NCBI GenBank assembly: GCA_031291845.1
Contig: JARLIH010000196.1
Coordinates: 1 to 64,000, forward strand
Source of the DNA: Isosphaeraceae bacterium
Lineage (GTDB): Bacteria > Planctomycetota > Planctomycetia > Isosphaerales > Isosphaeraceae
Reading direction: 5' to 3'
DNA: 64,000 bases
In this document: piece after piece, positions 1 to 64,000 of the stretch
Numbering within the stretch: position 1 is the stretch's first letter
Layout: each line of letters begins with the position of its first letter
The notes under the pieces: model-generated
Databases searched by the model: none
Seen by the model: only the letters and a program-made list of their open reading frames with translations
What the model was told of the DNA's origin: nothing
Program-made: the position numbers and the translations under genes

Positions 1-25
1 CGAGCGGGGCAGGGGGGAGCAATGA
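1..25 (+). CDS. Possible 3' end of an upstream gene
   Basis: Only seven codons and a TGA at 23-25 are visible in the frame starting at base 2. The TGA overlaps the ATG of the next gene as ATGA, the same coupling seen between the next two gene pairs. That pattern is the only reason to suggest a gene ends here. The purine-rich stretch just before the ATG would also serve as its ribosome binding site. Confidence 0.3.
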
Positions 26-528
26 CCGGCCCGCGGCTTACCCTTTCGGGCATGCTCGGCCTCATCGCGCTCATTGCCATTGGCCTTGGGGCATTGCGGT
101 TCGCGTCGGTGTACTGGGCGTCGGCGGTGTCGTGGGTCTTGTTGCTCTGGCTATGCGCCGGCTTGCTCGGAGTCATTTTCCGTCGCGGCTCCGCGCGCGA
201 TTTTTGGGTCGGCTTCACGGTTTTTGGCTGGATCTACCTTCTGCTGGTCCACACTTCGCTGATGAGCACGACCCTCTCGGCCGAGATGAGCGCCGGGATC
301 CATCAGGCGATCGACTCGCTGCTGCCGTTCGACGCGATAACCGTGGCCAACCCGGCGAATGCCATCGAAGCGCAGCACGACCACGCCGTCCGACTGATTC
401 GCCTTCGCGCGCTCGCCGACATGTATCTGAACTTTGCGTTTGCCGTTTTTGGCGGATTCCTTGCGCTGCGGTTCACGGCGCGGCGCGACCAGCAAACGAC
501 TCCCCCGAGCGAGGAGCCCGCACGATGA
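22..528 (+). CDS. Small hypothetical membrane protein, paralogue 1
   Basis: A 168-residue protein of unrecognised family. It has hydrophobic segments at about residues 8-27, 32-52 and 62-80 and another near 138-152, so it is probably an inner-membrane protein with three or four helices. The start is preceded by GGGGGGAG. Its stop overlaps the ATG of the next gene (ATGA), so translation is probably coupled. It is a tandem paralogue of that neighbour: both open with a (T/S)xSG(M/L)LG block and share a FWVGFxxFGxxYLxLV block near residues 62-80. The function is unknown. Coupling to ribonuclease R downstream says only that the three are co-transcribed. Confidence 0.75.
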   Translation: MTGPRLTLSGMLGLIALIAIGLGALRFASVYWASAVSWVLLLWLCAGLLGVIFRRGSARDFWVGFTVFGWIYLLLVHTSLMSTTLSAEMSAGIHQAIDSLLPFDAITVANPANAIEAQHDHAVRLIRLRALADMYLNFAFAVFGGFLALRFTARRDQQTTPPSEEPAR

Positions 529-1043
529 ACCCGCCGCGGTTATCTATGTCTGGATTACTCGGGGTGGTGGCAGTTCTGGCCTGCTGGTTCGCCGCGCGTC
601 GACACGCATCGCCACTCTGGACGAGCATTGTTGCGACCGTAACGTTGCTCTTGTTGCTCACCGGAGTCGCTGGCGCGTTCTTCACGACCGGGACCGAGCG
701 GGCGTTCTGGGTCGGATTCGCGCTGTTCGGGATCTCGTACCTTGTGCTCGTCAATTGGGACTGGGTCGGGGGCCAATTCGGACATGATCTCTCCGCCAAT
801 TTGAGCGACCTGGCCGAATTCGCATTTCCCGCCCCCGCGCCGGCGAAGATTGCTCAGGGCGTCGGGTCCAATGCAGTCACGAGGCCCTATGGTGTCCCAG
901 GCGAGGCCTCTCGCGTGCGCATGGTGCGCGTGGGGAATTTCGTCCAGGTCTGCCGCCTCACACTGAGCGTCATGTTCGCACTTCTAGGCGGGTTCGTGGC
1001 CCACGGTTTTGCCGCACGTAGCGCGGCGAGGAGTGACTCGTGA
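525..1043 (+). CDS. Small hypothetical membrane protein, paralogue 2
   Basis: A 172-residue protein of unrecognised family and a tandem paralogue of the preceding gene. The ATG at 525 is chosen because it forms an ATGA overlap with the upstream stop; the longer open frame to 132 would overlap the upstream gene almost entirely. It has hydrophobic segments at about residues 10-22, 34-54 and 62-80, and one near the C-terminus, followed by a short basic tail. Its TGA overlaps the GTG start of the RNase R gene (GTGA). Three genes chained by 4-base overlaps indicate one operon. No catalytic motif is visible. Confidence 0.75.
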   Translation: MNPPRLSMSGLLGVVAVLACWFAARRHASPLWTSIVATVTLLLLLTGVAGAFFTTGTERAFWVGFALFGISYLVLVNWDWVGGQFGHDLSANLSDLAEFAFPAPAPAKIAQGVGSNAVTRPYGVPGEASRVRMVRVGNFVQVCRLTLSVMFALLGGFVAHGFAARSAARSDS

Positions 1044-3274
1044 GCGACTACGCCGACCGCGTCCTGAAGTTGGTGGCCGAGCCCGACTATCGTCCCCTGA
1101 CGCTTAAATCGATCGGCCGGCGCTTCAAGGTCGACGTCGAGGAGTACCCCCTCTTCCGCGCCGCGGTGAAAACCCTCGTCAAGCAGGGCCAGCTTGAACT
1201 CGCGAAGGACAAGACGCTTCGCAAGCCCGACCTCAGCGGCACGGTGATCGGCCTGTTCCGCCGCTCGGCAAAGGGGTTCGGCTTCGTTCGGCCCCATAGG
1301 TCGACCGAGAAGGCCGAGCAAATCTACATTCCGCCCGAAGCCGGTCGCGACGCCTCCAGCGGCGATGAGGTGGTCGTCAAGATCACGAAGCGCCCCAAGA
1401 CCGCCGGCCTGAACCCCGAGGGACGCGTGATCCAGGTGCTCGCCCGGGCATCAGGCGCGTTCGTCGGCACCTACTTCGAGGATTCGGGCGCGGGCTTCGT
1501 CAAGGTCGACGGCACCACCTTTCACAGCCCGATCTACGTCGGCGACCCCGGAGCCAAAGGAGCCAAGCCGGGCGATAAAGTTGCGCTCGAGATGGTCCGC
1601 TACCCTTCCCCCTACCAGGAAGGGGAGGGGGTCATCAGCGAGATCCTCGGCGCTCGCGGCCAGCCGGGCGTCGACACGCTCTCGATCATCCGTGCCTTTA
1701 ATATTCCCGACGTTTTTGACGACGACGTGCTCGACGACGCCCGGCACCAGGCCCGCCTGTTCAAGGAAGAGGACATCGAAGGACGGCTCGACCTCCGCGC
1801 AGTCTTGACCGTGACCATCGACCCCGCGACCGCGCGCGACTTCGACGATGCGATCTCCCTGTCGCGCGACGAGAAGGGTTTCTGGTCTCTTGGCGTCCAT
1901 ATTGCCGACGTCTCCCACTTCGTCCGCTCCGGCTCCGCGCTTGACCGCTCGGCCCGCCATCGCGGCACGAGCGTGTACCTGCCCGACCGCGTCATCCCGA
2001 TGCTTCCGGAAGTCCTCTCGAACAGCCTTGCCAGCCTCCAGGCGGGCCACGCCCGTTACACCGTCAGCGCCCTGCTGGAGCTGAACGAAGAAGGGATCGT
2101 GACCGACCGTCGGTTCGCTCGATCCGTCATTCGGGTCGATCACCGCTTCACTTACGAGGAAGCCTTCGCGGTGATGAAGCATCCCGAGGCCCCGACCCTC
2201 GGTCCCGAGCTCGTGGCGCTCCTGGGGCGGATGCTCGAGCTGGCCATGATTCTGCGGAAGCGTCGGTTCGCGCGAGGGGCGCTCGAGCTGAACATGCCCG
2301 AGATCGAGATCGATCTGGGGGACCAGGGGCAGGTCGTCGGCGCGCACCTCGCCTCGAACGACGAGAGCCACCAGGTCATCGAAGAGTTCATGCTCGCGGC
2401 GAACGAGGCGGTCGCGACGTTCCTGACCGAAAAGCACGCCGGCTTCCTCCGCCGGGCGCATCCCCAGCCCGACCCGCGCAAGCTCGACGAGTTCGCCGAC
2501 TTCGCCCGCAGCCTCGGCCTCCATCTCGACCAGCCCCAAAGCCGCTTCGAGCTCCAGCGGGTTTTGGCGGAAACGGCCGATAAGCCCGAGGCCCGCGCGG
2601 TTCACTACGGCCTCCTGCGCAGTCTCAAACAGGCTAACTACACGCCGGAACCCGAAGGGCACTACGCACTCGCGAGCGACAACTACTGCCATTTCACGTC
2701 GCCCATCCGGCGCTACCCTGACCTCCAGGTCCACCGGCAGTTGACCACGCTGCTCGAAGGTAAGAAGCCCAGAAGCCAGCACGACGAGCTCGTGGTGCTG
2801 GCCGAACACTGCACTCGAACCGAGCGCAGGGCCGAGGCTGCCGAGCGCGAGCTCATTCGCGTCAAGCTGCTGACTTACCTCGAACAGCGCATCGGCGAAG
2901 CGTTTCACGCGGTGATCATCGGCGTCGAGGACTTCGGCCTCTTCTGCCAGCTCGTGGAGTTCCCGGCCGAGGGCCTGATCCACGTCACGAGCCTCGCCGA
3001 CGACTACTACTACCTCGAGTCCGGCACGCACACCCTCGTCGGCCGCAGGTCGGGCCGGCGCTACCGGTTGGGAGACCGGATCGAAGTGCGCATCGCCCAC
3101 GTCGATATCGACCGCCGCGAACTGGACCTCGTGCCGTCCGACGTCGAAGCCCGCCGGCCCGGCCCGCCGCGCAAGCGCCCGCCTCGAGCGACACAAGCAG
3201 CGCCGACCCGGGCCCCGCGTCCCGCGCCGAAAACGCGGGAAAAAGGGAAGAAGGGCAAGAAGCGCAAGAAATAA
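1040..3274 (+). CDS. rnr: Ribonuclease R (RNB family 3'-5' exoribonuclease)
   Basis: A processive, hydrolytic 3'-5' exoribonuclease acting in the cytoplasm on structured RNA, with roles in RNA quality control. The 744 residues show the usual order: a winged-helix-like N-terminus (about 1-60), two cold-shock-like OB domains (about 65-200), the RNB catalytic domain (about 250-580), an S1 domain (about 640-720) and a lysine-rich tail. The active-site signature TIDPATARDFDDA carries Asp at 261, 267, 269 and 270, with the spacing of the metal-binding aspartates of RNase R/II. The start is GTG, overlapping the previous stop by four bases. Length and architecture are typical, so the assignment is firm. 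The basic tail resembles that of other RNase R proteins. Confidence 0.96.
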   Translation: MSDYADRVLKLVAEPDYRPLTLKSIGRRFKVDVEEYPLFRAAVKTLVKQGQLELAKDKTLRKPDLSGTVIGLFRRSAKGFGFVRPHRSTEKAEQIYIPPEAGRDASSGDEVVVKITKRPKTAGLNPEGRVIQVLARASGAFVGTYFEDSGAGFVKVDGTTFHSPIYVGDPGAKGAKPGDKVALEMVRYPSPYQEGEGVISEILGARGQPGVDTLSIIRAFNIPDVFDDDVLDDARHQARLFKEEDIEGRLDLRAVLTVTIDPATARDFDDAISLSRDEKGFWSLGVHIADVSHFVRSGSALDRSARHRGTSVYLPDRVIPMLPEVLSNSLASLQAGHARYTVSALLELNEEGIVTDRRFARSVIRVDHRFTYEEAFAVMKHPEAPTLGPELVALLGRMLELAMILRKRRFARGALELNMPEIEIDLGDQGQVVGAHLASNDESHQVIEEFMLAANEAVATFLTEKHAGFLRRAHPQPDPRKLDEFADFARSLGLHLDQPQSRFELQRVLAETADKPEARAVHYGLLRSLKQANYTPEPEGHYALASDNYCHFTSPIRRYPDLQVHRQLTTLLEGKKPRSQHDELVVLAEHCTRTERRAEAAERELIRVKLLTYLEQRIGEAFHAVIIGVEDFGLFCQLVEFPAEGLIHVTSLADDYYYLESGTHTLVGRRSGRRYRLGDRIEVRIAHVDIDRRELDLVPSDVEARRPGPPRKRPPRATQAAPTRAPRPAPKTREKGKKGKKRKK

Positions 3275-3405
3275 AAGGCCTGGGCCGCGGGTTTCGCCTG
3301 TTGCCCTTCCCAAGAAAAGCGATCCCCGAGAGAATGCGGCCCGCCGCCCGGTCGCGTCGCCGGGTATGCGCACGGTGTCTCTTCGACGAAGGAACGCGGG
3401 GAGCT

Positions 3406-4449
3406 ATGGGCATGAAACGGTGGCTGCGCACGAGCATGGTTTTCGCCATCGGGCTCGGCTGGGCAGGGACACCCGCCGGCGCCCAAACGGTCGAACGTGA
3501 GTCGTCGGTGACAGGCCCCGGAGGGCGGACGATCAAGCGGGACGTCACCACCCAGCGCGGGCCGGGCTTCGTCGACCGCAACGTCCAGATTCAGCGCCCA
3601 GGGGGCACGTTTGACCGGAACACGATGATCCAGCGCGGGCCGGGCTTCGTCGACCGGAGCGTGAACATCCAGCGCCCCGGGGGCGCGAGCTTGAGCCGCG
3701 AGACCATGATCCAGCGTGGGCCGGTCTTCGGCCCGCCGGGACCGGGACGCGGGTTCCCCAGCGGTGGGTTTCGTGGATTCGGCCCGCGAACCATTGTCGA
3801 GCAGCCCGTCATCGTCGGCGGTGGCGGCGGCGGTATCGGCCTCGTTCCGGCATTGGTTGGTGGAGCGGGCCTGTTCGGGCTGGGCATGTTGACACAATCG
3901 GCCCTGAGTCCGCCGCCTCCCCCTCCTGTCGTGGTCGCGGCCCCGGCCCCCAACGTCGTGTACAATGCGCCGCAACCGTACCAGCCCGGCACCGCGCCGG
4001 CCCAGCCCGCACCGACTTTGGTCGTTGACCCGGTATTAGAAGCGGGAACGAAGCTCCAGAGTTACCACGAGAACGTGCGCAAGGAGGGCGTTATCGAGCT
4101 CGGTCGATATCGGGATGCACGTGCCGTTCCAGCCCTGGTCGACCGGCTCAAGAACGACTCCTCGCGCCACGTCCGCGCGGCCGCGGCGACCGCCCTCGGC
4201 GAAATCGGCGACCCGCGCGCGGCGGTCTTCCTCGAGCGGGCCACCGAGTACGACCGCCGGCAGGAAGTGCGCGACGCGGCCAAGCTGGCCTACATGAAGC
4301 TGCCGTCCTCCGTTCCGAGCGACCCGTCCGCCGCGCAGGCCTCCGCGCCCGCGAACGCCGCGCCATCGGCAACGGCGAGTGTCCCGAACCTCCAGCCAGC
4401 CGAGCAGGTGCCTCCTCCTCCCCAGCCCGCGCCCGTGCCGCGGAACTGA
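3406..4449 (+). CDS. Secreted HEAT-repeat protein with RGPGFVDR tandem repeats
   Basis: A 347-residue exported protein. The start at 3406 (or 3412) gives a clear signal peptide ending near AGA-Q, about residue 27. Next come Gly/Arg-rich tandem units of 26 and 27 residues, each beginning QRGPGFVDR or QRGPVF and containing QRPGG, then a glycine-rich segment with a hydrophobic stretch. Two or three HEAT-like repeats follow (about residues 205-300; AVPALVDRL, VRAAAATALGEIGDPRA), and a Pro/Ala-rich tail ends the protein. HEAT repeats are protein-binding scaffolds, so an envelope binding role is inferred; no enzyme motif is present. A purine-rich GGAACGCGGGGAG precedes the start. Strong hairpins follow the stop. 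Confidence 0.8.
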   Translation: MGMKRWLRTSMVFAIGLGWAGTPAGAQTVERESSVTGPGGRTIKRDVTTQRGPGFVDRNVQIQRPGGTFDRNTMIQRGPGFVDRSVNIQRPGGASLSRETMIQRGPVFGPPGPGRGFPSGGFRGFGPRTIVEQPVIVGGGGGGIGLVPALVGGAGLFGLGMLTQSALSPPPPPPVVVAAPAPNVVYNAPQPYQPGTAPAQPAPTLVVDPVLEAGTKLQSYHENVRKEGVIELGRYRDARAVPALVDRLKNDSSRHVRAAAATALGEIGDPRAAVFLERATEYDRRQEVRDAAKLAYMKLPSSVPSDPSAAQASAPANAAPSATASVPNLQPAEQVPPPPQPAPVPRN

Positions 4450-4460
4450 TCGGGGAGCCG

Positions 4461-4539
4461 ACCGTCGCCCGCGACGGTGGGAGCCGATTCTTGATACGAT
4501 ACGCCGGTCTTGCCGTACCGTGGCAGGCCGGCGTATCGT
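4461..4539 (+). terminator. Two adjacent hairpins after the HEAT gene
   Basis: ACCGTCGC (4461-4468) pairs perfectly with GCGACGGT (4471-4478). A second, longer hairpin pairs 4496-4514 (ACGATACGCCGG...) with 4522-4539, with one bulge and a short loop. They lie between the HEAT gene stop and the permease start. There is no T-run, so this may be a structural palindrome or a non-canonical terminator. Confidence 0.5.
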
Positions 4540-4580
4540 CGCGCGCAGCACCTGAGGCCGTGTTCAACTGGGAGAGGCCG

Positions 4581-5984
4581 ATGTCCGAGTCCGATGTGGA
4601 GGCCGGCACCGCGATATCCAAGGGGATGCCCGCGGAGTTTGGCCAGGCGACGGCGACGTTCGTCATCGTCGCCAGCATGGTGGGCGTCGGCGTGCTCACG
4701 ACCTCGGGCTACACGGTCTACTTCGTCGGCAGCAACCTGTACATGCTGGGTCTCTGGATCCTCGGCGGCGTGATCGCCGTCTGCGGCGCGCTCACGCTGG
4801 CCGAGCTGTCGGCCGCCCTGCCCAGGACCGGAGGCGACTACGTCTACCTGTATGAAGCGTACGGCCCTCTGCCGGCGTTCCTGTCGGGGTGGGTATCGTT
4901 CCTCATCGGCTTCTCCGCCCCCAGCGCAGCGGCCGCGTTCGGCGCGGCCAAGTACCTGACCGTGCCGTTGCACCTCGACGAGGGAACGGGGCTGCTCGTC
5001 CAGCGCGCCCTGGCGACGATTGCCGTGCTCGCCTTCGCCCTGGTGCATACCTCCGGCCGCCGGCAGACGGCGCACGTGCAGGGGTGGATCACCGCGCTGA
5101 AGGTCACTGTACTGCTCATGTTCGTACTTGCGGGCCTGGCCGTAGGCGCGAAAAACTACGGGCACTTCCGAGACCCCGTCCCGCTGACTGCCGGCACGGG
5201 GTTGGCAATGCTCTCGTCGCTGGTCTACGTCACCTACGCGTACATCGGCTGGAACGCAAGCTCCTACCTGGCCGGCGAAGTCGCGGAACCCCAGCGCCGA
5301 CTTCCGCGGGCGATCCTGCTGGGGACAGGGCTCGTCACCCTCCTTTACCTCGGGCTCAACACCGTGTATGGGCTCGCTCTCTCCGCGGCCGACGTCCGGG
5401 CGATCGTCAATGATCCCGCCAACACGCTCAAAGACAAGGCCGACGCCGTCGCGCCGATCGCCCAGCTCGCAGCCCAGCGGCTGTTTGGTGCCCGGTGGTC
5501 CGACCCGTTCTCGGTCGCGGTCGGGCTGATGCTGCTCTCGTCCCTCAGTGCTTACGTGCTCACCGGTCCACGGGTTATCTACGCCATGGCGCACGCCGGC
5601 CAGTTCCCGGCCATCGCGGGGCACTTGACGCGGCGCGCGGGAACGCCGGGGGTCGCCACGCTCCTGCAAATCGCGGTGGCGCTCGCGCTGCTTTGGACAG
5701 GGTCGTTCGACAGCATCGTCGTCTACGCGAGCGTGGGGCTGTCGCTCTTCTCAATCCTGTCGATGAGCTCGATCTACGTCCTGCGCTGGAAGCAGCCGAA
5801 CCTCCCTCGGCCCTTCCGCACGCCCGGCTACCCCGCGACGCCGGCCGTTTACCTCGTGCTCACAGCCCTCCTGACGTGGGCAGCCTTCGACCGGAAACGA
5901 ACCGAGTCGCTGTATGCGCTGGGGAGCATTCTCGCCGGAATTCCCGTCTATTACCTCTGGAAGTACGGACGCGCTCCGCGCTGA
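4581..5984 (+). CDS. APC-superfamily amino acid permease
   Basis: A 467-residue polytopic membrane protein with about twelve hydrophobic segments, the length and hydropathy expected of APC transporters. Signature features are the glycine-rich first helix (GVGVLTTSGY) and the AELSAALPRTGGDYVYL block after helix 2, characteristic of amino acid/polyamine/organocation permeases. The ATG at 4581 is preferred over upstream in-frame codons because GGGAGAGG ends four bases before it and the N-terminus is then short and cytoplasmic. The substrate cannot be read from the sequence. It is flanked by hairpins on both sides and is probably a single-gene unit. Confidence 0.9.
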   Translation: MSESDVEAGTAISKGMPAEFGQATATFVIVASMVGVGVLTTSGYTVYFVGSNLYMLGLWILGGVIAVCGALTLAELSAALPRTGGDYVYLYEAYGPLPAFLSGWVSFLIGFSAPSAAAAFGAAKYLTVPLHLDEGTGLLVQRALATIAVLAFALVHTSGRRQTAHVQGWITALKVTVLLMFVLAGLAVGAKNYGHFRDPVPLTAGTGLAMLSSLVYVTYAYIGWNASSYLAGEVAEPQRRLPRAILLGTGLVTLLYLGLNTVYGLALSAADVRAIVNDPANTLKDKADAVAPIAQLAAQRLFGARWSDPFSVAVGLMLLSSLSAYVLTGPRVIYAMAHAGQFPAIAGHLTRRAGTPGVATLLQIAVALALLWTGSFDSIVVYASVGLSLFSILSMSSIYVLRWKQPNLPRPFRTPGYPATPAVYLVLTALLTWAAFDRKRTESLYALGSILAGIPVYYLWKYGRAPR

Positions 5985-6040
5985 ATGTCGATTTTTAGGT
6001 TCGCCGCCAGTCGCCCAGCGACGCTAACCCTATGCGCAAG

Positions 6041-6062
6041 CGAGGTCTTACCTAAGACCTCG
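6041..6062 (+). terminator. Perfect 10-bp hairpin after the permease
   Basis: CGAGGTCTTA (6041-6050) and TAAGACCTCG (6053-6062) are exact reverse complements around two bases. It lies 56 bases after the permease stop and before the CRTAC1-type gene. No T-tract follows, so termination is an inference. Confidence 0.45.
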
Positions 6063-6170
6063 GGCGATCGACTTACGAAGCGGACATCGAGTTGCGACGA
6101 GCCCATCGTGGGAGTAGCTTCGAAACACGCGGGGGTCGCTACTGTCAGTTCCGATTCGGTGGAACGCGCG

Positions 6171-9074
6171 ATGTGCGGAAGACGCTTCTTGCTGTTGGCG
6201 ACTGCCGCGGTGCTCGGGCTGGCCGTGATCGCCTCGTGTGTCGGGACGTTCTGGTGGTTTCAGCGCACGCTCGGCCAGGCGCGCCGTGCGATGGAACAGG
6301 GGCATCACGATCGGGCGCGCGAACAGTTAGCGCAGCTCTCCGCGTGGTGGCCCGGCCAGGCCGAGGTCGAGTATCGCCTGGGCGTCTGCGAGCGGGCGGA
6401 GGGAAATGCAGCCGCGGCGCTGGCGGCCTGGACGCGGGTCCCCCGCAACTCGCCACGGGCGGACGTCGCCGACCTGCGGCGGGCCGAGACGTTCATCACG
6501 GACAGGGGCCGCTTCGCCGAGGGAGAAGCCCTCCTGGTCCCCATTGCCGCGGGGACCGGGCCGTACGCCGGCGAAGCCCGGCAGTTACTCCTCCGCCTGG
6601 TACGCCACGAAGTCCGGCTCGACGACCTCCGGAAGCTGCTCCAGCAGGACTGGGACCAGTCGCAAGACCGCACGGGCGTGCTCCGGTCCCTCTGGTTGCT
6701 CGACGCGGACGCCCTGCCGGTGGAAACGCTCCGGAAGACGTTGGAACAGGCGGCGGACAAGGCCCCCGACGACGACCGCGTCTGGCTCGGCCGGGCGAAC
6801 CTGGCGATCCGCACGGGACACTTGACCGAAGCGGCGCGATGGCTCGAAGCGTGTGCGGCCAAGCGGGCGGACGACCCGGCGGTCTGGTCATCCCGCCTGC
6901 GTTGGGGGATCGCCGCCGGGCGCGAGGACGAGGTTCGCCTGGCGGCGCTGCACTTGCAGGCCAACCGTTTCACGCCGGCCAACGTCTTCTCGCTCCGTGC
7001 CTGGCTAGCTGCGCGGCGGCGCGACCATGCTGCCGAGCAGGAAGCCCTGGAACGGGTCGTCGCGGAAGAGCCTGGGGACGCCGCCGCGCTGGAACGGCTC
7101 GCGGTGCTCGCGGTCGAAGCGGCCAATCCCGAGCGCGCGGGCTCGTTCCGCCGCCGCAAGGCCGAGGCGGACCGCGCCCGGGAGCGCTATCGTGAGCTCC
7201 TTGCCGTTCGCCCGGCTCCGCCGGCCTTCGCGGAGCTCGGCCATACAGCCGAGTCGCTCGGGCGTGCGTTCGAGGCCAAGGGATGGTGGACCCTGGCGTA
7301 CGTGCACTCACCTTCCCGCGAAGAAGCCCGCACCGCGCTGGCCCGGCTGGTAGCACGTCGGACCGCCGACGGGGCAACGCTCGCCGAGCGGCTGAAGGAC
7401 CTGCTGGCGCAGGCCTCCCCGACGTTGCCATCCGACACTGCCGCGACAGCCCCTCTCGTGTTCCGGGATGACGCGGAGCCGGCCGGGCTCCGGTTCGTCT
7501 TCGAGAACGGCGCTTCGCCGGCGCACCAGCTCCCGGAAACGATGTCCGGCGGTGTCGGTCTACTCGACTTTGACGGGAATGGCTTGCTGGACGTCTATGC
7601 GGTCCAGGGAGGACCGTTTCCGCCACCCACCTCGCCCCCGAAGTTTGGCGACCGCCTTTTTCGCAACCTCGGAGGCGGTCGTTTCGAGGACGCCACCGCC
7701 CCAGCGGGGCTGGCCGTTCTTCCTGGGGGGTACGGCCACGGCGTCACGGTGGGCGACTACGATAACGATGGTCATCCCGACCTGTTCGTGACGCGCTGGC
7801 GCGCCTACTCGCTGTACCGCAATCGGGGCGACGGCACGTTTGAGGACGCGACGGCGAGCGCGGGATTCGAGGGGGACCGCGACTGGCCCACCTCGGCCGC
7901 ATTCGCGGACCTCGACAACGACGGTGACCTCGACCTCTACGTCTGTCACTATTTGTCCTGGGACGCCGAGCACCCCGCGCTCTGCCGCCGCTTTGCCGGC
8001 ACCGACTCGTTCCAGCACTGCGATCCCCGCCGGTTCCCCGCGACGGCCGACCACCTGTTTCGCAATGATGGGGGGCGGTTCGTGGACGTGACGGCCGAGG
8101 CCGGCATCGTGGATCGCGACGGCCGGGGCCTCGGCGTCGTCGCGGCGGATGTCGACGGCGACGGCCGGACCGACCTGTTCGTCGCGAACGACACGACGGC
8201 CAACTACCTGTTTCACAACCTCGGTGGTATGAAGTTCGAGGAAGCCGGCCTCTCCGCCGGTGTGGCGTGCAACGCGCACGGCGGCTACCAGGCGGGGATG
8301 GGGGTCGCGGCCGGCGACTGGGACGGCGACGGTCGGATCGACCTGTTCGTGACGAACTTCTACGGCGAATCCACCACGTTCTACCGGAACCTCGCAGAAC
8401 TGGCGTTCAGCGACGAGACGGCCGCGATCGGACTCGCCGCACCGAGCCGCTTTCTGCTGGGCTTCGGCATCGCGCTGCTGGACGTCAACAACGACGGCCG
8501 CCTCGACCTCGCCACGTCCAATGGGCACGTCAACGATTATTCGCCGCACATCCCGCAAGCGATGCCCGCGCAGCTCTTGCTGAACGGCGGGCGGGGGCTG
8601 ACCGACGTTTCGGCCCGCGCGGGCGATCCCTGGCGCCTGCCTCGCCTTGGCCGCGGGCTGGCCGCCGGTGACCTCGACAATGACGGGCGGCCCGACATCC
8701 TGGTCGTCTCGCAGAACGGTCCCCTCGCCTGGATGCACAACCGCACGCCCGGGGGACATTTCGTGGTCCTTCAGCTCGAAGGAAAGCAATCGGCCCGGGA
8801 CGCGATCGGTGCCCGAGTGACGGTCGTCGCCGGCGGGCGCCGGCAGCTTGGCTCGCGCTCCGGCGGCGGGAGTTATCTCTCGGCGTCCGACCCGAGACTG
8901 CACTTCGGGCTCGGCGAATCCACGGTGGTCGAGGCCGTTGAGGTCCGATGGCCGTCGGGGCACTTGGATCGTTACCAGGACCTTCCGGCGGACTCGGGTT
9001 ACCTGCTGCGTGAAGGCGATAGCCAGCCGCTCGGCTTGCGTCCGTTCCCCCAGCCGACGCGCGACGCGCCGTGA
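6171..9074 (+). CDS. TPR plus FG-GAP/VCBS plus ASPIC-UnbV (CRTAC1-type) protein
   Basis: A 967-residue exported protein. The ATG at 6171 gives a basic start and a hydrophobic stretch ending VIASC, which could be a lipobox or simply part of a membrane anchor. Residues about 30-440 are helical TPR-like repeats. Residues about 455-860 hold repeated acidic loops of the FG-GAP/VCBS type (DFDGNGLLDV, DNDGHPDLFV, DLDNDGDLDL). The C-terminus (about 877-950; IGARV..., FGLG, VEVRWPSG) is the ASPIC/UnbV domain. This architecture is known from CRTAC1 homologues, which are numerous in planctomycetes; the loops probably bind calcium in a beta-propeller. Biological role unknown. A paralogue in opposite orientation lies at 11883-14771. 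Confidence 0.9.
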   Translation: MCGRRFLLLATAAVLGLAVIASCVGTFWWFQRTLGQARRAMEQGHHDRAREQLAQLSAWWPGQAEVEYRLGVCERAEGNAAAALAAWTRVPRNSPRADVADLRRAETFITDRGRFAEGEALLVPIAAGTGPYAGEARQLLLRLVRHEVRLDDLRKLLQQDWDQSQDRTGVLRSLWLLDADALPVETLRKTLEQAADKAPDDDRVWLGRANLAIRTGHLTEAARWLEACAAKRADDPAVWSSRLRWGIAAGREDEVRLAALHLQANRFTPANVFSLRAWLAARRRDHAAEQEALERVVAEEPGDAAALERLAVLAVEAANPERAGSFRRRKAEADRARERYRELLAVRPAPPAFAELGHTAESLGRAFEAKGWWTLAYVHSPSREEARTALARLVARRTADGATLAERLKDLLAQASPTLPSDTAATAPLVFRDDAEPAGLRFVFENGASPAHQLPETMSGGVGLLDFDGNGLLDVYAVQGGPFPPPTSPPKFGDRLFRNLGGGRFEDATAPAGLAVLPGGYGHGVTVGDYDNDGHPDLFVTRWRAYSLYRNRGDGTFEDATASAGFEGDRDWPTSAAFADLDNDGDLDLYVCHYLSWDAEHPALCRRFAGTDSFQHCDPRRFPATADHLFRNDGGRFVDVTAEAGIVDRDGRGLGVVAADVDGDGRTDLFVANDTTANYLFHNLGGMKFEEAGLSAGVACNAHGGYQAGMGVAAGDWDGDGRIDLFVTNFYGESTTFYRNLAELAFSDETAAIGLAAPSRFLLGFGIALLDVNNDGRLDLATSNGHVNDYSPHIPQAMPAQLLLNGGRGLTDVSARAGDPWRLPRLGRGLAAGDLDNDGRPDILVVSQNGPLAWMHNRTPGGHFVVLQLEGKQSARDAIGARVTVVAGGRRQLGSRSGGGSYLSASDPRLHFGLGESTVVEAVEVRWPSGHLDRYQDLPADSGYLLREGDSQPLGLRPFPQPTRDAP

Positions 9075-9370
9075 CGTTTTGGAGCGATTTGCAGATCATT
9101 ATAATTCAATTAATATTTCCGAATCCGACAGGGGAGCGGTGGCATCGTGATTGACAAACTCCGGCGGGCGCAATAGCGTTATCACTATTCGGGGTCAATC
9201 TTACCGATTTGGCTGACTCGTCCGAGTGAGCGACGGCTGCGGGCAGAGTTCTTTCTTCCCGTTCCGTGCCGCGCGGCACGCGTTGCGGCCGCCGGCTCCT
9301 TGTTTCAGCGCGGCGGGCGCGTTGCGCTCTTATTTTATTCTTCCCGAATTCGGAGTGAGGAGGAGGATTG
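9075..9370. promoter_or_regulatory. Leader region of the small lipoprotein gene
   Basis: No gene is seen. An A/T-rich patch near 9097-9118 (ATTATAATTCAATTAATATT) stands out from the GC-rich surroundings and could hold promoter elements for the downstream lipoprotein. AGGAGGA at 9360-9366 is a strong ribosome binding site close to its ATG. Confidence 0.4.
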
Positions 9371-9598
9371 ATGCCGATTTGGACCCGCTCGTTGGTGACG
9401 TTCGCGGCGTTCGTTGTCGTCTGTATTCTGAGCGCTGGTTGCGGTAGCACGGAGGTACCGCTGTCAACCGCGCCACCCAAGGTGGACGTGCCTCCCCCGC
9501 CTCCCTCGCTGACGAAGGCGGCTGCTCCGGACCGCAAGGACGTCCGCCCCGCCGGGGGAAGTGGCAGCATCGACATTTCCACTTACGGCAGGAAGTAG
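9371..9598 (+). CDS. Small lipoprotein, 75 residues
   Basis: A short exported protein of unrecognised family. The N-terminus has a basic residue, a hydrophobic core and the lipobox LSAGC (cysteine near residue 23), predicting signal peptidase II cleavage and lipid anchoring. The mature part is Pro/Lys/Asp-rich and low complexity, ending SIDISTYGRK. An AGGAGGA sequence lies directly upstream. An in-frame TTG at 9368 is also possible but sits closer to the binding site. Many planctomycetes carry such small proline-rich lipoproteins beside DUF1559 genes, as here; that association is known, while the function is not. Confidence 0.75.
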   Translation: MPIWTRSLVTFAAFVVVCILSAGCGSTEVPLSTAPPKVDVPPPPPSLTKAAAPDRKDVRPAGGSGSIDISTYGRK

Positions 9599-9698
9599 CG
9601 CTGCATTCGGTCGTTGTTCGTGGGACCGCGCATGACGTTCCTTATCCGCTCGGTCCCTGGCGGTTCTCATTCTTGTCTCATGTTACGAGGGCCCTTCG

Positions 9699-10823
9699 AT
9701 GAGAAGGTTTCGCGAACGCGTCCCAGCGTGTCGGCGAACACGCGGTTTCACGCTGATCGAGCTCCTTGTGGTAATCGCGATTATCGCCGTCCTGATTGCT
9801 CTGCTGCTTCCCGCTGTGCAAGCGGCGCGCGAGGCGGCGCGCCGTGCGCAGTGCGTGAACAACCTCAAGCAGATCGGCCTGGCGCTTCACAACTATCACT
9901 CGGCCAATAATGCCTTCCCCTCGGGCGGCAGCGCGGCCACCTGCTGCCCCGGCGGTTTGCAGGTGCGGACGATGTGGGGGGCCTGGAGCGCCCAGTCGAT
10001 GATGCTGCCTTTCATGGAACAGGTTGCTGTCTTCAACGCATGCAACTTCAACCTCGTGACCATCGGCGACGGTTTTAGTGAAATTACGAACAGCACGGCC
10101 GTGACCACGCAGGTCAATAGCTTCGTGTGCCCGTCCGGGCCAACTTACCCGACGACCGGCAACTGGTACGGCAAGCCGTTTCCGACGAACAATTATTTCG
10201 GCTCGGTCGGTTCGAGCTTGAATTTCGACGGCACCGCCGGCCCGGGCGCCCCGAACGGCGTCTTCCAGATCGGCGGCGCGATGATCGGGCTGCGCGACAT
10301 CTTGGATGGGTCGAGCAACACGATCGCCTTCGGCGAGTGGCGGACCGGCGACGACAACTCGAGCAAACTTTCAATTCCCCAGGACGTGATCAACCTGCCG
10401 GGCTCGCAGTTTCCGGCGGGTGCCAACTGGAACTCACCGCTGCTCAACATGCCTCTCGGAGGGCAGCCGTTTCTCGCTTGGGTCGCGAACCCTTGCGCGT
10501 CCTCAGCACAGGCTTCGATCGGCTCGGGAAACAACCGCAGCATCGTCGGGCAGCGGTGGGACATGGGCCTCTTCGGCCGCACGCTGGGGAACACCCTCCT
10601 GGCTCCGAACCCCCCGTACCCCAACTGTGAAATCAACACCTGGGGGCAGGGTGAATTCGACGCTCCGGGCATGTACGGGATGAGCAGCTTCCACTCCGGC
10701 GGGGCCAACGTCGGTATGGCCGACGGCTCGGTCAAGTTTCTCAAGTCGAGCACGAGCACCGTCGTGGTCTGGTCACTCGGCTCGAAAGACCAGGGCGAGA
10801 CGGTTTCATCCGACTCGTACTGA
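9699..10823 (+). CDS. DUF1559 pilin-like secreted protein 1
   Basis: A 374-residue member of the planctomycete DUF1559 family. A short basic leader precedes [13 protein letters not shown], the type IV pilin/pseudopilin cleavage-methylation motif and hydrophobic helix, so export through a type II/IV secretion-type apparatus is expected. The conserved [14 protein letters not shown] block follows. The C-terminus has the H-x9-DG signature ([12 protein letters not shown]). Between them is a beta-rich body with the common [10 protein letters not shown] segment. The function of the family is unknown; it is massively expanded in planctomycetes. A close relative is at 25382-26608. Confidence 0.94.
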
Positions 10824-10863
10824 ACCAGGCCCGCGCGAGTTGGCTAAGAAGGTAGCGTGCCAA

Positions 10864-10901
10864 GGGCTGCGGACGCCTCTCACCGGGGCGTCTGCAAGCC
10901 C
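10864..10901 (+). terminator. Strong hairpin downstream of DUF1559 gene 1
   Basis: GGGCTGCGGACGCC (10864-10877) pairs with GGCGTCTGCAAGCCC (10887-10901) with one G-T pair and one bulged A. It lies 40 bases after the stop, in the gap between convergent genes. No T-run follows, but the stability and place fit transcription termination. Confidence 0.5.
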
Positions 10902-10941
10902 GCGTGTTCGAATCGGCTCCCACCGCTACGTAAGCGCGGCG

Positions 10942-11033
10942 CTGGGTGCCAAGCCCACGTCTTCGTGGGCATGCGCCCTACCGCCGACTCGTCCCATAGC
11001 GCACGCCCACGAAGAGGTGGGCTTGGCACCCAG
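10942..11033. repeat. 92-bp compound palindrome
   Basis: The 35-base arms 10942-10976 and 10999-11033 are reverse complements with two mismatches around a 22-base loop. Each arm begins CTGGGTGCCAAGCCCAC and contains its own small hairpin (GCCCAC...GTGGGC), so a folded strand could form a branched, cross-like structure. It lies between convergent genes. Confidence 0.85.
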
Positions 11034-11131
11034 GCATCCGTTTCTCACCCGAAGTGTCCGGCAAAGAACGGCGCGCATCGACCTCTCTTTTTTACGTCGC
11101 CATGCTCCGGGCCGACACGGCCTCCTGCCGA

Positions 11132-11827
11132 TCAAGGTTTCGCGGGTCCTGCAAATACCACATTGGCGATGCACAGCGTCTGGACCCGTGCCTGTTCCTC
11201 CGGCACTCCCGGCGCGTTGCGTTTGAACCAGTTGAACGCGACGAGCATTCGCTTGCCCTGAGCCCCCGGGACCAACGGAAGGTTCGCGGGGAGTGCACCC
11301 GGCAGGGCGACCTGGTCGAAGCCATGCCCCCCGGACCCATAGGGCCCCGGCAAGTCGACACTACGCACCTGTTCCTCACCCCCGGCCCGGATGGAAACCG
11401 TGAGCTTGAACTGGTTCGGCCCGCTCTCGAGCGGGACCAAGCCGATAGCGATATCGCCATCGCGAACCAACCCTGGAGATGGCCCGTCGACCGAGAAGAG
11501 AACCGATTTCTTCGTCTCGGTCGGCACGTAGCCGGGCGCGAGTTTGCGGTTTGAGTCGTCTTCTCGTTCCTCGATGACGACCTCGACCCTAACCGGACCC
11601 CCGTCGTAGTGGTATTCCCAGGTCAGCGCCCCGCCGCGTTCCTGGTTGGACCGAGGCAACGCTTCGACGTAACGCGGAGGCCGAGCGACCGGCGGCGCCG
11701 AGATGTCCGCCGGTGTAGGACCGGTCGAAGGCGAGCAACCCCCCACAACGGCTGTGAGCAGCAGCACGGCGACGCCGAAGCGCGGCCTCCGATCGAACGG
11801 GACCCCGCTGGACTTCGGCAAGATCAT
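11132..11827 (-). CDS. Hypothetical lipoprotein, 231 residues
   Basis: A protein of unrecognised family. The start at 11827 is chosen because it gives a signal peptide with a lipobox (AVVGGC, cysteine near residue 30); the longer frame adds an implausible Pro/Arg-rich extension. The mature protein is rich in beta-strand-like segments (ALTWEYHYDGGPVRVEVVIEE, the FKLTVSIRAG block) and ends with a paired Phe/Asn block. It follows the CRTAC1-type gene by 55 bases on the same strand, so the two are probably co-transcribed and both act outside the cytoplasm. No catalytic residues can be named. Confidence 0.65.
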   Translation of the reverse strand: MILPKSSGVPFDRRPRFGVAVLLLTAVVGGCSPSTGPTPADISAPPVARPPRYVEALPRSNQERGGALTWEYHYDGGPVRVEVVIEEREDDSNRKLAPGYVPTETKKSVLFSVDGPSPGLVRDGDIAIGLVPLESGPNQFKLTVSIRAGGEEQVRSVDLPGPYGSGGHGFDQVALPGALPANLPLVPGAQGKRMLVAFNWFKRNAPGVPEEQARVQTLCIANVVFAGPAKP

Positions 11828-11882
11828 GGTTCTGAACCCTTTCTGGACGCGGGCGATCCCCGGCCCGCCGAGTCCTGATGCA

Positions 11883-14771
11883 TCATGGAGTCTGGCGACG
11901 GTCGCCGGCTTCGCGCAGCTCGATAATCTGGTCGGCCGGCACGTCGGCCCAGGACTGGTCGGTTCCGGACGGCCAGTGTACCTCAAGCCGGTCGACGGTG
12001 TGCGCTTCCCCCAGGCCGAACCAGAGCCGCGAATCATGGGTGCTCAAGTAACTGGTTCCGCTGGTGAGCCAGTGCACGACGCTCAGGCCCTTCACCCGGC
12101 ACGTGACTCGAGCCCCGATTGCCGAGTGCCCCTTCTTGGCGCGCAAGAGCCGGACGCCGAGCCAGTGGCCTCCGTCGGAGGTATTGCGGAGGAGTGCCAC
12201 CGGCTCGTCACGGTGAACGACGACCAGGTCGACGCGCCCGTCGTTGTCGAGGTCGCCGGCCGCCACGCCCCGACCGACATGCGGCCGAGCAAAATAAGGC
12301 GCTGCGTCGAGGACGGGCACGAAGGTCCCGGCAGCCTTCGAGCGGAAAAGCTGAGGCAACTGCCCCATGCTCAGGTTGAGCCACGGCCGGTCATCGACGT
12401 GCCCGTTCGTGGTAAAAAGGTCGATGTGGCCGTCGTTATCGGCGTCGAACGCGGCCGTGCCGAAGCCGGTCATCGGCCGGCTCGGCGCGTAGAGACCGGA
12501 ACCGGCTGAGGCGTCGACGAACCGGCCATCGCCGAGCCCGCGCAGAAACGTGCTCCCCTCATCGACGAAATTTGTATGGAACAGGTCGATGCGGCCGTCG
12601 CGGTCGAGGTCGTCCGCCACGACGCCCATGCTCGCCGTCGCGCGACCCGACGCGTCGCACGCAGCGCCCGCTGCCAGCCCCACCTCCTCGAAGTTCAGTC
12701 CACCCTGATTGCGAAAGAAGAAGTCCGGGGTGGCGTCGTTGGCGACAAAGATGTCGAGCCGGTCGTCGCCGTCGAAGTCCGCGATCGCGAGTCCAAGCCC
12801 CGGCCCGTTCGGCACCTCGAGCCCCGCCTCGCGGCTCACGTCGGTGAACGTCCCGTCGCCATTGTTGCGGAACAAATGGTCGACCTGTGCGGGGAACTGG
12901 GCCGGGGGGCAGTGGATCGGATGGCCCGACGGATCGCGGCAGTCGGGAAACCGACGCGGGTCCGCGGCGACGTAGGTCACGGCCACGAGGTCCAGGTCGC
13001 CGTCGCCGTCGAGGTCGCCGAATCCCGCGGCCGTCGTCCATCGGTCGGAAGCGACGCCGGCTCGCTCGGTAACGTCCTCAAATGTGCCGTCCCCCCGATT
13101 TCGGTAGAGGATCGTCTGCCCGAAACCGGTGACGAACAGGTCGGGATGATCGTCGCCGTTGTAATCCCCGACGGCTGTGCCCATCCCGTACCCCTTCCCG
13201 CCGACGCCCGCGTGCTGGGTCACGTCCTGAAACGTGCCGTCCCCCCGGTTCTTGAAGAGCTTGTTGGGCGCTACGGGTTGCTCGGGGTCCAGGGGCAGCT
13301 TGCACCCGCCGACGAGGTAGACGTCGAGCCGGCCGTCCCCGTCGAAATCGAACAGGGCAACGCCACCCCCCATCGTATCGGCGATGAAGAGGTTGCCGCT
13401 CGCTCCGGGGTCGTAGCCGAAATCGAGACCCGCGCGGTGGCCGATCTCCTCGAACCGAGGACCTTGCGCCGGCTCGACTGAGTCGGTGGTTGTCCGCGCG
13501 ATTCTCGATTCTGAAACTCCTCGAAGCCGGGGAAACGCAGGTGGAGCTTCAGGCAAGACCTGGAGCCGGGCGAGTTCCGCTTGGGCACCGCTTAGCGTCG
13601 GGTCGATCCGGATCGTCTCCTCGAGCCAGGCCCGTGCCTCCGCATTGAACCCCGCTTCACGACACAGTGCCGCCAACCGCTGGAACGCCTCGGCATCGCG
13701 GCGGCCGTCGAGCAGCTCCGTCAAGGTGCGGGAGAGGACGTTTTCCCGTGCGCGCAGCGCCTCGGCTCGAGCGCGGTGGTGCGAGGCGCCGTTCTCGTCA
13801 CCTCGCCGGGTCAATTCTTGCGCGAGCTGGTAGTGCGCGACCCTGTTTTCGGGGTCGGCCACCGCGGCCTTGCGCCAGCTCGCGAGCGCGTCGTCCGGCT
13901 TGCCTTTCGCGGCTTCGAGCCGTGCCCGGGCCATCCACCACCGTCCCCGATCTCGTGGTTGCGCGGGGAGCCCGCCGAGGGACGCCTCGGCGCTCGCACT
14001 GTCGCCCGTTGCAAGCTGGCACTCCGCGAGCGAGAGGCGGACGACGGGGTCGTCCTCGACCACTTTCGCGGCGGCCTCGAGAAACGGCCTCGCTTCGGCG
14101 GACTTTCCCTGGCGAGCGAGAACAATTCCCCACGCGCGCTGGAGCCAGGGGTCGTCGGGATGCTCCTTCAAAGCAGCTTCGACTTCGTTCGCAACCGTAC
14201 CGAGCTCGGGGTTCGGAATGGCCGAAAGTCCGGTCAGCGAAGCGAGCTGCCGGGTGTCTCGGGTCATCAGGAACAGCTTCCAGAGCGCAGTGCGTGCTTC
14301 GGCGTCGCGCTGCTCGAGCATCAAGATGTAAACGAGGCGCACGAAGGGAGCGACCGCTTTGGGATCGGCCTTGGCCGCATCGGTGAAGGCCCGTTCCGCC
14401 TGCCTCAAATCGCGCCGCTTGAGCCAGCAATCGCCCGCCTGGAGCTGTGCGTCGGCCCGCGCCGGGTCCGTGGGGGCGACCCGCTCGAATGCCGCGATCG
14501 CCTCGTCCTCTCGGCCAAGCGTTGCGTGTGCGCGTCCGAGCTGGAACCAGGCGTGACCGTCCCGAGGATGGGTCCGGACCCAATCGTCCAGGCGGGCGCT
14601 CGCCTCGGACCACGAACCCTCCCGAAGCTGTGCGACGATGTGCTCCCAGCGCCTTTCGTCGGAGTCGCCTGCGCCTCGGATCCAGGCCGCAAGGCCCCCG
14701 CAGAGAATCAGCGCAAACGCGGTGAGACTCAGCTTATGCCGGAGTCGGAGACGTCGAGGCGATTCGGACAT
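11883..14771 (-). CDS. TPR plus FG-GAP/VCBS plus ASPIC-UnbV (CRTAC1-type) protein, second paralogue
   Basis: A 962-residue exported protein with the same architecture as the one at 6171-9074. A single N-terminal hydrophobic helix (about residues 13-30) follows a basic start, so it is membrane-anchored or secreted. TPR repeats span about 35-420 (AWFQLGRAHATLGREDEAI, WLEETIRIDPT). FG-GAP/VCBS loops span about 450-850 (FDGDGRLDVYLVGG, DNDGHIDLF) and the ASPIC/UnbV domain ends the protein (IGARVTC, WFGLGEAH, VHWPSG). The family is probably an extracellular calcium-binding propeller with a protein-binding TPR arm. The two paralogues have diverged clearly in the TPR half but match motif by motif in the propeller half. 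Confidence 0.9.
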   Translation of the reverse strand: MSESPRRLRLRHKLSLTAFALILCGGLAAWIRGAGDSDERRWEHIVAQLREGSWSEASARLDDWVRTHPRDGHAWFQLGRAHATLGREDEAIAAFERVAPTDPARADAQLQAGDCWLKRRDLRQAERAFTDAAKADPKAVAPFVRLVYILMLEQRDAEARTALWKLFLMTRDTRQLASLTGLSAIPNPELGTVANEVEAALKEHPDDPWLQRAWGIVLARQGKSAEARPFLEAAAKVVEDDPVVRLSLAECQLATGDSASAEASLGGLPAQPRDRGRWWMARARLEAAKGKPDDALASWRKAAVADPENRVAHYQLAQELTRRGDENGASHHRARAEALRARENVLSRTLTELLDGRRDAEAFQRLAALCREAGFNAEARAWLEETIRIDPTLSGAQAELARLQVLPEAPPAFPRLRGVSESRIARTTTDSVEPAQGPRFEEIGHRAGLDFGYDPGASGNLFIADTMGGGVALFDFDGDGRLDVYLVGGCKLPLDPEQPVAPNKLFKNRGDGTFQDVTQHAGVGGKGYGMGTAVGDYNGDDHPDLFVTGFGQTILYRNRGDGTFEDVTERAGVASDRWTTAAGFGDLDGDGDLDLVAVTYVAADPRRFPDCRDPSGHPIHCPPAQFPAQVDHLFRNNGDGTFTDVSREAGLEVPNGPGLGLAIADFDGDDRLDIFVANDATPDFFFRNQGGLNFEEVGLAAGAACDASGRATASMGVVADDLDRDGRIDLFHTNFVDEGSTFLRGLGDGRFVDASAGSGLYAPSRPMTGFGTAAFDADNDGHIDLFTTNGHVDDRPWLNLSMGQLPQLFRSKAAGTFVPVLDAAPYFARPHVGRGVAAGDLDNDGRVDLVVVHRDEPVALLRNTSDGGHWLGVRLLRAKKGHSAIGARVTCRVKGLSVVHWLTSGTSYLSTHDSRLWFGLGEAHTVDRLEVHWPSGTDQSWADVPADQIIELREAGDRRQTP

Positions 14772-15046
14772 GGAGGATTATCTCACGTGTCCCGCGAGCC
14801 AAAACTCGGGGGAGGGGCTGAGTTCGACCCCGGAATGTCGCTTGGTCCTCCGATTGTAACGCACCCGCTCCGCGCTGGCAGGGAGCGTTTCGGACGATCC
14901 GATCGATCAAGCGGACATCGTCGAGGGGGCCCGATTCCCGCTCGGTCGGAATTCAACCCGGACGGGTCGAACCTCCCGCACATCGACGTAAGAGATCGGT
15001 TGCTTGACGACCCGTCTCAAACCCTTAAACTGAAAGGAGGGTGCGT

Positions 15047-16120
15047 GTGTCGCGCCAGTTGCCTTTGGTGCGTTCACGCACTCTCTTTTTTTGCGATTCG
15101 ATGCGCCTCATGAGCCAATCCACCGAGAGTTTCGACTTCCCGCCCAGCCAGCCGAAAACAGACCCCGCTCTCGTCGATCTGCCCCCCGTCGAAGCGCCTT
15201 CGGCCGGGTTCATCGTGCAGTTATTCGTGATTCCGGCGATCGTCGTCTTCGTGGTGATCCTCGTCTGGCTGCTCTTCGGCAAGCTCGCCGGGGGGGAGCG
15301 GGATGCGATGTCGTACGTCGAGATGCTGCGCTCGCCGAACGCGAACTGGCGCGCTGCGCACGAGTTGGCGAGCCTGATCCAGAACGACCCGAAGCTGTCG
15401 AACGACCCGAGGCTGCTCGGAGAGCTCACCGACTTGCTGTCGCACGATCTCGACCGGGAGGACAATCCCGAGTTGACCAAGTTCGTCGCCCTCTCCCTGG
15501 GCGCGTTTCAGACACTCGACGCCGAGCTCAGCGGTGGGCGGAAGGTCGATCCTCTCGCCGCCCTCGCGCGGGCACTGGAACCGAAGCAGCCGCTCCCCGT
15601 CCGGATCGCCGCCGCGATGAGCCTGGCGAAGCAGGCGGCCCGGTCGGAAGGGAAGCTCGAAGACCCCGGCGCGGTGAAAGCGCTGGGAACGGCCGCGCAC
15701 GACGGCGAGCCGGCCCTGCGCCAGGTGGCCATCTATGCCCTCGGCTTCTGCGGGGGCGAAGGTGCAGCGGAGCTCCTTCGCGACCGCCTCAACGACGAGG
15801 ATCGCGACGTCCGCTACAACGCCGCGTGCGCCCTGGGTCGCCGAGGGGACCTTGCGGCCGCGGCGATCCTGCGAGAACTACTTTCGAGCAAAGCCTTAAA
15901 CCAGGTCGTCACGTCCCCGACCGAGACGGAGAAGCGCAGTAAGATCGAGTTTCTCGAGCTCGAGGCGCTTCAGTCGCTTCAGTCGTCGGTCAGTCACGGC
16001 AAGACGGAGCTAGCAGTGACGCTACGTCCCGAGGTCATGGAGCTGAGCCAGTCCGGGCTGGTCAGCGTGCGGAACTCGGCGCTGGGGATTCTGAGAAGCG
16101 TGCCGGAACGTACTCGGTAG
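15047..16120 (+). CDS. Membrane-anchored HEAT-repeat protein
   Basis: A 357-residue protein with one transmembrane helix (residues about 58-82; FVIPAIVVFVVILVWLLFGK) followed by HEAT-type helical repeats (VRIAAAMSLAKQAA, LRQVAIYALGFCGGEGA, VRYNAACALGRRGDLAA) and an acidic, helical C-terminus. HEAT repeats are protein-interaction scaffolds; no enzyme motif is seen. The GTG at 15047 is preferred since a perfect AGGAGG ends six bases upstream. In-frame ATGs at 15101 and 15110 lack a binding site, but either is possible. The gene is divergent from the CRTAC1-type gene, so the 275 bases between them should hold both promoters. Confidence 0.75.
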   Translation: MSRQLPLVRSRTLFFCDSMRLMSQSTESFDFPPSQPKTDPALVDLPPVEAPSAGFIVQLFVIPAIVVFVVILVWLLFGKLAGGERDAMSYVEMLRSPNANWRAAHELASLIQNDPKLSNDPRLLGELTDLLSHDLDREDNPELTKFVALSLGAFQTLDAELSGGRKVDPLAALARALEPKQPLPVRIAAAMSLAKQAARSEGKLEDPGAVKALGTAAHDGEPALRQVAIYALGFCGGEGAAELLRDRLNDEDRDVRYNAACALGRRGDLAAAAILRELLSSKALNQVVTSPTETEKRSKIEFLELEALQSLQSSVSHGKTELAVTLRPEVMELSQSGLVSVRNSALGILRSVPERTR

Positions 16121-16204
16121 AGCGGTGGGTGCCGGGGGCATCGCCCTGGCGGGCTCGACCCCAGCCACGCTTACCAGAGACTACGGGGCCGTTTTCTTTT
16201 CACC

Positions 16205-16241
16205 TGGGAGGGCGAGGCTCCGGCCGAGCCGCGCCCTCCCG
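16205..16241. repeat. GGGAGGGCGAGGCTC palindromic repeat, copy 1
   Basis: TGGGAGGGCGAGGCTC (16205-16220) and the following GAGCCGCGCCCTCCC form a hairpin between convergent genes. The first 16 bases recur exactly at 31411-31426. Elements with this core are, to my knowledge, common in planctomycete genomes. It may also terminate transcription here. Confidence 0.7.
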
Positions 16242-16273
16242 GGAATTCGTCGAGACTGCGGTAGACCTCTCGC

Positions 16274-17476
16274 TTACTCGTCTCCACCCTGGACCACCGC
16301 CTCCGGCGCCGGGCCGCCGCGGGCCACCCAACGATACACCTCTGCAAGGCGCCGCGCCTGCTGGTCCCACGTGTACTTCTGCTCGACCAGGCCCCGACCG
16401 TTCCGGCCCAGCTCCGCGCGCTCGGCCGGCGAACGCTCCAGCAAGCCGCGCAGGCCCGCGGTCACGTCGTCCCGATTCGGTTCGACGATGATCCCCCCGT
16501 CGACGTCCCCGAGCTCCGGGAAATGGCAGGCGGTCGTAATCAGGATGGGAAGGCGGCAGGCGAGCGCTTCCAGGATCGCCATGCTGAACCCCTCGCTATA
16601 GCTCGGCAGCACGAACGCGTCGGCCGAGCCCCACACCTGGCGTGCTCGTTCACCCGACACGTGGCCCAGGTAGGTCACCCGTGCGCTCAGCCCGCTGGCC
16701 TCGATTCGCTCGCGGAACGGCCCGAGCGCACCATCGTCGTTGCCGGCGAGCACGACATGCAGGTCGGGATAGTCCGGGGCGATGCGGTCCAGCGCGTGCG
16801 CCAGGAGGTCCAGCCCCTTCTTCACGTGAATGCGGCCGTAGAACAGGAGGACAAACTTGCCAGTCAGCTCGGGATGCTCGGCTTCGAGGACTCTGCGCGG
16901 GGGCAAGTCGTCGAACGGCGCGAGGTTGACCCCGTTCGGAATGAAGCAGATGGGCGTGCGTGGGGCGAGGGCCCGGAGGTGTCCGATCTCGGGACGCGAC
17001 AGCGCGTGCAGGCAAGCCGCTCTCCGCAGGTTCTTGCCCTCGACCAGGGCCGTATAAATCCGCTTCTTGAGCCGCTTGTGCCGCAAGGCCCAGGGCTCGG
17101 CCATCCCGTGTGCGGCAATCAGGTACGGGACGTCCGCCCCCCATGCGAGGCGTGCACCCCGCCGCGTGTGACCCTGCCAGAGACCGTGCATGTGCAGCGA
17201 ATCGGCGCTGGGAATCACGTCGGCGAGGTCGGTCTCGGGCCCTTTGAGGTTCAGCGCCGCGGCCACCTGAGTGTCCCCCAGGCGGGACGGCGTCGGCGTG
17301 ACGATCGTGACCTGCTCGCCCAGCTCGGCCAGGGCACCGGTCATGCCGAGGATGCTCGGCACCATCCCCCCGTCGCGGACCGGGTCGAGGCCGTTGCAGA
17401 CGTGTAGCCACCCCGCGCGCTCCCCGGGCGCGACGGAATGCGTTCGGGAAGTCGTGTGCGGAGACAGAACGCTCAT
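16274..17476 (-). CDS. GT4-family glycosyltransferase
   Basis: A 400-residue retaining glycosyltransferase with a GT-B fold. The N-terminal domain has the glycine-rich acceptor-side loop (DGGMVPSILGMTGALAELG). The C-terminal nucleotide-sugar domain carries FYGRIHVKKGLDLL and the E-x7-E motif (EGFSMAILE). Length is typical. The ATG at 17476 follows the upstream gene's TGA by one base, arguing for coupled translation; the longer frame would overlap that gene. It is the last gene of a minus-strand polysaccharide cluster. Donor and acceptor sugars cannot be predicted. It probably acts at the cytoplasmic face of the inner membrane, building a lipid-linked repeat unit. Confidence 0.9.
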   Translation of the reverse strand: MSVLSPHTTSRTHSVAPGERAGWLHVCNGLDPVRDGGMVPSILGMTGALAELGEQVTIVTPTPSRLGDTQVAAALNLKGPETDLADVIPSADSLHMHGLWQGHTRRGARLAWGADVPYLIAAHGMAEPWALRHKRLKKRIYTALVEGKNLRRAACLHALSRPEIGHLRALAPRTPICFIPNGVNLAPFDDLPPRRVLEAEHPELTGKFVLLFYGRIHVKKGLDLLAHALDRIAPDYPDLHVVLAGNDDGALGPFRERIEASGLSARVTYLGHVSGERARQVWGSADAFVLPSYSEGFSMAILEALACRLPILITTACHFPELGDVDGGIIVEPNRDDVTAGLRGLLERSPAERAELGRNGRGLVEQKYTWDQQARRLAEVYRWVARGGPAPEAVVQGGDE

Positions 17477-17477
17477 G

Positions 17478-18674
17478 TCAGTTCCTCCCGGAAGCCTCAT
17501 ACCGCCGCCGCGACGGCTGCGCACGGACCGCCATTTCCAACGCCTCGAGCATCCCCTGGGCGAACCGTTCCGGCCCCCAGTCGGCGACCACCTCCGCCGC
17601 GCGCGCTCCGAGCTGGGAGCGCTCGGCTCCAGACAGACTTGCCATCCACGTCAATGACGCGGCGAGCACGTCCTCGTCGGACGGGTCGAACCGGCGGCCG
17701 GACGGACGCCCCTCGTCGGGGACAAGCGTCTCCGCGCAGCCCGCACGCTCCGAGACGAGCAGCGGCAGCCCGCAGGCGGCGGCTTCGTTGACCACGAGCC
17801 CCCACGGCTCCATCAAGCTCGGGTGGACGAAGGCCCCCGCGAACGCATACCAGCGCGGCAGCTCGTCGGCCTGAAGGAAGCCCGGACAATGAATCGACTT
17901 GGCAACCCCGCTGGCGGCGATCGCCTCCCGCACCTCCGCCGCGGCGGGGCCGTCGCCGCACAGGACGAGGTCCCACGCCTCCGCCGGCTGCGCTTCCTGG
18001 CGATAACGGGCAAACGCCCGCACGAGACGCGGCAGGTTTTTTTCGGGGACGAACCGGTTGACGGCCAGGAAGTAAGGCGCTGCGGGCGACCCGCGCCGGG
18101 CGTCGGGCGCGATCCGCTCGGCCTCGGCCCGGCGGGCAAAGTGATCGTTGTCGACCGCGTTGTAGCCGAGCGCGACACGGGTGCCGTCGAGTCCGAGGTC
18201 TGCGAGGTAGGCACGGTGCCTGGGTCCGCCGACCAGTCCGGCCGAGAAGCGTCGCACCCTGCGCCGCTTGATCGCCTCTTTCCACCAGAGGCGTGGGTGG
18301 TCGATCCTCTGGCTCTCCGACAACAGGATCGCCGGCCGCTCCGCGCGCGTCGCCCAATTGAGGGCCGCCATCGACTCCGGCCGCGCGTAGCCGACCACGC
18401 CGACGACGTCAGGCCGGTCGCGCTCGAGCGCGCTGTTCATGGCCGTCCGGCACTCGCCCCTTGGGATCGTCTCCAGGACGCGGTCCGGAAACAACGTGAC
18501 CCAATCGAACGGCTCTTCCGTGCGGGGGGCGGACCACGGGTAGGTCCGTTCGGTCCCGGCCACCTCGTACGCGACGAGCCGGCCGCCGTGGCTCTTCAGC
18601 GCGTGGGCCAGGCTGCGCAGGCGCGCAAGATGGTACGGGCCGAAGTTGGTAAAGCAGACCGAGACGCGCATCAT
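17478..18674 (-). CDS. GT4-family glycosyltransferase
   Basis: A 398-residue GT-B glycosyltransferase. The C-terminal half has FLAVNRFVPEKNLPRLVRAF, a nucleotide-sugar-binding loop (LCGDGPAAAEVREAI) and the E-x7-E motif (EPWGLVVNE). The N-terminal FTNFGPYHLARLRSL segment matches a subgroup of GT4 enzymes. Start at 18674 or the adjacent ATG at 18671; the longer open frame lacks domain content. It lies 19 bases after the Wzy-like gene and one base before the next GT4 gene, so these are one operon. Specificity unknown. Confidence 0.9.
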   Translation of the reverse strand: MMRVSVCFTNFGPYHLARLRSLAHALKSHGGRLVAYEVAGTERTYPWSAPRTEEPFDWVTLFPDRVLETIPRGECRTAMNSALERDRPDVVGVVGYARPESMAALNWATRAERPAILLSESQRIDHPRLWWKEAIKRRRVRRFSAGLVGGPRHRAYLADLGLDGTRVALGYNAVDNDHFARRAEAERIAPDARRGSPAAPYFLAVNRFVPEKNLPRLVRAFARYRQEAQPAEAWDLVLCGDGPAAAEVREAIAASGVAKSIHCPGFLQADELPRWYAFAGAFVHPSLMEPWGLVVNEAAACGLPLLVSERAGCAETLVPDEGRPSGRRFDPSDEDVLAASLTWMASLSGAERSQLGARAAEVVADWGPERFAQGMLEALEMAVRAQPSRRRYEASGRN

Positions 18675-18693
18675 GAGTACCGCCTCCTGCCGC

Positions 18694-20082
18694 TCATCCG
18701 GCGTGAGCCACGGGCCAGGCGCCGTTGCCCCATGCCGCTTCCCCGGTTCCCGGCGCACGGCGCTCCGCGAACCTGTTGATCAGAAAGAACAAGGCCATGG
18801 GCGGAACAACTGTGTGACCGTACACGTAGTAGAACCAAACAAAGGGATCGTCGGTCGCGATCATTAGCCACGAGTTGTAATAGGTCAGCGCCCACCAGGC
18901 TTGAACCCAGGGGAACGATTCGTAGCGGCGAAAGTACTCGTAACCAGTCCGTAGCAGAAGTGCCAGAATGCCCAAGACGATCAATGTGGCGGTCGCGCCC
19001 CCATTGAGTTGTGTGGCCCCCAGTAGGCTGATCGCCGGGCCGGTGAAATCCGGACCGCGCTTGAATTCCGAGCCCGCTATCCAGGCCGCGATCCATTGCT
19101 CGCGGCCGAACAAGGGCTTGTCCCTCCAGACAATCCGAGGAATATAGGTCGATATCAATCGCATGTACGATAGACCATAGTCGTAGTCCGCTTTCTCCGG
19201 AACGGTGTCCATCATCAGCAGAAAGCCACCGTACTCTTCGGTCTCGCGGCTGATCGACTCGGGCGGCCCGGCCTGGTCTTGGTCCATCTCGACGTTCAGG
19301 TTCTTGAGCACCGACTCGACCCGGAAGTCGGTGACGAAGTTCACGAACCCTGATAGGGAGTGCTCGTACTCGTGGTTACCACGAAACCCGATGGCGAACG
19401 ACACAACGAAGATACCGGCAACAGCCGTCAACGCTAGGACGGGCTTTGATGGTCGCTTCCCCTTCGTAACGTAAAAGGCACAGACCGACGCGAGCACTCC
19501 GAATAATGGAGGCGTGCGGCGGCCGTTAATCATCCAAATCATTACATAACAAATCAATAATCCAATCGCGGTCAACGTGATTGGTCCGAAACTCCGCTCC
19601 CGGTTGCGCCCCGTCACGAGAATGAGAATGGATCCCACCAGCATCACGACCGGGAACGATCCGAAAAGGGCCGCCTCCGGTGACTGATCATCTGCTTGGC
19701 TACCCGACCGGAGCATCAAGCCCGCGCAAAACAGCCCCCAGAGAATCAGCACTGGCGAAACGACCGAGACCGCCGACGTGGACCATCCCTTCGGAGGACG
19801 CGGCAAACGAGCCGCCAGCCACCGCCCGACAGCGCTAAAATACACAAGCAAGAACCACAGCAGCGCCCAGAGTGCCCGTAGGTTCGCCGCCGCCACGAGA
19901 TCGGAACCTCGTACCCGCAGCGCATAGTCGCGGTAGGAAATCGCCTGCACCACGTAAACCTGTAGATAGCCCGCCAGGAACAGCCAGTGGGGCGCGAAGG
20001 GATCAAACGACTTGCGGAAGATCCCCACCACGACCACCGTCAGGATCACCGCCGCGGTCGCGTAGACGTACAAGTCGCTCAT
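18694..20082 (-). CDS. Wzy-like oligosaccharide repeat-unit polymerase
   Basis: A 462-residue polytopic protein with ten or more hydrophobic segments and one long extracytoplasmic loop in the second half (about residues 225-330, including PRIVWRDKPLFGREQW). That layout and the position between glycosyltransferases and an acyltransferase fit the O-antigen/EPS polymerase group, which joins lipid-linked repeat units in the periplasm. These families are poorly conserved in sequence, so the call rests on topology and context. Its codons are richer in A/T than its neighbours, which could mean transfer. Its start overlaps the end of the acyltransferase gene (ATGA). Confidence 0.7.
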   Translation of the reverse strand: MSDLYVYATAAVILTVVVVGIFRKSFDPFAPHWLFLAGYLQVYVVQAISYRDYALRVRGSDLVAAANLRALWALLWFLLVYFSAVGRWLAARLPRPPKGWSTSAVSVVSPVLILWGLFCAGLMLRSGSQADDQSPEAALFGSFPVVMLVGSILILVTGRNRERSFGPITLTAIGLLICYVMIWMINGRRTPPLFGVLASVCAFYVTKGKRPSKPVLALTAVAGIFVVSFAIGFRGNHEYEHSLSGFVNFVTDFRVESVLKNLNVEMDQDQAGPPESISRETEEYGGFLLMMDTVPEKADYDYGLSYMRLISTYIPRIVWRDKPLFGREQWIAAWIAGSEFKRGPDFTGPAISLLGATQLNGGATATLIVLGILALLLRTGYEYFRRYESFPWVQAWWALTYYNSWLMIATDDPFVWFYYVYGHTVVPPMALFFLINRFAERRAPGTGEAAWGNGAWPVAHAG

Positions 20083-21179
20083 GATCCCTCGTACCTCAGC
20101 GATTCGCGGAGCGCCGGCTGGAATTCCTCCGGCCGAGACGGCCGCGATTCATACCCGAATCGGTCTTTCAGCGCCAGCAGCGGCCGCTCGACGTAGCGCC
20201 ATGAAAGCGCCGACACCCCCAGACTTGCGGCCAGCGTCACCAACCCGGCCCACCAGTGTCCCAAGCGCGACCAGACACCCACAAGAATCACAAAATATAG
20301 TATAATATAATGATAAAGATAAACTCCATAACTCATTTGACCGAGGGCCGATAGCGCGCGAAGCCGAAGTGGCACGAGCCACCGCGCCCCCGACCCGCGC
20401 ACCAGACAGCCGACGAGGCCGAAGTAGAGCAGGTTAATCGCAAGCATCCTCGGGCCGAAGTGCGAGAGCGCCAACGCCGAGCTCAGAAAGGGAGTCGCGA
20501 TGAGCAGGCCGGGCAGCACTGCCGCCAGAAGCAAGTACGCGACCCCCGAAAGGCCGACCGCGGCGAAGACCCAGGTCTCCGCAACCTGACCATTCTCGCG
20601 AGCTAAGAGCCATGCGAGCAGTCCCCCTAGTGCCAGGCCGTCGCACCGCGTGAGCAAGATCCAGGGAGCGAACCCCGCCGACCGCGCACTTACGGCCACG
20701 GCGATCATCGCGAGCGCGGTGGGGACCAGCGCGCGGCGGCCGAACCGCACGAGTAATAGCGGCCAGACGATATAGAACTGCTCTTCGATTGCAAGCGTCC
20801 ACGTGTGCCGGAATCCCTCGGGAAACGAAGGCTCTGAGCCGAACCAGTAGCATGGCAGGCGCTGCGTGTAGGTCAGGTAGTACGGCCAGGCCGCGATCGA
20901 GTCGGGACCGGGCAAGAACGTATTGGCGACCACGAGTGCCAAGAGCGCCACATAGTAAATCGGCCAGATACGAAGCGCCCTGCGTGCGTAAAACACCCTG
21001 AGGAACCCGGGCCGATCCTGCTGCAGGATGATAATCGTCGTGATCAGGTAACCAGACAGCACGAAGAAGAGATCCACGGAGGTCGCCAGAAATCCACACC
21101 ACGGAATCCAAATATGATAGACGACGATCGCGAGGGCAGCGAGCCCGCGGACGGCGTCGAGTTCGGGTATCCTGCGCAT
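20079..21179 (-). CDS. Acyltransferase family 3 (OafA/YrhL-type) membrane protein
   Basis: A 366-residue integral membrane acyltransferase with about ten helices. The N-terminal signature ELDAVRGLAALAIVVYH contains the conserved Arg11 and His22 of the family, and DLFFVLSGYLI follows. Such enzymes transfer acetyl or other acyl groups onto polysaccharides at the inner membrane. The start at 21179 places this motif at the very N-terminus, as usual. The 3' end overlaps the polymerase start by four bases. Bases 20281-20340, encoding a tyrosine-rich helix, are only 13/60 G+C, a sharp dip inside an otherwise GC-rich gene. Confidence 0.92.
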   Translation of the reverse strand: MRRIPELDAVRGLAALAIVVYHIWIPWCGFLATSVDLFFVLSGYLITTIIILQQDRPGFLRVFYARRALRIWPIYYVALLALVVANTFLPGPDSIAAWPYYLTYTQRLPCYWFGSEPSFPEGFRHTWTLAIEEQFYIVWPLLLVRFGRRALVPTALAMIAVAVSARSAGFAPWILLTRCDGLALGGLLAWLLARENGQVAETWVFAAVGLSGVAYLLLAAVLPGLLIATPFLSSALALSHFGPRMLAINLLYFGLVGCLVRGSGARWLVPLRLRALSALGQMSYGVYLYHYIILYFVILVGVWSRLGHWWAGLVTLAASLGVSALSWRYVERPLLALKDRFGYESRPSRPEEFQPALRESLRYEGS

Positions 21180-21195
21180 CGCACTCCCTCGACGG

Positions 21196-22473
21196 TCAGA
21201 CAACCGCTGTCTGTCGGATGGCTTCAATGACGGCCGCGTGGTAGCGCGGCCAGTCGAATTCCAGGGCTCGGGAGCGGGCCGAGGCGGACATTCCGGCTCG
21301 CAGCGCCGGGTCCTCCCCCAGCCGCTCCATCCGCTCGGCAAGTGACTCCACATCGCGAGGGGGAACGGTAAAACCGTCCAGGCCGTCGCGCACGACTGAC
21401 CCCGCGTTCGGTGTCACGACGCTCGGGAGTCCGCAGGCGAGCGCCTCGTAGGTCACGACGGCCGAGCCCTCGAAGAGCGACGGAAACACGAACACATCCG
21501 CCGCCGCCATCCGGCAAGGAACGTCCGAATGTCCGACGCGACCGAGCAGTTCCACTTCGCCGAGGTACTCGCTCAACGGCCCTGGGTCGCGCGGTAGGGG
21601 ACCGAGCAGTTGCAGCCGCCAGCCTGGGCGACGTACTCTGCGCCAGGCTTCGAGCAGGTACTTGATCCCCTTGCGCTGGGTAATTCCCCCCGCGAAGAGG
21701 AACGTGCAGTCCGACCCGTGCCGCTTGGCAGGGTCGGGCCGGAATCGGAGTGTGTCGGCCGCGTACGGCACGACGCCGATCTTCGACCGCGCCGTGCCGT
21801 AAGCAACCAGGCGGGCGGCAATGTGCTCCGAGGGGACCAGGATGCGGTCGGCCAGCGCGATGTCGCGGAGCCGGCGCTCGTGGAGCCAGCGCAGCTCCTC
21901 CAAATCGAGTGCACCGTCGCCGAGATAAATCGGGAAGAAGTCGGGCGAAAGTTCCGCCTCGACATCGAGCACCTCGCGCTCCTCCCGCACATCGCCGTGG
22001 ACCATGCTGAGCACGGTCGGCACCCCAAGCGTCCGGCATAACGGCAGCGCATACTGCGAGCCGACGTCGCTGAACAACAAGGCAGATCCAGGCTGAACGC
22101 GGGCCACCGCGCGGGCGACGCGAAGATCGAACCGCCGGGTGCGCCAGCGCGCCACCTCGTGGCGTGAGCGCCCTCGCCCGGCCGACAGGCGATTCTCGAT
22201 CCGTAGCGCCAAGTCGTAACCCCAGTCCGAACGCACGCGCGAACCGGGAATCTCGGGGTCGTGCCGGCGCCGAAGTACTCGCTGCCAGCGGCCGAACCGC
22301 TCGGGAGCGAGTCGCCTACCGAGCGCCGCGAACGGACCGTCTCCCTTGTAGTAGAACGACGTCTCGAACCGCTCGAGCAGCGAGGCCCGCGCGAGGGCGA
22401 TCACCGCCTGGTAGGCCGGAGGCCGCGCATCGGGACACGCGACCAGGATATGGGGAGTGGCGTGTGAACGCAT
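21196..22473 (-). CDS. GT4-family glycosyltransferase
   Basis: A 425-residue GT-B glycosyltransferase. The C-terminal domain shows TFLFAGGITQRKGIKYLLEAW, LLGPLPRDPG and the E-x7-E motif (EGSAVVTYE), followed by ALACGLPSVVTPNAGS. Residues about 185-200 contain DIALADRILVPSEHIAARL, typical of the family. The ATG at 22473 begins just before ILVACPDARPPAY, the first recognisable strand; upstream in-frame ATGs (22491, 22521) add residues without a domain. No good ribosome binding site is visible for any of them. The open frame continues far upstream only because it reads through the repeat island at 22580-22916. Confidence 0.88.
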   Translation of the reverse strand: MRSHATPHILVACPDARPPAYQAVIALARASLLERFETSFYYKGDGPFAALGRRLAPERFGRWQRVLRRRHDPEIPGSRVRSDWGYDLALRIENRLSAGRGRSRHEVARWRTRRFDLRVARAVARVQPGSALLFSDVGSQYALPLCRTLGVPTVLSMVHGDVREEREVLDVEAELSPDFFPIYLGDGALDLEELRWLHERRLRDIALADRILVPSEHIAARLVAYGTARSKIGVVPYAADTLRFRPDPAKRHGSDCTFLFAGGITQRKGIKYLLEAWRRVRRPGWRLQLLGPLPRDPGPLSEYLGEVELLGRVGHSDVPCRMAAADVFVFPSLFEGSAVVTYEALACGLPSVVTPNAGSVVRDGLDGFTVPPRDVESLAERMERLGEDPALRAGMSASARSRALEFDWPRYHAAVIEAIRQTAVV

Positions 22474-22579
22474 GGAGATTGGCTCAACCATCCGTGAAGC
22501 CGAGCGAAGAGGCGAGTCCATTCCGCCGCGTATCGTAGACCGGTCGGTCCTGCGCGTCAAGACGAGGGAACGGCGTCCG

Positions 22580-22916
22580 AGGAGGATTGCAAAGTCGCTG
22601 ACCGTCGCGGATTTTGGAGATGTCGTTGGTGGCCATTCTGAGCCCCGAATGGGGCGGCCAGTCCTCGCGATGCGTACTGCCGCCCCCCCGGGGGTCGTGT
22701 TTTCGTTGTGCGGCGGATACCAGCGGTCCGCACCCTTGGCTACCGACAAAACGCCCCGTCCGATGCCGGCAGCGGTCTCCCCCAAACGACGCGCAGGGTG
22801 GCATACCCGGAGTCTGCGACGGGCGAAGTCAACCCGTCCTGGTCGTGCGCCACGCCCGTCGCAGACTCCGGGCGTGCCACCCAGGATTGGTCCAGAATCG
22901 ACTTCGCAATCGTCCT
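22580..22916. repeat. Composite palindromic element with nested insertions
   Basis: The ends AGGAGGATTGCAAAGTCG (22580-22597) and its near reverse complement (22899-22916) are inverted repeats with two mismatches. The left 49 bases and the block 22773-22793 match, in order, the two adjacent blocks of the shorter element at 59546-59653. Relative to that copy this one carries two extra segments: about 144 bases at 22629-22772 and the 87-base palindrome at 22796-22882. When the 87 bases are removed, 18 bases remain between the inner block and the right arm, the same number as in the short copy. Confidence 0.8.
22796..22882. repeat. 87-bp palindromic element, intergenic copy
   Basis: The 30-base arms 22796-22825 and 22853-22882 are reverse complements with two mismatches, around a 27-base loop. 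Core of the arm: CCCGGAGTCTGCGACGGGCG. The frame beginning GTG-GCA-TAC at 22798 is open throughout and encodes AYPESATG at one end and PVADS near the other. The same length, loop size and reading frame occur in the copy inside the FHA gene (48969-49055). Confidence 0.88.
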
Positions 22917-23073
22917 GAGGTGCGTCCGCCTTGGCATCAATGCACAGAGTTGCACCCTCGGACCCGCCGGCGCCTAGATTCAACCCGCGCGCTTCAGTCG
23001 AGGGCTGAGCATCCGTTCGAGCCGTGGAAACCCACCATGGACGACCGGGCCGCCGTGTCGAAACACGACGGGG

Positions 23074-24354
23074 TCAGTTCCCGGCCAGTCCGTAATAGGA
23101 GAGCAAGCTCGCCAAGCCGATGAGCATGCCGATCACCTGTCCGGCCATTGCCCATGGAACCGAGGCGGCGAAGGGAGCGCTGGCCAGGACCATCAGGCCG
23201 GCGGCCATTCCCGTGTAGCGGCTGGAGAACTGGTGCGTGATCTTGCCCGGCGAAACAATCAGCAACAACATCGCGAAGCAGAGGAAAAGCCACACCGGAT
23301 CGTGCCGGCGCACATAGATGTGCTTGAGAGAGCAAAACAGAAAGAGCGACGCCAGGGCGAGCATCGCACCACCCGCCAGCCGGGGAACAGCGCGTGCGAA
23401 AACCTCCGGCAGCCGCGCGATGGTTGATCGCAAGACCGGGATTTCCACGACCCCCGTTAGCGCGTTGAGCAGGATGATCGCTCCGACCAGCGGCAGCGCC
23501 CAGCGGGCGCGCACGTCGAACCACCGGGGCGCGAGAATCAGCATCATGGTCGCGGCGTAGCAGACAGAGAGAATCGTATTATAAGCGGAAATACTCGACG
23601 TCGCGACGGGAACCACCGACTGCGGCGGCACGAGCCCGCCCCAGTAACCGATGATCGGGCCGGCGACGAGCAACGCGCCAAGCGCATACGCCGCTGCGCT
23701 TCGCCAGTTCGTGAGCGCCAGGCAGGGTAAGGCCCCGAGGACGACCAGGACCGATGCGCGGCTCAGGAACGCCGCTCCGAGCATCATGCCCCCGACAAGA
23801 GCGGCCGTGCTGGCCACCATCCTGCCGCCGGGAACGATTTGCCGCGAGAGCAGCAGCAGGTAGACGCTCAGCGACGTCAAAAAAATGGCGGGCATTTCCG
23901 TGAGCACCATGCCCGTCAGCGTCCAGATGGACGGGATCGCGATGATGGCCAGGCTGTTGCCCAGCGGCTGCTCCGAGACGAGCAGTCTCAAGGTCAGGAA
24001 CGATACGAGGATGGTTAGGCCAAGCAGGACCGGGTTCACCAGGCGAACGCCGGGGGGCTTCAGCCCGGTCAACGGCTCGAGCACCCAGTGGAGCACGTTG
24101 TGGAGGAGACCAGCCGGCTCGGGATAGTCGTGGAGGAACCGCAGTGAGAGGCCGTCGTGGTGGAGCAGCGCGACCGGCTTGAGATAGGGCGCCTCGTCGT
24201 AAACCAGCGGAGCGCGCGACAGCGCGGCCACGGCAGTCAACAGCGCCAGGCCTGCCAGGCTGATGCCAATGGACAGCCGGGAACAGACCCGTGACGAGCT
24301 CACTGGTACGAGCAAGCGCTCCTCCCGATCGGCCCTGGCGAGAAGACCTGTCAT
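23074..24354 (-). CDS. Polytopic GT-C-like glycosyltransferase (predicted)
   Basis: A 426-residue membrane protein with about ten hydrophobic segments. The first periplasmic loop after helix 1 contains PLVYDEAPYLKPVALLHHDG, resembling the acidic D-E motif of GT-C fold enzymes (PMT/ArnT-like), which use polyprenyl-phosphate sugars at the periplasmic face. Further conserved-looking elements are FLHDYPEPAG and LTEMPAIFL. The shape fits a GT39/GT87-type enzyme, but no closer match can be claimed. It lies on the same strand as the polysaccharide cluster, about 600 bases upstream, separated by the repeat island, and probably belongs to it functionally. Confidence 0.65.
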   Translation of the reverse strand: MTGLLARADREERLLVPVSSSRVCSRLSIGISLAGLALLTAVAALSRAPLVYDEAPYLKPVALLHHDGLSLRFLHDYPEPAGLLHNVLHWVLEPLTGLKPPGVRLVNPVLLGLTILVSFLTLRLLVSEQPLGNSLAIIAIPSIWTLTGMVLTEMPAIFLTSLSVYLLLLSRQIVPGGRMVASTAALVGGMMLGAAFLSRASVLVVLGALPCLALTNWRSAAAYALGALLVAGPIIGYWGGLVPPQSVVPVATSSISAYNTILSVCYAATMMLILAPRWFDVRARWALPLVGAIILLNALTGVVEIPVLRSTIARLPEVFARAVPRLAGGAMLALASLFLFCSLKHIYVRRHDPVWLFLCFAMLLLIVSPGKITHQFSSRYTGMAAGLMVLASAPFAASVPWAMAGQVIGMLIGLASLLSYYGLAGN

Positions 24355-25381
24355 GTCAGAATTCTCAACGTCGAGGGGGCATCAGGTTCCGCCAATGATC
24401 GTCGAATTCTCGTGGCCTTCACGGACAAGGTCGTCCCAGTCACGCGCAGCAACGCGATAATGAAGCCCGACCTCGGACTCACCGGGTGTGACTGAGGTAG
24501 ACGAGTGTCCGGACCCCGCGGGACAAATCGCGACGTGATCCACCGCGGGTCGCGCACCGGCACGATCAACCGCTACGGACTCGATGCCTGCGTGCGTTAA
24601 GAGGATGGCTCGAACGTCCATGGTGCCTCGCGCGAATCCGTTCCGTGGTGGCGAATCGTAGTTCGAAATCTCCCTGCACGTCAACCGAGGATTGCTGCGC
24701 GACATGGCCGGCCCTACGAACTGACAACCCGCACGGGGCGTGACCTTCGTTGGAACCACACCCGATAATCCGCGAGCGGAACCTTTAATGTGCGGGAGTT
24801 CGCTCCTGCTTTCACACCGCGATCGGAGCGGAAAGCAGCGGCAATTCCAAGGTCAGCGGACTCCCAGCGCCCGTCGCGGGAAACGCGTCCGGAACGAGCC
24901 CGCGGAGATTTCCCATCGCAACCAGCCGCTCCGTCGCGACTGCTGGGAAAAATTCCCAACTTGTTCGATCAAGATCGTCGATATCCATCTTGACCGGAAG
25001 TTCGGCGGCGAGGAATAATGTCGTCTGTGGATCGCCGGCGCCGAGGAATTGGGCTGGTCCAGTGGGCCTGCTTGGTCCGTGCGATCGTCCGGAAACGAGG
25101 AAGTCGCATCAGGCTCGTAGCCACGACGATCGTCCAGGGGTCCTCGCCAGCTCGCGATCCGGAATGGGAAACCCGTTGGGGTCCCTGGACGGGACTCGGC
25201 CCGCATTAATTCCAGGACGGCCCCCTCCGAATCGTTTGCGCGGCCCCACCGCTCGCCGGAGACAGACCGGCAACTTCCTCCGACAAAAGCGCCGACTCGC
25301 CAACGAGAGGCCTCGCTACCCGACACAACGTGCCGCTGACTGGTTACCCCAGAGGCGGGCGCGGACTCGTCGGAGTTTCTC
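24355..25381. other. 1-kb stretch with no supported gene
   Basis: Short open frames on both strands lack recognisable domains, consistent codon bias or ribosome binding sites. The stretch contains one partial copy of the ATGGCCGGCCCTAC repeat near 24704-24717. The right end must hold the promoter of the DUF1559 gene at 25382, and the left end the promoter of the minus-strand membrane gene. It could be decayed sequence. Confidence 0.5.
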
Positions 25382-26608
25382 ATGGACTTCTTGAATCGAA
25401 GAGGCCCGCTGAAGTCGGCCAGCGCGCTGGAGCGCGCCCCCTGGGTCGCCGACTTTTCGCCCGGTCGGAACCAGCGATCGAGCCGGCGCGCGGGATTCAC
25501 GTTGATCGAACTGCTCGTCGTGATCGCCATTATCGCGGTCCTGATCGCGCTGCTCTTGCCCGCCGTGCAAGCCGCGCGGGAGGCTGCCCGGCGCATGCAG
25601 TGCGTCAATAACCTCAAGCAGATCGGCCTGGCGCTGCACAACTACCACGCCGCCAACGACTGCTTCCCACCGGGCGGGCTCGTCGGTTATCGCTACGACA
25701 CGAAGGCGTGGAACCTGGACGGGTCGTTTGGCGCCTTCCCACGGGTACTGAGCTTTCTCGAGCAGCAACCGCTCTACAACGCCATCAACTTCTCGCTGGA
25801 ATGCCAAACTGACGCGTACGGGACCGTGGTCAACTCGACGGTGGCGATTACGCGGCTCAATACGTTCCTATGCCCCTCGGACACGCCTCCGGCGTTCCTG
25901 GGCACGGGGACAGCCCCCATCAACGCGATCATTGCGCCGGGCAACAATTACTTCGCCTCGATGGGATCCTCACTGGAGTGGGGAGGATACCCAGGCCCCC
26001 TCTCGGGACCGGCCAAGACACCAAGCGGCCCCCCGAACGGGCTGTTCAATTCGGGCGGCGCGCCCATCGGCCTGAGCAGCATCTTGGACGGCTCCAGTAA
26101 CACGGTCGCTTGCGGCGAATGGCGCATCGGCAGTGGTCTTCGGGCCAACGCGGGCGTCAAGGTCGATATTCCCACCGATATCATCATGGTAGGGAGTTAC
26201 CCCGCCGGGGTCAGCCGCAACACCCCGACGGTCTCGATGCCCAGCGCAGTCCTGGCGAACAGCCTGTCGGCCTGGCTTCAAACGTGCGCCAGCAACGCCG
26301 GCAATTCAGCGATGCGCTTCAACAAGACCACGACACTGGGGGAATCATGGAGCCTGGGGTTGCCCAGCTATACCCTCGGCAACTTGCTGGTCCCACCGAA
26401 CCCAAAGACGCCGAACTGCATTACCAGCAGCACCAACGCGGTCAATTTTCCTGGCGTTTTTGGGCTTAGCAGCTATCATTCGGGTGGCGCGAACGTCCTG
26501 ATGACCGATGGCTCGGTCCGCTTCCTCAAAGACGGCACCAACGTCCAGACCATCTGGGCCCTGGGCTCGCGATCCGGGAGCGAAATCGTGAGCGCTGACA
26601 GCTTTTGA
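25382..26608 (+). CDS. DUF1559 pilin-like secreted protein 2
   Basis: A 408-residue DUF1559 protein. It has the [13 protein letters not shown] prepilin motif and helix, the [14 protein letters not shown] block, and the C-terminal H-x9-DG signature ([12 protein letters not shown]). It differs from the copy at 9699 in having a leader of about 37 residues before the motif, unusually long for a prepilin peptidase substrate. No alternative start codon lies nearer, and GGAG is spaced seven bases before the ATG. Around 150 bases encoding the N-terminal region are strongly similar at the DNA level to those of copy 1. Family function unknown; secretion across the inner membrane is expected. Confidence 0.93.
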
Positions 26609-26640
26609 TCCGACCCCAGCCCGGGTTCACAGCGACATCT

Positions 26641-26692
26641 GGGGCCGGCAGCCCCTTACCCCAGCCCTCGCACGCAACCGTGACGGCTGGGG
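26641..26692. terminator. Hairpins between convergent DUF1559 and CysA-like genes
   Basis: CCCCAGCC (26659-26666) pairs with GGCTGGGG (26685-26692). A smaller GGGGC/GCCCC hairpin lies at 26641-26655. They sit midway between two convergent stops, so a shared terminator is plausible, although there is no T-run. Confidence 0.45.
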
Positions 26693-26725
26693 CGGGGGCG
26701 AGTTTGCATCCCGCGTTAATCGGCG

Positions 26726-27799
26726 TTAGACCTTGGACGCACATTCGAGCGGAGCCAGGTCGAGGCGAAAGACCTTCGACTCCCGCGGGGTCACATAGAC
26801 GTCATCGCCCGGCAACAGGGCCAGCTCGCGCGAGCGCTCGCGGGTCAGCTCGATTTGCAAGTCAGTGCCGTCCCGCAGGCCGACTTCGACCCGCTCCAGG
26901 GCCCCCAGCGGAACCAGCCGGGACACCCGCGCCGGCCACGACGTGCCATCATTGTGGGCGCGCGCGATGTCGAGGTCGTGGGGGCGGACGTACACGGTCA
27001 CCGGCCCGTCCGGGACGAGGACCTCACCGGGCAACGGCATCCCATCCCCGACCACCGCCGACCCGCGCACGGCCCGCCCGGAGAGCAGGTTGACCGAACC
27101 CAGGAACTCGGCGACGAACGGCGTCGCTGGACGTTCGTAGAGTTCTTGCGGCGGACCTGCCTGCTCGACCACACCGCGATTGAGCACGACGAGCCGATCG
27201 GCAACCTCGAACGCCTCATGCTCGTCGTGGGTCACGATCAGGCTCGTGACCTGCGTCTGCTCGTGAAGCTGCCGCAGCCAGTCGCGCAGTTCTTGCCGGA
27301 CCCGCGCGTCGAGAGCGCCGAAGGGCTCGTCTAGGAGCAGGACCTTCGGCCTCGGGGCCAACGCCCTCGCCAGGGCGACGCGCTGGCGCTGACCCCCGGA
27401 GAGCTGCGACGGATAACGCTGCGCATAGCCCTGAAGTTGTACGAGTGCGAGCAGCTCGTCGGTTCGTTCTCGAACTTCCCCCCGTGAGACCCTCCGTGTT
27501 TCAAGGCCGAACGCAATGTTCTCCCGCACCGTCATGTGCCGGAACAACGCGTAGTGCTGAGAGACGAAGCCGACGCCCCGCGCCTGAACAGGCTGGCCCG
27601 TCGCGTCCTCACCGAACAGTTTCACGTTCCCCGCATCGGGCTGTTCCAGTCCGGCGATGATCCGCAAGATCGTGCTCTTGCCCGACCCCGACGGTCCCAA
27701 AAGCGCCACCAGCTCCCCGGAAGGGACGACAAAGGAAACGCCGTCGATCGCCTGAAAGCGGCCGAACCGCTTCTTGAGGCCTTGCACCGCGATGCTCAT
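26726..27799 (-). CDS. CysA-type ABC transporter ATP-binding protein
   Basis: A 357-residue ATPase of the sulfate/thiosulfate (CysA) or closely related molybdate/spermidine importer group. It has Walker [10 protein letters not shown] (residues 35-43), Q-loop [14 protein letters not shown], signature [15 protein letters not shown], Walker [13 protein letters not shown] and an H-loop ([10 protein letters not shown]). A C-terminal TOBE-like regulatory domain follows (about 240-357; [10 protein letters not shown]). The QHYALF version of the Q-loop and [14 protein letters not shown] favour CysA. No permease or sulfate-binding protein gene is adjacent, which is unusual because cysTWA genes normally cluster. 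Partner permeases may be encoded elsewhere. Confidence 0.88.
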
Positions 27800-28225
27800 C
27801 CATCTTCCCCCCGGGGATAGCCGCCACCGGCCCCAAGGCGAGGACCTTGAGACGACCTCGTCGACCCGCCCACTGCCGGCACGAGGCGCAAACGAGTGGT
27901 CGTTCTCGAACCGTCTCGCGCTTCGTCGACGGCGATCGAGACCGACTCGATCTGGCCTGCACTATCTTCATTTTTTCGACCAAATTAATCAAGTTAGCTT
28001 TCCGACGGGACTCTGCTTGGCGGGCCGACCAAACGAATTTGTGTCGGCGGTTTGCTGCACGTCAATTCAGCATCTCGATCGTCTTTGTCGAGAAATCGAA
28101 AGATGTGAAACTCATGAATTTTCTTTGCATCGCGGACTCGATGCGACGCTTTTTCTCAGATAGAGTGAACGTACTTCCTTTCGTTGGCGTCGACCGCAAC
28201 CTCGAGTGGTCTCACGGAGGTGTCG
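27800..28225. promoter_or_regulatory. Divergent intergenic region with A/T-rich patches
   Basis: It separates the minus-strand ABC gene from the plus-strand propeller-like gene and should hold both promoters. Two A/T-rich stretches are visible, near 27962-28000 (CATTTTTTCGACCAAATTAA) and 28085-28130. No gene, RNA structure or clear sigma-70 pair could be assigned. CGGAGG at 28215-28220 is the ribosome binding site of the downstream gene. Confidence 0.4.
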
Positions 28226-29344
28226 GTGTCATTCTCTCCCTTCGCGTTCGCGCGCCCGATCGCATTTGTTGCGACCGGGCTGACGGCCCTGGCGATTGCT
28301 GTTGGGCGGACGGCGGCCGACAGGGCCGATGAGCGTTCCGCCGCGCCGGTCCGGTACTACTCGATTAACTGGTACCTGTTCGGGACGGACGATCCTTCCC
28401 CGCGGTTTCTCGACGCGGAGACGGGTCGAGTCGTGGCGATACCCCTCGGGGGGACGGGCTATCACAAGTATCTTTCGTGTTCTCCATGGCGCGACGCCCG
28501 AGGGCAAGCGCAAGTGGTCGGGCTGCCGGGCGGGTGCGGGCCGAGCGATCTGCCGCAGGCCGGCAAGGAGATCGTCCTGACGAGGTACAGCTTTCCGGAA
28601 GGCCGGCTGCTCGACCAGTTGCCGATGGACACGATCATTCCGACGAGCGCCCCGTGTTGGTTTCCAGGGATGTCGTCTCGGATCCTGTTCGGGGCCGCCG
28701 ACGGACGGTTGTACCGGCTCTCGTTTCCCGAGGCGAGGCACACCAAGGACGGAGAGCGCGATGACCTGTTGAACCCGCTGCCGCTCGCGTGGAACGCGCC
28801 CCACCAAGACGGGGAATGGATCTGGCTGAGTGATCCGGCCTGGCCCACCGATTCCCGGTTCGGGGGGAGAATCGTGGTCTCGCTGACCCACTCGGGGGAA
28901 GTCGGCCCCGACGCGCAGCCGAGCGGCGGAAAACTATGGTGGTTGCAGCTCACGGCCGACGGCCGTGCCATCCAGGACGCCGGTCGACTGACGGCCCCGG
29001 GACCGGAGACTTCGGAGCGGTGGCCCACCCTCATCACGACGCGCTCGGGCGAACTGCAACTGGCTTACCTCGCACGCCGCAAGGGGGAGCAGGGGTGGCG
29101 GCTGCGGACCGCCCTCGTCACGATCAACTCGGTCACCGGCGCTCCCCACGCGGGCGAGCCCACGCCGGCCGGGCAAGAGGGGGAGGGCCTACCGTTTCCT
29201 CCCGTGTTCTCCGCCGACGGGCGCTGGGTGCATGTCATGACCAGGCAGCAGCACTCGGCCGTGGCCGTGGAGCACTTCGTCGTCGCCGACGGAGCCGCCG
29301 GGGACGATCACGCCAACGCAATACGTCTCACGCGCCACGAGTAG
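28226..29344 (+). CDS. Secreted propeller-like hypothetical protein
   Basis: A 372-residue exported protein. The GTG at 28226 is preferred because CGGAGG ends five bases upstream and the result is a classical signal peptide ending near residue 30 (ending AVGRTA-A). The mature part has repeated strand-turn blocks around RFLDAETGRVVAIPLGG, FGAADGRLYRLSFPEA, GGKLWWLQLTADGR and FSADGRWVHVMTRQ, a spacing that suggests a TolB/WD40-like beta-propeller. No catalytic residues are evident. It is followed by a methyltransferase gene on the same strand 155 bases away. Function unknown. Confidence 0.7.
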   Translation: MSFSPFAFARPIAFVATGLTALAIAVGRTAADRADERSAAPVRYYSINWYLFGTDDPSPRFLDAETGRVVAIPLGGTGYHKYLSCSPWRDARGQAQVVGLPGGCGPSDLPQAGKEIVLTRYSFPEGRLLDQLPMDTIIPTSAPCWFPGMSSRILFGAADGRLYRLSFPEARHTKDGERDDLLNPLPLAWNAPHQDGEWIWLSDPAWPTDSRFGGRIVVSLTHSGEVGPDAQPSGGKLWWLQLTADGRAIQDAGRLTAPGPETSERWPTLITTRSGELQLAYLARRKGEQGWRLRTALVTINSVTGAPHAGEPTPAGQEGEGLPFPPVFSADGRWVHVMTRQQHSAVAVEHFVVADGAAGDDHANAIRLTRHE

Positions 29345-29499
29345 GGGCCACCGCATACGTGCCCTGATCGGTGCCCCGCCCCACGTGCCGGCCGAAGCGC
29401 AACTCGGTCTGGACAGCGCCCGCGTGCCATTGCAATAATGCGGCCGCATGGCCTCCCCTCGGCGTTGATTCGCACCGCGTTCCAGGAGGGAACCGACCC

Positions 29500-30141
29500 A
29501 TGATCCGGCAGAGCATCAAGGACGCCTACTTCCAACTAGTCCGTTACATCTCCTTGCCGAGCACCTGGACGGCGCGCGTCCGTTACGGTCTGTTCGGCCC
29601 ACCGCGGCCGGAAGGCTTCTTCGTCCACCTCGGCTGCGGGTTCAAGTACCTCGACGGCCTGATCAACGTGGACGGCAACGTCTTCCGCAAAATCGACCTC
29701 TGGCAGGACCTGCGCAACCGGCTGCCGTTCCCGAACAAGAGCTGCAAGCTCGTCTACTCCTCGCACACGCTCGAGCACATGTTCCCGTACGAGGCCATGG
29801 GCCTGCTGCGCGAGGTGCGCAGGGTCCTGGCCGACGACGGGGTCGCACGGATCGCCGTGCCGAGCATGGAATACGCCCTTGCGATCGCGCGGGGGGACCG
29901 GGCCGAGGACTGGCCTCGCCCCTTCGAGGATTCCGTGGCGCAGGCGGTCAATTACCTGTTCTGCGATGGGCAGCACAAGTACGCCTACAACTTCAACATC
30001 ATCGAGACGTTCGCCCGGCAGTGCGGCTTCTCGCGGGTCGTGAACTATTCCGCGACCCACGGCGTCGCCCCGAAAAGCTACGGGCCGGTCACGGTGGGCG
30101 ACGAGCCCGAGGGCTCGCTCGTCGTCGAGCTCTCAGCCTGA
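29500..30141 (+). CDS. SAM-dependent methyltransferase-like protein
   Basis: A 213-residue protein of the class I methyltransferase type (Methyltransf_11-like predicted group). It has the SAM-binding motif I variant VHLGCGFKYL (about residues 42-51), an acidic residue at the end of the next strand (NVDGN), and the post-II/III block LVYSSHTLEHM followed by LLREVRRVLADDGVARIAVP. AGGAGGG sits ahead of the ATG, deciding the start over the longer open frame. Enzymes of this subgroup are often found in polysaccharide loci. The substrate is unknown. It ends in a convergent arrangement with the PfkB gene, across a long hairpin. Confidence 0.8.
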   Translation: MIRQSIKDAYFQLVRYISLPSTWTARVRYGLFGPPRPEGFFVHLGCGFKYLDGLINVDGNVFRKIDLWQDLRNRLPFPNKSCKLVYSSHTLEHMFPYEAMGLLREVRRVLADDGVARIAVPSMEYALAIARGDRAEDWPRPFEDSVAQAVNYLFCDGQHKYAYNFNIIETFARQCGFSRVVNYSATHGVAPKSYGPVTVGDEPEGSLVVELSA

Positions 30142-30161
30142 GCCGACGATCGTGCGCGAAT

Positions 30162-30240
30162 GGGGAGAGGACACTCGCCTGCTTGCAACGCGGCTGCAAA
30201 CCGCTCTGAGCACGACCCGCAATCGAGTGGTCGTCTCCCC
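30162..30240. terminator. Long hairpin between convergent genes
   Basis: GGGGAGAGGACACTCG (30162-30177) pairs with 30224-30240 with one mismatch and one extra base. The loop holds a further small inverted repeat (TTGCA...TGCAA). It lies between convergent methyltransferase and PfkB-type kinase stops, so a bidirectional terminator is likely. Confidence 0.5.
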
Positions 30241-30264
30241 GCCCCGTGTCGAATCGTTGTTGCT

Positions 30265-31269
30265 CTAGAGGCGTTCGACGTTCAGCTCGTGCGTCCGCAT
30301 GAACTCGAGCGCCTCGGCACGCGTGAACACGCCGGCCGTCGTCCCGACGGCCCGGACGCAGCTCGCGCCGACAGCGCTGGCGAGCTTGAGGCAGTCGAGC
30401 TCGGGAAGGCCCTCAAGGAGCCCGGCCATGTATCCCGCGTCGAACGCGTCGCCCCCGCCCGACCCGTCGACGTAGCGAATCGGGTACGTACCTAACCGCA
30501 CGCGGACGTCGGCCGACACCGCGACCGACCCGCGCTCACCGCAGGTGATCACGACCCGGCGCGCTCCCATGTCCCGAAACGCGAGCGCCTGCCGCACCGG
30601 GTCACGCTCCCCGAGGATGAGCGCAGCCTCGTCCGTGTTGGGTGTAAACACGTCGGTGTGGGGCAGAACGGCTTGCAACGGCTCGATGTAGTTTCCGGGC
30701 CCGGGCGTGACCACGTCCAGCACCGTGAAGCCGCCCCCCCGGCGCACCCTGGCGAACCGCTGCGCCAGGGCCTCGGCAGTCAGCTCCGGGAGGATCAGAA
30801 AGTAGCCGATGTAGAGCACGCGCGGCGGCGGATCGAGCACGGGGTCGATATCGTCGGCCGTGAACCCAAGGTTTGCGCCTACGGCGTGAATGAAGCGCCG
30901 GTCCTGGCCCCGGACGTTCACGATCAGCGTCTGACTGGTCGGACGGCCCCGATCGACCTTGAGTCCTCGTGTATCGATGCCGTGGGCCACGAGGGTCTCG
31001 CTTGCGAACCGGCCGAACGTGTCGTCGCCCACCCGCGCGCAAATCGACGTGCGCACGCCGAGCCTTGCGAGATCGACAGCCGCGTTCGCCGCGCCGCCGC
31101 CGATGTTCAGCAAGAGGTCGTCCACGGCGACGAGCTCTCCCTCCGCCGGCAGGTGGTCGAGCGGAGGACAGACGTGGTCGGTCACCACCATCCCCGCGCA
31201 GACGATGGGCGGTGGCCCCTGGCGTGCGACCTCGATCGGGGGAGACGGCATCGGCTCCGAACGGCTCAT
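30265..31269 (-). CDS. PfkB/ribokinase-family sugar kinase
   Basis: A 334-residue carbohydrate kinase of the PfkB fold. N-terminal motif: NIGGGAANAAVDLARLG. C-terminal signature: DGSGGGDAFDAGYMAGLL, containing the catalytic Asp and anion hole. FTPNTDEAALILG matches the conserved middle block. The family phosphorylates ribose, fructose, adenosine and related substrates with ATP; the exact one cannot be read here. The start at 31269 removes a low-complexity extension; a nearby ATG at 31251 is also possible. Residues about 1-20 remain Pro-rich. It is probably monocistronic, between two hairpin elements. Confidence 0.9.
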   Translation of the reverse strand: MSRSEPMPSPPIEVARQGPPPIVCAGMVVTDHVCPPLDHLPAEGELVAVDDLLLNIGGGAANAAVDLARLGVRTSICARVGDDTFGRFASETLVAHGIDTRGLKVDRGRPTSQTLIVNVRGQDRRFIHAVGANLGFTADDIDPVLDPPPRVLYIGYFLILPELTAEALAQRFARVRRGGGFTVLDVVTPGPGNYIEPLQAVLPHTDVFTPNTDEAALILGERDPVRQALAFRDMGARRVVITCGERGSVAVSADVRVRLGTYPIRYVDGSGGGDAFDAGYMAGLLEGLPELDCLKLASAVGASCVRAVGTTAGVFTRAEALEFMRTHELNVERL

Positions 31270-31410
31270 GGCGTTCCAGCTCCGCTTGCGGGTTGTGCTG
31301 ATCGACCGAACGGCGTCATGTCCGCGTGAAGACGACCGACGGGACCCCACTCAATGGTGCGGAAAAGCAGTCGCGACGAAGGCTGCTGCGCTGACGAGAA
31401 CACTTTCGCG

Positions 31411-31438
31411 TGGGAGGGCGAGGCTCAGCCGGAGCCTC
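31411..31438. repeat. GGGAGGGCGAGGCTC palindromic repeat, copy 2
   Basis: The 16 bases TGGGAGGGCGAGGCTC at 31411-31426 are identical to 16205-16220. GAGGCTC (31420-31426) pairs with GAGCCTC (31432-31438) around a five-base loop. It lies after the FtsH gene stop and before the kinase gene on the minus strand, where it could terminate ftsH transcription. Confidence 0.7.
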
Positions 31439-31492
31439 ACCCACCGAGGAAACAAAACAACGATCGCCTCGCCCCGGGGCGCGCCATTCTTA

Positions 31493-33487
31493 TCACACCG
31501 GGTTGTCGATCGACGCGGCCACCTCGTCGCTCGCCGGCTCGGAATCGGGGCGAGCACCGGCGCGTTTGCCGATCAGCTCCTCGATTTCTCCGACAGTGAG
31601 CACTTCGCGTTCGATCAACGCTTCGGTCAACCGTTCGAGCTCATCGCGGTGCTCTTCCAGGAGGCGGTACGCCCGCTCGTCGGCCTCACGGAGGATACGC
31701 GCGATCTCCTCGTCGATGACCTGCGCGGTGTGCTCGGAATGATCGCGCGTCTCGCTCATCTCGCGACCCAGGAACGGGTGTTCCTCGGATGCGCGGAAGA
31801 ACACGGGGCCGACGCGGTCGCTCATGCCCCACTGGGTCACCATCATGCGGGCAAGACGGGTGGCCTGTTTCAGGTCGCCCGCCGCGCCCGCCGTGGGGTC
31901 GTTGTACACGAGGCGTTCGGCGGCCCGTCCGCCGAGCGCGACGGTCAGGTCGGCCACGACCTCGCTCTCATTGATCAGCATCCGCTCTTCCTCGGGGAGG
32001 AACTGCGTGACGCCGAGCGCACGGCCGCGGGGGATGATCGTCACCTTGTGGACCGGGTCGGCCCCCGGGGTGAGCCACGCCACGAGGGCGTGCCCCGACT
32101 CATGATAGGCGGTGAGACGCTTCTCCTTGTCGGTGATGATCTCCTCGCGCTTCGCCCCCATCAGGATCTTGTCGCGCGCGGCATCGAAGTCGCGCATGTC
32201 GACCTTGTCCTTGTTCTCACGGGTGGCGAGCAAAGCCGCTTCGTTCACGAGGTTCGCCAGGTCGGCGCCGCTCATGCCGACCGTGCCCCGCGCGATGCTG
32301 TCCAGGTCGACGTCAGCGCTCAGCGGGATGGCGCGTGTGTGGACCTTGAGGATGTCGTGCCGCCCTTTTCGGGTCGGGCGATCAACCGTGACATGGCGAT
32401 CGAACCGGCCCGGTCGCAGGAGCGCAGGGTCCAGCACGTCGGGCCGGTTAGTCGCGGCGAGCACGATCACGCTCTCATTGGGAGAGAATCCGTCCATCTC
32501 GGTGAGGATCTGGTTGAGCGTCTGCTCGCGCTCATCGTGCCCCCCGCCAAGCCCCGCGCCTCGGACGCGTCCGACGGCGTCGATCTCGTCGATGAAGAGA
32601 ATGCAGGGGCTGTTCTCCTTGGCCTGCTTGAACATGTCGCGGACGCGGCTTGCACCCACGCCGACGAACATCTGAATGAACTCGGAGCCCGAGATCGAGA
32701 AGAAGGGCACACCCGCCTCACCGGCCACCGCACGAGCCAGCAAGGTCTTCCCCGAGCCCGGCGGCCCGATCAGCAAGACACCCTTGGGGATGCGTCCGCC
32801 AAGTCGCTGGAATTTTTCGGGGCTCTTGAGGAACTCGACGATCTCTTGCAGCTCGCTCTTGGCGTTCTCCAGACCCGCGACCTCGTCGAAGGTCGTGCGC
32901 TGCTTGGATCGGTCGTGGCGCTTCGCCGGACTCTTGACGAAGCTCCCCAGAATACCGCCGTCGAACTGATCGCGCGCCCGGCGCATCATGAACCAGATCA
33001 AGGCCGCGATCACGAACGTCGGCAGCAGGAGCGTGATCCAGACCAAGCTGTTCGTCGCGCTCGGCGCGACGGCCTCGATCTGGGGTGCCGGCGGCGCGCC
33101 CTCGCCGTGTTCTCTTTTGCGCAGCTTCGCCTGCACCTCGTCCACGTCGTGCTCGGTCGGGAAGACCGTGGTGAACTTGATCACCTTCTTGGGGGTGGTG
33201 CTGCTACTGCTGCTGGGGTCCTTATACTGTTCCTCCCTGCGCAACTCGCCCCGCGCCTCGGTCCCGGTCAGTATCAGGCTCTTGACGTTGTCGTGCTCGA
33301 CCTGGTCGTAGAACCACGAATAAGGGACCGGGACTTCCGTCTTCGGGGTGAACTGCCAGAAGATGACTCCGAAGCCCAGGATCAAGAGCAGCCAGAGCCA
33401 GGGAGGGGTCGGCGACCCGCCGGACCCATTGGGCTTGCGCCCGCCGTTCGGCCGACGAGGGGACTCTTGCGGCGGTCGACTCTCCAT
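31493..33487 (-). CDS. ftsH: ATP-dependent zinc metalloprotease FtsH
   Basis: A membrane-bound AAA+ protease that extracts and degrades misfolded or regulatory membrane and cytosolic proteins. The 664 residues show two transmembrane helices (about 30-46 and 147-167) flanking a periplasmic domain. The AAA+ domain has Walker A GPPGSGKT (241-248), Walker B ILFIDEID (296-303) and the second region of homology with [20 protein letters not shown]. The peptidase domain has zinc motif HESGH (462-466). The N-terminus is unusually Pro/Arg/Gly-rich, and the periplasmic loop contains a serine run near residue 92. Length and motif order are standard. It is transcribed alone on the minus strand. Confidence 0.97.
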
Positions 33488-33849
33488 ACGATCTTAATTC
33501 CCTAATGGATTTCGCGATGGTTGCAAATGCCGGGTCGCCCCGCGCAACGCGGGCTCCGCTTCCCAAGTCCGCGGCGCCATTGGCGCCGTGCTCGGGTCAT
33601 TCCGCACCCTCTTGCCACGCCCAGAGCTAGCAGGCGTCAAGACCTACTCGGTCGGCACAACCTTATTCTAGCGAAAAGTCTGGGAAAAGTTAGAGGGATT
33701 CGCGTGGGGGACCCGACCGGTTTCGTTGGGGCCTGATCGGAAAGCGACAAACCCGCTCAAAGGCGAACGGTCACAGGAATTCGGCCGGCAATGGCCGGCC
33801 CTGCCAAGGCAGCGCGCTCACCATGACATCGGGCGGCGAAGGGGAAGTC
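33488..33849. promoter_or_regulatory. Region upstream of ftsH and downstream of trxB
   Basis: No gene is seen. The 5' flank of ftsH (minus strand) contains TAGAAT near 33665-33670 read on the minus strand, a possible -10 element without a convincing -35. At 33783-33802 lies GGCCGGCAATGGCCGGCCCT, a 20-base match to one arm of the repeat at 53964-54017. Confidence 0.4.
33783..33802. repeat. GGCCGGCAATGGCCGGCC repeat, single arm
   Basis: These 20 bases are identical to 53994-54013, the right arm of the repeat after the gmd gene. Here the partner arm is missing or degraded. Shorter relatives occur near 24704. Confidence 0.65.
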
Positions 33850-34878
33850 TCAGTGCTTCCCGCCGTTGCTTTCGAGCCACTTCTCGCAGTCGATCGCCGC
33901 GGCACAGCCGGAGCCGGCGGCGGTGATGGCCTGGCGGTAGTGGGTATCGACGACGTCGCCGGCCGCGAATACCCCCTCGACGCTCGTCGCCGAGCCGTAA
34001 TTGGCCATTCGCTCGCGCAGGCCGGCCGGCGCCTGGACATCCTTCCAGGCCAGGGCGAGCGGTGTGAGCAAGTAACCCTCGGGCGTCATCGCGAGCTGAC
34101 CCTTGAACACGGCGGTGTTCGGCGAGTGACCGATCGCCAGGAACAAACCGTCGAGCGGGAAGTCGAGGGTTTCGCCGTTCTTGGTGGACCGCAGCCGGGC
34201 CCCTGTCAGGGCGCGGTGCGGCGTGTCTTCTCCGAGGTACTCGGCGACCTCGACATTCCAGACGGGCTCGATCTTCGCGTTAGCGAGCAGTCGGTCCTGC
34301 ATGATCTTCGAGGCGCGGAGCTGGTCGCGGCGGTGGAAGAGGCTCACCTTGCTCGCGTACCGGGTCAGGAAGGTTGCCTCCTCGACCGCGGTGTCTCCGC
34401 CGCCGACGACCCCGACGTGCTTGCCCCGATAGAGCGCCCCGTCGCAGGTGGCGCACGTGCCGAGGCCGTAACCCATGTAGTGCATCTCGTGTTCGATTCC
34501 GAGCGTGCGGGCCGACGCGCCCGTGGCGACGACCAGGGCGTCGGCCGTATAGTCGGCGGTCTGTGCCTCGGGATCGCTCGGGTCGGTGGAAGTCGTGACG
34601 TGGAACGGCCGGCGGGAAAGGTCGACGGACGTGACCGTCTCATAACGGCAGTCAGCACCGAAGCGCTGGGCCTGACGGCGGATCAGTTCCATGAGCTCGG
34701 GCCCCATGACCCCTTCCGGGAAGCCCGGGAAGTTCTCGACGACCGTCGTCCACGTCAGTTGCCCACCCGGCTCCTTTCCTTCAAAAACGACGGGCGCCAG
34801 GTTGGCCCGCGCCGTGTAGAGCGCGGCGGTCAAGCCCGCCGACCCTGACCCGACCACAATAACGGCAGAATGGGACAT
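33850..34878 (-). CDS. trxB: Thioredoxin reductase
   Basis: A FAD- and NADPH-dependent flavoenzyme that reduces thioredoxin in the cytoplasm. The 342 residues include the N-terminal FAD motif VVGSGSAGLTAALYTARA (about 8-25), the redox-active CATC (Cys142 and Cys145), an NADPH motif GVVGGGDTAVEEA, and the C-terminal FAD block GVFAAGDVVD. The start at 34878 is marked by GAGGAG upstream and by alignment with the family N-terminus. The longer frame adds 63 unlikely residues. The C-terminus is a little longer than in E. coli. It could reduce a thioredoxin that in turn serves the BCP-type peroxiredoxin at 56033, but that link is inference. Confidence 0.96.
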   Translation of the reverse strand: MSHSAVIVVGSGSAGLTAALYTARANLAPVVFEGKEPGGQLTWTTVVENFPGFPEGVMGPELMELIRRQAQRFGADCRYETVTSVDLSRRPFHVTTSTDPSDPEAQTADYTADALVVATGASARTLGIEHEMHYMGYGLGTCATCDGALYRGKHVGVVGGGDTAVEEATFLTRYASKVSLFHRRDQLRASKIMQDRLLANAKIEPVWNVEVAEYLGEDTPHRALTGARLRSTKNGETLDFPLDGLFLAIGHSPNTAVFKGQLAMTPEGYLLTPLALAWKDVQAPAGLRERMANYGSATSVEGVFAAGDVVDTHYRQAITAAGSGCAAAIDCEKWLESNGGKH

Positions 34879-35258
34879 CGTCTCCTCGCAAGCGTGGACG
34901 CACCGGGCCCACCGCCGGCTCGACGCGCTGCGCGCCCCGCCTTTGGGCCCTCGAATGCATTCTACCGTTGCCGAAAATTCCCCTGGAGTCCAGCGCCCAC
35001 TGCCGGAGCGCGCGGCGGATTGCGAGGCGGGGTGAAAGGGGGACGCAGTCGCCGAGCGTTTTTCCAATCTTCACGACGGCCATGCCGCGCTGCAATGAAA
35101 TTGGGGAACACGCCCCGAGCGAAATGACGCTGCGTCAAACCGTGCGTGCGGCCATGAACTAGGTTGGATTGTCAGTGGCCGCGACGGCGCTGCCTGAACG
35201 CGGAACCGGCGGAGCAGTCGGAAGGAACCGCGATTCCCAACAACCGAGGAACCGTACC
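34879..35258. promoter_or_regulatory. Divergent trxB-csrA region with GGA-rich csrA leader
   Basis: The region separates divergent trxB and csrA genes. In the csrA leader, GGA triplets occur at 35202, 35211, 35220, 35224 and 35248; the last overlaps the ribosome binding site GAGGA. GGA in loops is the recognition core of CsrA, and CsrA is known to repress its own mRNA in other bacteria, so autoregulation is suggested. No other feature was found. Confidence 0.45.
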
Positions 35259-35549
35259 ATGCTGGTCTTGACACGAAAGCTGATGGAAAAACTGTTTATT
35301 GGAGACGATATCTGTGTGACCGTTGTACGCCTGGACGGCGGGCAAGTGCGGCTGGGAATCGAAGCGCCTCGCGAGGTGACCGTGGTTCGCGCCGAGCTCG
35401 TTCCCGAACGGCAAGGGCCGAAGCTGAAGTCAACAACCGCGGCGTCCTCGGCCATCCGTGGCCCGATCCCGATCCGGCATGACCTCAGGGCTCCATCACC
35501 AACCTTGGCTCATGGAACCGATAGCCGACGCCGCGGACGGTCTCGATAA
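35259..35549 (+). CDS. csrA: Carbon storage regulator CsrA
   Basis: An RNA-binding dimer that controls translation and stability of target mRNAs by binding GGA motifs. Residues 1-56 match the family closely (MLVLTRKLMEKLFIGDDI, VRLGIEAPREVTV), including the Leu4/Arg6 region and the VxR end used for RNA contact. The total of 96 residues exceeds the usual 60-75: the extra 35-40 residues are Arg/Ser/Pro-rich and read into the convergent response regulator gene (65-base overlap). This tail may be real or a chance extension through a lost stop. GAGGA lies eight bases before the ATG. The longer upstream frame has no support. Confidence 0.93.
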   Translation: MLVLTRKLMEKLFIGDDICVTVVRLDGGQVRLGIEAPREVTVVRAELVPERQGPKLKSTTAASSAIRGPIPIRHDLRAPSPTLAHGTDSRRRGRSR

Positions 35550-36195
35550 GTTCCGACGCCTCCCCCAACTTTTTCCGCAAGCTTTTGACATGGACGTCGA
35601 TCGTTCGCTCCAGAACGACGGCGTCCTCTCCAATCGCGGCGTCCATCAGCTCGAAACGCGTGAACGCCCGCCCCGGCTGCCGGAGCAACACTTCGAGCAG
35701 CCGGAACTCCGTCGGCGTCAGCGGCAGCTCCTCCCCCTTGTGCAACGCGCGGTGGCTATGGCGGTCGATCGACACGCCCTGGCTCTCGATCACCGTCCCC
35801 GCCGGGTGCTCTTCCTGCGTCTGCCGCCGCCGCAGCTCTTTCTTGATGCGCTGGACGAGCACTTTCATGCTGTACGGCTTCGTCACGTAGTCGTCGGCCC
35901 CCATCGCGAACCCGACGAGCTGGTCCGACTCCTCCGCCTTCGCCGTGAGCATGACGATCGGGATCTCCCGCGTCCGCGACCCCGTCCGCAGCTCGCGGCA
36001 GACCTCGAGACCGGGCATGACCGGCAGCATCAGGTCCAGTACGATGAGGTCCGGCAGCCGTAACTGCGCGAGGCGCAGCCCTTCGCGCCCGTCGGTCGCA
36101 GCCAGCACTTCAAACCCCTCGCGCTCCAGGTTGTACGTCAACACCTCGACCAGCGACCGCTCGTCCTCGATCACCAGGATCTTGGGCTTCGACAT
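35485..36195 (-). CDS. PhoB/OmpR-family response regulator
   Basis: A 236-residue two-component transcription factor. The receiver domain has Glu10-Asp11, phospho-acceptor Asp54 (VLDLMLP), Thr84 and Lys106 (TKPYS). The winged-helix DNA-binding domain (about 145-230) has LTPTEFRLLEVLL and the VHVKSLRKKLGE recognition region, ending RGVGYRF. The overall sequence is most like PhoB, so phosphate control is possible but not proved. No histidine kinase or phosphate transport gene is adjacent. The start at 36195 begins right before the first receiver strand. Its 3' end overlaps csrA on the other strand. Confidence 0.93.
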   Translation of the reverse strand: MSKPKILVIEDERSLVEVLTYNLEREGFEVLAATDGREGLRLAQLRLPDLIVLDLMLPVMPGLEVCRELRTGSRTREIPIVMLTAKAEESDQLVGFAMGADDYVTKPYSMKVLVQRIKKELRRRQTQEEHPAGTVIESQGVSIDRHSHRALHKGEELPLTPTEFRLLEVLLRQPGRAFTRFELMDAAIGEDAVVLERTIDVHVKSLRKKLGEASELIETVRGVGYRFHEPRLVMEP

Positions 36196-36558
36196 CGCGG
36201 GTTGTGGTTCAGTTCGTAACGGCGACACAGGCGTCGTCTCCTTCTTGGTGGTTTTTAGCACTCCTATTCTAGGTGCTACCGTGTCGGCGGATTGTGAATA
36301 TTGTGAAGAACCAAAGAAGACTTTTGGTGTCGTTGAAGACGGAGGTGCTGATGATTCTCGGGCCTTTGGAGAGTTCGGCGGCCTCGGTACGGGGAGCGGT
36401 CCAAACGTGGGAGCGGGCCCCGCACTCCGTAGCGTGGCGGAGCCGAATTGTTATTGAAGTAGGACCGGCCCTACGGCTTGCATAGTAGGGCGGCCCAGCC
36501 ACAATCGTTGACAATCCGGCGCCGTGACTACCAACCCGAAGTCAAAGTGTAGTGTAAG
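36196..36558. promoter_or_regulatory. Intergenic region upstream of the response regulator
   Basis: No gene is supported. The right part contains ACCGGCCCTAC and GTAGGGCGGCC (about 36463-36492), an imperfect inverted repeat related to the GGCCGGCC family. The left part is the probable promoter area of the response regulator gene; no clear pho box could be identified. Confidence 0.4.
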
Positions 36559-37677
36559 TCAGAGTTCACTCCGGGCAATCATCCGCCGGATCATCGCCGG
36601 ATAGTCGCCGTGACGCTCGTAGTGGATGAGCTGGTGTACCGCGCCGGTCGACTTTTCGGTCATTTCTCCGGCCGCGCGCAGCCAGTCTGCGCAACCCAGC
36701 GTCTGGCCGACCGCTTCCAGCCGTTCCACCAGATCCTTGATCATTCGTCGCGCGGGCACGGGTTTGAGGCTCGACGGGTCGACAAGCTGCGCATCGAGTC
36801 CGTAACGGCAGGCGCGCCACTTGTTCTGGCGGACCAGGAAGGGGTGGCAGTCGAACTGATAGGTGCCGCGGTCGATCTCTTCCGACAAGTCGTACACCAG
36901 GCATTGGATCAAGGCGGTCAAGGCGAGCACCGAGGGGAGGTCCGGTGGCATGTCACAGATCCGGATCTCGACGGTGCCGAAGTTATGGTGCGGGCGCACG
37001 TCCCACCAGATTTCGCGGATCGTCTTGATGAACCCGGTCTCGACCATGTGGTTGAGCAGCCACACGTACTCGCTCCAGTTCCGCATCAAGGGGGGAAGCC
37101 CGGCTGTCGGCAGGCCTTCCATCACCTTCACGCGCTGGGAGTGCAGCCCCGTCGGGCGCGCGTTCCAGAAGGGGCTATTGGCGGAAAGGGCGAGCAATGT
37201 CGGCAGATGGCTCATGATCCGGTCGCAGACCATGATCGCCTTGTCTCCCGAGTCGAGCCCGACGTGCACGTGCAGCCCGAACGTCACGAGCCGGCGCGCG
37301 CTGTCCTGGAGCAGGTCGATCAGCCCCTGGTAGCGCTCGTTCGGCGTGACTTCCTGTTGCTGCCAGGGCGAAAACGGGTGCGTCCCGCTCCAGAACAGGC
37401 GCAGGCCGAGCCGTCCTGCGACCTCCTGGACCACCCGGATTTTCGTCGACAGGTCGCGCTCCACGGCGTCGACGTCGCGGCACACTCCGGTATTGATCTC
37501 GAGGTAGCACTGCATCAGCTCGGGCTTGACCGAGGCCTTCAAGTCCTCCGGAAGCGCGTCGAGCACCGGCACGATGGCGCTGCGGAGCGCGAGCGACTCG
37601 GCGTCGACAAGGTTCAGCTCGATCTCAACGCCGATCGTCGGGTAGTCGTTGCGGGTGAACCGGTAGGGGGTGCTCAT
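36559..37677 (-). CDS. YbdK-type carboxylate-amine ligase (GCS2 family)
   Basis: A 372-residue member of the glutamate-cysteine ligase 2 family. Such enzymes form gamma-glutamyl amides using ATP; E. coli YbdK has weak gamma-glutamylcysteine synthetase activity. Visible blocks are TIGVEIELNLVD near the N-terminus (metal-binding acidic pair), LEINTGVC, FGLHVHVGLDSGD (about 135-147), and TVEIRICDMPPDL, all characteristic. Length is typical of YbdK. The start at 37677 lies two bases after the upstream stop, so the gene is coupled to the M20 amidohydrolase. True substrate unknown; a role in a gamma-glutamyl small molecule is possible. Confidence 0.9.
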   Translation of the reverse strand: MSTPYRFTRNDYPTIGVEIELNLVDAESLALRSAIVPVLDALPEDLKASVKPELMQCYLEINTGVCRDVDAVERDLSTKIRVVQEVAGRLGLRLFWSGTHPFSPWQQQEVTPNERYQGLIDLLQDSARRLVTFGLHVHVGLDSGDKAIMVCDRIMSHLPTLLALSANSPFWNARPTGLHSQRVKVMEGLPTAGLPPLMRNWSEYVWLLNHMVETGFIKTIREIWWDVRPHHNFGTVEIRICDMPPDLPSVLALTALIQCLVYDLSEEIDRGTYQFDCHPFLVRQNKWRACRYGLDAQLVDPSSLKPVPARRMIKDLVERLEAVGQTLGCADWLRAAGEMTEKSTGAVHQLIHYERHGDYPAMIRRMIARSEL

Positions 37678-37679
37678 GG

Positions 37680-38879
37680 TCACGACGCGCCCTTGTCTCG
37701 AGAGAGCAACACGGCGCAGCGCGCGAGGAGCTTCGCCCCGATGATGAGCGCGCGCTCGTCGATATCGAAGTGGGGCGAATGCAGCAAATGCCTCGGCTGA
37801 CCGTCGCGAGCGACGCCGAGCCGCAAGAGGCACCCGGGCGCGTGTGCAAGGTAGCCCGCGAAATCCTCGCCCCCCATGCTCGGCAGCGCAATGGAATCCA
37901 CTTGGTCCGGCCCAACCACCTCGCCGGCAGCGCGCACGCAGGTCGCGGTCACGGCCGGGTCGTTCACGACGCCGTCGAGCCCGCGGCGCAGGATCACCTC
38001 GACCGCCGCGCCGGTCGCCTCGCTCAGCCCCTGCGCGATACGCCGAACGCGCTCGCCGACGCGCGTGGCCGACGCCTGACTCAGGGCACGGATCGTGCCA
38101 AGCAACACGACGTTCTCCGGAATGACGTTGGCGTTCGCCCCCCCTCGGATCGAACCGAACGTGACGACGACCGGATCGCGCGCGTCGATCGCCCGCGGGA
38201 TGAACTGATAGACGCTGCTGACGAACTGAACCGCCACGGCGATCGGGTCGATGGCCTGGTGCGGCCGCGCGGCATGCCCCCCTCGCCCCTGAATATCAAC
38301 CTCCAACTCCTGGCAGAACGCCGTGAGCGGGCCCGCCTTCTGCCCCACGCGCCCGACGGGGGCTTCGGGGTCGACGTGCAGCGCAACGATCGCGCGGACC
38401 CCTTCGACGGCTCCGTCAGCGATCATTTCAAGCGCTCCTTCGCCGAGCTCCTCGGCCGGCTGAAAGATCGCCCGCCAGGGGACGGACCAGGGAAGCCGCT
38501 CGCGGCAATGCCAGAGCGCCAGCGACGCGGCGAGCGCCATCGTCGCGTGTGCATCGTGCCCGCAGGCGTGCATCACGCCGTCGCGGGTCGAGCGATAGGG
38601 CACATCCTTGGCATCCTGGAGCCGCAAGGCGTCAATGTCGGCCCGGATCGCTACGCGCGCAGAAGGGTCCTGCGGGAACGGCTCGGCAATGACCCCCCGC
38701 CCCGACGGAACCACCCGGTGGGGCACCCCGGCCTGCTCCAGCCGGCGGGCCAGGTAGGCGGCCGTCTCGAATTCCTCCCGGCTCGGCTCCGGATGACTGT
38801 GCAAATGCCGGCGCGTCGCACCCAACATTTCCGCGTTTTCTTCCAGAAAACCATCGATCAACTCGCGCCAGTCAGCCAT
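37680..38879 (-). CDS. M20-family amidohydrolase (hippurate hydrolase type)
   Basis: A 399-residue zinc or manganese hydrolase of the M20D group, cleaving N-acyl amino acids or related amides. It shows IRADIDAL near residue 78, HACGHDAHA with metal ligands His108 and Asp109 region, and the catalytic PAEE (Glu143-Glu144). The dimerisation domain follows (GRGGHAARPHQAIDPI), and GGEDFAGYL supplies the late metal ligand region. The start at 38879 gives the usual N-terminus ending ATRRHLHSHPE; the longer frame has no support. It is the first gene of a two-gene operon with the YbdK-type ligase, so ligase and hydrolase may act on the same amide. Confidence 0.92.
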   Translation of the reverse strand: MADWRELIDGFLEENAEMLGATRRHLHSHPEPSREEFETAAYLARRLEQAGVPHRVVPSGRGVIAEPFPQDPSARVAIRADIDALRLQDAKDVPYRSTRDGVMHACGHDAHATMALAASLALWHCRERLPWSVPWRAIFQPAEELGEGALEMIADGAVEGVRAIVALHVDPEAPVGRVGQKAGPLTAFCQELEVDIQGRGGHAARPHQAIDPIAVAVQFVSSVYQFIPRAIDARDPVVVTFGSIRGGANANVIPENVVLLGTIRALSQASATRVGERVRRIAQGLSEATGAAVEVILRRGLDGVVNDPAVTATCVRAAGEVVGPDQVDSIALPSMGGEDFAGYLAHAPGCLLRLGVARDGQPRHLLHSPHFDIDERALIIGAKLLARCAVLLSRDKGAS

Positions 38880-39118
38880 CCCGTCGGTCCCTCGCGATTC
38901 ACGTAGCCCAGGCTTTCTCTCCATTCTGTCAGTTGACGGCAATGCGGAGAACCCCCTCGCGTGGGAAGCGAGCTGCGCAGGCATCGTTGAATACCGGCTT
39001 CCGAATCGGATATCATTTCACCTTACAGGAGCCGGCGCGGCGCTCTGCCCCCCGTCGCAGCGCCGGGCACCGCTGGACGTTTCCCGGAAATCACTCCTTG
39101 CCCGATCGAGCGGCACCC

Positions 39119-39328
39119 ATGGCAGCCTCACCGTTGGAGCCACCGTTGTGGGACTCCTGCCGGGCCCTGATCGACCAGAGCCGCCGCGCCCGGGCCGAGC
39201 TCCAGGCGAAGTGGGATACCCTCCTCGACGACCGAGAACGCCTCGGCGGTCTCGGGATCGCCTTCCTTTCCGAGGCTTCGGCCCGGCTCGCCGCACGCGA
39301 GCGAGACCGTCGGCGCAACCCGGACTGA
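39119..39328 (+). CDS. Small hypothetical protein, 69 residues
   Basis: A short, charged, helical open frame rich in Arg, Ala and Leu (AELQAKWDTLLDDRERLGG), without signal peptide or known domain. The ribosome binding site is weak. It fills the gap between the divergent amidohydrolase and the squalene-hopene cyclase gene. It could be a real small cytosolic protein, but chance open frames are common at this GC content. Confidence 0.35.
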   Translation: MAASPLEPPLWDSCRALIDQSRRARAELQAKWDTLLDDRERLGGLGIAFLSEASARLAARERDRRRNPD

Positions 39329-39586
39329 CCCCGAGCCGACGCGCTCGGCCCACGCACGCAGGCGCGCCTTTGGAATTCTGCAAAAAATGCGCAGATTCTG
39401 CCGACAAGACTTACTCCACACAAAGCGAAAGTTGCAAAAACGACAACGGGTTTGGACTTGATTGAAAAAGTCGCCGGCGCTTAGGATGAGCCCCGCGCGG
39501 CCGAGAGGGTACGTACGGCCAACGCCGCGCCGAACTTGAAGTCCTATCTCACCGTACGGCCCCTCGGACCAAGGGTCTGGACGCCA

Positions 39587-41593
39587 ATGATCGCCAACAC
39601 GGATGGTGGCGCTTTCATCCGAGCTTCGGGACCGCACGCACGACGATCGACCGCGCCGCTGCAGGAAGCGATCGGCGCGACGGCCGACTGGCTCCTCGGT
39701 CAGCAAGCCGCTGACGGCTACTGGGTCGGGGAGTTGGAAGGCGACACGATCCTGGAGTCGGAGTATGTGCTCCTGATGGCCTTCCTGGGCCGTGAACGAG
39801 AAACCGTTTGCGTTCAGGCGTGCCGCTATCTGCTCGACTTCCAGCAGGCGGACGGCGGGTGGGGTAACTACCCGGGGGGGCCGAGCGACCTGAGCACGAC
39901 GGTGAAGGCCTATTTCGCCCTCAAGCTGCTAGGAACGTCGACCAGTGACCCGGTGATGGTCCGGGCCCGCGAGGCGATTCACGCGGCCGGAGGGGCTCAG
40001 GCATGCAACAGCTTCACGCGCTTCTACCTCGCGCTGCTGGGCCAGATCTCGTACGACGAGACGCCCTGTGTCCCGCCCGAACTGCTGCTGATCCCGTCGT
40101 GGCTGAATTTCAGCCTCGCCGCGATGTCGTCGTGGACGCGCACGATCGTCGTCCCGCTCACGATCATCTCGGCGTTGAAGCCGGTTCGCGACCTCGGTCC
40201 GGAGCGCGGCATCGCCGAGCTCTTCCGCGACGACCTGCCGCGAACCCCCTGGCGAACCGCGCGGTTCTTCTCGTGGGGGAACTTCTTTTTCGGGGTCGAC
40301 CGCGTCCTCAGGTGGGCGGACCGCCACATGCCGGCGTCGTGGCGCCAGCCGGGCATCCGCGCCGCGCACCGCTGGATGGTCGACCACTTCCGGAACTCCG
40401 ACGGCCTGGGCGCGATCTTCCCGCCCATGATCTACACGGTCGTCGCCCTGGAGTGCCTGGGCTACGAACGAGATTCGGAACCGGTCCAGTGGGCTCTGCG
40501 CCAGTTGGAAGACCTGGTGATCGAGGAAGACGGCAAGGTCCGGCTCCAACCCTGTGTGTCGCCGATCTGGGACACGGCGATCGCCACGATCGCGCTGGCC
40601 GACGCGAAGCTCCCTTCGTACCACCCTGCCCTCTTCAGCGCGGTGCGCTGGCTGCTTGAGAAGGAAGTGCGCGTCGCCGGCGACTGGGCCGTGCGTCGGC
40701 CGGGGGTCGAGCCCGCGGGCTGGCACTTCCAGTTCAACAACGAGTTCTACCCGGACATCGACGACACGGCGATGGTGCTGCTGGCCCTCCAGCGCACCGC
40801 GCTGGCGGATAGCCCCGAGGTCAGCGAGGCGACCCGCCGCGGCGTCAACTGGCTACTCGCGATGCAGAACCGGGACGGCGGGTGGGCAGCCTTCGACGTC
40901 GACATCGACAACGAAGTCCTGACCAAAGTCCCGTTCGCCGACCACAACGCCATGCTCGACCCGAGCTGTGCGGATATCACCGCGCGGATCCTGGAGCTGC
41001 TCGGCACGCTCGGCGAGCGCGTGGACCACCCTTCCGCCGCCCGCGCGCTCGACTATCTCTGGCGGACCCAGGAGCCCCAGGGCTGCTGGTACGGCCGCTG
41101 GGGGGTCAACTACATTTACGGCACGTGGCAGGTCCTTCAGGGCCTGAGCGCGATCGGCTTCCCGATGGACGACCCGCGCGTTCAAAAGGGGGCCGACTGG
41201 CTGGAGTCGGTCCAGCAACCATGCGGCGGGTGGGGCGAGTCGTGCCACAGCTACGACGACCCGAGCACGATGGGCCAGGGCGAACCCACCGCCTCGCAGA
41301 CGGCCTGGGCGCTCCTCGGCCTGATCGCCGCCGGCCGTGCCGAGACGCCGTGCGTGACGCGCGGGATCCAGTACCTGATGGCCACCCAGCGCCCGGACGG
41401 CTCGTGGGACGAAGCCCCCTTCACGGGCACCGGCTTCCCGCGGGTCTTCTACCTGAGGTACCATCTCTATCGGGTTTATTTCCCGCTCATGGCACTGTCG
41501 CGCTACCAGGCTGCCGCCGGCGCCTTGCCAAGCGAGTCGCCCGGCGCGCAGGCCAGCCGCATCCCCGCGCTCCCCACGCCGTTCGAGGTCTGA
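39587..41593 (+). CDS. shc: Squalene-hopene cyclase
   Basis: Cyclises squalene to hopene at the membrane, the key step of hopanoid synthesis. The 668 residues include the catalytic DIDDTA motif (Asp390 to Asp393 region), equivalent to the DxDD acid of class II terpene cyclases. There are several QW repeats (QQADGGWGNY, QNRDGGWAAF, QPCGGWGES, QRPDGSWDE), and the N-terminal WLLGQQAADGYWVGELEGD block is typical. ATG 39587 is preferred over a TTG at 39536, as it lies nearer the conserved region. No other hpn gene is adjacent, so hopanoid genes are scattered or incomplete here. Fatal deviations are not seen. Confidence 0.96.
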   Translation: MIANTDGGAFIRASGPHARRSTAPLQEAIGATADWLLGQQAADGYWVGELEGDTILESEYVLLMAFLGRERETVCVQACRYLLDFQQADGGWGNYPGGPSDLSTTVKAYFALKLLGTSTSDPVMVRAREAIHAAGGAQACNSFTRFYLALLGQISYDETPCVPPELLLIPSWLNFSLAAMSSWTRTIVVPLTIISALKPVRDLGPERGIAELFRDDLPRTPWRTARFFSWGNFFFGVDRVLRWADRHMPASWRQPGIRAAHRWMVDHFRNSDGLGAIFPPMIYTVVALECLGYERDSEPVQWALRQLEDLVIEEDGKVRLQPCVSPIWDTAIATIALADAKLPSYHPALFSAVRWLLEKEVRVAGDWAVRRPGVEPAGWHFQFNNEFYPDIDDTAMVLLALQRTALADSPEVSEATRRGVNWLLAMQNRDGGWAAFDVDIDNEVLTKVPFADHNAMLDPSCADITARILELLGTLGERVDHPSAARALDYLWRTQEPQGCWYGRWGVNYIYGTWQVLQGLSAIGFPMDDPRVQKGADWLESVQQPCGGWGESCHSYDDPSTMGQGEPTASQTAWALLGLIAAGRAETPCVTRGIQYLMATQRPDGSWDEAPFTGTGFPRVFYLRYHLYRVYFPLMALSRYQAAAGALPSESPGAQASRIPALPTPFEV

Positions 41594-42241
41594 GTGCTCG
41601 ATGCGTGGTTTGCAACCTGCAGGGCCGGCCCTCCATCAACAAAGGTTCGATGCGGCGCCGCCATCCGAGGTCGCGTTGACCATTGGAAACATCCTGCTGG
41701 GCGAATGGAACAGTCGCATGTTTCCGGCTTGACCCGAATCGCAAGAAGTCCGATACTGCCCACCAACCGGCGCAACCGATTGCGCCGGCCTGCTGCGATG
41801 TCGAGGTGGAACCTCGCACGACCGAGTCATGGACGACGAGCGACAACGGTGATCTCCTCCGGCGCAAACACCCCGAGCTTGGCCCGATCGTCCCTTCTCA
41901 CGCACCTCCGGGCTGTGAGCCGACTCGTGCATCGTCGTTCCACCACCTGCCCCACGCCCGCCTGCTCTGGGCCAACACCCTCACGCTGCGCCGCGATCAC
42001 TCACCACTACCACGCGACCACCCCAGGATGTATGATTGCATGATTGCGAAGCGCGACCATGGACAAACGAGACCATCGATACCGCACCGCCTGGAATCAA
42101 CGTACGACCGCGCCGGGTAGCCGGCGCGCGTCGGTGTCCGTGACTTAGACTTAGTCGTGGTCATGCCACGTGCATGATTCGACGGACGGGCTTACGGCCG
42201 GAGACGATGCCGGCCCGATGCGCGAGAGGGTAGCTCGACCC
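41594..42241. other. 650-base stretch with no supported gene
   Basis: Several short open frames exist, but none has a domain or ribosome binding site. It separates the cyclase from the exopolysaccharide cluster and must contain the promoter of the latter. CAGGGCCGGCCCTCC near 41619-41633 is a relative of the GGCCGGCC repeats. GAGAGGGT just ahead of 42242 may be the ribosome binding site of the next gene. Confidence 0.45.
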
Positions 42242-43951
42242 ATGCTGATCTCCAACTCGTTCTTGCTGATCTTCGCGGTGGCGTTCATGGGGTGCGTGCT
42301 GGCAACCCCCGTGGTAACGCGAATCGCGGTCTGGGCGGGCGCGATCGACCGCCCGGACTCGTTCCGCCGCATCCACAAGGGGGCCACGCCACGCCTGGGC
42401 GGACTCGGGCTGGCGTTCGGGCTCGGGGCGGGAGTGCTGCTCGTCGCGGTAGGCCGCTTCCTCGAGGCGACTCCCGACGCCAGCGAGTGGTGGAGCCGCC
42501 AGTGGGCCGTCTTCTTCGCCGCGCTCATCGTGTTGGGCGTCGGCTTCATCGACGACACCCGCGGGATGAGCCCGCGGGTCAAGCTGCTGGGCCAGGCGTC
42601 GGCCGTGCTGGTGCTCTACTTCGGCGGGATCCGGATCGAGGGGATTGACATCCTGGGCTTCGGCATCGACCTCGGTCATCCGAGTTATCAGCTTCACCTC
42701 GCGGGCCGGGCGATCCACGTCGCCCCGATCGGCCTGTTCATCACGATGTTCTGGTTCCTCGGGTGCATGAACGTCTGGAACCTGATCGACGGGATGGACG
42801 GCCTGGCCTCGGGCGTCGGTCTGCTGGTCTGCGGCACCCTCACGCTGGTCGCGCTTCATAACAACAACGTCGGGGTCGCGATCCTGGCCTCCTCGCTGGC
42901 CGGCAGCCTGGCCGGGTTCCTGCTCTACAACTGGCACCCCGCCTGTATCTTCCTGGGGGACAGCGGCAGCCTGCTGATCGGCCTGTTGATCGGTGTGATC
43001 GGCGTGCAAGGGAGCATGAAGGGACCATCGGCCATCTCGATCCTGTTTCCGATCCTGGCGATGGGGCTGCCGATCTCCGACACCGCCATGGCGATCTTCC
43101 GGCGCTGGGTGCGGAACCTGCCGCTCAGCTCGGCCGACCGGAAGCACGTCCATCACCTGCTGATCGGGTTCGGGCTCAACCCCCGGCAGGCCGCGCTGTT
43201 GCTTTACTGCTTTACGGGGTTCTTCTGCGGAGTCGTGCTCCTGGGCGTGGCGCTGCGGAACGAGATTCTCGCGCTGATCCTGGGGATCTCCGGCTGCCTG
43301 GCCTTTCTGCTGATCCTGATGAGCCGGCGCGACGAGCTGGCGAACCTCCGGGGCGACCTCAGGGCCCGGCTGGCGCGCGGGAAACAGGAGCGGTTTGCCG
43401 CCAAGGTCACGTGGGAGGCGATTCAGCGCATCGAGCTGTGCGACAAAGTCGAGCCGATCTACATGATTCTCGACGGCACGGCGCGCCAGCTCGGTTGCGA
43501 CGTGACTCGGGTCGAGGTGTCGCAAGGGGGTCTGTTGCGGGATCAATGGCGGTCGGAAGCACTTCCGTCGAGCGACGCCGTGTCGGGGGCATCGGCCGTT
43601 TTCCGACTCTCCAGTGGCCAGGACCTCTGGTTGACGGTCTCGGTGCAGCAGGGTGCGGAGCCGGGCCTGGCGGCGGACATCGCCTTCCGTTTTCTGCAGC
43701 GACTCTCCCTGGCCACGGTCGAACGGATCGCGCGACTCTTGACCGAGGCGCTCGACGAGACGCCGGCCGAGACCGAGGCAGTCGCCGCCAACGGAACTTC
43801 CCCCGCCGGCACGAGCCCTGCCGACGGCAACGGGCGACTGGAAGCCGCCCCGCCGCGCAACCTGGCTCGGGCCGCGCTTAGCGCGTGGCGGGCCTCGACG
43901 GGCTGGGGGGCAAGGCCGGTGGCCAGCCAGCCGTCGCTCGGTAAGGAGTAG
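42242..43951 (+). CDS. WecA/MraY-type polyprenyl-phosphate sugar-1-phosphate transferase with C-terminal extension
   Basis: A 569-residue membrane enzyme that would start polysaccharide synthesis by moving a sugar-1-phosphate from a UDP-sugar onto undecaprenyl phosphate. The first ~370 residues show about ten helices and the family motifs GFIDDTRG, NLIDGMDGLASG, FLGDSGS and the late HVHHLLIG. After the last helix there is a ~195-residue cytoplasmic extension, normally absent in WecA, with a compact first part (VTWEAIQRIELCDKVEP, WLTVSVQQG) and a Pro/Ala-rich tail. It may be a sensor or docking domain. ATG 42242 is chosen by hydropathy; 42218 and 42170 are also in frame. First gene of the exopolysaccharide cluster. 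Confidence 0.92.
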   Translation: MLISNSFLLIFAVAFMGCVLATPVVTRIAVWAGAIDRPDSFRRIHKGATPRLGGLGLAFGLGAGVLLVAVGRFLEATPDASEWWSRQWAVFFAALIVLGVGFIDDTRGMSPRVKLLGQASAVLVLYFGGIRIEGIDILGFGIDLGHPSYQLHLAGRAIHVAPIGLFITMFWFLGCMNVWNLIDGMDGLASGVGLLVCGTLTLVALHNNNVGVAILASSLAGSLAGFLLYNWHPACIFLGDSGSLLIGLLIGVIGVQGSMKGPSAISILFPILAMGLPISDTAMAIFRRWVRNLPLSSADRKHVHHLLIGFGLNPRQAALLLYCFTGFFCGVVLLGVALRNEILALILGISGCLAFLLILMSRRDELANLRGDLRARLARGKQERFAAKVTWEAIQRIELCDKVEPIYMILDGTARQLGCDVTRVEVSQGGLLRDQWRSEALPSSDAVSGASAVFRLSSGQDLWLTVSVQQGAEPGLAADIAFRFLQRLSLATVERIARLLTEALDETPAETEAVAANGTSPAGTSPADGNGRLEAAPPRNLARAALSAWRASTGWGARPVASQPSLGKE

Positions 43952-44045
43952 TTCACCGCCGGGACGGCCCGCGAATCGCTCGACCGTGAATGCGATCGCA
44001 CCAGCCGCCTTGGACTGACCGGATTGCCACGGATCGGAGCCTTCC

Positions 44046-46268
44046 ATGGACGGAATTCAGCCTTACGCGGGGCCGCCACGCCCCCCCGCCCTCGCGTCCC
44101 CCAGCTTCTCCGTCACGCCAACCCTGGCAAAAACCCCCAGCGACTACCTGCGCGCCCTGCGCAGGCGGGTCTGGTTGGTGCTCGCCGTCAGCGTGCCGCT
44201 CGCCGTCGCGCTGTCGGTGCTCGCACTCAAGCAACCGGCCGTCTACCGCGCCTCGGTGCAAATCCAGATCCAGCCGCCCCAGTATGACCCGGTCCTCTCG
44301 ACGCTTGTGTCCCACGACGTCGGCCGCCGCGAGGGGGAGACGCTGGAACGATACATCCCGAACCGCCTCGCACTCTTAAAGAGCAAGCCGCTGATCGATC
44401 AAGTCGTGAACAGCCCCGAGATCGTTCAGCCCGCCGCGCCCGGCGACGACCCGGCCGAGGAGATCCTCGCAAACCTCGTGACCAAGCCGCTCATGATGTC
44501 CAACTACATCTCGAACTACGTGACCGTGAGCCTCGAGGGGACCGACCCCGCCCGCACCGCCAAGCAGCTCGAGCTGCTCCTCCGGGTCTTCCGCGACCGG
44601 AGCCGGGACGAGATCCAGAACGAGATCGAGGCCTCGAAGGACCAGGCGTCGGGAACTCTCAAAAATATGTGGGCTGAATATAAAAAACTAAACGAACATC
44701 TCTATAGTTCTCTTAAGGGCTCCACGACCGTCGGCCCCGGCGGCAAGAACATCCTCGAAGAACAGTGGCTCATGATGGGCTCGATGCTCGCCCAGAAGCG
44801 GGCCCGGCTCGATGAGATGAAACAGCAAGCGCTGATCGCCCAGCTCTTTCCCAGCGCGAACCGGCAGGGGAATTCCGACCTCTCCGCGCGGCAGGGGATG
44901 TTGCGCGAGCTGGAAGCGCAGCGCAAGCAGCTCCAGCGCACGTTGCAGACATACAAGCGCAAGACCCGCCACTTCGAGAGCGACCCCGCCGTCGTGCACA
45001 AGGCCGACCTCCTGAAGGACGTGGTGGACCAGATCGAGCAGATCCGGTCGGCCCCGCTCGAAGCCTCCGAGGACTCGTCCGCCGCGGAACCGCTGCTGGC
45101 CATGACTCAATCGATGGACGAACAGATCAAGGCGCTCGAGCAAGGGGAACAAGCGATCCTGGCCCGCTTCCAGGAGTCGATGCCCGAGCACCAGAAGTAC
45201 CTCAACGACCTCGAAGAGAGGCAGATGCTGCGGGAGCGGATCGCGGACATGGAGACGAAGCTCTCCGAGTTCGAGATCCTGGCCAAATCGCAAAAAGACC
45301 CGGTGGTCATCCCCACGACCGTCCCCGAGCCGACGGCGCCCGTGCGGCCGAAGCGGGCGCTCAACATCGCCCTGGCCCTGGCGTTCAGCCTCGCGCTCGG
45401 GATCGGGCTCGTCTGCTTGCTGGAATTCCTCGACCACTCCGTGAAGGTCCCCGAGCACCTCTCGATGGGCCTCACCCTGCCACTCTTCGGCGTGGTTCCC
45501 CGCATCCGCCGCACCGCCCTGACGCACCGCGGCGGGCACCTCTGGACTCCCGGCGCACCCGAATCGGTCGAGGCCGACGCCTACCGCAACCTCCGCGCCA
45601 GCCTGCTCGGCGCGACCGACAAACGGGGCCCGATCACGACGCTGCTGGTCACGAGCGCCAAGGCGGCCGAGGGGAAGAGCACGACCGCGCTCAACCTCGC
45701 CGCGACGTGTGCCAGGGCCGGCGAGCGGACGCTGCTCATGGACGTCGACCTCCGGCGCCCGAGCCTCAACGAGGTGTTCGTCCACGACGGACACGACCTC
45801 GGGCTGGTCGACGCCCTGCGCGGCGAGATCCCGTGGCAACGGGCCCTGGTTCGCACCGACATCCCGAACCTCGACTTCCTGCCCACGGGCGACACGCGCG
45901 ACATTCCGATCGAGATTCTCGGCACCCTGGAGCTGAGGCAGCTCTTGCTGGCCGTGTCGAGCCATTACGACCGCGTCATCCTCGACGGCCCCGCGGTGCT
46001 CGGCCTGGCCGACTGCCGGATGCTGGGGCGGATCGTGGACGCCGCGCTGCTGGTGGTCCGCTCGGGGTCGCACGGTCTCCAGCCGCTCTTGCGGGCCAAG
46101 TCGATGCTCGAACAGTCGCACGTGGTGATCGCCGGCGTGGTCTTCAACGGCCTCTTCGAGGACCTCAAGAACTGGTCGAGCTACGGCCCGTACCAGCCCT
46201 ATGGCGACGGCTTCGGGCGCGCGTCCGAGGGTCTCGGTACGTCATCTCGCACCGCCCTGCCCGTCTGA
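44046..46268 (+). CDS. Wzc-type chain-length determinant / BY-kinase
   Basis: A 740-residue inner-membrane protein controlling polysaccharide chain length. A Wzz-type N-terminus with a helix near 40-58 is followed by a long coiled coil (about 170-430) and a second helix near 435-460. The C-terminal BY-kinase domain has Walker A AAEGKSTT (about residues 539-546), Walker A' LLMDVDLRRP and Walker B VILDGP. The tail has three clustered tyrosines (SSYGPYQPY), the usual autophosphorylation site. Active-site and tail features argue for a working kinase. Bases 44661-44710, in the coiled coil, are only 14/50 G+C. CGGAG precedes the start. Confidence 0.94.
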   Translation: MDGIQPYAGPPRPPALASPSFSVTPTLAKTPSDYLRALRRRVWLVLAVSVPLAVALSVLALKQPAVYRASVQIQIQPPQYDPVLSTLVSHDVGRREGETLERYIPNRLALLKSKPLIDQVVNSPEIVQPAAPGDDPAEEILANLVTKPLMMSNYISNYVTVSLEGTDPARTAKQLELLLRVFRDRSRDEIQNEIEASKDQASGTLKNMWAEYKKLNEHLYSSLKGSTTVGPGGKNILEEQWLMMGSMLAQKRARLDEMKQQALIAQLFPSANRQGNSDLSARQGMLRELEAQRKQLQRTLQTYKRKTRHFESDPAVVHKADLLKDVVDQIEQIRSAPLEASEDSSAAEPLLAMTQSMDEQIKALEQGEQAILARFQESMPEHQKYLNDLEERQMLRERIADMETKLSEFEILAKSQKDPVVIPTTVPEPTAPVRPKRALNIALALAFSLALGIGLVCLLEFLDHSVKVPEHLSMGLTLPLFGVVPRIRRTALTHRGGHLWTPGAPESVEADAYRNLRASLLGATDKRGPITTLLVTSAKAAEGKSTTALNLAATCARAGERTLLMDVDLRRPSLNEVFVHDGHDLGLVDALRGEIPWQRALVRTDIPNLDFLPTGDTRDIPIEILGTLELRQLLLAVSSHYDRVILDGPAVLGLADCRMLGRIVDAALLVVRSGSHGLQPLLRAKSMLEQSHVVIAGVVFNGLFEDLKNWSSYGPYQPYGDGFGRASEGLGTSSRTALPV

Positions 46269-46290
46269 GCCCGAAAGGAGACGCCCCCCG

Positions 46291-47856
46291 ATGAGCCTGC
46301 GCCTTCGACTTCTGCTCGCGACCGACCGCCTTCTGGCCGTCGTCCTGGCGACCCTGCTCGTCGGGACGACCCTGGCGTTCGGCGGGGCTGCCTGGTGGGG
46401 ACGTCCGTTCATTGCCGTGCTCACGGCCACGTTCGTCCTGCTGGGCATGGGCCGGATTCTGCTTGAGGGAAAGCTGCGGGTGCTGAAGAGCCCGCTCGCG
46501 TTCTTCGGCCTGCTCGTCGTCGTGCTGGCCGCCGCGCAGCTTGCTCCGCTGCCTGCGAAAGCCGCCCGGCTGCTGTCGCCCCACTCACGGGAGCTGTACA
46601 CCCAGGGCGTCCTGCCGGGGCACGCCCTGGCCGATGACCCCGAGCTCGAGCTGCCCGAGCCGGTCGGCAGCCGCTCGCCCGTAACGCTCGATCGCTCGGC
46701 GACTTTACGCTGGCTGGCCGGCGCGGTCGTGTGCCTGGCGCTCTTCTGGGGCGTCTCCCAGTTCGCCGACCGGCTCGGACGACTCTACCTGGTCTGGGGC
46801 TGCATCGTCACGGCGTTCGCCGTGAACACGGTGTTCGCTTTCGTTCAGGTGGTCTGCCGGGCAAACGGGCTCTTCGGTTTCATCGAGCCCGGCAAAGGGC
46901 CGGCGTGGGCGCCTTCGATTGAAGACTTGCTGAACGCGCCCGGCTCGGCCGCGCTGCGCGGCCTGGCGGATGATACCGGCGCTGCCCTACCGGCCTGGTC
47001 GACGCTCGTCCCCGATCGCCCGTTCTCCCTCGGGAGTCTGCTCGGCGGCCCGGCGGCCTACGTGGCCTTGGCGTCGATCGGTCTGCCGCTGACGCTGGCG
47101 CTGGCGCTCCAGATCATGGCGCCCCGAGGGAGCCGCGAGAGCCTCTCGGCCCGCTTCGGCGAGTCGGGGCAAGGGAGTCTCGTGCTGTTGCTGGCCTGCT
47201 TGCTCGTGGCGGGGGGACTGCTCGTCGGCTTCATCGCCGGGCCGTTGCTGAGCCTGCCGTTCGGCGTGGCCCTGCTGTTCGTCGGCATCCCGGGGGCGTG
47301 GCCCACCGGTTTGCGCTGGTCCGGGGTCGGCATGACGTTCCTCGTGCTCTCGGCGGTCGCCCTGGGAATAGGCGGCGGCGAGTGGGCCGCGCAGAACCCC
47401 GGCGTGCTGGCCTCGGTGCGCCTGCCGGGTCCGGCCGTCTCCCTGAGCGTGTGGTCGGACACCTGGAAGATCATTCGCGACTTCCCGGTCCTCGGCACCG
47501 GTCTCGGGAGCTTCGCCTCGGTATACCCGTACTACAAGTCGCACGACGCGGCCCAGACGACCGCGCTGAGCACGATGGCCCAGTGGGTTGCGGAAACCGG
47601 CCTGCTCGGCCTCGCCTTGCTGGTTGCCGCCGGCCTTTGGTCGCTTTCACGCCTGCCCGAGGCCGTGCGGCGGGTCGGCTCGGCCGACCGTGCGCTCGTC
47701 TTCGGCTTGATTGGTGCGGCGGTGGGCTTTAGTCTGTACGCGACGGTGCACTGGACCGTCGAGCTCGCCGCCGTCGCCCTGTTGGTCAGCGCCCTGGGTG
47801 GAACCTGGAACCGCTGGCTGGCCGGGGGCACCGATCTTTTCGTCGAGCGTGCGTGA
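46291..47856 (+). CDS. O-antigen ligase/polymerase-like membrane protein
   Basis: A 521-residue polytopic protein with about twelve hydrophobic segments. The large loop and helix near the C-terminal third contain TWKIIRDFPVLGTGLGSF and AETGLLGLALLV, the conserved block of the Wzy_C/O-antigen ligase superfamily, which joins sugar chains at the periplasmic face. Whether it polymerises repeats or attaches them to an acceptor cannot be decided from sequence. GAAAGGAG marks ATG 46291, and the longer frame overlapping the Wzc gene is rejected. It sits between the chain-length regulator and the FHA protein, as expected for an exopolysaccharide operon. Confidence 0.88.
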   Translation: MSLRLRLLLATDRLLAVVLATLLVGTTLAFGGAAWWGRPFIAVLTATFVLLGMGRILLEGKLRVLKSPLAFFGLLVVVLAAAQLAPLPAKAARLLSPHSRELYTQGVLPGHALADDPELELPEPVGSRSPVTLDRSATLRWLAGAVVCLALFWGVSQFADRLGRLYLVWGCIVTAFAVNTVFAFVQVVCRANGLFGFIEPGKGPAWAPSIEDLLNAPGSAALRGLADDTGAALPAWSTLVPDRPFSLGSLLGGPAAYVALASIGLPLTLALALQIMAPRGSRESLSARFGESGQGSLVLLLACLLVAGGLLVGFIAGPLLSLPFGVALLFVGIPGAWPTGLRWSGVGMTFLVLSAVALGIGGGEWAAQNPGVLASVRLPGPAVSLSVWSDTWKIIRDFPVLGTGLGSFASVYPYYKSHDAAQTTALSTMAQWVAETGLLGLALLVAAGLWSLSRLPEAVRRVGSADRALVFGLIGAAVGFSLYATVHWTVELAAVALLVSALGGTWNRWLAGGTDLFVERA

Positions 47857-47902
47857 CCGACCCGTCCACAGGACGTGCCTCAGGGAGGAGACCGTCGCCA
47901 CG

Positions 47903-50900
47903 ATGCCCGAAACTGCCTGCCTTCACATCCAGGCCCGCCAATCCGACCCGATCCGGGTCGTGGAACTGCCGGGCGCGTCGGTCCGGATCGGCCGGGCCCC
48001 GTTTTGCGAAGTGCTGCTTCCGGAGCCCGCTCTGGCCGAGGAGGAATGCCAACTGCGCAGGCGCGGCGCGACGTGGCACCTCGTGCCCATGGCCTCCTCG
48101 GGTGCCATGACGATCGAGGGGCGCGTCGTCGACGGCCCTCGCCCTCTTCCGTACGGCGTTGCCTTGCAGGTTGGCGATTTCTCGCTGACCCTTCGGCCGG
48201 GGGGCGCGACTCCCCCCGAATGGAGAACGCCCGCGTCCACCAGCGCAGTCCCTCCGCCCCCCGCGCGGGCCGAGGTGACCCCGGCGAGCAACGCCGCCTC
48301 GCACTATCGCCCCCCCCGCGATCCAGCCGCCCCGCGCATCCGCGCCAGTATCGAGGCGCGCGAGAAGCAGTGGGAAGCGCGCTGGAAGGCAGCCGCGGAG
48401 CGCCTCGGCGCCCGCCCCGGGACGCCGCCCCCGCCTGCTGCGCCGGTCGTTGAGGCGCCCCGCTCGGCCGAACGACTCGCAGGCTGGCGGTCCGTCGATC
48501 TTCCCCGCCGCGAGAGCGCCCGCGCCCCAAAAAGAGTGAACCGGCCGCTCGATCCCGCCACGTTCCCCTCGCTGAGAGCCGTCGAGGTTCCATCCGCCTA
48601 CCCGAGCGTGAGCCGGCCGGCGCCGACCGCGCCTCGACCGTCGGCACGCGTCGAGCCGCCTGTCTCCCGCGCCGCCGAAAAGCTCCTGCTCACCCAGGAA
48701 GACGAGGCCGTCTTCATCCCCCCTTCGGAGTTGGACTGGGCGCAGGCCGAGGCACGAGAACGGAACGACGGCCAAGCGCCGCCGCCGCGGCCGGCACGCG
48801 ACGTCGACTCCCCGGTGGCCGACGATGAAGTCAACCCTCGCGCGAACGCCGAGAACTCGATTGAGGACACGGACGAAGCGCCGTCCGAGCCTTCGCCCGT
48901 GGCCCTCACCGAACAGCTTTGGCAGGGTTTCCACGAGCAATCCCTGGTTGGTGCGCCCGACGAGGACTGGGGGGCATACCCGGAGTCTTCGACGGGCGTG
49001 CGCGAGCTTCCCGACGGGTGCGCCGCGCCCGTCGCAGACTCGGAGCATGTCACCGACTTCGTCCCGACCCGGCAAGAGCGCCCCCGTTCGCGGGCGCTTG
49101 CGGGAATTTTCTCGCTCTGGAGTCGCATGGCGCCCCACCGCCTCGAACCGGAGGCGGAACCGGCGGTCCCGGGCGACGTGCCGGACGAAGACTGCGCCGC
49201 AATCCTCTCTCCCCAGGAGACGGTGGCCGCGGAGCGGCCGGGTGAGGGCGAACCGCGGAACGCACCCTCTCTGCACCCTCAGCCGGACGCTGCGCGTCCG
49301 ACCTCTCCCGAGGGGAGCGGTGAGGAAGAGACCGCCTCGTCCGTGGAGACGGGGCTGTTCGAGCCATCGGACGACGCCGCGGCGCCGGTGAGCGCTAGCG
49401 GTCAAGCGGCCCCGGCGCTCTCCGAAATGCCTCCGGCAGTCACCGAGGAACCGCCCCAGGAGGCGTCAGAGCGAATCGCGCTCCGGCGCCGCTCCGTCTT
49501 CGCCCGCCGTCGCGCGAAGCCCGCGACGCGGACCCCTCGGCTGGGAAGCGTTCGCGTCGTGCCCCGAGAGGAACTGCACGTCGCGGCGGTCGAGCCGAAG
49601 CAGTTCGCGCCCGAAGCCGTCCGGCCCCCGACCAGGAACCCCTCCGCGGAGTCGCCGCGGCAGCGCGAGGCCTGGGTGCCACCCGTACCGCCGCCGGCCG
49701 GCGACCCGGGGCCCTTTGCCGCACGAACCTGGCAGGCCGACACCGGCGCCTGGGCGGAGCTCAGCGCCCCGGTCACCACGAGCACGTGGCACGCCGGCGT
49801 CGGCCCGACGGCACGGCCGAGTGCGGAAGCAGGTCCGAACCACGCCTGGCCCTCCGCGCGAGACATCCTCGCCGCCCGCTCGGCCAGGCAACCCGCGCAG
49901 ACCGCGCCGAAGGTGAACCCTAGGCGGCCGGTACCGACGGTGGCCCGCGAGCCGGAGCACATCGCCGTGCCGCTTTGGCTGGGCTGGCTGCCTCTGACTC
50001 TCGGGGCCCTCGCCGCGTCCGTCGTGGGCGTCGCGCTCGCGTGGACGTGGTCGCTCGACGCGCGCACGGCGGGCGTCGTCGCCCACTTCCTCGCGCACAG
50101 CAAGGCCGGGGCCAAGTTCCCCCTCGAGCCCGAGCAGCTCCCCGCCCCGTCGTGGTGGGGGAGCAGCGGCGGTGCGCTCGCACGCCGCGCCGTGGCGCTG
50201 GCACGGTCGGAAGGTGGGGATCCCGACGAGGTGCGGGGGCTGTTGACGGCGGCCTCTCAGGCCTCGGCCCTGGACACCACCGCCCGCCTCGGCCTGGCCC
50301 GGCTCCCGTTGCGCGGCGAGGACGACGTCCCCGCGCGGAACCGGAGCGCGGGGCTCAGTCGTGACGTCCTCACACTCGCCTGGACGGGCCGGCAGCTCGT
50401 CAAGGCGGGGCAGAAAGAGTCCGCTGTGCGCGCTTACCGTCGGGCGCTCGAGCTGGCCGCGACTGCGGAGATCGACCGGGTTGGCCAACCCTCCTACAAC
50501 GACGATCCGCAGGTCCGGCGCTACACGCTGCCGGGCGAGGAACTGATCGGCCCCGTCGTGCGCGACATGGCGAGCCACAGTCAGTGGACCTTCGAAGAGT
50601 GGTCCGCTGCGCTCCCTTCGTACGCCCTCGTGCCGCTGGTGGCCGCGCGCCAGCTTCGCGAGCATGACCGTACCGATTCCGACGCGCTGCTCGACCGGCT
50701 CGTCGGCGACGAAGGAAGCGGCGCGCCCCCCTCGGGAAGTCTCCCCGCGGTCCACTTCGCCGCTCGGGCCGAAGCGTTCGCCCTCAAGGAGAAATGGGCG
50801 CAAGCGCAGGCCCTGTACCAAGAGGCGATCGACCGCATGCCCGTGGACCTCGTCCGACGCTCGTGGCAGGTCAACCTGGCCGACGTCGCCCTGCGCCAGA

Positions 50901-51076
50901 GTGACGAGCCAGCCCGGCAGAAGGCGCTCGAGGCCGCGAACAACCACGACCCGAATGACCCGATCACCCTCCGGGTGGTCGACCTGCAGAAAGGCTCGGG
51001 CGATCGTGCCCCGCGCACCAACGCCCGGACCCGGGACGAGTCGGTCACGCGGTCGACGCGCTCGCTCGAACGCTGA
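47903..51076 (+). CDS. Giant FHA-domain membrane protein with TPR-like C-terminus and an in-frame palindromic insert
   Basis: A 1057-residue protein. An FHA domain (residues 1-98; VRIGRAPFCEVLLP, with the phosphothreonine-binding Gly-Arg) is followed by about 580 residues rich in Pro, Ala, Arg and acidic amino acids. Then come one transmembrane helix (about 690-712; LGWLPLTLGALAASVVGVAL) and a C-terminal region with TPR-like repeats (SAVRAYRRALELAAT, QALYQEAIDRMPVD). FHA domains bind phosphothreonine peptides, so a Ser/Thr kinase partner is expected in the cytoplasm, with the TPR part in the periplasm. An 87-base palindrome adds 29 codons near residues 356-384 without a frame change. GGGAGGAG precedes the ATG. 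Between ligase and exosortase genes it probably organises the assembly machinery. Confidence 0.85.
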   Translation: MPETACLHIQARQSDPIRVVELPGASVRIGRAPFCEVLLPEPALAEEECQLRRRGATWHLVPMASSGAMTIEGRVVDGPRPLPYGVALQVGDFSLTLRPGGATPPEWRTPASTSAVPPPPARAEVTPASNAASHYRPPRDPAAPRIRASIEAREKQWEARWKAAAERLGARPGTPPPPAAPVVEAPRSAERLAGWRSVDLPRRESARAPKRVNRPLDPATFPSLRAVEVPSAYPSVSRPAPTAPRPSARVEPPVSRAAEKLLLTQEDEAVFIPPSELDWAQAEARERNDGQAPPPRPARDVDSPVADDEVNPRANAENSIEDTDEAPSEPSPVALTEQLWQGFHEQSLVGAPDEDWGAYPESSTGVRELPDGCAAPVADSEHVTDFVPTRQERPRSRALAGIFSLWSRMAPHRLEPEAEPAVPGDVPDEDCAAILSPQETVAAERPGEGEPRNAPSLHPQPDAARPTSPEGSGEEETASSVETGLFEPSDDAAAPVSASGQAAPALSEMPPAVTEEPPQEASERIALRRRSVFARRRAKPATRTPRLGSVRVVPREELHVAAVEPKQFAPEAVRPPTRNPSAESPRQREAWVPPVPPPAGDPGPFAARTWQADTGAWAELSAPVTTSTWHAGVGPTARPSAEAGPNHAWPSARDILAARSARQPAQTAPKVNPRRPVPTVAREPEHIAVPLWLGWLPLTLGALAASVVGVALAWTWSLDARTAGVVAHFLAHSKAGAKFPLEPEQLPAPSWWGSSGGALARRAVALARSEGGDPDEVRGLLTAASQASALDTTARLGLARLPLRGEDDVPARNRSAGLSRDVLTLAWTGRQLVKAGQKESAVRAYRRALELAATAEIDRVGQPSYNDDPQVRRYTLPGEELIGPVVRDMASHSQWTFEEWSAALPSYALVPLVAARQLREHDRTDSDALLDRLVGDEGSGAPPSGSLPAVHFAARAEAFALKEKWAQAQALYQEAIDRMPVDLVRRSWQVNLADVALRQSDEPARQKALEAANNHDPNDPITLRVVDLQKGSGDRAPRTNARTRDESVTRSTRSLER
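48969..49055. repeat. 87-bp palindromic element, copy inside the FHA gene
   Basis: Arms 48969-48998 and 49026-49055 surround a 27-base loop. The left arm differs from the intergenic copy (22796-22825) at two bases and the right arm at five. The element is 29 codons long and open in the reading frame of the FHA protein. Its peptide shares AYPES, TG and PVADS with the frame carried by the intergenic copy. Confidence 0.88.
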
Positions 51077-52077
51077 TGAGACTGATTGTGGACGAAACCG
51101 TTCTTCCACCCCCCGAGGATGAACCGAGAATGGCGACGATTACCGAGCCCTCCCAAGCCCCGGCGCTGTGGGACCTGGCCCAAGGCGAGTGGCGCAAGCC
51201 GGACGGACGAGCCACCCTGCTCGGGCTCCTCGGGGGCTTGATCCTGCTCGGCTTGATCTACGCGACCAACCTCCGCCACTTCGTGTATGCCTGGACGACC
51301 GACGACAACTACAGCCACGGGTTCCTCGTGCCGTTCATCAGCCTCTACTTCGCGAACCGTGCCGCCCTGCGCGGCCCGGTCGAGGTGCGCTCGGGCGTGC
51401 TGCTCGGCCTCGCGCTCCTGGGGGTCTCGATCGTAGGCCGGCTCGGTACGGTCCTGGTCCCGGTGCCGTTCCTCGGCGACCTGACGTTCCTGCTGGGAAT
51501 CGCCGGGGTCTGCGCCCTCGTCGCGGGCACGGCCGCGCTGCGGCGGTACTGGTTCGCGATCTTCTTCCTGATCTTCATGGTTCCGCTGCCCATCGCCCTC
51601 TACACGCAGATCGCGTCCCCGCTCCAGTTCGGGGTCAGCCGGGTGGCGTCGGACGTCTTGAACCTCACGGGCCTGCCCGTGCTGCGCGAGGGGAACCGGA
51701 TGACCCTGCCCGGCGGCACACAGATGTTCGTGGCCGAGGCGTGCAGCGGGATGCGCCAACTGACCGGGTTCATCGCGCTGACGGCTGCGGTCGCCTACCT
51801 CTCCGCGCGTCCCTCCTGGTACCGGGTTGCCCTGGTCGCTTCGGCGATCCCGATCGCGATGACCGCGAACACGGCACGCGTCGTCTTGACCGGCTACATC
51901 ATGCACTACAACCCCGCATACGCCTCGGGAACGTTCCATACGATCGAGGGATTGCTCATGATGGGCCTGGGGTTGTCGCTCTTGCGAGGCGAGGGGTGGA
52001 TCCTGGATCAAGTCGTGCAAATCCTCGAGCGCCCGGAAGAACCGGCGACGGGATTACGGGTTGCAGGTGCTCGGTGA
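51076..52077 (+). CDS. Exosortase (planctomycete XrtU-like)
   Basis: A polytopic membrane transpeptidase/protease proposed to process proteins with C-terminal sorting signals in exopolysaccharide-making bacteria. The 333 residues hold about eight helices and the invariant catalytic residues Cys223 (EACSGMRQLTG), Arg268 (NTARVVLTGY) and His288 (HTIEG), in family order. The early DDNYSHGFLVPF block is also diagnostic. The ATG overlaps the preceding stop by one base (TGATG), so translation is probably coupled to the FHA protein; ATG 51130 is an alternative. No protein with a clear PEP-CTERM-like tail is encoded in the window, so its substrates lie elsewhere. Confidence 0.94.
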   Translation: MRLIVDETVLPPPEDEPRMATITEPSQAPALWDLAQGEWRKPDGRATLLGLLGGLILLGLIYATNLRHFVYAWTTDDNYSHGFLVPFISLYFANRAALRGPVEVRSGVLLGLALLGVSIVGRLGTVLVPVPFLGDLTFLLGIAGVCALVAGTAALRRYWFAIFFLIFMVPLPIALYTQIASPLQFGVSRVASDVLNLTGLPVLREGNRMTLPGGTQMFVAEACSGMRQLTGFIALTAAVAYLSARPSWYRVALVASAIPIAMTANTARVVLTGYIMHYNPAYASGTFHTIEGLLMMGLGLSLLRGEGWILDQVVQILERPEEPATGLRVAGAR

Positions 52078-52086
52078 GTCGTTCTT

Positions 52087-52159
52087 GTAGGGCGGGTCAG
52101 CCCACCGCGCGCAACCGGCCATGGTGGGTCGGCGCCCTTGGGGGGCTGACCCACCCGAC
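52087..52159. repeat. GGGTCAGCCCACC palindromic repeat
   Basis: Arms 52087-52106 and 52140-52159 are reverse complements at 17 of 20 positions, with a further GGTGGGTC block inside. It lies ten bases after the exosortase stop and before epsI. No T-run, so attenuation or mRNA stabilisation is possible, or it is a mobile repeat. Confidence 0.75.
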
Positions 52160-52202
52160 GATTGATGCAGAATCGAGCTGACGGCGAAACAGAGGGACAT
52201 CC

Positions 52203-52877
52203 ATGTCGGCAAAAGGGCGCGTCCTACTTTGCGGTGTCATTCTCGCATCAGGCCTGATCGCCCAGGCGAGTCTCGAAGCGTTGGCCACGACGGAGCGGCC
52301 CTCGCTGCGGGCGCCGCTAGCGTCGATCCCGCTCGAGCTGGGGGACTGGGTCGGGCGCGACACGGCCGTCGACCCCGATATCATCGAACGGGCGCAGACG
52401 ACTGAATACATTAGTCGTGATTATGAAAGCAAATCGCAGCCCGGCCGCCATCTCAGGCTCTGGATCAACTACTCGCGGGAGGGGAACAACCTGCGCCACT
52501 CGCCCAAGATCTGCCTGCCGTCGGGGGGCTGGAACATCGTCGAGGCGGAGTGCCGGAAGATCGCCCTCGAGTTCGGGGAGGGCCGGTCGATTCCGATCAT
52601 GCGGCTCGGTTACACGCAGGGTGAACTGGTCCAGGGCATCGGATTTTGGTACTACATCTTCGGTGAAGGCGCGCTCGAAAAGTACGTACGGACGCTGCCG
52701 ATCACCAGCCGAAGCAGTCACGGACGGACGACCCGAGGGTCCAGCATGACGGTGGAAGTGTTCAGCGTCGGCGACATCGACGCGCGGGACACGCTCCTCA
52801 AGGACTTCTCCCGGTCGCTGCTCGAAGCGCTCGAGCCAATTTTGCCCGCAGACCGCGCTGAGTATTTCGTCCCGTGA
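52203..52877 (+). CDS. epsI: EpsI-domain exosortase-associated protein
   Basis: A 224-residue exported protein of the EpsI family, which accompanies exosortases either as a separate protein or fused to them. It has an N-terminal signal or anchor (GVILASGLIAQASLEALA). The body includes the hallmark block RHSPKICLPSGGW (about residues 98-110) with its conserved Cys, preceded by INYSREGNN. The FWYYIFG and LLKDFSRSLLEALEPIL segments fit the family. GAGGGA is five bases before the ATG. Role presumed: supports exosortase-dependent export in the periplasm; the mechanism is not established. Located 125 bases after the exosortase gene. Confidence 0.9.
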   Translation: MSAKGRVLLCGVILASGLIAQASLEALATTERPSLRAPLASIPLELGDWVGRDTAVDPDIIERAQTTEYISRDYESKSQPGRHLRLWINYSREGNNLRHSPKICLPSGGWNIVEAECRKIALEFGEGRSIPIMRLGYTQGELVQGIGFWYYIFGEGALEKYVRTLPITSRSSHGRTTRGSSMTVEVFSVGDIDARDTLLKDFSRSLLEALEPILPADRAEYFVP

Positions 52878-52917
52878 GCCGAGTGGTCCGGGCCTTCAAG
52901 GGATCTGAGGTCGCACT

Positions 52918-53934
52918 ATGAAACGCGCGCTGATCACCGGCGTCACCGGCCAGGACGGTTCGTACCTGGCCGAGTTCCTGCTCGGCAAGTCCGACTACGA
53001 GGTGCACGGGCTTGTCCGGCGCTCGAGCAGCATCAACCGGCAGCGGATCGACCCGCTGTTCGGCCGCGTGCCCGACATCCGCGGCCGCTTCCACCTGCAC
53101 TACGCCGACCTGGCCGATGCCTCGAGCCTGTCGATGCTGATGGAGCAGGTGCGTCCCGACGAGGTCTACAACCTCGGCGCGCAGAGCCACGTCCGCGTCT
53201 CGTTCGACCAGCCGCTCTACACGGCCGACGTCGTCGGTCTCGGCACGCTCCGTCTGCTCGAGGCCGTGCGGCAGTTGAACCGCAGTCAACCGGTGAAGTT
53301 CTACCAGGCGTCGAGCTCCGAGATGTACGGCTCGGCCCCCCCGCCGCAAGGGCCCGCCACGCCGTTCCACCCACGGAGCCCTTATGCGTGCGCCAAGCTC
53401 TACGCTCACTGGCAGACCGTGAACTACCGCGAGGCTTACGGCCTCTTCGCCTGCTCGGGCATCCTGTTCAATCACGAGAGCCCCCGCCGGGGTGAGTCGT
53501 TTGTCACGCGCAAGATCACGCTGGGCGCGGCCCGCATCAAAGAAGGTCTTCAGCGCAAGCTCGTGCTCGGCAACCTCGACGCGAAGCGCGACTGGGGCTT
53601 CGCGGGCGACTACGTCCGTGCAATGTGGCTAATGCTCCAGCAGGACCGGCCGGACGACTACGTCGTCGCCACCGGCGAGACCCACTCCGTTCGCGAGTTC
53701 CTCGAAATCGCCTTCTCGCAGCTCGGCCTCGACTACCGCGACTTCGTCGAGTTCGACACGCGATACACCCGCCCGTCCGAGGTCGACGTCCTGCTCGGCG
53801 ACGCCACGAAGGCCCACAAGGAGCTCGGCTGGAAGGCCGAAGTCGATTTCCCGGGCCTCGTCAAGATGATGGTCGAGCACGACCTCGAGCTCGCCAAGCG
53901 CGAAAAATTCGCCCAGGGGTACAGGGCCGATTGA
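52918..53934 (+). CDS. gmd: GDP-mannose 4,6-dehydratase
   Basis: Converts GDP-D-mannose to GDP-4-keto-6-deoxy-mannose, the precursor of GDP-fucose, rhamnose and perosamine-type sugars, in the cytoplasm using bound NADP. The 338 residues begin with the Rossmann motif [11 protein letters not shown]. They contain the active-site SSEMYG (about 132-137), and Tyr156 with Lys160 (YACAK) form the SDR catalytic pair. [10 protein letters not shown] and [17 protein letters not shown] match the family closely. TGAGG precedes the ATG. It supplies a deoxysugar donor to the exopolysaccharide cluster. No downstream epimerase/reductase (fucose synthase) gene is adjacent. Confidence 0.96.
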
Positions 53935-53963
53935 GTCCAGGTCCCGCGAGAACGGCTGGTCCC

Positions 53964-54017
53964 TTGTAAGGCCGGCCATTGCCGGCCGAACCGGGCCGGC
54001 AATGGCCGGCCCTACAA
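53964..54017. repeat. GGCCGGCCATTGCCGGCC palindrome
   Basis: The 24-base arms 53964-53987 and 53994-54017 are reverse complements with one mismatch around six bases. The right arm recurs for 20 bases at 33783-33802. It lies between gmd and the phosphodiesterase gene and may terminate the upstream operon. Confidence 0.8.
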
Positions 54018-54042
54018 TCACCATTTGAGAAAGCATAAATCC

Positions 54043-55470
54043 ATGCCGGGTGATTCCACGAAAGTGGTCGTGATCGGCCTCGACTGCGCAGAGCCGACTC
54101 TCGCCTTCGACCGCTTTGCCCACCGCCTGCCGAACATCACCCGCCTGCGCGAATCCGGCGTCTGGGGAAAGCTCCGGAGCTGCGACCCGCCGATCACGGT
54201 GCCGGCCTGGATGTCGATGATGTCGAGCAAGGACCCCGGCACGCTCGGCTACTACGGCTTCCGCAACCGGGCCGACCGCTCGTACGACAAGATGACGACG
54301 GCCACGTCGCTCGCCGTCCGTGAGCCCCTGCTCTGGGACTACCTGGGCGCTGCGGGCAAGCGATCGATCTTGATCGGCGTCCCCCAAACCTACCCCCCAC
54401 GACCGATCAACGGCCTGATGGTGACCGACTTCCTGACGCCGTCGATCCAGTCGAACTACACCTTTCCCGCGGAGCTGAAGGATGAGATCGCGATGTTGCC
54501 CGCGGTCCACCCCTACGAGTTCGACGTCAGCGACTTCCGCACGCCGGACAAGGGAAAGATCCGCGACGGCCTCGTGCGCATGACCGACAAGCGGTTCGCG
54601 CTCGCCCGGCACCTGATGACGACGAAGCCCTGGGACTACTTCATGATGGTGGAGATGGGCACGGACCGCGTCCATCACGCCTTCTGGCAGTACATGGACC
54701 CGCGCCACCACCGTTACGAGCCCGGGAACCCGTTCGAATCCGTGATCGAGGACTATTACGTCCATGTCGACCGCAAGATCGGCGAGCTGCTCGCGGTGGT
54801 TCCCGAAGGCGCGCACGTGATCGTCGTCTCCGACCACGGCGGCCAGTGCATGGAGGGGGGAATCGCGATCAACGAGTGGCTCATTCAGAAGGGCTACCTC
54901 GTGCTGGAAGAGACCCCGAAGGTCCCGTCGCGGCTGGAAGGCGTGAAGGTCAACTGGTCGAAGACGACCGCCTGGGGCTCCGGCGGCTATTACGGCCGCC
55001 TCTTCCTCAACGTCAAGGGCCGCGAGCCGTTCGGCGTGATCGCGCCCGCCAGCTACGAGGCGACCCGGGATAAGCTCATTGCCGAGCTCGAAGCGCTCGG
55101 CGACCCCGACGGCCGCCCCATCGGCACCCGGGTGCTCAAGCCCGAAGACCTCTATCGCGAAACCCGAGGCGCCGCACCTCCCGACCTGTTCGTCTACTTC
55201 GGCGACCTGCGCTGGCGGTCGGTCGGCACCGTCGGCACGGGCGAAATCCACACGTTCGAGAACGACACCGGCCCCGACGACGCGAACCACGCCCCCGAGG
55301 GGATGATCATCGTCAATGGCCCGGGAATCACGCCGAATGGCCCGGTTGCGGGCATGCAACTGATGGACGTCACGCCGACCATCCTGCGCCTTTTTGGCCT
55401 GGAAGTTCCGGCTGACCTCCAGGGTCACGCGATCGACGCCGTGGTCGGCTCGGAAGCCTCAGCCCGCTAA
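54043..55470 (+). CDS. Type I phosphodiesterase / alkaline phosphatase superfamily protein
   Basis: A 475-residue metal-dependent hydrolase of the nucleotide pyrophosphatase/phosphodiesterase type. VVVIGLDCAEPTL supplies the first metal-binding Asp14. The PPITVPAWMSMM block carries the candidate nucleophile Thr52, and VVSDHGGQCMEGG gives the Asp-His pair of the second metal site; DRVHHAFW provides further ligands. There is no signal peptide, so it is probably cytoplasmic. Homologues are often described as AP-family or PglZ-like proteins in polysaccharide loci. The substrate is unknown. ATG 54043 is preferred over a TTG at 54025. It meets the archease gene tail to tail with a four-base overlap. 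Confidence 0.9.
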   Translation: MPGDSTKVVVIGLDCAEPTLAFDRFAHRLPNITRLRESGVWGKLRSCDPPITVPAWMSMMSSKDPGTLGYYGFRNRADRSYDKMTTATSLAVREPLLWDYLGAAGKRSILIGVPQTYPPRPINGLMVTDFLTPSIQSNYTFPAELKDEIAMLPAVHPYEFDVSDFRTPDKGKIRDGLVRMTDKRFALARHLMTTKPWDYFMMVEMGTDRVHHAFWQYMDPRHHRYEPGNPFESVIEDYYVHVDRKIGELLAVVPEGAHVIVVSDHGGQCMEGGIAINEWLIQKGYLVLEETPKVPSRLEGVKVNWSKTTAWGSGGYYGRLFLNVKGREPFGVIAPASYEATRDKLIAELEALGDPDGRPIGTRVLKPEDLYRETRGAAPPDLFVYFGDLRWRSVGTVGTGEIHTFENDTGPDDANHAPEGMIIVNGPGITPNGPVAGMQLMDVTPTILRLFGLEVPADLQGHAIDAVVGSEASAR

Positions 55471-55925
55471 ATGTCCAGAATCAGCTCTGCGCGCCAGCCG
55501 CTTCCCTCTTGGACCAACGTTTCGCCGTGGTGCGTGACCGCCTTCACCTCGTGGTCCAGTATATGACGGGAGGCGTCGACCGGCTCACCGCCGATCGTCG
55601 CCTCGAGGGTTCGGCCGTCGGGCCCGATCACGACCTCGAACCGCGTATAGAGCCGATGCCGCGTCTCGCTACGGAAGATCAGCTCGTTGAGCCAGGTGAC
55701 GAGCAGGTCGAGCGGCGAATCCGCCGCGAGCGCGAGCCGCTCCGTCTCGGCGACCTTGACCTCCGAGCGGTTCGCGACGATATAGTCGAACACGCCCTCG
55801 GCGGCCGTCCGGAACACGTCCGGCAAGTCGCCGCCGCGGACGCGCAGGCCCACGTCAGCGGTGTGGTCAAACGTTTCGATCGTCCCCACGGCAATGCCTC
55901 CCCCCAATTTGCTATCCTGGAGCAT
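55467..55925 (-). CDS. Archease family protein
   Basis: A 152-residue protein of the archease family. Archease activates the RNA ligase RtcB in tRNA splicing and RNA repair. Visible signatures are ETFDHTADVGLRV (residues 17-29, with metal-binding Asp24) and the C-terminal VKAVTHHGETLV block ending in LILDI with Asp151. Length is typical. No rtcB gene is adjacent, although the two are commonly linked. The ATG at 55925 gives about 14 residues before the conserved start; a GTG just upstream of TIETFDHT could also serve. It overlaps the phosphodiesterase gene by four bases at the 3' end. Confidence 0.9.
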   Translation of the reverse strand: MLQDSKLGGGIAVGTIETFDHTADVGLRVRGGDLPDVFRTAAEGVFDYIVANRSEVKVAETERLALAADSPLDLLVTWLNELIFRSETRHRLYTRFEVVIGPDGRTLEATIGGEPVDASRHILDHEVKAVTHHGETLVQEGSGWRAELILDI

Positions 55926-56032
55926 CGAGGGTCCGCGCAGGTTCGGTCTTCCCGCCGGATCGTCCGGCGACGAGCACGACTGCGGCGCCCTACGTGATCG
56001 TTGTTTCCCAGGACTCGGCGAGGACCCTCCCC

Positions 56033-56503
56033 ATGATCGAAGCCGGCCAACCCGCCCCCGACTTCACCCTTCAGGACCAGCACGGCAAACCGGTAACCCT
56101 GTCCAAGCTCAAGGGGACGCCCGTCGTGCTCTATTTCTACCCGAAGGACGACACACCCGGCTGCACCAAAGAGGCCTGCGCCTTCCGCGATGCCCGCGCA
56201 GAGTACGAGAAAGCCGGCGCCAAGGTCCTCGGCGTCAGCCCCGATACCGTCGCCTCGCACGAAAAGTTCGTGCGCAAGTACGAGCTGCCGTTTACGCTCC
56301 TGGCCGACACCGAGAAAACCGTCTGTGAGAGCTACGGCGTGTGGCAGGAGAAGAACATGTACGGCAAGAAGTCGATGGGCGTGGTGCGCACGACGTTCGT
56401 GATCGACGGCAAGGGGATCGTGCGGAAAGTCTTCCCCAGGGTGAAGGTGGACGGGCACTCCGACAAGGTGCTCGAAGCGCTGAAGGGCGATCACGCGTCG
56501 TAG
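56033..56503 (+). CDS. bcp: Thioredoxin-dependent thiol peroxidase (BCP/PrxQ)
   Basis: A 156-residue peroxiredoxin that reduces hydrogen peroxide and organic peroxides with electrons from thioredoxin. Peroxidatic Cys44 lies in DDTPGCTKEAC and resolving Cys49 five residues later, the BCP/PrxQ arrangement. FYPKDDTPG and FVIDGKGIVRKVF fit the fold. The ATG at 56033 gives the standard N-terminus (IEAGQPAPDFTL). The stop codon is part of a 40-base palindrome that follows. Divergent from the archease gene. Confidence 0.95.
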   Translation: MIEAGQPAPDFTLQDQHGKPVTLSKLKGTPVVLYFYPKDDTPGCTKEACAFRDARAEYEKAGAKVLGVSPDTVASHEKFVRKYELPFTLLADTEKTVCESYGVWQEKNMYGKKSMGVVRTTFVIDGKGIVRKVFPRVKVDGHSDKVLEALKGDHAS

Positions 56504-56540
56504 GGTGCGTGGAACGCACCGGTGCATTTCATGCACCCTA
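56501..56540. repeat. 40-bp palindrome containing the bcp stop codon
   Basis: TAGGGTGCGTGGAACGCACC (56501-56520) and the next 20 bases are reverse complements at 17 of 20 positions, with no loop. The first TAG is the stop codon of the peroxiredoxin. GGTGCGT-type palindromes of this sort are widespread in bacteria. It lies between convergent genes and may act as a terminator. Confidence 0.75.
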
Positions 56541-56602
56541 TCCATGAACGATTGCCGTGTTCACACGCGCAGCGTCGGAACGAGGGGCCAATCACCGTCC
56601 GG

Positions 56603-57970
56603 CTACGCGTCGAGGACAACGTTGCCGCCGACGGTCGCCACGCCATCGGCGATCGTCAGATCACCGCTCGCGCCCCGGCCGACCAGGTTGTTCTGCACGA
56701 CGTTCCCGCGCCCAGCACCGATCAATCGAACGGCCTCCCGCATCGTCCGGTCGGACCGGCGCTCGAGCACCGTGCAATCGCTGACGCGCGAATTGCGCAC
56801 GTTCGCCAGGTCGATGCCACGGTGCGCGGGGTCGAAGACCTGGCACCCCGTGATGGACACCTCCCGCGAGTCGCGCACCTCAATCGCTCCGCCCGCCTCC
56901 GCGCTGCCCGCGCGAGTATCTTCGAGGATCAATCCGGTCAACGTGATCCCGGCGGAGTCGCGGATGACAATGCCGTCGATCCGCCCCCCCTTGTAGTCGG
57001 GGTTGTGGTCGAACGTATTGGCGGCGATGACCACGTGCCGGCAGTGGTCCAGGACCAGCGACCGCTGGAAGCCGGAGGCGAACGAATTGCCGGTGACCGT
57101 GATTCCCCGGCAGTACTTCAAGAGGACGTTGACCGCCTGGCTCTGGAGAATATTGCCCGTAATGGTCCAGAGACCCGCGGCGCTCGAACCGTCGAGCGCT
57201 GCTCCTTCGATGCGGACGTTCGCCCCCGACGGGCTCTCCTTCGCTTGAATCGTGCAGGAGGAGATCGTGCCTTCGCGCACCGTCCCCTCGCGCGCGTCGA
57301 TCCAGACATCGGCTGAGTCGGGCTGAGTGGTGTCGAAGTTGTATTCGATGTCGCAGCCGGTGATCTGCAGGTTGCGGATCTCGCTGCGCTGAAGCTTGAT
57401 TCCGGCGTGGCCGCAGTAGCTGATGTGGCAGCCGACGATGTTGGCCTGGTGCAGGTTCACGCCGTCGAAGTAGACGCCGATCGCCGCCCCCCGGCCATGA
57501 TAGATGTGCGAGTCGGCCACCAGCACGTTGCGGTTGCGCTTGACCAGGTGGACCCCGTAGCGGCAGCGGCGGATCAAGACGCCGGCGATCGTCGCCTGCA
57601 TCGTGCCTTCGAGCTCGATGCCGTCAGCCTGCTCGTGGGCACCCTCGATCTCGACGCCAGAGACGGTGGGCATCCGCTCGCGCCGCCAAACGTCAGGGCG
57701 GAACGTCTGGGGGTCGGCGCTCTGTTCGTGGGTGCCCAAGATCTTGAGCGCGGGACCCGGCCCGGTCATCAACAAGCGCGCAAGGCCCCCCTGCCCTTCG
57801 ATCGCGGTCACTCCGTGCCTGCGCAGCTCGACCGCCACCGGACGGCTGAGGCGATAAACCCCTCGAGCCAATACGAGATGGCCGTCCCCCTGCTCGACGG
57901 CATGCTGCAACGAGTCGGTGTCGTCAACCACGCCGTCGCCGACGGCTCCGAAGTCTTTCACGTTGGTCAT
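56603..57970 (-). CDS. Right-handed beta-helix (pectate lyase 3-like) protein
   Basis: A 455-residue protein. The N-terminus NVKDFGAVGDGVVDDTDSLQ is the signature of the pectate-lyase-3/GH28-like beta-helix group. The rest is a regular series of coils with repeated N/D-x-I-x-G-x-x-I patterns (NIVGCHISYCGHAGIKL, RGITVTGNSF, HVVIAANTFDHN). The fold is typical of enzymes or binding proteins acting on polysaccharides, but catalytic residues cannot be assigned. The ATG at 57970 is chosen because the open frame further upstream only translates the hairpin repeat. No signal peptide is visible with that start, which is unusual for the family. Confidence 0.85.
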   Translation of the reverse strand: MTNVKDFGAVGDGVVDDTDSLQHAVEQGDGHLVLARGVYRLSRPVAVELRRHGVTAIEGQGGLARLLMTGPGPALKILGTHEQSADPQTFRPDVWRRERMPTVSGVEIEGAHEQADGIELEGTMQATIAGVLIRRCRYGVHLVKRNRNVLVADSHIYHGRGAAIGVYFDGVNLHQANIVGCHISYCGHAGIKLQRSEIRNLQITGCDIEYNFDTTQPDSADVWIDAREGTVREGTISSCTIQAKESPSGANVRIEGAALDGSSAAGLWTITGNILQSQAVNVLLKYCRGITVTGNSFASGFQRSLVLDHCRHVVIAANTFDHNPDYKGGRIDGIVIRDSAGITLTGLILEDTRAGSAEAGGAIEVRDSREVSITGCQVFDPAHRGIDLANVRNSRVSDCTVLERRSDRTMREAVRLIGAGRGNVVQNNLVGRGASGDLTIADGVATVGGNVVLDA

Positions 57971-58008
57971 ACGGAACTCCGAGTGCCCACCGCCAAGCAG
58001 AAGGAACG

Positions 58009-58165
58009 AACCGCCAAGGCGCCAAGATCGCCAAGGCAGGAGAGAGAAGAAGAAGAGAACGGATTTAGCATGTTGATTGATATAACATGTCTTTAATTTC
58101 GTTAACTTCAACGTATTCTGTAATTCTCTCTCTCTTGCCTTGGCGATCTTGGCGCCTTGGCGGTT
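58009..58165. repeat. 157-bp hairpin with 39-base arms of GCCAAG repeats
   Basis: Arms 58009-58047 and 58127-58165 are reverse complements with one mismatch. Each arm holds three CGCCAAG units (CGCCAAGG, CGCCAAGAT, CGCCAAGG) followed by a purine GAGAGA run. The 79-base loop is A/T-rich. It lies between two minus-strand genes, next to the stop of the upstream oxidoreductase gene, so it may terminate that transcript. Confidence 0.85.
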
Positions 58166-58180
58166 AGTCCCTCTTCTTTG

Positions 58181-59326
58181 CTATTTCGGCCGGCGTTTCA
58201 CCGCGTAGCCGTATTGGGTCGGCCAGGCTGGTTCTTCGCCCAGCTCGTGCTGGGCCTTGAGTGCCCAGTAGGGCTCGCGCAGAAGCTCCCGGCCCACGAA
58301 GACGAGGTCGGCATCGCCGCCCGTAATGATTTCGTTGGCCTGTTTCGGTTCGGTGATGAGCCCGACGGCCCCGGTCATCATTCGCGCTTCTTCCCGGATC
58401 TGGCGTGCGAACGGGACTTGGAAGCCCTTGGCGACCGGGATGCGGGCCTTCGGGACGAGCGCGCCGGAGGAGACGTCGATCAGGTCCACCCCGAGTGCCC
58501 CGAGGGCGCGGCTGAGGACGACCGATTGATCGGCGTCCCACCCGCCGTCGGCCCAGTCGGTCGCCGAGATGCGGACGAAGAGCGGGAGGGTCGCCGGCAT
58601 CAGCGCGCGGATCCGTTCCGCGACTTGCAGCACCAGCCGCATCCGGTTTTCGAGGCTGCCGCCGTAGGCATCTTCGCGGAAGTTGCTCAGCGGCGAGAGA
58701 AACTCGTGCAGCAAGTACCCGTGCGCCGCGTGAATTTCGATGACCTGGAAGCCGGCCGCGAGCGCCCGGCGTGCTCCGGCCTCGAACGCGGCGAGGACCT
58801 CCTGGATTCCGGCCTCGTCGAGCGGGACCGGAACGGGGTCACCGTCATTGAAGGGGACGGGACTGGGGCCGACGACCGTCCAACCCCCTTCCGCAGTCGT
58901 CTTGAGGCTCGCGCCCCCCTTCCAGGGGACATCACAGCTCGCCTTCCGGCCGGCGTGGGCAAGCTGGATGCCCGGCAACGCTCCTTGCGACTGGACGAAG
59001 CGGGCGATCCGCGCGAGCGGCTCGATATGCTGGTCACCCCAGATACCCATGTCCCCCGGCGAGATGCGGCCGTCGCGGGTAACCGCGGTCGCCTCGACCA
59101 CCACGAGCGCGGCCCCCCCGACCGCGCGGCTCCCCAGGTGCACGAGGTGCCAGTCGTCCGCGAGCCCCTCGTGGGCGCAGTACTGGCACATGGGGGACAT
59201 CACGATCCGATTGCGGAAGGTCACTCCCCGGATCGTCAACGGGCTCAGGAGGTCGATGTCCGGAACTTCCCGGTCGTGGTTTGCCTCCGCCGAACAACCG
59301 TGCCCGCTTGTCTCTCGCTCTGTCAT
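58181..59326 (-). CDS. NADH:flavin oxidoreductase, Old Yellow Enzyme family (YqjM-like)
   Basis: A 381-residue FMN-dependent ene-reductase. The core starts with LLSPLTIRGVTFRNRIVMSPMCQY (core motif MSPMCQY, Cys47), typical of the thermophilic-like/YqjM class. Other family blocks are IQLAHAGRKAS, VIEIHAAHGYLLHEFLSP, and the FMN phosphate-binding VGRELLREPYWAL at the C-terminus. Such enzymes reduce activated C=C bonds using NAD(P)H; the natural substrate is unknown. The N-terminus has about 25 extra residues before the conserved start. The gene ends just before the long hairpin at 58009-58165. Confidence 0.95.
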   Translation of the reverse strand: MTERETSGHGCSAEANHDREVPDIDLLSPLTIRGVTFRNRIVMSPMCQYCAHEGLADDWHLVHLGSRAVGGAALVVVEATAVTRDGRISPGDMGIWGDQHIEPLARIARFVQSQGALPGIQLAHAGRKASCDVPWKGGASLKTTAEGGWTVVGPSPVPFNDGDPVPVPLDEAGIQEVLAAFEAGARRALAAGFQVIEIHAAHGYLLHEFLSPLSNFREDAYGGSLENRMRLVLQVAERIRALMPATLPLFVRISATDWADGGWDADQSVVLSRALGALGVDLIDVSSGALVPKARIPVAKGFQVPFARQIREEARMMTGAVGLITEPKQANEIITGGDADLVFVGRELLREPYWALKAQHELGEEPAWPTQYGYAVKRRPK

Positions 59327-59545
59327 GGATGCCTCTCCCTAAGAACGGAGGGGCGCGCGATGGCGCCAACGTCGCAGTCAGCGTACCGACAGGCTCGTTG
59401 TTTTGCGACCGCCGTTCGAAAACCACGTTGCAGGTACCGAACGGTCGCTCCGTTGCGCTTCCCGAACCATTGAGTCGAGCCGGTGCTGCCAGCGAGAAAT
59501 CCGTTGGCACGAACGGAGTCGCCGATACCACGGCCGGCTTGCCGG

Positions 59546-59653
59546 CAGGAGGATTGCGAAGTCGCTGACCGTCGCGGGTTTTGGGGTGTCGTTGACGGTG
59601 TCCCCCGAACGACGCGTCGAAGGCCCCCGCAAGACGACTTTGCAATCGTTCTG
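59546..59653. repeat. 108-bp palindromic element, uninterrupted copy
   Basis: Arms 59546-59564 and 59635-59653 (core GATTGCRAAGTCG) are reverse complements with three mismatches in 19. The left part matches 22580-22628 with four or five differences, and 59596-59616 matches 22773-22793 with two. Here those two blocks are separated by a single base. The rest of the 59327-59808 gap shows no gene and should hold the promoters of the divergent oxidoreductase and carbonic anhydrase genes. Confidence 0.75.
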
Positions 59654-59808
59654 GCCTTGGCGGAGGCGTCATTGACAGGTCAACTCTGGCGGTCGATACT
59701 GGCATTATCGTCGTTCCAGGCTCACGTGAGAGACCTTTGCGCTGCGCACCGTCACGAATCGCTCGGCAGAGCGAGCTGAGGCCACGTCCTGCGCGAGCGA
59801 GTCGCTTC

Positions 59809-60765
59809 ATGAATACGATCGATTACGTCTATCGCTTCGACCCGAAGAACCCCAGCGTCAAGGCGGTGCCGCCGGACGCGGAAGTGGCCAAGCGCACCCT
59901 GGAGGACGGCAATCGCATGTTCTCCCGCTGGATGGAGAGCTGCCGGACCGGCGATTTCTCTGCCGGCGAGGCGCGCTATATCGTCCAGTGCAACGGTCTC
60001 GAAGTGGGGATGATCCGCAGCTACGGCCAGATGCCCAAACAGGCGCCGTTCGCCGTGGTCGTGGGGTGCTCCGACGCGCGCGTGCCGACCGAGATGCTCT
60101 TCGGCCAGGGGTTCAACGACCTGTTCGTGATCCGCGTGGCGGGCAACGTCCTGGGCGACGTCTGCCAGGGGAGCATCGAGTTCGCCCTCACCGCGCTCAG
60201 CGAGAGCGTCAAGGTCCTGGTCGTGCTCGGGCATAGCGGCTGCGGCGCGGTGACCGGGGCGGTGGACTCGTACCTTCACCCCTTGAAGTTCTGGTCGCGC
60301 GCCATCCCCCCCATGCTCCGCTCGATCCTTCAGCGCGTCTTCGTTGCGGTCCGCGAGGGAGCCAATGGGCTCGACGAGGTCTGGGGCCCGAACGCACGCG
60401 AGCTCCCCGGCTACCGCGAAGCCCTGATCGAGACCGCCGTCTGCCTCAATGCGGCCATGGCCGCCTTCGACATCCGCGTCGAAGTCGAACGCGCAGCCAA
60501 GTGGGAGATCGAGGTCCTGTACGGCGTCTTCAACCTCAACACCCACCAGGTCAGTATGCCGGTCAACCCCGCGGCCAGGGCCTGTGAAGACAACGTCAAC
60601 CTCGTCTACGCCCCGCAGAACCCCCGGGAGTTCAAGAACCTCGCCATTCGCATGGCGCAGATCCTTCACCCGGATTCCCAGGAACGAACCGGGGCCAATG
60701 GCCCGGCGATCAGCCCGGAGGTCCGCGAAGCCATGGCAACGCTGAAGCTGCCTGAAGATCAGTAA
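59809..60765 (+). CDS. Beta-class carbonic anhydrase
   Basis: A zinc enzyme interconverting carbon dioxide and bicarbonate. Zinc ligands Cys87 (GCSDARVPTE), His142 and Cys145 (GHSGCGAV) and the catalytic Asp89-Arg91 pair are present, with RVAGNV between. At 318 residues it is longer than typical beta-CAs (about 200-230), with an N-terminal extension of about 70 residues and a C-terminal part (VSMPVNPAARACEDN) of the kind seen in larger bacterial homologues. The start at 59809 gives a plain cytosolic N-terminus. Probably a single-gene unit. Confidence 0.94.
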   Translation: MNTIDYVYRFDPKNPSVKAVPPDAEVAKRTLEDGNRMFSRWMESCRTGDFSAGEARYIVQCNGLEVGMIRSYGQMPKQAPFAVVVGCSDARVPTEMLFGQGFNDLFVIRVAGNVLGDVCQGSIEFALTALSESVKVLVVLGHSGCGAVTGAVDSYLHPLKFWSRAIPPMLRSILQRVFVAVREGANGLDEVWGPNARELPGYREALIETAVCLNAAMAAFDIRVEVERAAKWEIEVLYGVFNLNTHQVSMPVNPAARACEDNVNLVYAPQNPREFKNLAIRMAQILHPDSQERTGANGPAISPEVREAMATLKLPEDQ

Positions 60766-61002
60766 AACGCAAGGGCTCCAGTGTCGTTTTGATGAGTGAC
60801 TCGGTGCGCACGCCAGCGCCCTGCAACGGCCATGGCGCGTCACCCAATGCGCCGAAGCCCCCCTGCGCCTGATGTTGCGATCCGACGACGAGGCCTTCCC
60901 ACTCGGTTGCGAAGTGGTGTGCAATTGGTTAGCATGCCCTCATCAATGACGGGGAAAGTGTCTCCGCACGGTGGCGTGGTTCTTGGGAAACCTTGACGGC
61001 GC

Positions 61003-61767
61003 ATGGCGACCGCATCCTTGACCCGGAGCGACGATCCGCTCGACACGACCGTCCGGATCGTGACTCCGGAACGGATCGTGTTCCTCTACCCGGTGGCCGG
61101 CCCGTTCCGGCGCGCGGTCGGTTACTTCATCGACCTGCTCGTGATCTGCGCGATCGTCATGGGCCTCTCCATTGCCGCCCAGTTCCTGACGCTCGGCTCG
61201 ATGTCGGGGATGGGCCCGATCCTCGTCGGGTATTTCGTGATCGTATGGGGTTATGGGGCGTTCTGCGAGGGGCTCTTCAACGGCCAGACCGTCGGCAAGC
61301 GCGCGATGGGGCTGCGCGTGGTGTCCGACCAGGGAATTCCGATCACGGGAGCGCAGGCCGTCTTGCGCAACCTGGTCGGGACGGTGGACGGCATTATCCC
61401 GTTCTGGTACCTCGGCTCGCTCACGAGCATGATGCTGACCCGGAAGTTTCAGCGGCTCGGCGACCTTGCGGCCGGTACGATGGTCGTGGTCGAGGAGCGG
61501 CGTCGGCGGGTCGGGGTCGTGCGAGTCAAGGACCGGGCCGTCGAAGCGCTCTTGCCGTGGCTGCCGTTACGTGTGGCCGCCGGCCCGGAGATGGCGCGGG
61601 CGCTGTCCGACTACGTGAAGCACCGCGGTCGTTTCGGCCCCGCCCGCCGCGAAGAGATGGCCGCACACCTGGCGCGCCCCTTGCGCGAACGCTACAAGCT
61701 GCCGCCGAACGCCCCGTCCGATACCGTGCTCTGCGCTGTTTATCACCGCGTGTTCCTGGGAGACTGA
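61003..61767 (+). CDS. RDD-family membrane protein
   Basis: A 254-residue inner-membrane protein. The RDD domain (about residues 28-165) has the conserved Arg in GPFRRAVGYFIDLLVI and the Asp in the first helix, a second hydrophobic block (PILVGYFVIVWGYGAFCEGL) and the characteristic GQTVGKRAMGLRVV loop. The C-terminal ~80 residues are soluble. RDD proteins are of uncertain transport function, some as sodium/proton exchangers. It is followed six bases later by the SpoIIM-like gene. Neighbours suggest an envelope operon of RDD, SpoIIM, DUF4129 and, typically, MoxR/DUF58 genes beyond the window. Confidence 0.88.
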   Translation: MATASLTRSDDPLDTTVRIVTPERIVFLYPVAGPFRRAVGYFIDLLVICAIVMGLSIAAQFLTLGSMSGMGPILVGYFVIVWGYGAFCEGLFNGQTVGKRAMGLRVVSDQGIPITGAQAVLRNLVGTVDGIIPFWYLGSLTSMMLTRKFQRLGDLAAGTMVVVEERRRRVGVVRVKDRAVEALLPWLPLRVAAGPEMARALSDYVKHRGRFGPARREEMAAHLARPLRERYKLPPNAPSDTVLCAVYHRVFLGD

Positions 61768-61773
61768 CGAACG

Positions 61774-62787
61774 ATGCGCGTCGTCGACAGGCTGGCGCAG
61801 CGCGAATCCTCCTGGCGGGAGCTCGAAGCGCTTCTGGACCGCCTGGGCGATGCGCGGTTTCCGCGCCTGAGCGCAGCGCAGGTCGTGCGCCTGGGCGAGC
61901 TCTACCGCGCGGCGTGCACCGACCTGATGCTGGCCGAGTCGCACGACCTGCCGCGCGACACCGTGGCGTTCCTGCACGCCCTGGTCGGTCGCGCCCACAA
62001 CGCCGTCTACCGGGCCCAGGGGTTCCGCTTCCGCGACTGGGCGCGGGCCCTCTTCGAGACCGTCCCCCGCCAGCTCCGCACCGACCGTGCCCTACGGCTC
62101 TCGGCCCTGGTCTTTTACGGTAGCTTCATCCTCTGCGGCCTCGTCGGCGCAGGGCGCGAAGACTTCGCCGCGAGGGTCATCGGCGAGAGCTTCGTCGAGC
62201 AGATGGACCAGATGTATGCCGAGCCCCCCGGGCAAGAGCGCAAGGACGGCCTCAAGCGCAGCGATACGATGATGGCGGGCTTCTACATCCAGCACAACAC
62301 GTCGATCGGCCTCCAGTGTTTCGCGTGGGGGCTGTTCCTCGGGCTGGGCAGCCTGTACCAACTGGTCTCGAACGGGGTCATCCTCGGCACGGTCTTCGGC
62401 CACATGGCGCGCACGCCGAACGCGGCCAATTTCTACACGTTCGTGACGGCACACTCGGTGTTCGAGCTCACGGCGGTCGTGCTGTCGGGCGCGGCGGGCC
62501 TGAGGCTGGGTTACGGCCTGATCGAAACGAAGGGGCAGACGCGGCTCGCCTCGCTCCGGCGGGAAGCCCATCGTGCGCTTCCGACCGTGGGGGCGTCGGC
62601 CGTCCTGTTCGTGATGGCGGCATTCATTGAGGGGTACATCTCCGCCTCCGCGTTGCCCTACTGGGCGAAGGCCGCGGTCGCGATCCTGAGCGCGCTGGTG
62701 TTAACGCTCTATCTGATGCTCGGCGGCCGCGTGCCGCGGGAAGGGAGAGGTCTTGGCATACGAGCGGACGCTGGTCCAAATCCGTGA
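61774..62787 (+). CDS. SpoIIM/DUF95-like membrane protein
   Basis: A 337-residue inner-membrane protein. A soluble N-terminal domain (about 1-105) leads into several helices, with GFYIQHNTSIGLQCFAWG and FGLGSLYQLVSNGVILG-type blocks that match the stage II sporulation protein M family, here in a non-sporulating context. HSVFELTAVVLSGAAGLRLG is a further conserved block. The family is thought to act in envelope or cell-division functions; its mechanism is not known. GGGAG lies upstream of the ATG. The 3' end overlaps the next gene by 35 bases, so the genes are tightly coupled. Confidence 0.9.
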   Translation: MRVVDRLAQRESSWRELEALLDRLGDARFPRLSAAQVVRLGELYRAACTDLMLAESHDLPRDTVAFLHALVGRAHNAVYRAQGFRFRDWARALFETVPRQLRTDRALRLSALVFYGSFILCGLVGAGREDFAARVIGESFVEQMDQMYAEPPGQERKDGLKRSDTMMAGFYIQHNTSIGLQCFAWGLFLGLGSLYQLVSNGVILGTVFGHMARTPNAANFYTFVTAHSVFELTAVVLSGAAGLRLGYGLIETKGQTRLASLRREAHRALPTVGASAVLFVMAAFIEGYISASALPYWAKAAVAILSALVLTLYLMLGGRVPREGRGLGIRADAGPNP

Positions 62788-63520
62788 GCGGTCGTTCCTC
62801 GATCTTCAGGAGCTGGCGCTCCTCGTGATCCGCCGCCGCCCGCTCCCGTTGCTGCTGGCGCTGGTGGCCGCGACCCTGCCGTTCGTGGCGCTGAACGCGT
62901 GGCTCGCCGAGGGGGGCGGCTCGTTCGCGCTGTTTGCCTGCTACCTGGTGCTCCCCACGCTCGAAGCGCCGCTGGCGACCGCGGGATTGACGGTGCTGCT
63001 CGGCGGCCTCATGTTCGGCGAACGGCCGTCCGCCGGGCAGGTCGTTCGTGCGAGCACGGCGGCCCTGGTGCCGATTCTCCTCTACCAGGTCGTGCTCCGC
63101 CCGCTGCTGCTCCTGCTGCCGGGACGGCTCGCGTTCATCAACGAGGTGCTGCTGCTGGAGCGAGGCCCCTGGCACGGGGCCACCGGCCGCAGCGCTCAGC
63201 TTTGCACCGGGTCGGTCGTCGACCTGTTCCTGCACTGGATCGGCGCGTTCGTCTTCGCCTCTCTTTTTTTGCTCTGTTTCCTGCTCGGCACCGGCGCGGT
63301 CCTGAACGCGTTGTTCACGAGCGAGCTCACTTGGGACCGGCCGACCCTTTCCGACCTGGGCGGGTTTCAGTTCCAGGTCGGGCTCTGGCTGGTCATCGGC
63401 TTCTTCGCCGTCGTGCGGTTCCTGACGTACATCGACCAGCGGATCCGCCTCGAGGGCTGGGAGGTCGAGCTGCGCCTGCGCTCGGCCGGCCGCGCCTTGG
63501 AGGAGGCCGCGACATGGTGA
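62753..63520 (+). CDS. Hypothetical polytopic membrane protein
   Basis: A 255-residue protein with about five hydrophobic segments (LPLLLALVAATLPFVALNAW, the FACYLVLP region, VLRPLLLLLPG, FVFASLFLLCFLLG, LWLVIGFFAVVRFLTY). The start is a TTG at 62753 with GGGAGAGG just upstream; no ATG or GTG lies closer in frame. Family not recognised with certainty, but proteins of this size and topology sit between SpoIIM and DUF4129 genes in planctomycete loci. Overlaps the previous gene by 35 bases and the next by 7, so all are probably translated together. Confidence 0.75.
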   Translation: MAYERTLVQIRERSFLDLQELALLVIRRRPLPLLLALVAATLPFVALNAWLAEGGGSFALFACYLVLPTLEAPLATAGLTVLLGGLMFGERPSAGQVVRASTAALVPILLYQVVLRPLLLLLPGRLAFINEVLLLERGPWHGATGRSAQLCTGSVVDLFLHWIGAFVFASLFLLCFLLGTGAVLNALFTSELTWDRPTLSDLGGFQFQVGLWLVIGFFAVVRFLTYIDQRIRLEGWEVELRLRSAGRALEEAATW

Positions 63521-64000
63521 CCGCCGCGGCGGTGTTGTGGCTAGGACTGGTGGGTGCCGCACCTGCGACCTCAACGGCGCCGGAGCGCGAGGCGCTGGCC
63601 AAGGGGAACTACCCCTGGTACGACCGCGCTTCGGACTCGGCGAAGCCGATCATCCCCAAGGGAGATTGGAACTGGGAATGGGTTCCCGACTGGAAGTTCG
63701 GCAAATTGCCGGGCCTGGGGTCGCTGGGTGACCTGATCGCGCTTGTCATGATCGTCGTGGCCCTTGCGGTGTTCGCGGGAACGCTCTTCTGGCTCTGGCG
63801 TCGCTACGAACCGGGCCTGGCCGACACCGAGGTCGAGGCCCGCCGTCGCGCGGGGGCGCTGCGGATTGAAGGGTTGCCCGAGGGCCTGCGCCCCGAAACC
63901 GACGACCCGTGGAACGAAGCACTCCGCCGCCGCCAGCGCGGCGACTTCGCGGGGGCCGTCGTCTGCCTCTTCGCCCACCAGCTCCTCACGCTGGACCGCT
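63514..64000 (+). CDS. DUF4129-like membrane protein, truncated by the window edge
   Basis: The frame opens at ATG 63514 (AGGAGG at 63500-63505) and stays open to the end, giving at least 162 residues. A signal-like N-terminus ends near Ala-Ala-Pro-Ala, and an acidic/aromatic segment follows (GDWNWEWVPDW). One transmembrane helix (about residues 75-95; LIALVMIVVALAVFAGTLF) is followed by a soluble part (WNEALRRRQRGDFAGAVVCLF) with the helical start of a DUF4129 domain. That domain accompanies transglutaminase-like, MoxR and DUF58 proteins in many bacteria. The C-terminal part is missing because the window ends. Confidence 0.7.
   Translation, partial: MVTAAAVLWLGLVGAAPATSTAPEREALAKGNYPWYDRASDSAKPIIPKGDWNWEWVPDWKFGKLPGLGSLGDLIALVMIVVALAVFAGTLFWLWRRYEPGLADTEVEARRRAGALRIEGLPEGLRPETDDPWNEALRRRQRGDFAGAVVCLFAHQLLTLDR

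Follow-up and report, generated by a model that had tools for sequence, protein, structure and literature searches.

A multicopy REPIN-like palindrome lies in frame in the linker of a planctomycete FHA protein

Results

The 87-bp Palindrome in the FHA Gene

An 87-bp segment within a gene for an FHA protein of an Isosphaeraceae bacterium is very probably a REPIN-type non-autonomous mobile palindrome, which has spread mostly between genes and of which one copy has been tolerated in frame in a protein linker that has itself collected several palindromes in several species. The gene lies in a stretch of 64,000 nucleotides (contig JARLIH010000196.1, positions 1 to 64,000; hereafter the window), at 47903–51076 on the forward strand. 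Its 1057 amino acid translation comprises an FHA domain (residues 27–91; 47981–48175, forward strand; Pfam), a long linker, a predicted membrane helix at the hydropathy maximum (about residues 696–714; 49988–50044, forward strand) and TPR motifs near the C-terminus (Pfam). The palindrome occupies 48969–49055, which corresponds to 29 codons (about residues 356–385), and it therefore falls within the linker, after the FHA domain and before the membrane helix. This position, the open reading frame through the insert and the existence of a sister copy at 22796–22882 with the same length (87), arms (about 30) and loop (27) had all been proposed in a sequence-only reading of the window, and they are confirmed by the domain coordinates and by measurement of arms and loops.

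The arms of the copy in the FHA gene (48970–48998 and 49026–49054; 29–30 nucleotides) are 79% complementary and enclose a loop of 27 nucleotides, and this diverged copy scores 53.9 bits with the family model (nhmmer). The intergenic copy has arms of 30 nucleotides (22796–22825 and 22853–22882) that are 93% complementary, again with a loop of 27. The two copies are 93% identical over the left 30 nucleotides and 86% identical over the right 37 nucleotides. The 19-nucleotide core of the arm occurs four times in the window, versus 0.2 expected.

Copies and Architecture of the Element

How widespread is this element? With up to three mismatches allowed, the arm core matches 185 places in the 9.7-Mb genome, versus 12 for the reversed control pattern. 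We collected the regions around the matching places (found by pattern and by similarity search) and carried out an iterated profile search, which yields at least 99 full or partial copies; the earlier idea of a multicopy palindromic element is thus borne out. The consensus is 87 nucleotides long, and among 55 full-length copies 37 have exactly this length and 11 have 88 nucleotides. The boundary of the core (GGGTGGC...GCCACCC) is constant across copies, while the flanks differ and are mutually unrelated.

The full element is predicted to fold into one long hairpin (−89.6 kcal/mol). Each arm is a hairpin too, with an 8-bp stem and a loop of about 10 nucleotides (CACGCCCG-loop-CGGGCGTG) behind a GGTGG tag, so that the layout reads GGGTGG CACGCCCG-loop-CGGGCGTG followed by its mirror. 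Single-hairpin forms of about 33–37 nucleotides are present as well. The element as a whole thus corresponds to two REP-like units in inverted orientation and is REPIN-like. The consensus, the fold of the arms, the single-hairpin forms and the relatives described below all display the short tagged hairpin, often as an inverted dimer, of REPs and REPINs, and the copies are numerous and chiefly extragenic (at least 99, two of them genic). The canonical GTAG or CGTC tag is absent from the element; its tag is GGTGG, nearest to the GTGG variant of GTAG.

The family is restricted to this lineage. Among 20 relatives searched, it matched only one (G011), a member of another genus of the family, and the same-genus genome G001 gave no match. 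The relatives in G011 are 74 bp long and differ in the loops of the two arms, with both tags and the CACGCCC/GGGCGTG stems retained. In the window, Rfam has no match anywhere.

Copies within Genes

We are interested in how often the element has become part of a coding sequence. Genic context was judged by the hexamer coding score on both sides of each copy. Only two of the 99 copies listed are flanked left and right by coding sequence whose frame runs through uninterrupted, namely the copy in the FHA gene and the copy at C440; this count leaves out two weaker candidates (L096 and L122), and copies at contig ends are not judgeable. The remaining copies are overwhelmingly extragenic. Four other candidates (L073, L114, L055 and L111) proved on inspection to lie between genes. 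Read-through of such inserts is possible, since for any one of the six frames 27–36 of the 37 copies of exact length are open. The element is read in one and the same frame in both genes, with A-x-P-E-S-S-x-G-V in each, an agreement with a chance of about one in three.

The sequence-only reading had looked for support to FHA orthologues without the insert and to other genes with the element in the same frame, and both exist. Using the C-terminal part or domain as query, we find orthologues of the FHA protein in 43 of 45 genomes of the family; a comparison of the protein with plasmids gave no match. Among 28 FHA coding regions, the 87-bp model matches the copy in this genome only, and the element is missing from all 27 other orthologues examined. 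The linker is too diverged among these orthologues for a base-exact empty site.

A clean empty site is provided by the second genic copy (C440). It forms part of an insert of about 86 codons within an Acyl_transf_3 gene (L140 3649–5130, reverse strand); the insert is in frame, leaves the frame open and is larger than the 87-bp core. In G010 (61% identical), the two halves of the acyltransferase are directly adjacent. Four further relatives (G001, G007, G003 and G012) also have no insert, which makes five with G010, and in a paralogue of the same genome (at C71) no more than 12 bases separate the two matching parts.

Palindromes in the FHA Linker of Several Species

The 87-bp element is one of several palindromes in this linker. 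A second palindromic repeat family is represented in frame at about 49204–49320, as identified from genomic matches, alignment and a predicted fold of −73.6 kcal/mol. It has many matches in the genome, the best with 80–84% identity over 120–134 nucleotides (40 scored of 117 first-look candidates). The sequence-only reading had missed this repeat, as well as the larger inverted-repeat element around the intergenic 87-bp copy (see below).

Three other species also have palindromes in this linker. The FHA linker of G001 contains three palindromic inserts (L054 4868–4969, 5058–5207 and 5588–5755); the second and third have many matches in G001, with up to 88–89% identity, so that at least two of the three are multicopy. 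In other genera, there is one palindrome in the linker of G022 and at least two in that of G041. By the same criterion, 24 of the 28 FHA coding regions have no palindrome, and codon-shuffled control genes average 0–0.4 such inverted repeats per gene. Distant relationships connect some of the linker repeats in our genome, G001 and G041; the term "unrelated" hence applies to the 87-bp family versus the rest and not to every pair. We do not rely on multiple-of-three lengths for the other linker palindromes, since the limits of a palindrome can be moved inwards in steps of two bases.

We lean, if only somewhat, towards regarding the FHA linker as a recurrent capture site, at which several kinds of mobile palindrome became fixed in frame in four or more species. 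Non-autonomous palindromes would thus continually supply these large planctomycete genomes with new protein sequence.

The palindrome in the G022 linker resembles a repeated GGGAGGGCGAGGCTCCGG-type sequence that occurs at 16198–16245 and 31404–31451 of the window.

Discussion

Spread and Tolerance of the Element

Very probably, a pair of opposed GGTGG-tagged hairpins has multiplied to about 100 sites in this lineage, nearly always between genes, and one copy entered the linker that separates the FHA domain from the membrane helix. There it would be tolerated because the consensus is 87 nucleotides, or 29 codons, because a GC-rich palindrome is nearly free of stops in all six frames, and because the linker, variable and probably disordered, accepts varied sequence and length. 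The palindromes that entered this linker in several species would each survive only if the frame stayed open. Frame-breaking inserts were presumably purged by selection, leaving only the in-frame ones visible, and the added peptide itself is likely to be near-neutral.

The element may have been mobilised in trans by a transposase, without target duplication. There are 19 Y1_Tnp loci in the genome, of which only one, truncated (C426; L128 1121–1400), adjoins a copy. We make no claim of a RAYT link for the 87-bp family on the strength of this single truncated gene. The lack, among the 19 Y1 transposase genes checked, of an intact transposase or RAYT gene tied to the family counts against the REPIN explanation, and so does the search for target site duplications, which in 52 copies gave no excess over shuffled flanks. 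The missing base-exact empty site in the diverged FHA linker and the size of the acyltransferase insert relative to the core weigh on the same side.

Two further observations concern these transposase genes. The truncated Y1 gene also adjoins one end of the larger inverted-repeat element. At L163 1201–2100, the same genome has a transposase gene of the RAYT type with classical GTAG-tagged GGGCGGGTTTCAAACCCGCCC repeats on its flanks; these repeats belong to a different REP family.

Alternative Explanations

Could the palindrome have arisen by chance, in a coding region rich in GC? Apart from the high GC content nothing speaks in favour of this, and the roughly 100 homologous copies in the genome, together with the codon-shuffled controls of the FHA gene, which give none, reduce its probability to almost nothing. 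A more serious alternative arises from the surroundings of the intergenic copy, which is carried by a larger inverted-repeat element at 22580–22917 with terminal repeats (AGGAGGATTGCAAAGTCG / CGACTTCGCAATCGTCCT ends) and with 85% identity over 341 nucleotides to L077 in the genome. The 87-bp core might then be only a portion of larger MITEs bounded by CAGGACGATTGCAAAGTCG ends, of which the element at 22580–22917 is one, moved by another (e.g., DDE) transposase, and the FHA copy would be an eroded remnant. At least one CAGGACGATTGCAAAGTCG end is found in 41 of the 99 listed copies, mostly at fixed distances (about 36/44 bp on the left and 17/25 bp on the right), and the insert in the acyltransferase gene likewise exceeds the core. 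However, the other 58 copies, including the one in the FHA gene, have no such end; the boundary of the core is constant while the flanks are unrelated between copies; the G011 core type sits in other flanks; and the same type of larger element also occurs without the core, at 59546–59653. We consider this explanation possible but unlikely.

The two remaining alternatives concern the coding copies. An element specialised for residence inside coding genes, in the manner of the Rickettsia palindromic elements (RPEs), would agree with a length that is a multiple of three, with the in-frame position and with the common element frame of the two genic copies. The genome census nevertheless leads us to reject it, since only two of the 99 listed copies are genic and the same frame would occur twice by chance in about one case out of three; such a specialisation is highly improbable. 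The precedent of the RPEs, invoked in the sequence-only reading, therefore holds for the in-frame peptide insert and fails for the element as a class. Selection of the inserted peptide for a function, e.g., the length of the FHA linker or binding, might be suspected from the accumulation of palindromes in this linker in four species. Yet the inserted peptides differ between species, with no conservation of the peptide, and 24 of the 28 orthologues have no detected palindrome, so that we find it quite improbable. A REPIN-type palindrome that was tolerated in the linker is the reading that we prefer.

Relation to Known Repeats

Intragenic REP and MITE inserts are of a kind already known, well beyond Rickettsia, as is clear from published REPs in genes, in-frame inserts of the RU/ERIC type and RPEs. 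Published work on REPs describes REPs in planctomycetes, REPs inside genes of several species and, for O. terrae, a GTGG variant of the REP tag (PMC3733652). The GTAG- and CGTC-tagged REPs and REPINs treated there resemble our element in being short tagged hairpins, with inverted dimers tens of bp apart, mainly intergenic and with occasional in-frame genic copies. In contrast to them, our element has a GGTGG tag, an 8-bp stem with a loop of about 10 nucleotides and no intact RAYT gene tied to it. In the enterobacteria, intragenic in-frame inserts of the MITE-like RU/ERIC repeats are reported (PMC2759123); these repeats, too, lie between genes, have open frames and at times become fused to genes, whereas the repeats studied here belong to another phylum and differ in sequence. 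RPEs share with our element the short palindromic form and the in-frame peptide insert, but they are very often genic: according to a review, nearly half of them lie in ORFs (PMC10969869), compared with two of 99 listed copies here.

What is new is the repeated invasion of one orthologous linker. Recurrent use of a single protein linker does not appear in the available portions of the REP/REPIN literature (PMC3733652), nor does repeated invasion of one linker in those of the RU/ERIC report (PMC2759123), and our limited literature search turned up no description of different palindromes being captured repeatedly by one orthologous linker. The FHA gene thereby provides an example from the planctomycetes, accompanied by a genome census, of how mobile palindromes turn into protein sequence. 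It also amounts to a natural experiment, in which one orthologous linker can be followed through 28 genomes, four of them struck by differing repeats. Are disordered linkers merely permissive, or are they shaped by palindrome inserts? Comparisons of this kind allow the question to be asked.

Further long palindromes are present elsewhere in the window. One, at 10942–11033, has 35-nucleotide arms that are 94% complementary (CTGGGTGCCAAGCCCACG...), and another, at 58002–58172, is built of GCCAAGG-type repeats with 46-nucleotide arms that are 93% complementary.
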